From the IMG/VR virus record IMGVR_UViG_3300017708_002382, positions 1 through 22,338 of that record: a stretch of DNA of 22,338 bases. One strand, 5' to 3'. Position numbers and translations under genes: made by a program. The notes under the pieces are model-generated. The model searched no databases, was not told the DNA's origin, and saw only the letters and a program-made list of their open reading frames with translations. The stretch comes from a virus. Numbering within the stretch: position 1 is the stretch's first letter; each line of letters starts with the position of its first letter. Below, in pieces: positions 1 through 22,338 of the stretch.

Positions 1-20
1 CCCAAGAAAACTAAGTAGAC

Positions 21-401
21 GTGTATAACCCTTTGGCGGTCTGGAGAAAATTTCTTCGGGCTGCTTCATGGCGTGGTTCGATGTTACTTCGCCGTTTTGG
101 TATGTCTAGCGATAACGCCCTTGTAGAAACCAAGCCAAAAAAATCCAAGGACGACGGCTTTCAATGGGCTGATGAGGGTGTTTCAACCATTGTGAGAGTC
201 GTGATCCTGGGCTGGGCTGGAGCAATCTTGACACTGAACTACGTCACGATTCCAGGCGTTCCTCAGAAGAATATCGATCCAACTTTTATCGCCAGCGTGT
301 TTACAGGGACGCTTGCAACCTTTGGCGTAATGCCAGCCAAGAAGAAAGACGACAAAGAAGATCCCGGCAAAAAAGACGAATCCACTTCCAAAACACAATG
401 A
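21..401 (+). CDS. Small two-helix membrane protein, holin-like candidate
   Basis: This 126-residue protein has two hydrophobic stretches, roughly residues 55-76 (VSTIVRVVILGWAGAILTLN) and 85-102 (around FIASVFTGTLATFGV), separated by a short polar turn. It ends in a very charged Lys/Asp tail. Two helices plus a charged tail is the layout of many class II holins, but no holin family signature is visible, so that role is inference. The start is uncertain. The GTG at 21 lies two bases after an in-frame-1 TAG that may end an upstream gene, and it has a poor ribosome site. An internal ATG at 102 would give a 99-residue protein that begins just before the charged segment. Its TGA overlaps the ATG of the next gene (ATGA at 398-401), which suggests translational coupling with the secreted protein and ferredoxin downstream. 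Confidence 0.65.
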   Translation: MYNPLAVWRKFLRAASWRGSMLLRRFGMSSDNALVETKPKKSKDDGFQWADEGVSTIVRVVILGWAGAILTLNYVTIPGVPQKNIDPTFIASVFTGTLATFGVMPAKKKDDKEDPGKKDESTSKTQ

Positions 402-910
402 AAAGACTGATCGCTGCTGCTTCAGCTGCTTCCTTACTTGGATTGCCCGTTCAAGCTGACATCATTTTTCGGACTCAGTCGAGCGTGCAACTAGGCGTTG
501 ACGCGGCTGCTTCGAACGCCACACGAGTTCCTAGCGTTTACTCCGTCTCCGGAGAGAACCTCACCACCTCCGATGGCACGACATCGGGCAACATTGGCGG
601 CTTGAGCTCATTCACTGCTGGCGCTTCTGTTGGCTTCACCGGTACAGAGTCTTCGGTCAAAGTCGCAGGGGAGAGCTTCACCTTTTCTGAAAGCTTCATT
701 GAGGGTGACAAGCCAGCCACCGGCAGTACCGTGAGCTCAGGCGTGATCGGTACTCTGCCTGCATTTGGCAACACGGTTACTTCGTCTGGCGGCGTGGCCG
801 GAAACCTTGCTGGAACCGTGGGTACTGATGGCGCTATTACGATCCAATCCGGGGGTTCTGGCACTCAGGCGACCGGACAATACGTTATAGACCTGACTAT
901 CAGAAACTGA
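398..910 (+). CDS. Secreted Gly/Ser/Thr-rich protein of unknown function
   Basis: The 170-residue product starts with a clear Sec signal peptide ([20 protein letters not shown], cleavage predicted before Asp21). The rest is low-complexity Gly/Ser/Thr/Val sequence with no cysteines, typical of a beta-rich exported or surface protein. It contains the motif ESFTFSES near residues 92-99, closely matched by QSFTFVES in the secreted protein at 1231, so the two are probably distant paralogues. The gene overlaps its upstream neighbour by ATGA and ends five bases before the ferredoxin start, so the three are likely co-transcribed. I do not recognise a named family. Export into or across the host envelope is supported, while a specific role is not. 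Confidence 0.8.
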
Positions 911-915
911 GGACT

Positions 916-1218
916 ATGTACCAGGCCCAGGACTTCAAGATCACAGTCCAAGTCGAAAACGGTGTTGAGTCGTTCACATGTAAAGACGACGAATACATCC
1001 TCGACGCTGCCGAAGAAGCTGGCATTGATCTTGCTTTCTCCTGTAGGGCTGGAGCTTGCTCATCATGTGCTGGGCAGGTAATTGACGGAGAGCTTGACCA
1101 GAACGACCAAAGCTTTCTGGATGACGATCAACTCAATGCCGGCTTTGCGCTCTTATGCGTTGCTTACCCAAAGTCAGACATTGTCCTGAGGCCTAACGCA
1201 GAAGAAGACCTGTATTGA
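916..1218 (+). CDS. petF: Plant/cyanobacterial-type [2Fe-2S] ferredoxin
   Basis: The 100-residue product is full length for a photosynthetic ferredoxin. It has the complete cluster ligand set Cys43-x4-Cys48-x2-Cys51 and Cys81 within [12 protein letters not shown] and LLCVAYP. It also keeps the acidic DQSFLDDDQ segment and the C-terminal EEDLY that contact ferredoxin partner enzymes. In the family, PetF carries electrons from photosystem I to ferredoxin-NADP reductase, thioredoxin reductase and bilin reductases. Cyanophage ferredoxins are known to support phage-encoded bilin reductases. No bilin reductase is visible in this window. The ATG at 916 follows a GAGGAC ribosome site that overlaps the end of the upstream secreted-protein gene. 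A further cysteine at position 22 is not a cluster ligand. The identification is firm, and the physiological partner is inference. Confidence 0.97.
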
Positions 1219-1230
1219 ATCGAGGACTCC

Positions 1231-1665
1231 GTGAAAAACCTGCTTTTAATTGCAATTGTTTTAGCAGGGGCTAATGCAGCAAAGGCAGTGCCTGTTGTCC
1301 CGTCATTCTCAATGGGCAGCATGACCACACATTCGGAAACAACGCAGGAAACCACTGAGTTAATTCGCTCGGTAGATTACAACACAGGATGGTCTTATTC
1401 AGTTTCTGGTCACGGCGTTGAAACGACTTCGGGGGATATCTCAGTCCCTGCGGAATCATCGTCATTCCAGATTGATTCTGAAACGAAAGCAGGATGGACG
1501 CAGCTCAACATGAACGGCAAACCGACTTGGAAGCAAGTCACTCCAGGTCAAAGTTTCACCTTCGTCGAGTCATACAGCGGGCCAGGAGTTTCAAACATAA
1601 CCTCGATCGACAGAAGGGTGACAACAAAAAGCGTCACAGACACTACAAGTATTTTCCAGCGCTGA
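1231..1665 (+). CDS. Secreted protein of unknown function
   Basis: The 144-residue product starts at a GTG with a good ribosome site (GAGGA about five bases upstream). It opens with a signal peptide (MKNLLLIAIVLAGANAAKA). The mature part is Ser/Thr-rich, cysteine-free and beta-like. It carries the QSFTFVESYSGPG motif around residues 108-120, resembling [13 protein letters not shown] in the product at 398, which suggests an old duplication flanking the ferredoxin gene. The C-terminus (TTKSVTDTTSIFQR) reads like genuine coding sequence up to the TGA at 1663. From memory, proteins of this style occur near similar exported proteins in marine cyanophages, but I cannot name a family. Its 3' end overlaps the 5' part of the next exported-protein gene, in a different frame. 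Confidence 0.8.
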   Translation: MKNLLLIAIVLAGANAAKAVPVVPSFSMGSMTTHSETTQETTELIRSVDYNTGWSYSVSGHGVETTSGDISVPAESSSFQIDSETKAGWTQLNMNGKPTWKQVTPGQSFTFVESYSGPGVSNITSIDRRVTTKSVTDTTSIFQR

Positions 1666-2417
1666 TTGCACTTTTATTCGGTTCGCCAAGTTTGGCTGAC
1701 TCCGTCGGTGGCGTCAGCGCAACAGCTAACCCAATCGCTCAGTCATCATCCTCGGTGCAAAACCAGGCGGTGCAGATCCTCCAGGGGCCATACATCCAGT
1801 CGGCAATAGGCTCAACGTCGTGCATGGGGCCGACATTTAACCTCACCCCGTTTGTCACCAATAGCTTTTCGTATCAGAAGCCTTACGAGCCGATCTACTT
1901 CGAACCCGTCTACGACACGATCGACCTCGAGGGGGCCTTTGACGAGGAGGGCTATCCGATTCCAGACGGCATCCCTGACAACGGCTGGGGCGCTATCGCA
2001 TATCAGAAGCCAGTTCGCACCGCTCAAAAGAGTAATTTCAATTGGAGTCTTGGCCTTTCCGCGACTATCTCTATCCCTCTCGATGGCGGCATCCAGGAGC
2101 GCTGCAAGGCCTCTATGTCTCTACAAAATCGACTTGCTGAGCAGGCTTTGCTCAATAAAAAATTGGACTACTCCATTGCCCGTCTTCGCCATTGCGGGGA
2201 GCTAGCGCAGCAAGGGATATCTTTTGCCTCATGGTCACCGGCTCACAAGGTTTGCGCCGACGTAGTCGTTCAGCCAAGGATGGTGCAGATGGCGCCTCAT
2301 GTTCACGAGGTCACAATCACCCCATCAGATCTCGGGCTTGACGAAGCAATCGATTCCTTAAACGCTGAGCTAGAACCCGCTCCCGCAAAGACCGAGGGCG
2401 CACCTTCTTCCCCATAG
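1494..2417 (+). CDS. Exported cyanophage-type protein; true start unresolved
   Basis: The convincing coding part begins near 1620 with a basic stretch (KKRHRHYKY) followed by a signal-peptide core (PALIALLFGSPSLA, cleavage before DSVGG). The mature protein of about 240 residues has conserved-looking segments (QGPYIQSAIG; TFNLTPFVTNSFSYQKPYEP; NWSLGLSATISIPLDGGIQE). It ends in a helical region with several cysteines (RLRHCGELAQQGISF, then CADVVV). I recognise this pattern from uncharacterised exported proteins common in marine cyanophages. The only ATG in frame is at 1494. It lies 172 bases inside the preceding gene, adds about 45 shadow-like residues and has its AGGA fused to the ATG. A strong site, AGAAGG at 1612-1617, precedes no start in this frame. 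The 3' end overlaps the convergent minus-strand gene by 101 bp. Confidence 0.7.
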   Translation: MDAAQHERQTDLEASHSRSKFHLRRVIQRARSFKHNLDRQKGDNKKRHRHYKYFPALIALLFGSPSLADSVGGVSATANPIAQSSSSVQNQAVQILQGPYIQSAIGSTSCMGPTFNLTPFVTNSFSYQKPYEPIYFEPVYDTIDLEGAFDEEGYPIPDGIPDNGWGAIAYQKPVRTAQKSNFNWSLGLSATISIPLDGGIQERCKASMSLQNRLAEQALLNKKLDYSIARLRHCGELAQQGISFASWSPAHKVCADVVVQPRMVQMAPHVHEVTITPSDLGLDEAIDSLNAELEPAPAKTEGAPSSP

Positions 2418-3069
2418 CTTTCTTGATCTTGCCAATGATCTTCTTGATCATCGGCTTGATCAGCTTGAGCAGGAAGTCAGCCACTGGTTTTGCAAGCAGT
2501 GCCGATACCGTCGCGATGGTGGCGATCGTCGCTGTTGTCGTTGCAGCCTCGAGCGGTGGCAGATACTTGGTCGCTACCTCAAGGATCACCGGAGTGACAG
2601 GCTGCTCTATAGCAATGCACTCACCGTCTTTTAGGTACTCATCCTCCTTGCACTCAGGCTTTGATGCAGGCTTCGACCGCGAAGTGCTGGCAGTGTGGAT
2701 CGGCTGCGGAGGGATAGGCAGCGCTGGGACTTCGGGGGGCTCGGAGGCCTCTGTCGACATGTCTCCGATTTTTGGCAACCCCTCCGTTACTGGAGGCTTG
2801 AGCCTGTTGGGCTCGTAAGACATCGCACTGAAAGACGGCATGCCTGAATCGCAGTAGATGGCAACTCGATCTGGGTCGCTAGTCGTCAGCTCTGTCTGCA
2901 ACCCTGAGTCGACGTGTGCCTCTACACACCCAGGCATGTTGACCACAGGCAAAGCCATCGACACTCCAGGCGGAAGTCTGGGTAGCAGTAGCCCTTGGCT
3001 TGGAGAGTCAAAGCGAATCCCGATACTCGGAATAGAGGTAGACCCTATGCCGATATCTGGGATAGGCAT
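2317..3069 (-). CDS. Proline-rich membrane-anchored protein with cationic tail
   Basis: The 250-residue product begins at an ATG one base after the stop of the upstream gene. Its first half is rich in Pro, Gly and Ser, with scattered cysteines at CVEAHVDSG and YCDSG. A compact Cys pair follows (PECKEDEYLKDGECIAIEQ). Next comes one hydrophobic helix (ATTTATIATIATVSALLA, about residues 184-201). An amphipathic lysine-rich stretch (LLKLIKPMIKKIIGKIKKAM) and an arginine-rich tail (SLRERVLAQRLRNRLLR) complete it. The architecture suggests a membrane-inserted or membrane-active protein with the basic tail in the cytoplasm. Proteins with this order occur beside the exported protein at 1494 in other cyanophages as far as I recall, so the two may work together although they lie on opposite strands. 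The function is unknown. Confidence 0.75.
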   Translation of the reverse strand: MPIPDIGIGSTSIPSIGIRFDSPSQGLLLPRLPPGVSMALPVVNMPGCVEAHVDSGLQTELTTSDPDRVAIYCDSGMPSFSAMSYEPNRLKPPVTEGLPKIGDMSTEASEPPEVPALPIPPQPIHTASTSRSKPASKPECKEDEYLKDGECIAIEQPVTPVILEVATKYLPPLEAATTTATIATIATVSALLAKPVADFLLKLIKPMIKKIIGKIKKAMGKKVRPRSLRERVLAQRLRNRLLRQARDLMG

Positions 3070-3070
3070 T

Positions 3071-3358
3071 TCAGAAGGGCAGTGCCACTCCTGGCCCTGA
3101 GTTCACTGTGCCAGTGCTTGGAATCAATCCCTTCTGCGTGCCCAGAATTCCCTCCTTCATGTTTTCCATGTCTTTGGTGATGTACTTGTACTCTTCAGCC
3201 AAGCGCTCTTCCATCTGTAGAGCGAACTCACCTTGGAAAGCATTCAAGGTTGTGCGCAAGCTGTTGTAAGCACCAAAAAAGACGTAGTTAACAAATACAA
3301 GGTTGGCAGTCACGACAACCTTGAATGCTAAGTCCATCGCCACGTTGGCTTTTTTCAT
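3071..3358 (-). CDS. Small single-pass membrane protein with helical tail
   Basis: The 95-residue product starts at MKKANVAMDLAFKVVV. One transmembrane helix spans about residues 10-31 (FKVVVTANLVFVNYVFFGAY). A helical, heptad-like region follows (QGEFALQMEERLAEEYKYI and onward), then a Pro/Gly-rich end. The ATG at 3358 is preferred over an in-frame TTG at 3391 because the longer form would overlap the end of the upstream tail-fibre-assembly gene. The ribosome site is weak, so coupling to the upstream stop 12 bases earlier is likely. The TGA lies one base before the ATG of the next membrane protein. An N-in anchor with a helical ectodomain resembles small spanin or cell-envelope proteins, but there is no lipobox partner, so lysis is only one possibility. 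Confidence 0.72.
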   Translation of the reverse strand: MKKANVAMDLAFKVVVTANLVFVNYVFFGAYNSLRTTLNAFQGEFALQMEERLAEEYKYITKDMENMKEGILGTQKGLIPSTGTVNSGPGVALPF

Positions 3359-3369
3359 CCGACTATCTA

Positions 3370-4098
3370 CTAAGAAACTGGATCCGGCCAAGCAGTTGCT
3401 AGAGCAGGATTTGTAACTGTTTCCATAATAGGTTCGCCTGCTTTAGGGTTTGCGACATCCTCCATAATTGGATTGCCAGCCACAGGATTCGCTACGTTTT
3501 CCATCACAGCATTGCCTTCTGCGTCTACAACTAGTTCTCCTGCTTCGTCCTTTTTCTGCTGCTGAATCGTGTCTGGCTCTACCAGGCCATTACCTGCTTC
3601 ATCAGTCTTCTGCTGTGAAATCGTATCGGCTTCTACTAAGCCATTGCCTGCGCCGTCAGTCTTCTGGCGTGTGACTGTGCTGTTGCCGAAGAAGAGTTCG
3701 ATCAATGCCTCAACCGTCGTAACAGCTGCCACTTCTGCTTGGCGTGCGTTGCAAGAAGTTCTTACGGCAGCGCGGTAGGTCTTCCAGGCTGATGGGATAT
3801 TTGATCCAGTCTCCTTGGCTTTAATAATCCGCCAGTCACTAGGGGTAAGCAATGAAGCTGCGATATCGTTTTGCTTGTCACTCCAAAGGCTTTTCAGGTC
3901 ATCCAAATCTTTTGGATTGCCCACTCCCCAGTAGAAGCGCTGGTCGTACCAAGCAGGTTCGGCAACTTCTACAATTCCAATCGCTTGCTTATCAGCCAGG
4001 CTCGCCATTCGCAGCCAGTTGGCCGGATATTGAATTCCAGTTTTAGGGTCAGTAAAAGCCCTGTCGTATGCGAGGGGCTTATCGCCGAGTTTCAACAT
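3370..4098 (-). CDS. Tail-fibre-assembly-like protein with tandem-repeat tail
   Basis: The 242-residue product lies directly downstream of the giant adhesin gene, the usual place for a fibre chaperone. The N-terminal part (NWLRMASLADKQAIGIVEV, then WYDQRFYWGVGNPKDLDDL) is typical of XkdW/phage fibre-assembly-like proteins. The middle (LTPSDWRIIKAKETGSNIP, SAWKTYRAAVRTSC) matches the segment seen in many tail-fibre-assembly proteins, in which a Trp-Arg-x-x-Lys-Ala helix precedes Pro-x-x-Trp-x-x-Tyr-Arg. The C-terminal hundred residues are two sets of tandem repeats, 18 residues (QQKTDEAGNGLVEPDTI) and 13 residues (MEDVANPKAGEPI). Such a repeat tail is unusual for a chaperone and may itself be virion-associated. 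The family assignment is from motif memory, not a search. Confidence 0.72.
   Translation of the reverse strand: MLKLGDKPLAYDRAFTDPKTGIQYPANWLRMASLADKQAIGIVEVAEPAWYDQRFYWGVGNPKDLDDLKSLWSDKQNDIAASLLTPSDWRIIKAKETGSNIPSAWKTYRAAVRTSCNARQAEVAAVTTVEALIELFFGNSTVTRQKTDGAGNGLVEADTISQQKTDEAGNGLVEPDTIQQQKKDEAGELVVDAEGNAVMENVANPVAGNPIMEDVANPKAGEPIMETVTNPALATAWPDPVS
3387..3503 (-). repeat. Three tandem 39-bp coding repeats
   Basis: Within the tail-fibre-assembly-like gene, the - strand encodes three consecutive 13-residue units beginning MENVANP, MEDVANP and METVTNP, spaced exactly 39 bases. The first two units are nearly identical at the protein level and the third is decaying. The period is a multiple of three, so copy-number change would keep the frame. 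Confidence 0.85.
3554..3670 (-). repeat. Tandem 54-bp coding repeats
   Basis: The same gene encodes two full 18-residue units starting RQKTDGAGNGLVE and QQKTDEAGNGLVE and a partial third starting QQKKDEAGELVVD. The unit is 54 bases. The sets at 3387 and here are different repeats placed next to each other. Confidence 0.85.
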
Positions 4099-4132
4099 TT
4101 AATGGAAGCACGCTTCCCTTAAGCATAATTAA

Positions 4133-7100
4133 TCAGCGAGCGCGTGCGTTTTGGGAGGGGTGAGAGGCCCAAGCCATATAAATGTAAGTAACACCACTGT
4201 TGTTAGTCGTTTGAGCATCAGCTTTTAAACAAAATCCATTGCTCAAAATATCGATAGAACCATTTGTCTGCTCTTGGCCGCTTGTGTCTGCATACAAGTA
4301 TTCATTTGCAACATTTCCAGGGCTTCTAGCGGTGTCGGCCATGTGCCAACCGTTGCTGCCATCTGAAGATCTTTTAATTATGAGTAGCTTTGGCTTAAAT
4401 CCTAAGTGAACAAAATTAGAGCTACCTGCATTTCCGACGTACGAACCAAACGCGCTATAGCCCGGCACGGGTGCGAAACAATAGGCGATGAAATCCTCCC
4501 CTGATACGTTGGCGGTGCTTATGAATGAAAAAGCAGACGATGTCGGATCTGTACTATTCCACACATCTGGATTTGTAAAATTGACACCACTATCGCTTAG
4601 CGATAAAAATGTATTATTTGGAATACTTGTATGAAATACTTGCCAGTGTTCTACTGAACTTCTTCTTTTTAACCAGACCATCTTAGGCGCTGCATTTAAT
4701 CCGTGCCCGATAGTTGCATTTGCGCCCGTTCCAGTCCAACTAGTGATAGAGAACCCAGCAGACGGATTGGCGCGACAGGTTGATGAGATTGATGGGACGT
4801 TTACAGCAGGTGTTGAACCTTGGTCTACAAGAATTTTGCCATTGACTTCAACTGCATAAAATTCCCACGCTCTGCCTGAACGCTGAATCCTGATCTTGGT
4901 TATAGGACCAGCATAGGTTGTTGCATACCACTGCCTTCCAGATTGATCGCCAGTAACAGTTTCTACGTTTGTTGATCCATTGTACAAGTTAATGTATAAC
5001 GGTTGGTTGCTGGTAACTGCTGCGTTAACCCTTACCCCTCCTGAAGCAATGGTAGTGCTAATAGGAATTTCAATGTATGCATCAGTTGTATCACCTTCAG
5101 CAAGAGTATAAATACTGCCGTCAAAACCATTTGTTAGTGGATAACTGCTATTTACGCTTCCGCTGCTAAGTGTGGCAATGTTGCTCCAAACAGCGGTCTG
5201 GTTATACACCGAGCTGTTTAATCCACCAGCAGGAATGACGCCAGTATCAACTAAGAGTTTGCCCCCAATCTCAATTCCACTAAACCTTGGATTACTTACA
5301 CCAGAAGCAATGGTAATGCTTGTTATAGGCGAAGTGATGCCTAAATTAGTAAGGTTGACTGCAGTGTTTGTAGTTCCAGTGGTAACAGAGCTACTAAAGT
5401 CAAGAGTTCCACCAGCGTGTACACAAGTGAATTGATTACCAGAAGGCATTCCGTCACCAGCACAGTAAATAATTACTGAACCAGTGAAGGCATAACCACC
5501 TGCTGGCGTCCAGGTCATACTGCTGTTACCGTTTACCCTACATCCAAGACCAGTAAGAATGCCATTAAAACCTGACGTAGCTGGATTAGCTGCCTCGATT
5601 CCGTTGCCCGTGGAGGTCATCATGCCACTCCAGATAGCGCTTTGATCGTAAGAACTGTTGGTGACTAGATCGCCTCCCTCCCAGGTCCACGCAACCCAGG
5701 TGCCAGAGCCATTAGCGCCAGTATCAGTTCCTAATGTAAAACCATCATTCGTGAATGAAGTAACACCGGAAATAGTTTGTTCGGCAGCAGCAGTGTTGCT
5801 TGTCAAATATTGGTTGGCGCCTCTGACAGTGTCAAACAACCCATTGCTAGATCCAGAACTGCGGTGTTTGTACCAAACAAAGTCAGGGCTATGGTTGATA
5901 CCAGTAATAGTTTGAGCTGTTGCGTTGTTTCCGTTGTATAAGGTTGCATCCATAGCCGTCGAACCGTCCGCAATCGTTGGGTCGGGTAGGTTTGCAGTGT
6001 TTAGGGCAAGAAAATTAGTAGGTGCTGCGTAGCTGAAACTTCTTTGCCCAAAATTTACAGAAAGCGCAGAGGTGACAAGGTTGACGCTAGGGAACGGATC
6101 AGAAACGTTGGACGCAGTAGCTTCAGAACCAGCGCCTGGATTGCCGTTGGCACTAGAGCCACTACCCATCCAAACATTATTCATGCCAAGCCAAAGCTTG
6201 TCCGCATCAGCGTCATAAGCGACCTGCAAAACACTACCTACAGCAGGGTTACCATAAGCACTATCAAAAGAGGTCGTGCTGCTTCCGATATACCTTTGAA
6301 CGTTATTTGAGGAGTTAACAAGGATGAGAAAAACACCGCTGTTAGAAAGGCTAGGGTTGGCAAGACCACTATTGTCTACGCCAATGCAACAAGCGCCTCC
6401 AAGCGTAGTGATGGTTGCCTCGTAATACCACTTACCAGTTGCTGGATACTTCATTGTTGCTCTGCCAGCAAAATGATTAGCGCCACTGGTTTCAGCAGCG
6501 TCTAAATTTCCGTTAGACAACGTTATGTTTGAATTTTTATCTAGCGGATTCCAGGTCGCATAGTTACCAACAACCTCACCGCCCGCGCCACTATCAGTCT
6601 GAGCAGCACGCTGCTCAGGAGTGTCAACTAATGAGTCGCAACCTTCGCCAGGCAGGTTATCGGCAAATGCCATGTAGATGTAGTTGTAGCCGTTGTAGTT
6701 TACATTGCTTCCATCAACAGTGAATCCATTGTCTAAGTAAGTAATTGAAATGTTCGAATTACTGTTTTCAGACGAAGTACCATTTGCTTCAAGCCAAGAG
6801 CTTCCACGATTACTGTCAAGCAGATGCCAGTTAGATCCGTTTGTCGACCTGATTATTACAAAAGCGGGCTTAAATCCAGTCGAAATATAGTTGGCAGAAC
6901 TTGTGCCTGTGTACGAACCAAACTTGCTAAATCCAGAAATTTCAGACCAGCAGTAGGCAATAATGCCTTTGTTATTAGAGTTTGTATGCCCATTGGTTCC
7001 AACGTGAATAACAGAACTTGTGGGAGCGGTGTCGTTCCAAACGTCATATCCGCTTGCTACTCCATTTGAATTGTTTAAATGAAGGTATTGTGTAGTCGTA

Positions 7101-9739
7101 TTTGCAAGATCCTTATGCCAAACAATCCAGTCTGCTGCTTCGCCATAGTTTTTGACAATAATCATGCCAGGGTTAGCACTTAGGCCGTGCCCGACAGTTC
7201 CATCAGATGCTGTCCCTGTCCACTTAACAACGGAAAATCCTTTTGCCTGATTTGCACTAACCTGACTGGTTATTGTTCCATCTGTATTAGACGAGGCAGT
7301 ACCACCGGCTTTCCAGGCCCAAGCAACGTAAGTGGCGTTATTAGTATTACTGCCACCATCACTAGTTAAAGTAAATCCATTTGAATCAAATGACGCAAGC
7401 CGGTTGCCAGTAAATTCCGCTCCGTTGTAATCACTTTGAATAGTTTTTGATGCACCTCGGACTGAATCTTGAATGTTGTGGTTACCTGTACCATTACGTC
7501 TTTTAGTCCATACTAGGTCAGGCTGAAAACCCACCGTTATTGCTGTCTGTTGAGCATTGCCGGTATAAGTAACCGCCTTGAAGTTTTGCCCAGGCGTTGT
7601 GTCGCCTGTTGAAGCCGTAAGGTTATTGACATTAAAGTGATTGCCAATATCATCGGCAAACGCCATGTAGATATAAGTGCCACCACCTCGGATATTTCCG
7701 TTGTCACCAGTAGCAGGTATCGAGAAACCATTTGACTCAAATGTGATGTCACCAACACCGCCAGGGTCGCCTTCTACTCTCTCCCTGTTAGCAGTGAGAT
7801 GGTTTGCACCGCCGCGCGTTGAGTCATACATGACCCACTGATAGCCACCCGAACCTGCACCTCGTATTAAAACAAATGCAGGCTTAAAACCTGTAGTGAT
7901 GGTTTGAGCTTCGTTTGTGCTGGAAGCATAAGTCCCAATTTTGCTATACCCAGCGATCTCTGCGAAGCAATATGCATATGCATCGCCGCTATTGTCTGCT
8001 TGGTAAGTAAATACACTTGAAGTTGGACTACTGTAAGACGAGTTATTGCCGCCACCTGTGCTGTTCAAGACATAGTAATCATAAGAGCCATCAACTACTG
8101 TCGTATAAACAAGCCAATCAGCACTCTTATTTTCTTTCATGATGATCAGCTTTGGAGCTACACCTAAACCGTGCCCCGTTGTTGCAGCATTACCGTTGCC
8201 TGTCCACTTGACAACGGAAAATCCATATGCCTGATTTGCACTTACCTGACTGGAAATTGCTCCGTCAGTATTAGTCGAGGCAGTACCACCGGCTGCCCAG
8301 CACCAAGCAACGTAGGTTTTTCCTGAGACATTTGCGCCGCTGGCATTTGAGTCGGCTCCCAGAGCAAATCCTTGGTCAGTAAAAGCAGTCAGGTTGTCTG
8401 TGCTGGTATCCGGTGCCGAGGGATCGTTGGGAAATAAGCGGTTACCTGCGCCTCTAATAGTGTCATAAATTTGATGCCAGGTCGCATGGTTACGAGACTT
8501 TATCCATACCATTCCTGGTTTAAAACCGACGCTAACTTGCTTAGAACTGCCTGTACCGTTGTACGTTACCGCCTTAAAGTTTTGACGTTTATCTGTTGTA
8601 TTTGATGTTGAACTTGTGTCGTATCCAAGCGTTATATCGGAGCTGTTGTCAGAGAAGTTAAGGTGGAAGCCGTTAACGCCAGCAGGAATGTTAGAGGAAG
8701 TGTCTTCCAAAATGTTTCCATCTACATATACTGCGCTGACGTTTTCGTAGCTGGTCCAGCGCTTCCATTCCATTTTGCTAATAGAAATACCGGTCCAAGC
8801 ATTGGGAATCAGCCAGCCATTGGTTGAGTTTTCTGTAAGCTCAATAGTTGTACCGTCTGATGCCTTTGTGAGTCGAAGATAACGATAATTTGTTCCACCT
8901 GTAGCGCCGCCGTTGTTAGTGTTATAAGTGAATGTTCCGTTATTCAAAGTAAAGGTAACAGGTCTCTCGGTAATAGTTGTATAGCTTCCGCTATTCAACG
9001 CGCCATTTGCGTATGTAGATGTATTGCCATCAAACATTGTGGACGCATTCTGGGATGTGCTGCTGCTGCTGTACGAAATAGTAATAGTACTGGCAGAGCC
9101 GTTATAACTGCCCTCATAATCTTTTGGCTGCCACACACCGTTGTCATCGGTCTCGCCCAGGTCACTCGGTGACGCTGCGATTCCGTCGAGAAAGTGTACC
9201 TCGGCTAAATACGCATTTAAAATATTACTTGCGTCAGTGCTAATTCTTTGCAAGTATGACCCGTCATTGACGCGAGTATTAATATTTTGCCCTGGCCAAT
9301 TAGTACCTGCGGTAAGAGTCTGCTGAACGCCGTTGACCCAAATTTTAACTCTATTTGAGTCAGTAGCTTGAGTCGTGTCTACTGCACATACGACGTGCAT
9401 CCACGCGCTAGGGTCACGAAAAACAGCATCAGTATATACATAAAAATTATCTCCACCGTATTGATCAACTTGTATGTGATCTGAGCTATTAAATTTTAAA
9501 AGAGTGTAATTGCTACCTTGTCCTCCGTGAAGCAATGCACCGTTAGTTCCAATGCCGCTGCGTTTAACCCAACCGCTCCACGTCCACGTTTTTTGATTAC
9601 CTCCAGAATTTCCCCTACTCAGGTAACTTGTATCTGCTGAATTGAACCTAAGGCTACGAGAAATCTGGTAGCCACTACCAGCCGCAGCGGCGCTTGCTCC
9701 TGAAGCTCCGCTCAGCGCACTGTTATTAACTACGCTCAT
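4133..9739 (-). CDS. Giant modular virion adhesin / tail fibre (LamG, repeats, SPRY)
   Basis: This 1868-residue protein is the largest gene in the window. After an Ala/Gly/Ser leader, residues about 28-195 form a laminin-G/concanavalin-like domain (TWTWSGWVKRSG, WVNGVQQTL, AEVHFLDG). A second beta domain follows to about 370. From about 385 and 718 come two copies of a roughly 330-residue module (QNFKAVTY, GFKPGMVWIKSR, YVAWCWAAGG, GFSVVKWTG, YIYMAFAD). Partial copies lie near 1268 and 1663 to the end. I believe this matches a marine-phage domain known as DUF7483. A SPRY-like domain lies at about 1065-1265 (GKWYYEATI, KLWLGMNN, VNFGQRSFSY). Such proteins are predicted receptor-binding fibres. 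The start is an ATG preceded by GGAGAT, overlapping the upstream TGA. A candidate chaperone follows directly. Confidence 0.85.
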   Translation of the reverse strand: MSVVNNSALSGASGASAAAAGSGYQISRSLRFNSADTSYLSRGNSGGNQKTWTWSGWVKRSGIGTNGALLHGGQGSNYTLLKFNSSDHIQVDQYGGDNFYVYTDAVFRDPSAWMHVVCAVDTTQATDSNRVKIWVNGVQQTLTAGTNWPGQNINTRVNDGSYLQRISTDASNILNAYLAEVHFLDGIAASPSDLGETDDNGVWQPKDYEGSYNGSASTITISYSSSSTSQNASTMFDGNTSTYANGALNSGSYTTITERPVTFTLNNGTFTYNTNNGGATGGTNYRYLRLTKASDGTTIELTENSTNGWLIPNAWTGISISKMEWKRWTSYENVSAVYVDGNILEDTSSNIPAGVNGFHLNFSDNSSDITLGYDTSSTSNTTDKRQNFKAVTYNGTGSSKQVSVGFKPGMVWIKSRNHATWHQIYDTIRGAGNRLFPNDPSAPDTSTDNLTAFTDQGFALGADSNASGANVSGKTYVAWCWAAGGTASTNTDGAISSQVSANQAYGFSVVKWTGNGNAATTGHGLGVAPKLIIMKENKSADWLVYTTVVDGSYDYYVLNSTGGGNNSSYSSPTSSVFTYQADNSGDAYAYCFAEIAGYSKIGTYASSTNEAQTITTGFKPAFVLIRGAGSGGYQWVMYDSTRGGANHLTANRERVEGDPGGVGDITFESNGFSIPATGDNGNIRGGGTYIYMAFADDIGNHFNVNNLTASTGDTTPGQNFKAVTYTGNAQQTAITVGFQPDLVWTKRRNGTGNHNIQDSVRGASKTIQSDYNGAEFTGNRLASFDSNGFTLTSDGGSNTNNATYVAWAWKAGGTASSNTDGTITSQVSANQAKGFSVVKWTGTASDGTVGHGLSANPGMIIVKNYGEAADWIVWHKDLANTTTQYLHLNNSNGVASGYDVWNDTAPTSSVIHVGTNGHTNSNNKGIIAYCWSEISGFSKFGSYTGTSSANYISTGFKPAFVIIRSTNGSNWHLLDSNRGSSWLEANGTSSENSNSNISITYLDNGFTVDGSNVNYNGYNYIYMAFADNLPGEGCDSLVDTPEQRAAQTDSGAGGEVVGNYATWNPLDKNSNITLSNGNLDAAETSGANHFAGRATMKYPATGKWYYEATITTLGGACCIGVDNSGLANPSLSNSGVFLILVNSSNNVQRYIGSSTTSFDSAYGNPAVGSVLQVAYDADADKLWLGMNNVWMGSGSSANGNPGAGSEATASNVSDPFPSVNLVTSALSVNFGQRSFSYAAPTNFLALNTANLPDPTIADGSTAMDATLYNGNNATAQTITGINHSPDFVWYKHRSSGSSNGLFDTVRGANQYLTSNTAAAEQTISGVTSFTNDGFTLGTDTGANGSGTWVAWTWEGGDLVTNSSYDQSAIWSGMMTSTGNGIEAANPATSGFNGILTGLGCRVNGNSSMTWTPAGGYAFTGSVIIYCAGDGMPSGNQFTCVHAGGTLDFSSSVTTGTTNTAVNLTNLGITSPITSITIASGVSNPRFSGIEIGGKLLVDTGVIPAGGLNSSVYNQTAVWSNIATLSSGSVNSSYPLTNGFDGSIYTLAEGDTTDAYIEIPISTTIASGGVRVNAAVTSNQPLYINLYNGSTNVETVTGDQSGRQWYATTYAGPITKIRIQRSGRAWEFYAVEVNGKILVDQGSTPAVNVPSISSTCRANPSAGFSITSWTGTGANATIGHGLNAAPKMVWLKRRSSVEHWQVFHTSIPNNTFLSLSDSGVNFTNPDVWNSTDPTSSAFSFISTANVSGEDFIAYCFAPVPGYSAFGSYVGNAGSSNFVHLGFKPKLLIIKRSSDGSNGWHMADTARSPGNVANEYLYADTSGQEQTNGSIDILSNGFCLKADAQTTNNSGVTYIYMAWASHPSQNARAR
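7223..7310 (-). repeat. Internal adhesin repeat, copy B
   Basis: This stretch is close to identical in DNA to 8207-8294, an offset of 984 bases (328 codons). It encodes the end of one module and the start of the next (AGGTASSNTDGTITSQVSAN). High DNA identity against otherwise diverged modules suggests a recent duplication or gene conversion. Confidence 0.75.
8207..8294 (-). repeat. Internal adhesin repeat, copy A
   Basis: This is the partner of the stretch at 7223-7310. It encodes AGGTASTNTDGAISSQVSAN and the following GFSVVKWTG. Only a minority of bases differ by eye. Confidence 0.75.
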
Positions 9740-10242
9740 GAGTAATCTCCAGTGAAGACTGCGTGGATTGATGTACCGGATCTAACGATGTAATCCACTC
9801 GGTCTACTTTGTTAGCCGCGCTGAGTGTTGGTGCTGTCCCGCCAGCGAAATCCCAGGAACTTCCCCAGGCACCTGTATAACCTGTGCTGCCCTGAATGAG
9901 GAAGATTGAACCTGATTGTCCTGCAACAAGGTTGGTCGGATTAGCAATGGTCAACGCTTCTCCAAGCGTCAATACAAAATTATTGGATAACGCAAAGTCA
10001 GGAGTAACGGTCGCCCCTGACGTCAAGGTCGTAACTGCACCGCGCTGCGCAGCAGTGAAATTTTGAGCAACGTCAGTCTTTGCGGTATCTGCGTCGAATG
10101 CTTGGATTGTTGTACCAATGTCAGTGGTATTAGCCTTCGCGTTCAGTTGAGTAGTTGTCGCAATACCACTTACCGCAACATCACTGTCTGACCCTGAGTT
10201 GTTAAAGGTCAGTGTATCTACTTTAATTTTTCCGTAAGCCAT
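9736..10242 (-). CDS. Small fibre/adhesin-adaptor-like virion protein
   Basis: The 168-residue product begins MAYGKIKVDTLTFNNSGSD, an opening I associate with fibre-base proteins of marine phages. A short helical Ala/Thr stretch follows, and then a compact beta domain (FVLTLGEALTIANPTNLVAG, GSTGYTGAWGSSWDFAGG, RVDYIVRSGTSIHAVFTGDY). That second half resembles the C-terminal domain of phage fibre proteins in which a Trp/Phe-rich loop precedes a final strand. Its TGA overlaps the ATG of the giant adhesin (ATGA), so the two are probably made together. This protein is therefore a good candidate for the adaptor that seats the fibre. No enzymatic motif is seen, and the family is not named with confidence. 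Confidence 0.75.
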   Translation of the reverse strand: MAYGKIKVDTLTFNNSGSDSDVAVSGIATTTQLNAKANTTDIGTTIQAFDADTAKTDVAQNFTAAQRGAVTTLTSGATVTPDFALSNNFVLTLGEALTIANPTNLVAGQSGSIFLIQGSTGYTGAWGSSWDFAGGTAPTLSAANKVDRVDYIVRSGTSIHAVFTGDYS

Positions 10243-10248
10243 GGTCGA

Positions 10249-11433
10249 TTAAGCAAGTACTACGAGTTGTGAGCTAGAGCTGACGGTGATTGTTACACCT
10301 GAATCTAGCGCTATTGGGCCGTTGCAAGATGCGTTGATGTTGGCTGCAATCACTTTGTTCTCGGATAATGTTTGCGGCGTTTCAAGGAACTGACCCCCGA
10401 CATTTCCGAATGAAAGAACACCACTTCCATCAGTGATTACAGCTTGGCCGGCAGAGCCATCTGCGTCCGGCAAAGTGAATGTTGCCGAGGTCGTTGCGCT
10501 TTGGCTTTTCTTGAATGCTGTAAAGGGGCCACCGCCGAGTGTGTTCTTCTGAAAGGTAAAGGTTTTATCGCCTCTAATATCGATATTGCCGCTGAAGAAC
10601 TGATTTGTATTTATATCAGAGTGGGTATGCAGGTCCCGCCTAACCAGTATGTTTTCAAGAGTAGTTTCGAGAGTGTCATCGTTAAGGCTGTTGAGCTTGA
10701 GCTCGACCTTTGCTGTAGTTCCTAAGACAATCTCGTTGTTGTCGTTAGTCACCCATGACAGATTTCCGCCAGATCCACTTGTCTGCAGAATCTGCCCAGC
10801 CGTCCCCGTGTCATCGGGAAGCGTCAAAGTGTAATTAGCAGCGGCACTGTGAGCAGGGCCTTTGAGCTTGACGCCATGAGCATTCGTCTCACAGTTCAGT
10901 GTGATGCTTCCGGATCCACTGTTTGAGTCACCCAGTACGACTGGCGAAAGGCTTTTTAAGAATCGGCCGTCTGGGTCCTTGGGAGCAAAGCTTCTCCATG
11001 CCCAGTTACTGCTGCTGCTGTTGTACTCAAGCCTTACCAGCAAGGTTGATGCGCCTACAAAGCCAGAAGGCATTCCGCTCAGTGAGCTGAAGCTCTCAAT
11101 GCCTGTTGAATCGAGTAATTCAATCTTGTCCCCATTGGCTGGACTTGATGGAATTGCGGCGACATTTGCTTTTTCTTTGTAGACGTCTGCCGTAGCAGCC
11201 AGAGCCTGGTTTGCTGTGGAGATAGCCGATGCATTATCTCCTCCAACCGTTACCCATGCTGAACCGTCGTACAGCATGAAGCGAGAGTTTGACGTGTCAA
11301 ACCACTGATCTCCATCAACCGGATTACTTGGCTCTGTGGCAGATCTAGGAATATTGGCACTGTGCTCTACACGGTCATTGACCGGCATCTCTTGAGCAAT
11401 GCCGTTGACTAATACAAGCGGAAACCGATTCAT
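10249..11433 (-). CDS. Tail-fibre-like structural protein
   Basis: The 394-residue product has an N-terminal virion-type segment (PSNPVDGDQWFDTSNSRFML, YDGSAWVTVGG), seen in many tail-fibre proteins as a short beta motif. It also carries fibre repeats of the type LPDDTGTAGQILQTSGSG, NLSWVT and LPDADGSAGQAVITDGSG, VLSF. Such Leu-Pro-Asp...Gly-x-Leu-x-Trp units are common in trimeric fibre shafts of phages and cyanophages. A short helix precedes a beta-rich end (GVTITVSSSSQLVVLA). The start ATG shares a base with the upstream TAA (TAATG), and a six-base gap separates it from the next gene. Role as a structural fibre or fibre-base component is well supported by repeats and position, but the exact location in the virion is inference. 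Confidence 0.8.
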   Translation of the reverse strand: MNRFPLVLVNGIAQEMPVNDRVEHSANIPRSATEPSNPVDGDQWFDTSNSRFMLYDGSAWVTVGGDNASAISTANQALAATADVYKEKANVAAIPSSPANGDKIELLDSTGIESFSSLSGMPSGFVGASTLLVRLEYNSSSSNWAWRSFAPKDPDGRFLKSLSPVVLGDSNSGSGSITLNCETNAHGVKLKGPAHSAAANYTLTLPDDTGTAGQILQTSGSGGNLSWVTNDNNEIVLGTTAKVELKLNSLNDDTLETTLENILVRRDLHTHSDINTNQFFSGNIDIRGDKTFTFQKNTLGGGPFTAFKKSQSATTSATFTLPDADGSAGQAVITDGSGVLSFGNVGGQFLETPQTLSENKVIAANINASCNGPIALDSGVTITVSSSSQLVVLA

Positions 11434-11993
11434 TAGTTAGTAAGCGCTGGAGCTACTGGATGGACGTCAAGCTCAGTGGCAGAAATTGCGGTTCCAACCT
11501 GTACTGAATACACACCCCCGCCATTGGGAGGCGTAAGTGTGATTGCACCATCAGTATCTAAGTAGTATTCAGAGCCAATTGTTAAACCTGTATGCCCTCC
11601 GCATGGACCTCTTACTACGATCGTCACTGACTCGTCAGCACTATTCACAGCATCTCTTACCAAGCCAATTACATTGGCTTTCGCGAATGTTGTTGACTTT
11701 GTTGCTTTGTGGATTTTGCCGTCCGAGTTTTTAATATAAACCGCATCTCCTTGAGCTAAAGCTTCTCCCGCAGTGCCTGAAGCAAGTGCTGCATTCCCCT
11801 TCGTTCCGGAGATTGCGGTTTCTAGGTCGATTAACGCTTGAATGATGCCTGCCGTGTTTGAGGGATATGCCTTCACTGTCTGACCTGCGGCGTTAATGCA
11901 TGCATTGATTGCGGCGATAATGCCTGATGTATTTTCTGCGTAGCGTCCTCCATATAGAGGTTTAACGCGTGGATTAAGAGGCTCAGTTGTCAC
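11433..11993 (-). CDS. Virion structural protein, fibre/baseplate-associated
   Basis: The 186-residue product starts at a GTG (VTTEPLNPRVKPLYGG), with GGAGG about 13 bases upstream, longer than ideal. The first 60 residues are helical and contain two related units (NTSGIIAAINACINAAG, NTAGIIQALIDLE). The second part is a beta domain (EALAQGDAVYIKNSDGKIHK, VIGLVRDAV, GSEYYLDTDGAIT). The latter is the common phage-structural domain in which a Gly-Asp-x-Val-Tyr strand is followed by an Ile/Val-Gly-Leu turn and a Tyr-Leu-Asp-x-Asp-Gly hairpin. It lies between the Cys-rich 481-residue protein and the fibre gene, with a TAATG overlap to the latter. It is likely a trimeric connector between tail and fibres. 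That role is inference. Confidence 0.75.
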   Translation of the reverse strand: MTTEPLNPRVKPLYGGRYAENTSGIIAAINACINAAGQTVKAYPSNTAGIIQALIDLETAISGTKGNAALASGTAGEALAQGDAVYIKNSDGKIHKATKSTTFAKANVIGLVRDAVNSADESVTIVVRGPCGGHTGLTIGSEYYLDTDGAITLTPPNGGGVYSVQVGTAISATELDVHPVAPALTN

Positions 11994-12028
11994 GGCTAAT
12001 GCAATGCCTCCAGTCTTATTCTATACAG

Positions 12029-13474
12029 CTACGGAACTATCTTCGGCGTGGTTGGAACGTCGTCAGGCAAGAATTCAAGTATTGGATACGTGACGCCACT
12101 CTTGGGGACTGTTGCTTGAAATTGCTGAGTTGTTGCATTAAAGCATTGCAATTTTTGCGTGCCCCTTTCAAGCCACCAGTCGTTATTCCTACACCAGGAA
12201 GCGAGTGGTTCATCACGATCGTTCCACAGCATTGGCGCATTACTAGGACGAATATTGTCACGGACATCGCCTCCTGGGAATAACGTCAGGCCTGCTGATT
12301 CGGCAATCGTCAAAACGAATCGATCAAAGCTCAATCTGCGATTTGCGAAATACTCAAGGTATTCCCGTGGATCAAGAGCTTTCTCTGCAGACGCCATGAA
12401 CTCCAATACGTCTCGCTCTGAAGCAGTCGGGTAATCGTCGGGCTCGAGCCAAGGGACTCCACAAGCCCATCTCTGCGCATGAATATGTTTGCACTCTCTG
12501 CGTTGGTCCTTGCGGTTTGGCAGTGACCTCCACTGCCTGTAGTAACCAACACCCTCACGTTCCCATGCGCTGTTGACACTTCTGTTTGCGTTCGGCAGCG
12601 GGAACGTCTCGAGTGTTGCCTTTCTCTCTGGTTTATCGAGATTGGCAACGGCGCCGCCTAAGCAATCTGGGCAGCAGCAGAAAAAGCTGAACGACGATGC
12701 CAAGTGCTTCGTCCCGTCATCCTTCCATTTCAAGTCTGGAATCGTTGCATCGTCTGGATCGTATTTTTCTTTCTTCCAATAGATGTGACCGTTTCTATTG
12801 ACTCGTCGATGCGGTTTCGACAGATCAAACGTCATCGTCATGCTGCTTACCGAGACAGCAATCAAGGTGAAGGCAACGCTGTCTGTGTCTCGCCTGACAA
12901 GGTCGTCAGGAAAACTTGGCCCTATCGCGGAGTCTTCAAATTGGTCGCCGATGCAGACCGTATAGATCCCAAGTTGCTGAGCGTTGTAAATCCCAGTGAC
13001 GTTGTAGGTGATCGTGTGATTACTGGGGTCAGGGTCGCTCTGGTTGTATGTCAGAGCTGACGCCTGAATAGGTTGCGGGAACAAAAAGCTGCCACGCACA
13101 CGGGTTGCCACGTACCAAGCATTCTCTGGACTTGTTGAGCTTGGAAACAGAGTGACGACCTCTCTACTGCCGGTTGACTCGATTTCGTCAGTCGTCGATG
13201 AGGGGTTGGCGTTGAGGAACCTCGCCAAGATATTGAATTGCCTATCGCCCCAGGTCCGGCCTTTGCCGAAGTAATACTCCTGGCCAAGCTTCCATCGCTT
13301 GTAGTCAGACTCTCGGTTGTACTGCTCGACAATTGTTGGGAACTGGACCGATCCATATTCACCCGCACCAGTCCCTGCTCCTGGGTACAGACCTTTCGCC
13401 CTTGGGGTTATTGGTCTTTTAACTGAAGCCAGCTTGAAATTACGGCCCAGGTTTGAACCAAGCCCTTTAGCCAT
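12029..13474 (-). CDS. Virion-type protein with SWIM-like Cys/His zinc motif
   Basis: The 481-residue product starts at the ATG at 13474, preceded by an excellent AAGGAG site. A longer in-frame form to 13546 is rejected for lack of such a site. The N-terminal half looks like a beta-rich structural protein (YGSVQFPTIVEQYNRES, WKLGQEYYFGKGRTWGDRQF). Around residues 264-330 it carries CCCPDCLGG followed 59 residues later by ECKHIHA. That order, Cys-x-Cys...Cys-x-His with Cys-Pro-Asp and Cys-Lys-His-Ile, matches the SWIM zinc-finger pattern, although the loop is unusually long. The last third is mostly helical (SERDVLEFMASAEKALDPRE). It lies in the tail part of the late operon. The structural role is inferred from context and the zinc-site claim from motif alone. 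Confidence 0.78.
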   Translation of the reverse strand: MAKGLGSNLGRNFKLASVKRPITPRAKGLYPGAGTGAGEYGSVQFPTIVEQYNRESDYKRWKLGQEYYFGKGRTWGDRQFNILARFLNANPSSTTDEIESTGSREVVTLFPSSTSPENAWYVATRVRGSFLFPQPIQASALTYNQSDPDPSNHTITYNVTGIYNAQQLGIYTVCIGDQFEDSAIGPSFPDDLVRRDTDSVAFTLIAVSVSSMTMTFDLSKPHRRVNRNGHIYWKKEKYDPDDATIPDLKWKDDGTKHLASSFSFFCCCPDCLGGAVANLDKPERKATLETFPLPNANRSVNSAWEREGVGYYRQWRSLPNRKDQRRECKHIHAQRWACGVPWLEPDDYPTASERDVLEFMASAEKALDPREYLEYFANRRLSFDRFVLTIAESAGLTLFPGGDVRDNIRPSNAPMLWNDRDEPLASWCRNNDWWLERGTQKLQCFNATTQQFQATVPKSGVTYPILEFLPDDVPTTPKIVP

Positions 13475-13577
13475 GTCTCCTTCGATGCCTTGACGACGCT
13501 GGTCTGCAGTCCCAAAGGTGTGCGAAGAAGACCGTTGTCGATGCAATCAATACCGCGCTCAGAAGAATCACAGTCAA
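13467..13577 (-). CDS. 36-residue single-helix membrane ORF
   Basis: The 99-base gap between two well-supported genes holds a short ORF starting with TTG at 13577. The TTG overlaps the TGA of the upstream gene by two bases and has AAGG about five bases upstream. The peptide begins with a strong hydrophobic helix (TVILLSAVLIASTTVFFAHL), has one cysteine (WDC) and ends in an arginine/histidine-rich tail. It stops at TAA inside the first codons of the 481-residue gene, whose AAGGAG site lies within this ORF. Hydrophobicity, coupling and lack of any other use for the gap favour a real gene. Against it are the TTG start, the small size and the possibility that the tail simply reflects overlap. Confidence 0.45.
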   Translation of the reverse strand: MTVILLSAVLIASTTVFFAHLWDCRPASSRHRRRHG

Positions 13578-14326
13578 CGGAACCTTGATGCGTAGTAGCT
13601 AGACGTACCGGTAGGACTGCTTTGTCGTTGACCTTGCGCGGATCCTCCTGTTGGACGAGCCTGTCGTATCCGCTCAACGACCGGACCACCCTTGCCTGAG
13701 AGCGCTCCGCTTTCAGCCTGGATGTTTTTCTCGATCTCTACAGCCCTGTCGTCAGCAGCTCGAACGCCAGCTCTGCCTCCAGCCAATGAAGCGATTCCGC
13801 CCTGGGCAACATTCGATCCACCAACTGTGCTGCCCATTCGCAGCCCCTGTAGTTGGCGACCAACGGCTTCGTCGCGATATCTTTGCGCCTCATCTCTTGC
13901 GGTCTCGTACTCAGCAGTCCGCTCATTGAACATGTCTTCAAAGCGGCTGGCGCTGGCCTGGGCTTCGCCGAGCTGGCTCGTAAGGCCAGTGACCTGTCCA
14001 AGAGCCTGGTTGTATTGACTAGTTAGTCCACCAATTTGGTCCTTGTAGTTTCCTAGCTGTCTTTCGTAGTCGTCTAGTTGACTTTCATACTTTTGAGCTT
14101 CAAGTATTGCTTGGTTTCTTTCAGCCTCAAATACACTTGCTTGCTGAGATCGCTCGTATTGCTCTTGATTTCTTTTAACCGCTTCTGGGCTGGTCGCTAT
14201 TTCTCTTTTAATATCCTCAATGCTTCTACCACTTGCCACTTGGCCCTGGTAGTGCTGGAAGCCACCTTCGTCCGGCTCCCTGCGAAGAATGTCTTGGTAT
14301 AACTTCCTGATGTCTTCCGCAGCCAT
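13574..14326 (-). CDS. Coiled-coil virion-type protein with DUF4214-like head
   Basis: The 250-residue product opens with a short domain at about residues 5-48 (IRKLYQDILRREPDEGGFQH, YQGQVASGRSIEDIKREIA) that fits the DUF4214 pattern: Leu-Tyr-x-x-(Ile/Val)-Leu-x-Arg-x-Pro-Asp-x-x-Gly, then a Gly-x-Ser/Arg-Ile turn and a Ser-Pro-Glu end. A long coiled coil follows (about 50-160; repeated Gln/Tyr/Leu/Glu heptads such as YERQLGNYKDQIGGLTSQYN). The tail is a Gly/Ser/Arg-rich, disordered C-terminus with DDRAVEIEKNI as a last helix. The start ATG overlaps the upstream TAA by one base. Coiled coil plus disordered tail in a late operon suggests an internal or tail-core protein, possibly ejected with the DNA, but no motif proves it. 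Confidence 0.72.
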   Translation of the reverse strand: MAAEDIRKLYQDILRREPDEGGFQHYQGQVASGRSIEDIKREIATSPEAVKRNQEQYERSQQASVFEAERNQAILEAQKYESQLDDYERQLGNYKDQIGGLTSQYNQALGQVTGLTSQLGEAQASASRFEDMFNERTAEYETARDEAQRYRDEAVGRQLQGLRMGSTVGGSNVAQGGIASLAGGRAGVRAADDRAVEIEKNIQAESGALSGKGGPVVERIRQARPTGGSAQGQRQSSPTGTSSYYASRFR

Positions 14327-14862
14327 TAGAAAAATCCTCCCTGGGCAAATACGTGTACTCGAGTAGTCGAGCTTGGAGCAGTCAATGCTGCGCTAACTCC
14401 GACATAAAGAAGAGCCCCAGAAGGGACGTAAAGTCCTGTATTTTTCTTGTCAGTTTCAGATGCAAACGTCGTTGTCGTCGCTGCTGGCCCTGCCAGGTTT
14501 GGAACCGGAACACTCAGAGGGGGCAGTGAGACATTTGTCCTCTCGCCTGCTGCTGACGAGCTAATTGTTTCACTCGCGACGCAGACGGTATTTGCGCTGC
14601 TAATCGCCGAGGAATTAGGAGCAATGCTTAGGAAGATAAGGACCTTCGAAGCGGTTGTACTCGCTTCGTTTGCAATGATTGAAACGCTGTCTACAACACC
14701 GCCGTCATTGCTAAGGCAGTCCACGAGTAAAACACATCCGCCTCCGCTTGGTGTATTGAAATCAGTGGCACTGGTTAGTCCAGCGGCACCTCCAATTGTT
14801 GCGAACGAATGCAGCGGCCGGTCCACCAGCAGCGGCATCTTATTGGAACTACTGGTCGCCAA
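14326..14862 (-). CDS. Beta-rich virion-type protein
   Basis: The 178-residue product starts at a TTG (MATSSSNKMPLLVDRPLHSF) supported by AGGAG seven bases upstream. That start is preferred to the internal ATG eight codons later. The body is Ala/Ser/Thr/Val-rich with alternating hydrophobics (GGGCVLLVDCLSNDGGVVDS, SKVLIFLSIAPNSSA, GLYVPSGALLYVGVSAALT) and a single compact beta fold is likely. The ending (TRVHVFAQGGFF) is aromatic. It has the size and look of a phage capsid-cement or tail-decoration protein, and its position between the capsid genes and the fibres agrees. There is no recognised family. The gene abuts the DUF4214-like gene by TAATG. Confidence 0.65.
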   Translation of the reverse strand: MATSSSNKMPLLVDRPLHSFATIGGAAGLTSATDFNTPSGGGCVLLVDCLSNDGGVVDSVSIIANEASTTASKVLIFLSIAPNSSAISSANTVCVASETISSSAAGERTNVSLPPLSVPVPNLAGPAATTTTFASETDKKNTGLYVPSGALLYVGVSAALTAPSSTTRVHVFAQGGFF

Positions 14863-14897
14863 TTTAATACTCCTGTTTAATCAATCTTAGTTAGTAC

Positions 14898-15362
14898 TCA
14901 CTTCATTGATTTGTCAGAACCCCGTTTGACATTACGTCCAGGGCCATTGCCAAATCCACCAAAACCGGTGCTCATGCCGGTAGCAGGACCAGGTGTCTGC
15001 ATGAATGCTTGATTACCCAGCTTGGGGTCAGTCGGAGCATTGTTGAAATAACCTCCCATTTGAGTTGGCTTTGCCGCTACTGGCGTATCTTGCTCAACTA
15101 TCTGTTCGCCATCGCCATAAGGATTACGGCGGAAGACAACATCACCATCTGGTTGCCCGCTAGGAGCAAAGTGGCTGCTTGCAGGCGTGAAGGACTGAAA
15201 ATTATTAGGGTTATTAGGTACACCATTTGGCGTTGCACTGAAGAAAGACTGTGCTTCGCGATTGCCAGTGGAATCTTCGTACCACTCATTGGTGCGTGTT
15301 GAACGCTTTGGACCTTTACGGTGCGCGTAAAAGTTTTCGTTTTGATGAGAAGGCTTAGCCAT
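14898..15362 (-). CDS. Disordered Gly/Pro/Asn-rich virion-operon protein
   Basis: The 154-residue product is hydrophilic and low in hydrophobic residues. Segments such as NGVPNNPNNFQSFTPASS and GMSTGFGGFGNGPGR predict disorder, and the N-terminus is basic (MAKPSHQNENFYAHRKGPKR). The ATG has GGAG about eight bases upstream and overlaps the upstream TGA (TGATG), so expression is coupled to the 327-residue gene. A basic, disordered protein in a late operon could bind DNA inside the capsid or act as an assembly factor. Neither is shown by a motif. About 35 bases separate its end from the next gene. Confidence 0.65.
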   Translation of the reverse strand: MAKPSHQNENFYAHRKGPKRSTRTNEWYEDSTGNREAQSFFSATPNGVPNNPNNFQSFTPASSHFAPSGQPDGDVVFRRNPYGDGEQIVEQDTPVAAKPTQMGGYFNNAPTDPKLGNQAFMQTPGPATGMSTGFGGFGNGPGRNVKRGSDKSMK

Positions 15363-16345
15363 CAGATGCGCTCCATTTTGTTCATAAGCTGCTGCAGCAT
15401 TTCTTTCCCGAGCAGTCCTTCTTTTGCGTAGAACTGTTCGTTGGTTGGCTGAGCAGCGCTCATCTGCTCGGTGTTCATCTCACGAGCAACACCTGTTTCG
15501 CCAAGTGGGTTAGGGCTCCCTTCTGACGGGAAAAACTTGCCCTGGTCCATCGCCTGCTGGATGGCTTCGTCACCAGGGCCTGTCCCTTCGTATGAGTTGG
15601 CGAACTTCTTGTTGTACTCACGCATTGCCAACGCAGGGTTAGCTTTTGCCCATTCGGCCATGCCGCCGGTGTAACCCATGGCGTCGATGATTTCGTCCGT
15701 CAGTCCTGCGCCGACCTTCTGCTGGTTGGCATAGAACTCAGGTAGACCAGCTTGGTCTCCCGTGTATTGGGTCTGCTGGGCAGAGGCAAGCATTGCTTTG
15801 CCAGCGTCAGTGTCATAGATCCCCGTGCTTGGAGCGTATTGCTGACGCATCGCCTCCAGCGCGGACTGGCGAACGTCTGCGTCATCGGAAAGTCCTGGGC
15901 TGACAATCCGCTCTGAAGGTAACGACTTGGCAGTTTCGTCTTTCAGGCTTTTGATGAATTCCATGTCCAGGTCAGCGCCCTGGTCGTCGCGACCAGAAGC
16001 ATCTGGGGATGGTTCGCCCTCGCCCATCCTTCGGCGATAGTCATTGAGAGTGTTAGTCAATACTCTCTGCTGAGACTCCAGGCCGCGCAACTCCTTATTT
16101 AAGGACTGATTACCCGAGTCATAAGCTCCGCCGAAGCCTAGAGGTGCACCTATGTTTCTCTGCAAAAACTGGTGAACTCCAAGGGTTCCCTGGCGGTCAC
16201 TGATCTGTTGCTGAGTCTCTGCTAGCGCTTGCTCTACAGCAGCCCTGCCTCTCAGTGAGTTGGCCTGCGCAAGTGCGTCGTTGTAGTTCGCGTACAGCTT
16301 GCCGTCATCTCCGACGTACTTGCCGTCTTTTCTCTGATAGCCCAA
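15362..16345 (-). CDS. Hydrophilic helical virion-operon protein
   Basis: The 327-residue product starts at a TTG (MGYQRKDGKYVGDDGKLYAN) directly after GGAGGTaact, a near-perfect ribosome site. The N-terminus has a short Tyr/Gly/Asp-rich beta motif. A long helical region follows (AAVEQALAETQQQISDRQG, LNKELRGLESQQRVLTNTLN) and then a Glu/Asp/Gln-rich, partly disordered stretch. The C-terminal part has YTGGMAEWAKANPALAMREY and ends in helix MLQQLMNKMERI. No transmembrane segment or enzyme motif is seen. Composition and position recall internal core or ejection proteins, or scaffold-like proteins, of short-tailed phages. It is not recognised with certainty. Its TGA overlaps the start of the next gene. 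Confidence 0.68.
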   Translation of the reverse strand: MGYQRKDGKYVGDDGKLYANYNDALAQANSLRGRAAVEQALAETQQQISDRQGTLGVHQFLQRNIGAPLGFGGAYDSGNQSLNKELRGLESQQRVLTNTLNDYRRRMGEGEPSPDASGRDDQGADLDMEFIKSLKDETAKSLPSERIVSPGLSDDADVRQSALEAMRQQYAPSTGIYDTDAGKAMLASAQQTQYTGDQAGLPEFYANQQKVGAGLTDEIIDAMGYTGGMAEWAKANPALAMREYNKKFANSYEGTGPGDEAIQQAMDQGKFFPSEGSPNPLGETGVAREMNTEQMSAAQPTNEQFYAKEGLLGKEMLQQLMNKMERI

Positions 16346-16347
16346 AG

Positions 16348-16842
16348 TTACCTCCAGTTCATTGCACCTTGGGCCTGCAAGACACGAGTACCGACTGCTG
16401 TGTCTGCGGGGCCAGGGATAGACATGATGAATTCCGACCCGGCACGGTCGTAGGCGTATCGCCTCACTTCGTCACGGCGATAATTCGCCACATAAAGTGT
16501 TTGGGCTAGTAGGTCGGTCTCTCTTAGGTAGACCTCCCAATAGTCCTTTGATGCCTTAAGCGGCTCAGACTGGAAGATTGCACGATCGGTGTCACCCGTG
16601 ATGCGCTCGACGCGGCTGGGTTGCGGCTGGTCCTCAACACGAAAGATCTGCGAAACCTTATAGGCTTTATCGCACCGATCTAAGTGTTCCAGGATTCTCG
16701 AATAGAAGTAGCTATCCGGGACCCTGGCTAAAGCTTCTTCCAGTCTGGCCATATCGCCAGCCGGAAGATTAGCTCCTACGTTGTACCCCAGGTGGAAGCG
16801 ACAACGGCTTTTATCGAAGTCGTTTAGCTCCATCGAATACAA
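16348..16842 (-). CDS. Putative neck / head-tail connector protein
   Basis: The 164-residue product starts with TTG at 16842, placed three bases after GAGGT. An ATG at 16833 is possible but 13 bases from that site. The sequence is helical: SRCRFHLGYNVGANLPAGD, MARLEEALARVPDSYF, then ILEHLDRCDKAYKVSQIF. It ends with YLRETDLLAQTLYVANYRRD, EVRRYAYDRAGSEFIMSIPG and PADTAVGTRVLQ. This style of Arg-x-x-Leu-Gly-Tyr start, three-helix core and a Pro-Gly-Pro-Ala-Asp loop is what I associate with connector proteins following the capsid genes in cyanobacterial phages. The gene position fits: two genes after the capsid pair and before the tail genes. The assignment rests on style and position and needs a profile search. 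Confidence 0.6.
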   Translation of the reverse strand: MYSMELNDFDKSRCRFHLGYNVGANLPAGDMARLEEALARVPDSYFYSRILEHLDRCDKAYKVSQIFRVEDQPQPSRVERITGDTDRAIFQSEPLKASKDYWEVYLRETDLLAQTLYVANYRRDEVRRYAYDRAGSEFIMSIPGPADTAVGTRVLQAQGAMNWR

Positions 16843-16867
16843 GCGACCTCACTTAATTCTATGAGAA

Positions 16868-17299
16868 TTATGCGATGTAAATGAGGTCGGCTGCGATGAC
16901 TTCATCCCAGTCAACACGGCCAATCTTTTTGAGCTGATCAAAGCTATTGAAACGCTCGCCAGGCAGCGAGAGCTTGAGTTCAATGATCTTTTTGGCTGTG
17001 GCATATCCAATGCCTTTGACGTGCTTAGCGATCGCCTCAGCAGTCGCTGCATTCAGGTTCAAACGCGTGTCTGCCGGGATAATAGTTTCTGGCAGCTTGT
17101 CTTCATCAACCTCTACTTCGGCTGACTGAGGCTGCGGCACATCACCCGTTCTGCCCTTATTAGGCTCATAGCTCTCGAGATCGTTCAAGGCTACGTAAGC
17201 AACTTGCCCGCTTGAATTCTTGACCATTGCCCACTCCTTGTCGTGGTAGCCAATAAATTCAACAAGCTGGCCAGTTTTAGTGTTCTGGTACAGAGCCAT
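16868..17299 (-). CDS. SH3-like plus ComEA-type helix-hairpin-helix protein
   Basis: The 143-residue product begins MALYQNTKTGQLVEFIGY. Its first 45 residues form a small beta barrel-like segment (KEWAMVKNSSGQVAYVALND). After an acidic linker, residues about 78-143 match the ComEA-like double helix-hairpin-helix fold: LNLNAATAEAIAKHVKGIG, ATAKKIIELKL, then FNSFDQLKKIGRVDWDEVI. In that family the Gly-Ile-Gly hairpins bind the DNA backbone without sequence preference. In a capsid-neck operon this points to a protein touching DNA at the portal or inside the head. The start is the first ATG after a terminator. No ribosome site precedes it, and a TTG further upstream lies in the terminator stem-loop and is rejected. 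The fold is well supported, the virion role is inference. Confidence 0.72.
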   Translation of the reverse strand: MALYQNTKTGQLVEFIGYHDKEWAMVKNSSGQVAYVALNDLESYEPNKGRTGDVPQPQSAEVEVDEDKLPETIIPADTRLNLNAATAEAIAKHVKGIGYATAKKIIELKLSLPGERFNSFDQLKKIGRVDWDEVIAADLIYIA

Positions 17300-17305
17300 A
17301 TGTAC

Positions 17306-17342
17306 AAAAAAATGAGGGCTATGGTCACCCAATAGCCCTCAT
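17306..17342 (-). terminator. Rho-independent terminator after capsid genes
   Basis: Read on the - strand, an 11-bp perfect stem (ATGAGGGCTAT paired with ATAGCCCTCAT) with a nine-base loop is followed directly by seven T residues. It lies 22 bases after the accessory capsid gene and just before the helix-hairpin-helix gene in the same direction. It probably trims capsid transcripts so that the two capsid genes are expressed above the downstream tail genes, with read-through supplying the rest. Confidence 0.88.
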
Positions 17343-17363
17343 CCTAGGGAAACAATTGCCGTA

Positions 17364-18005
17364 TCAGGACTCAGTCAGATAAGGCAGGATTGTGTCATCA
17401 GTTGTGGCTACGTCGTCATCCAGGTAGTAGGAGACTTCGCAGATCACGTAGCTGCCACCCGTGGCCGTAGAGGTCAAGGTGGAACCTGCACCAGTACCAG
17501 CGCTGTCGGTGACGAAGACCTTGAGGGTCTTTGCTCCGCTCACAGCAGTACCAGCAGCGCTAAAGCGACCAGTACCAGGGGCAATGGTTGTTGAAGCGAC
17601 GGCCAGGTTGGCTGAATTGGTGCCGAGGGCCGAGCTGGAAATCACACCGCCAGCGGTGGAGTTAACAGCGCTCGCAAGCTTCAGACGGTTGTTGTTAGTA
17701 CCAACCAGGCCAGAAGCGGCATCACCCTTGTCCTTCTCCTTGCGGGTGTCAGTCACACGCAGGCCAAGGGAGTAAACGGTTGCACCATCGGGTACTACCA
17801 GCCCGGTGATGTTTGCCCGTGGCTTGTCGTCATCGCGCTTGTCAGGGCTTGGAATGATCACGTCAAAAGACGTGCCGCCAGTTGAGTCGACAAGTGCGTA
17901 GCCGATCTTGTGGTAGTACTGCCTTCCGGGGACTGCAACAACGCACTGACCCTGGAAGCTACTCAGATTGGTAACAAAGTTACCGGGATAAATTCTCTTA
18001 GACAT
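17364..18005 (-). CDS. Accessory capsid / head decoration-like protein
   Basis: The 213-residue product lies 16 bases after the capsid gene and starts at an ATG with a strong GGAGGT site nine bases upstream. It is beta-rich: FQGQCVVAVPGRQYYHKIGY, FDVIIPSPDKRDDD, VYSLGLRVTDTRKEKD. An Ala/Ser/Thr/Gly-rich middle follows (TNSANLAVASTTIAPGTGRF) and it ends TLKVFVTDSAGTGAG, YVICEVSYYLDDD. A protein paired with the major capsid gene, with its own strong ribosome site and bounded by a terminator, is expected to be abundant, as are capsid cement or decoration proteins. There is no family motif I can name. A fibre or tail-tube role is less likely from position. Confidence 0.7.
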   Translation of the reverse strand: MSKRIYPGNFVTNLSSFQGQCVVAVPGRQYYHKIGYALVDSTGGTSFDVIIPSPDKRDDDKPRANITGLVVPDGATVYSLGLRVTDTRKEKDKGDAASGLVGTNNNRLKLASAVNSTAGGVISSSALGTNSANLAVASTTIAPGTGRFSAAGTAVSGAKTLKVFVTDSAGTGAGSTLTSTATGGSYVICEVSYYLDDDVATTDDTILPYLTES

Positions 18006-18021
18006 TAGTTACTTACCTCCC

Positions 18022-19191
18022 TCAATATACGAATGAGTAAGCAACGGAAATGAAGTCGCGATTTAGCACTTCAAATCCTGCGAAGAGGCTCCAGATCATG
18101 ATAATAAAGCGACTGAAGTCGTCATTATTGTTCAGAAGGATCTGAGCATTATTTCCGCCAATACCTACGCCAACTGCCTGAGGACCGAAGAACAGCATGG
18201 GGGCAGCGGTGTAAACCGCCTGAGTGCTGTCAATCGAAACATCAAGGCTCTTTTCGGCCAAGTTTGTTGACTCGAACCAACGAACTCCTTCAAAGAGGAA
18301 GCCAGTTGGCATCACGGGCTGACCAGCCACAAAGCCTGCCTGTCCATAAGCGGGACCCATGCCATAGAAGAAGTTGGCGTTGGGAGCCTGCTCAGGCTGC
18401 AGGGGGTTGACCATGCCATTACCTGCATATCGGGCGATTTCCCGGAATGCATCGTTTTGGCGCAAGTGCATCATCGCAGTTGGATCTGCGATGCAGCGGT
18501 AATAACCATCAGCGAACGTAGGAACATTGCGCTTACGCATGTCCTTGACCACCTGAAGCAGGTCGGTCTTGACGTCAAACTTCGCCGACTCAGTCGATGA
18601 ATAAGTCAGGAAGGGTGCAGATGATGCCTTTGCCTTGCTCAGCGGGTAGTAGTAACCACCTTGAGTGTCAGAGGCTTCGCCATTCGCTTCAGCTTTGAAC
18701 AGCTCGTCAGCGAAGACGCGGTCACGCCACCGGCGATAGTCATCCAGCAGGGTCAGAGAACCAATGCTTTGGTGGAAGACATTCAGGTTGCCGGTATCAA
18801 GCAGCAAGCGCTGAGCGGTCAGCAGTGTCTCGCGGGCAACCTTGAAAGTTGAAGGTGCCGTGGAGTCGGTTGGGTCTGCGGGTCCGGTGTACTCCTTAAG
18901 AGTCACCATGACCTTGTCTTTAACAATAGAGCGGCTAGATGCAGTGCCCAGTGTTTGATCAGCTGTGCGTTCTCGGGAATCCTTGTTACCAGGATTGCCC
19001 CAGAAGCGGTAGCGATCTAGCTGAACAGTTTGACCGGGTTGCTTAGCAAAATCGTGAACAACCACGGGCTCTACCGCCATCTCAATGATGTAGCCCGGAT
19101 GAGGGCGGTAAAGCTCAGCACCTAGCAGCTTTGGAAAGTCATTATCAATCCACATGGATCGAAATTCCTCAGCTGTAAGGGGATATTGCAC
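18022..19191 (-). CDS. Probable major capsid protein
   Basis: The 389-residue product has the size of an HK97-fold capsid subunit. The N-terminal part (PGYIIEMAVEPVVVHDFAKQ, PGQTVQLDRYRFWGN, then ADQTLGTASSRSIVKDKVMV) resembles the N4-gp56-type capsid family, in which a hydrophobic-Phe-Ala-x-Lys/Gln start, a Gly-x-Thr-Val-x-hydrophobic-x-Arg-Tyr strand and a following loop open the fold. Later segments (YYRCIADPTAMMHLRQNDAF, REIARYAGNG, GFLFEGVRWFESTNL, APMLFFGPQAVGVGIGG) match the axial-domain pattern of that family. It leads the late operon. The start is uncertain: GTG at 19191 lacks a good ribosome site, and ATG at 19155 has GAGGA ten bases upstream. I assign it from motif memory and context, not a search. 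Confidence 0.82.
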   Translation of the reverse strand: MQYPLTAEEFRSMWIDNDFPKLLGAELYRPHPGYIIEMAVEPVVVHDFAKQPGQTVQLDRYRFWGNPGNKDSRERTADQTLGTASSRSIVKDKVMVTLKEYTGPADPTDSTAPSTFKVARETLLTAQRLLLDTGNLNVFHQSIGSLTLLDDYRRWRDRVFADELFKAEANGEASDTQGGYYYPLSKAKASSAPFLTYSSTESAKFDVKTDLLQVVKDMRKRNVPTFADGYYRCIADPTAMMHLRQNDAFREIARYAGNGMVNPLQPEQAPNANFFYGMGPAYGQAGFVAGQPVMPTGFLFEGVRWFESTNLAEKSLDVSIDSTQAVYTAAPMLFFGPQAVGVGIGGNNAQILLNNNDDFSRFIIMIWSLFAGFEVLNRDFISVAYSFVY

Positions 19192-19210
19192 GCGCGCTGC
19201 GTGCTAACTC

Positions 19211-19231
19211 TTACTATAGAAATAACTTATA
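19211..19231. promoter_or_regulatory. AT-rich divergent promoter region candidate
   Basis: The 51 bases between the capsid start and the endonuclease start hold TATAGA on the + strand (19215-19220) and TATAGT and TATAAG on the - strand, which could be -10 elements for both divergent genes. No clear -35 boxes stand out. The block TTATAGGGA also recalls a phage-polymerase promoter, but no second copy was found. Confidence 0.3.
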
Positions 19232-19242
19232 GGGAACACTTT

Positions 19243-19926
19243 TTGGACGTTACGGACGTCAGGGGCTTACTGGGATTGCTCCTTGTTGACGGAAGCCTCG
19301 TGCCATACCGCAGTCCTGGCGGTGGATACATTCAGATGACACTTACAGCAGGAATTAAGTCCTCTGCGTTCCTGGAAGATAAGGCGACTGAATTTCGTCA
19401 GTTCTTTCCAACGCGAGCAAAAATTACTCCCTACAGAGGCTCAGCCAGGGACAACGGAAAACGGACTACGGTTCTTCGCTTCAGGGTCTCCACTAATAAA
19501 TTGAGGCCTGTCTACAACTTGCTTTATCCAGCAGGGGATCGAACCATCACTCAAACAGCGCTTGATCTACTTGGTGCTAAAGCTGCTGCATGGTGCTGGG
19601 CCGAAGGTGCTCGAGTTGATACGAGCACTAACAAGGCTGAGTTAACCCGTGTCGGCAATACCTGGGCAGAGGCCTCAAGGCTCCAGGGTTGGCTTCAAAT
19701 GCTTACTGGAGCCAGGTCGGAACTGAGGGAATACAGGCATAAGCCACGCCTTTACTTCGACGCAGTCGAGGCTTTGAAGATCCGAGAAGCTCTCATCGAG
19801 TACGCCCCAAAAAGTCGTTTGCACCTATTTACCGGAGAGATACCAGATGTCAGCGCAATTCGTTCAGCGCGTACTGAGTTATTGCTTGGGAGTGGGGCAA
19901 ATCAACCTGCTAGGGCATCGCAGTAG
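19243..19926 (+). CDS. LAGLIDADG-type homing endonuclease
   Basis: The 227-residue product starts at a TTG with AGGGA about eight bases upstream. An earlier in-frame TTG at 19186 would overlap the capsid gene and is rejected. The first LAGLIDADG helix is VRGLLGLLLVDGSL, with the acidic residue Asp16 before Gly. The second is ALDLLGAKAAAWCWAEGARV, with Glu121 in the catalytic position instead of Asp. The region between is beta-rich (GYIQMTLTAGIKS, TVLRFRVSTNKLRPVYNLLY). A second-half pattern follows (NTWAEASRLQGWLQMLTG). This layout fits a two-motif monomer, which in the family cuts a long target site to spread the gene. It sits in opposite orientation directly upstream of the major capsid gene, a classic intergenic homing niche. 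Its 3' end overlaps a second, related gene by 80 bases. Confidence 0.72.
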   Translation: MDVTDVRGLLGLLLVDGSLVPYRSPGGGYIQMTLTAGIKSSAFLEDKATEFRQFFPTRAKITPYRGSARDNGKRTTVLRFRVSTNKLRPVYNLLYPAGDRTITQTALDLLGAKAAAWCWAEGARVDTSTNKAELTRVGNTWAEASRLQGWLQMLTGARSELREYRHKPRLYFDAVEALKIREALIEYAPKSRLHLFTGEIPDVSAIRSARTELLLGSGANQPARASQ

Positions 19927-20434
19927 ACCATGGCTACAGATCGTTCGACCTGAGACTGAGAAGGTCTACCTGAATCATCAGCTCAAGCAGATGCGGCTGG
20001 CCCATGCCGGTCCACTGGAGTACGTCTGGGACGTATTGCCGACGGATGGGTTTTACGACAAGAAAAGGCTCAGGGTTCGAAGTGACGAGTTGTACCGCGC
20101 TTACGAGTTGATGTATCCAAGAGACAAAAAGATCATCACTCCTCAGGTCATGAGCATATGCGGCATTTATGGATTGACCGCGCTGTGGTCTGATCGTGGT
20201 CGGGTCGTTGGCCGCTTGGGCAAAATTCGCACACGCCTAAGCACTGAGGACAATCATGTCATTGCTGGTTGGTGTAATGACAATGGATTTTCCTGCTCTC
20301 TCATCAGCCGGGAAGACAAGTGTTTTGGAATTCAATTTGATAGGGATTCGACGCAAAACCTGATTGCAAGCATTCGCCCACATATCCATAAGACAATGCG
20401 CAAGACCTTCACTCGCGTCCCAGCAGTGACTTAG
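19847..20434 (+). CDS. Degenerate LAGLIDADG-like paralogue
   Basis: The 195-residue product has its own ATG with GGAG nine bases upstream, inside the last 80 bases of the first endonuclease gene. It is alignable by eye with its neighbour: first helix VQRVLSYCLGVGQINLL, a basic beta segment (PLEYVWDVLPTDGFYDKKRL), ELYRAYELMYPRDKKIITPQ, second helix GIYGLTALWSDRGRVVGRL. The ending (CFGIQFDRDSTQNLIASIRP, HIHKTMRKTFTR) resembles the end of the LAGLIDADG_2 family. The acidic residues expected before the two key glycines are Val16 and Arg117 here, so it is probably not a nuclease alone. It could be a decaying copy, a specificity partner for the active neighbour, or a maturase-like DNA/RNA binder. 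The homology is from motif memory. Confidence 0.62.
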   Translation: MSAQFVQRVLSYCLGVGQINLLGHRSRPWLQIVRPETEKVYLNHQLKQMRLAHAGPLEYVWDVLPTDGFYDKKRLRVRSDELYRAYELMYPRDKKIITPQVMSICGIYGLTALWSDRGRVVGRLGKIRTRLSTEDNHVIAGWCNDNGFSCSLISREDKCFGIQFDRDSTQNLIASIRPHIHKTMRKTFTRVPAVT

Positions 20435-20538
20435 CAACTGGATAAGATTTACACAGCTCCGAAGAAGAACTGCGTCAGGAGCTTTACTACCTAGCCAGGA
20501 GTCCGGGTTTTTGTAGTTTCAACGGATTGGCAACTGAT

Positions 20539-20567
20539 CCACTGTGCAATTGGCCCTTGTGCAGTGG
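20539..20567. repeat. Inverted repeat in the intergenic gap
   Basis: CCACTGTGCAA and TTGTGCAGTGG can pair as an 11-bp stem (two G-T wobbles) around a seven-base loop. It lies in the 169-base gap between the LAGLIDADG pair and the CP12-like gene. No T-run follows closely enough for a standard terminator. It could be a transcript-stabilising hairpin or operator. Confidence 0.5.
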
Positions 20568-20584
20568 CACCTGGCTTTTACAAT
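20557..20584 (+). promoter_or_regulatory. Possible promoter for CP12-like gene
   Basis: TACAAT at 20579-20584 is a good -10 match. TTGTGC at 20557-20562 is a weak -35 match at 16-base spacing, inside the right arm of the inverted repeat. The next gene starts 20 bases after the -10 element. Confidence 0.3.
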
Positions 20585-20603
20585 TAACTCTGCATGACCA
20601 GTA

Positions 20604-20822
20604 ATGAATATGCAAGACACCGGCGAATGCGTTGACGGCGTCTGTCCCGTGAATTTCAGTGTTGCTCCTAAAGCGCCTGGAACAATCTTTTTCGCTCCTA
20701 TCGAGGAGCCTGAAATCATTGAAAAGCCGAAAGGCAAGCCAGTAACTGACTTTCGACAGAAATTCATTGACTATTGCGAAGAACATCCGTTCGACGTCGA
20801 GTGCAAAATCTACGAAGTATAG
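20604..20822 (+). CDS. Small protein with CP12-like C-terminal motif
   Basis: The 72-residue product ends FRQKFIDYCEEHPFDVECKI plus YEV. This fits the C-terminal half of CP12: Cys-x-x-(Asn/His)-Pro...Glu-Cys-x-(Val/Ile)-Tyr-(Asp/Glu), with Cys58 and Cys67 eight residues apart as in CP12. In CP12 that loop inserts into glyceraldehyde-3-phosphate dehydrogenase and, when oxidised, shuts it and phosphoribulokinase down. The N-terminus has a second pair, Cys9 and Cys14 (GECVDGVCPV), and then a Pro/Lys-rich linker instead of CP12's usual helical middle. So this is either a divergent phage CP12, or a different redox protein that keeps the GAPDH-binding end. The ATG at 20604 has a weak ribosome site, and a second ATG lies two codons later. 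It is flanked by unrelated genes. Confidence 0.6.
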   Translation: MNMQDTGECVDGVCPVNFSVAPKAPGTIFFAPIEEPEIIEKPKGKPVTDFRQKFIDYCEEHPFDVECKIYEV

Positions 20823-20871
20823 AGACCGTAAGTTTTTCCTTAGACTGATTTCATAACCAAGCTGCAGCGGA

Positions 20872-21312
20872 ATGGCTGTCTTTAATAAACTGAATGGCTT
20901 TGTTGAGCACCTCAGCGAAGGCGTTCACAATCTTGGCAGCAATCAACTCGTTGTTGCGCTCAGCAACACGGCCCCAACTGCCGAATCCACCCCACCCACA
21001 GGCGACACGGCCAATTGTGTTTTGGCCAATGTTTCTCAAGTCTCTTACTCGGATTTGAGTACTCGCAGTGTCACAACTTCAAGTTCTTCACAGACATCGG
21101 GCACCTATCGCCTGGTCTTAGCCGATCTGACCCTGACATCGTCTGGGACAGTGGGTCCGTTTAGATATATCTACCTTTACAACGACACACCAACTAGCCC
21201 TGCTGATCCCCTGATCGGTTATTTCGATTACGGCTCAGGCCTCACCCTTGCTAATGGTGAGAGCTTGACAATCGATTTTGACCAATCATCAGGTGCATTG
21301 ACATTGGGATGA
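20872..21312 (+). CDS. Virion-type beta protein of marine phages
   Basis: The 146-residue product starts MAVFNKLNGFVEHLSEGVHN. The segment LGSNQLVVALSNTAPTAEST follows. This opening, a short helix and then a Val-Ala-Leu-x-Asn-Thr-Ala-Pro strand, is one I recognise from widespread small structural proteins of marine cyanophages and pelagiphages. The rest is a Ser/Thr-rich beta sandwich (YRLVLADLTLTSSGTVGPFR, YIYLYNDTPTSPADPLIGYF, DYGSGLTLANGESLTIDF). It has no signal peptide. It is followed after 19 bases by a gene with cupredoxin-like repeats in the same direction, so the two probably form the beginning of a second structural operon. The tail or fibre location is inference. Confidence 0.78.
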   Translation: MAVFNKLNGFVEHLSEGVHNLGSNQLVVALSNTAPTAESTPPTGDTANCVLANVSQVSYSDLSTRSVTTSSSSQTSGTYRLVLADLTLTSSGTVGPFRYIYLYNDTPTSPADPLIGYFDYGSGLTLANGESLTIDFDQSSGALTLG

Positions 21313-21331
21313 TCCACCGCTTGAGGTAAGC

Positions 21332-22338
21332 ATGCAAGCGGATAGTGGCTCGTTTTCTCTAGGGGCGTCATCTGCCGATCTGATCACAGCCACCCTTCGG
21401 ATCAACAGTACAAAGTTTGCGCTTGAGTACCCTCGGGCGTTAACTAATTACATTCGTATTTATGACGCTGATTCGGCGTCGTTCAGCACGTCTGGTAGTT
21501 CTGTCGACTTTGACCTCGGCTACTACCTTGGAGTCGATTCTCAGGAATACGTCTCGAGCTTTGGAGATGTTCTGCTCAAGCGAGCTCTCAAGTTTGTAGG
21601 ACAAACCGAGAGTTTTGCCGTCGGGACGTCGTCTGTCTCGTTCCCCTTTGGCTATCGCTTCGCAGCGCAGAGAGCCGGGTTTAACGAAATTAATGAAGAG
21701 AGGACCTACGCAGTCACCGCCGCAGGGGGAGCCTTCTATATCGATGGGGTCATACGCGGGTCTCTCGATCTCGCTGAAGGCGGGACTTACACCTTTGATC
21801 AATCAGACAGTAGTAATAGCAATCATCCGTTTCGCTTTTCGACTACCAGCAATGGCACGCATGGCAGTGGCTCAGAGTATGTAACCGGCGTTAGCACAAG
21901 CGGTGTTCCAGGGAACCCAGGGGCTTTCACCAGAATCACTGTCGCAGCTGGGGCTCCGGACCTTCATTACTATTGCGTCAACCACTCTGGGATGGGGTCG
22001 ACGGCCAGCACGCCTACGGCGACTGGCATTAGGACGTATCGAGTCATTGTGGTCAGCACAGGCTCTGGCAATAAATACTTTGTCGACGGAGTCCAGCAAG
22101 CTGTCCTCAATCTCTCGGAGGGAGGGGCCTATACATTTGATCAGTCAGACAGCAGTAATAACAATCACCCGCTTCGCTTTTCTACGACGGACAATGGCAC
22201 GCATGGCGGCGGGTCGGCGTACACAGTCGGAGTTACTACTAACGGCATCCCTGGAAACCCAGGAGCTTTCACCCGGATAAGGGTTGCTGTTGGCGCTCCA
22301 GATCTTCATTACTACTGCGTCAACCACTCTGGGATGGG
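21332..22338 (+). CDS. Structural protein with cupredoxin-like repeats (partial, runs off the right edge)
   Basis: An open frame starts at the ATG at 21332, with GAGGT five bases upstream, and continues without a stop to the window end (335 codons and two bases). Residues 1-120 are a beta domain (GSFSLGASSADLITATLRIN, YIRIYDADSASFSTSG). Two repeats of 114 residues follow. Each has YTFDQSDSSN, a His (His165, His279) in N-H-P-(F/L)-R-F, and after 50 residues Y-Y-C-V-N-H-S-G-M-G (Cys215-His218-Met221; Cys329-His332-Met335). His, then Cys-x2-His-x2-Met, is the ligand order of type 1 copper proteins. The context is that of a cyanophage fibre or surface protein, where such repeats occur. Copper binding is not proven. 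Downstream sequence is missing. Confidence 0.8.
   Translation, partial: MQADSGSFSLGASSADLITATLRINSTKFALEYPRALTNYIRIYDADSASFSTSGSSVDFDLGYYLGVDSQEYVSSFGDVLLKRALKFVGQTESFAVGTSSVSFPFGYRFAAQRAGFNEINEERTYAVTAAGGAFYIDGVIRGSLDLAEGGTYTFDQSDSSNSNHPFRFSTTSNGTHGSGSEYVTGVSTSGVPGNPGAFTRITVAAGAPDLHYYCVNHSGMGSTASTPTATGIRTYRVIVVSTGSGNKYFVDGVQQAVLNLSEGGAYTFDQSDSSNNNHPLRFSTTDNGTHGGGSAYTVGVTTNGIPGNPGAFTRIRVAVGAPDLHYYCVNHSGM
21704..21996 (+). repeat. Cupredoxin-like repeat, copy 1
   Basis: This is the first of two tandem coding repeats. Its Cys-His-Met end lies 342 bases (114 codons) before the same end of copy 2. The protein identity is high in YTFDQSDSSN and in PGNPGAFTRI. The start differs by a four-codon indel. 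Confidence 0.85.
22034..22338 (+). repeat. Cupredoxin-like repeat, copy 2
   Basis: This is the second tandem repeat, cut by the window edge exactly after the Cys-x2-His-x2-Met end. It is related to copy 1 over nearly its full length, with synonymous differences showing it is not a fresh copy. More copies may follow beyond the window. Confidence 0.85.

Follow-up and report, generated by a model that had tools for sequence, protein, structure and literature searches.

A candidate CP12-type inhibitor of GAPDH beside a structured RNA in cyanophages related to S-EIVl

The CP12 proteins described in cyanophages share no more than the C-terminal region with canonical CP12 (PMC3906501, PMC9406205) and are reported to be highly expressed during infection in the light (PMC5082946). 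In Synechocystis, the C-terminal Cys pair of CP12 is the docking site for GAPDH and outweighs the N-terminal pair (PMC9623430), and the oxidised loop puts the C-terminal residues into the GAPDH active site (PMC4436894). Our tblastn search with a cyanobacterial CP12 tail retrieved 249 phage records, nearly all of them from cyanophages; the same tail stands on other front halves in S-SSM7 and S-TIM5 (PHROG 627), P-SSM2 (PHROG 2603), S-CAM9, and S-CREM1, and an N-terminal Cys pair is absent from the CP12s of all five.

The window analyzed here, a 22,338-nucleotide stretch of viral DNA (IMG/VR record IMGVR_UViG_3300017708_002382), encodes a 72-aa protein (MNMQDTGECVDGVCPVNFSVAPKAPGTIFFAPIEEPEIIEKPKGKPVTDFRQKFIDYCEEHPFDVECKIYEV; Table 1) that ends in a tail of this type. 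The CP12s of T4-like cyanophages (S-SSM7, S-TIM5, S-CAM9; PHROG 627) resemble it in their length of 70-75 aa, in the C-terminal YCxxNPxxxECxIYDD, and in being without the CP12-type N-terminal Cys pair and the AWD_VEEL motif; however, they belong to a different phage family and have their own helical HIxKDxEIL...RRHxEEEL front half, whereas the window protein has a second Cys pair and an IFFAPIEE segment. The P-SSM2-type CP12 (PHROG 2603) carries the same tail but differs in its own His/Asp-rich front half and its length of 88 aa. Canonical CP12 (PF02672; 6gfo) shares the C-terminal CxxxPxxxxC loop and the IYD end; its N-terminal C-x7/8-C pair and PRK-binding AWD_VEEL stand against C-x4-C and IFFAPIEE in the window protein, and homology between the two is undetectable outside the tail and linker. 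In the C-terminal extension of plant GAPDH GapB, a CP12 tail has likewise moved onto another protein, although there it is fused to the target enzyme itself. The window protein gave no full-length match to PHROG 627 or 2603, and its relatives match these families in the tail only (E 0.002-0.02). The minimal, tail-only form, which the initial annotation had presented as a novelty, is not one: here, too, the tail ends a short phage protein without the N-terminal features of CP12, and such proteins are already known from T4-like cyanophages (PMC3906501, PMC9406205). What is new here is the occurrence in the S-EIVl lineage, together with the front half, the site of the cassette, and the RNA next to it.

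Table 1. Features of the window discussed in the text
Feature	Positions	Strand	Basis or remark
Photosynthetic-type [2Fe-2S] ferredoxin	916-1218	+	closest to photosynthetic ferredoxins
Very large repeat-rich protein (1868 aa)	4133-9739	-	probably tail fibre or adhesin
Major head protein (phrog_1357)	18022-19191	-	67.2% identity over 97% to S-EIVl; assigns lineage
First overlapping ORF	19186-19926	+	between capsid gene and RNA
Second overlapping ORF	19847-20434	+	different frame; weak LAGLIDADG_2 match; GGAGAG before its ATG
Structured RNA	20454-20581	+	four helices plus kissing-loop helix, T-rich end; covariation; 22 nt before ATG
72-aa CP12-tail protein	20604-20822	+	translation, homologue alignment, dN/dS; start may be 20610 (Met3, opposite Met1 of most homologues in the alignment)
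N-terminal C-x4-C (Cys9, Cys14; CxDG[FV]C)	20628-20645	+	invariant in 12 close homologues; absent from other subclades
IFFAPIEE segment	20685-20708	+	near-invariant in this subclade
CP12-type tail RQKFIDYCEEHPFDVECKIYEV, Cys58-x3-Pro-x4-Cys67, predicted to dock on GAPDH	20754-20819	+	PF02672, PDB CP12 chains, hhalign
Next gene, PHROG 644	20872-21312	+	synteny landmark
Sequence with internal repeats (QSDSSNxNHP...YYCVNHSGMG)	21312-22338	+	probably a further adhesin-like gene, cut off by the contig end

The 72-aa protein and its tail

The 72-aa ORF is a real gene under purifying selection, since most differences between its close homologues are silent (dN/dS ~0.03 to 0.1 in the pairs L016/L017, L005/L014, and L003/L008). 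Between distant pairs, dN amounts to 0.28-0.65 in the front half versus 0.10-0.14 in the tail. Translation places the residues as initially annotated (Cys9, Cys14, Cys58, Cys67, His-Pro, Glu-Cys, and Ile-Tyr-Glu), and in the alignment of 12 close homologues both Cys pairs are invariant and IFFAPIEE nearly so. Two sequences from the first homologue scan (L009 and L010) were discarded as non-homologous, being methyltransferase-like by eye, and matches to Salmonella phage Vi06 were dismissed as chance.

CP12 (PF02672) was the sole family found by hmmscan of the protein, with residues 52-71 aligned onto positions 51-70 of 70, the last stretch of the profile; the score of 19.7 bits (E=0.0015) misses the Pfam gathering cut-off of 22.7 bits. 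The same profile was matched by 12 of 12 close homologues (best 1.1e-7), with L005 (29.6 bits), L014 (28.8), L016 (27.6), and L012 (23.3) above the cut-off. Searched singly against the PDB with phmmer, the protein hit CP12 chains only, weakly (E ~0.2). The profile of the 12-member family ranked 6gfo (4.3e-5), 3zdf (1.1e-4), the CBS-CP12 chain 5nmu, and 3b1j at the top, the best matches being GAPDH-bound CP12 chains (E=4e-5), followed by the CP12-derived end of plant GAPDH-B; hhalign to the CP12 peptide gave 96.6%. An NCBIfam search yielded no match. The CxxxPxxxxC pair of CP12 with its acidic/aromatic end is present as C58-EEH-P62-FDVE-C67-KIYEV and is invariant in the 12 homologues. The tail pattern occurs in 37 of 10,863 distinct ORF ends from related loci, 36 of them at the site of the 72-aa ORF and one in S-EIVl, versus none of 217,260 shuffled ends, and thus is not due to chance. 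By these profile matches the C-terminal loop is homologous to that of CP12, beyond mere likeness of pattern. The initial proposal of a CP12-like loop is thereby upheld: the PF02672 profile similarity that it anticipated was found, and the C-terminal cysteines, on whose conservation it had been made to depend, are kept in every homologue class. Some copies vary at positions thought to be important, with Tyr replaced by His in L006 and L007 and the Glu before the second Cys replaced by Lys in L054 and by Gln in L047, and the IYD end is lost in L071 and L072; given these variants, not every copy need be active.

The AlphaFold model contains helices at residues 48-60 (pLDDT 82) and 65-71 (pLDDT 73), which resemble the helical tail of CP12 in crystal structures; the remainder is of low confidence (overall pLDDT 64), and most of the chain is probably disordered. 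A fold search with this model returned no match.

A cassette site beside the capsid gene

The major head protein, 67% identical to its S-EIVl counterpart and without another match in the annotated phage set, places the phage near Synechococcus phage S-EIVl and bears out the cyanophage context assumed at the outset. Among 80 capsid-gene relatives collected from IMG/VR, 66 extend far enough to cover the site. In 40 of these 66 (some represent the same phage from different samples; L071 and L072 are included despite the lost IYD end), an ORF with the CP12 tail at its end lies beside the capsid gene, on the opposite strand and starting ~1.23-1.43 kb from the capsid start. The remaining 26 are devoid of the gene at this site, and in those checked the next gene directly follows the upstream element, so that the tail ORF behaves as an insertable cassette. 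No other CP12 match was found in the longer cassette-less records L068, L082, L113, and L059, which may be fragments.

At least four classes of N-terminus occur at the site, namely CxDG[FV]C...[IV]FFxPI (as in the window), GGHYMAQQG..DPLDSGMRRKF, KECTGACERHC..PSGLRRKF, and SDYCxASGLRRKF, and all share, with local exceptions, a tail that approximates RxKF[IL]x[YF]CxxxPxxxECxIYx. Conservation of the second Cys pair and of IFFAPIEE is confined to one subclade; in sister phages the same tail follows different N-termini. The PF02672 match stops short of the N-terminal half, the Cys pair found there is C-x4-C in place of the canonical spacing of 7 or 8, and the AWD_VEEL core for PRK binding is absent from all members, in agreement with the initial remark that the usual middle helix is missing. 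Of the rearrangement also suggested there, the kept tail stands, but the second Cys pair is a feature of a single subclade and the front has been exchanged; the protein is better read as a tail retained with its front swapped. The idea that IFFAPIEE is a relic of AWD_VEEL, with an N-terminus homologous to that of canonical CP12, was rejected: the elements do come in a similar order, but no profile match extends into that region.

The CP12 tail also occurs, unannotated, in S-EIVl itself (KJ410740; 6068-5931, minus strand), as a 45-aa ORF that scores 25.7 bits, above the Pfam cut-off, adjoins PurM, and has an ATG overlapping the upstream stop (TAATG). It resembles the window protein in its tail (AFKSYCEENPSSRSCRIYDV) and in coming from a related phage lineage, but differs in length, N-terminus, locus, and the Ser in place of Glu before the second Cys. 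Nor is the S-EIVl major head homologue (60859-61989, plus strand; within KJ410740 60784-62010) annotated as one gene; listed in its place are a hypothetical CDS on the other strand and a short CDS on the correct one.

The 72-aa ORF is situated among structural genes. The two overlapping ORFs between the capsid gene and the RNA point to an endonuclease-like gene that is split or frameshifted, and not to a sequencing error, since overlapping multi-frame ORFs occupy this region in 19 of 19 checked relatives as well. One relative (L020) is assigned to a Phycisphaerae MAG, most simply as a mis-binned phage contig, and we drew no host from it.

The upstream structured RNA

The DNA of the 128-nt element preceding the ORF is conserved across all subclades while reading frames shift. 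The element was found in 117 fetched loci (L038, L057, L073, L085, L093, L111, and L059 are among the loci that bear it), and in 66 of 66 capsid-linked loci covering the site, 65 by pattern and L102 by covariance model. It is also present in loci without the CP12 cassette and hence is not CP12-specific. The covariance model detected it in further IMG/VR contigs and did not find it in S-EIVl. The element folds into the hairpins GCyCC/GGrGC, AGCTCGG/CCGAGCT, and CCGCCGTGCGT/GCGTGCGGCGG and a closing helix CCAGG/CCTGG, after which a T-rich stretch follows, and a kissing helix joins the first two loops with pairs such as ACTAC/GTAGT, ACTGC/GCAGT, ACGGC/GCCGT, ACTAT/ATAGT, and ACGAC/GTCGT. Over 44 distinct sequences, pairing holds in 95.4% of cells versus 33-45% when it is slid by 1-3 columns, a control that overstates a little because we drew the structure on the same alignment; the covariation goes far beyond this effect, with changes on both sides in 24 of 34 pairs. 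In the kissing helix 100% of cells pair, and three pairs covary.

No Rfam 15 family matched the element at its gathering score. CyVA-1 (20.5 bits, near the element) and suhB (29.3 and 26.5 bits, elsewhere in relatives) fell below their gathering scores, were inconsistent between loci, and were rejected. In many loci, as judged by eye, a -10-like TAAGAT shortly precedes the 5' end and T-rich sequence follows the 3' end, features compatible with a leader or with an independent small RNA; a scan with consensus models reported neither promoter nor terminator at the element. The element may be a new small RNA or leader of these phages.

Proposed inhibition of host GAPDH

We propose that this S-EIVl-like cyanophage lineage uses the protein as a CP12-type inhibitor of the photosynthetic GAPDH of its host, a reading that we regard as likely and infer from the tail homology together with the published docking of the tail. 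During infection, the C-terminal loop (residues ~51-72), closed by a putative Cys58-Cys67 disulfide, would dock on host GAPDH and bring its final residues into the active site, the arrangement seen in crystal structures of CP12 with GAPDH. The Calvin cycle would be slowed, presumably directing NADPH and sugar phosphates to phage nucleotide synthesis. PRK is probably not recruited in the canonical way, because the AWD_VEEL motif is absent, and the front half would be a lineage-specific, exchangeable part. Counted against this proposal are the sub-cut-off Pfam score, the tail variants, the low overall pLDDT of 64, the null fold search, and the 26 of 66 loci without the gene.

An unlikely elaboration would make CxDGxC-IFFAPIEE a second docking module of independent origin, one that binds PRK, ferredoxin/thioredoxin, or some other enzyme of the Calvin cycle, in a two-headed regulator expressed from the transcript with the kissing-loop RNA. 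Rather improbable, in our view, is a competitor role in which the tail, having no PRK site, would take the place of host CP12 on GAPDH and block the GAPDH-CP12-PRK complex, leaving PRK free when conditions turn oxidising; the tail is present without AWD_VEEL and cyanobacterial hosts have CP12-like proteins of their own (PMC3906501), but an occupied GAPDH active site should in itself inhibit the enzyme, and published phage work favors Calvin-cycle inhibition (PMC5082946, PMC9406205). Similarly doubtful is a tail acting as a docking tag for GAPDH, with CxDGxC-IFFAPIEE or another N-terminus as the effector that is thereby delivered to a further enzyme or to a redox partner, for instance the phage ferredoxin. 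In its favor, the subclade shows no change at Cys9 or Cys14 and hardly any in IFFAPIEE, fusions of CP12 tails with other domains are known (CBS-CP12, GapB, ADK3; PMC9406205), and the window encodes a photosynthetic-type ferredoxin; yet the N-termini of sister phages at the same site are unrelated, so that no single effector is conserved. A chance or convergent Cys loop in a small virion or metal-binding protein, to which the short motif, the Pfam score, and the structural neighbors might point, is very improbable given profile-level matches in several libraries, the absence of the pattern from all shuffled ends, and a tail that outlives changes of N-terminus.

Inhibition of GAPDH by the retained tail, the reading that we prefer, would carry the viral arrest of carbon fixation beyond T4-like cyanophages into the S-EIVl lineage, whose reported share of marine cyanophage abundance is ~3% (PMC5332604). 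The unannotated copy in S-EIVl exposes missed annotations, and the adjoining structured RNA offers a new, testable phage RNA. What these phages retain is only the tail predicted to plug GAPDH, the remainder of the protein having been exchanged.
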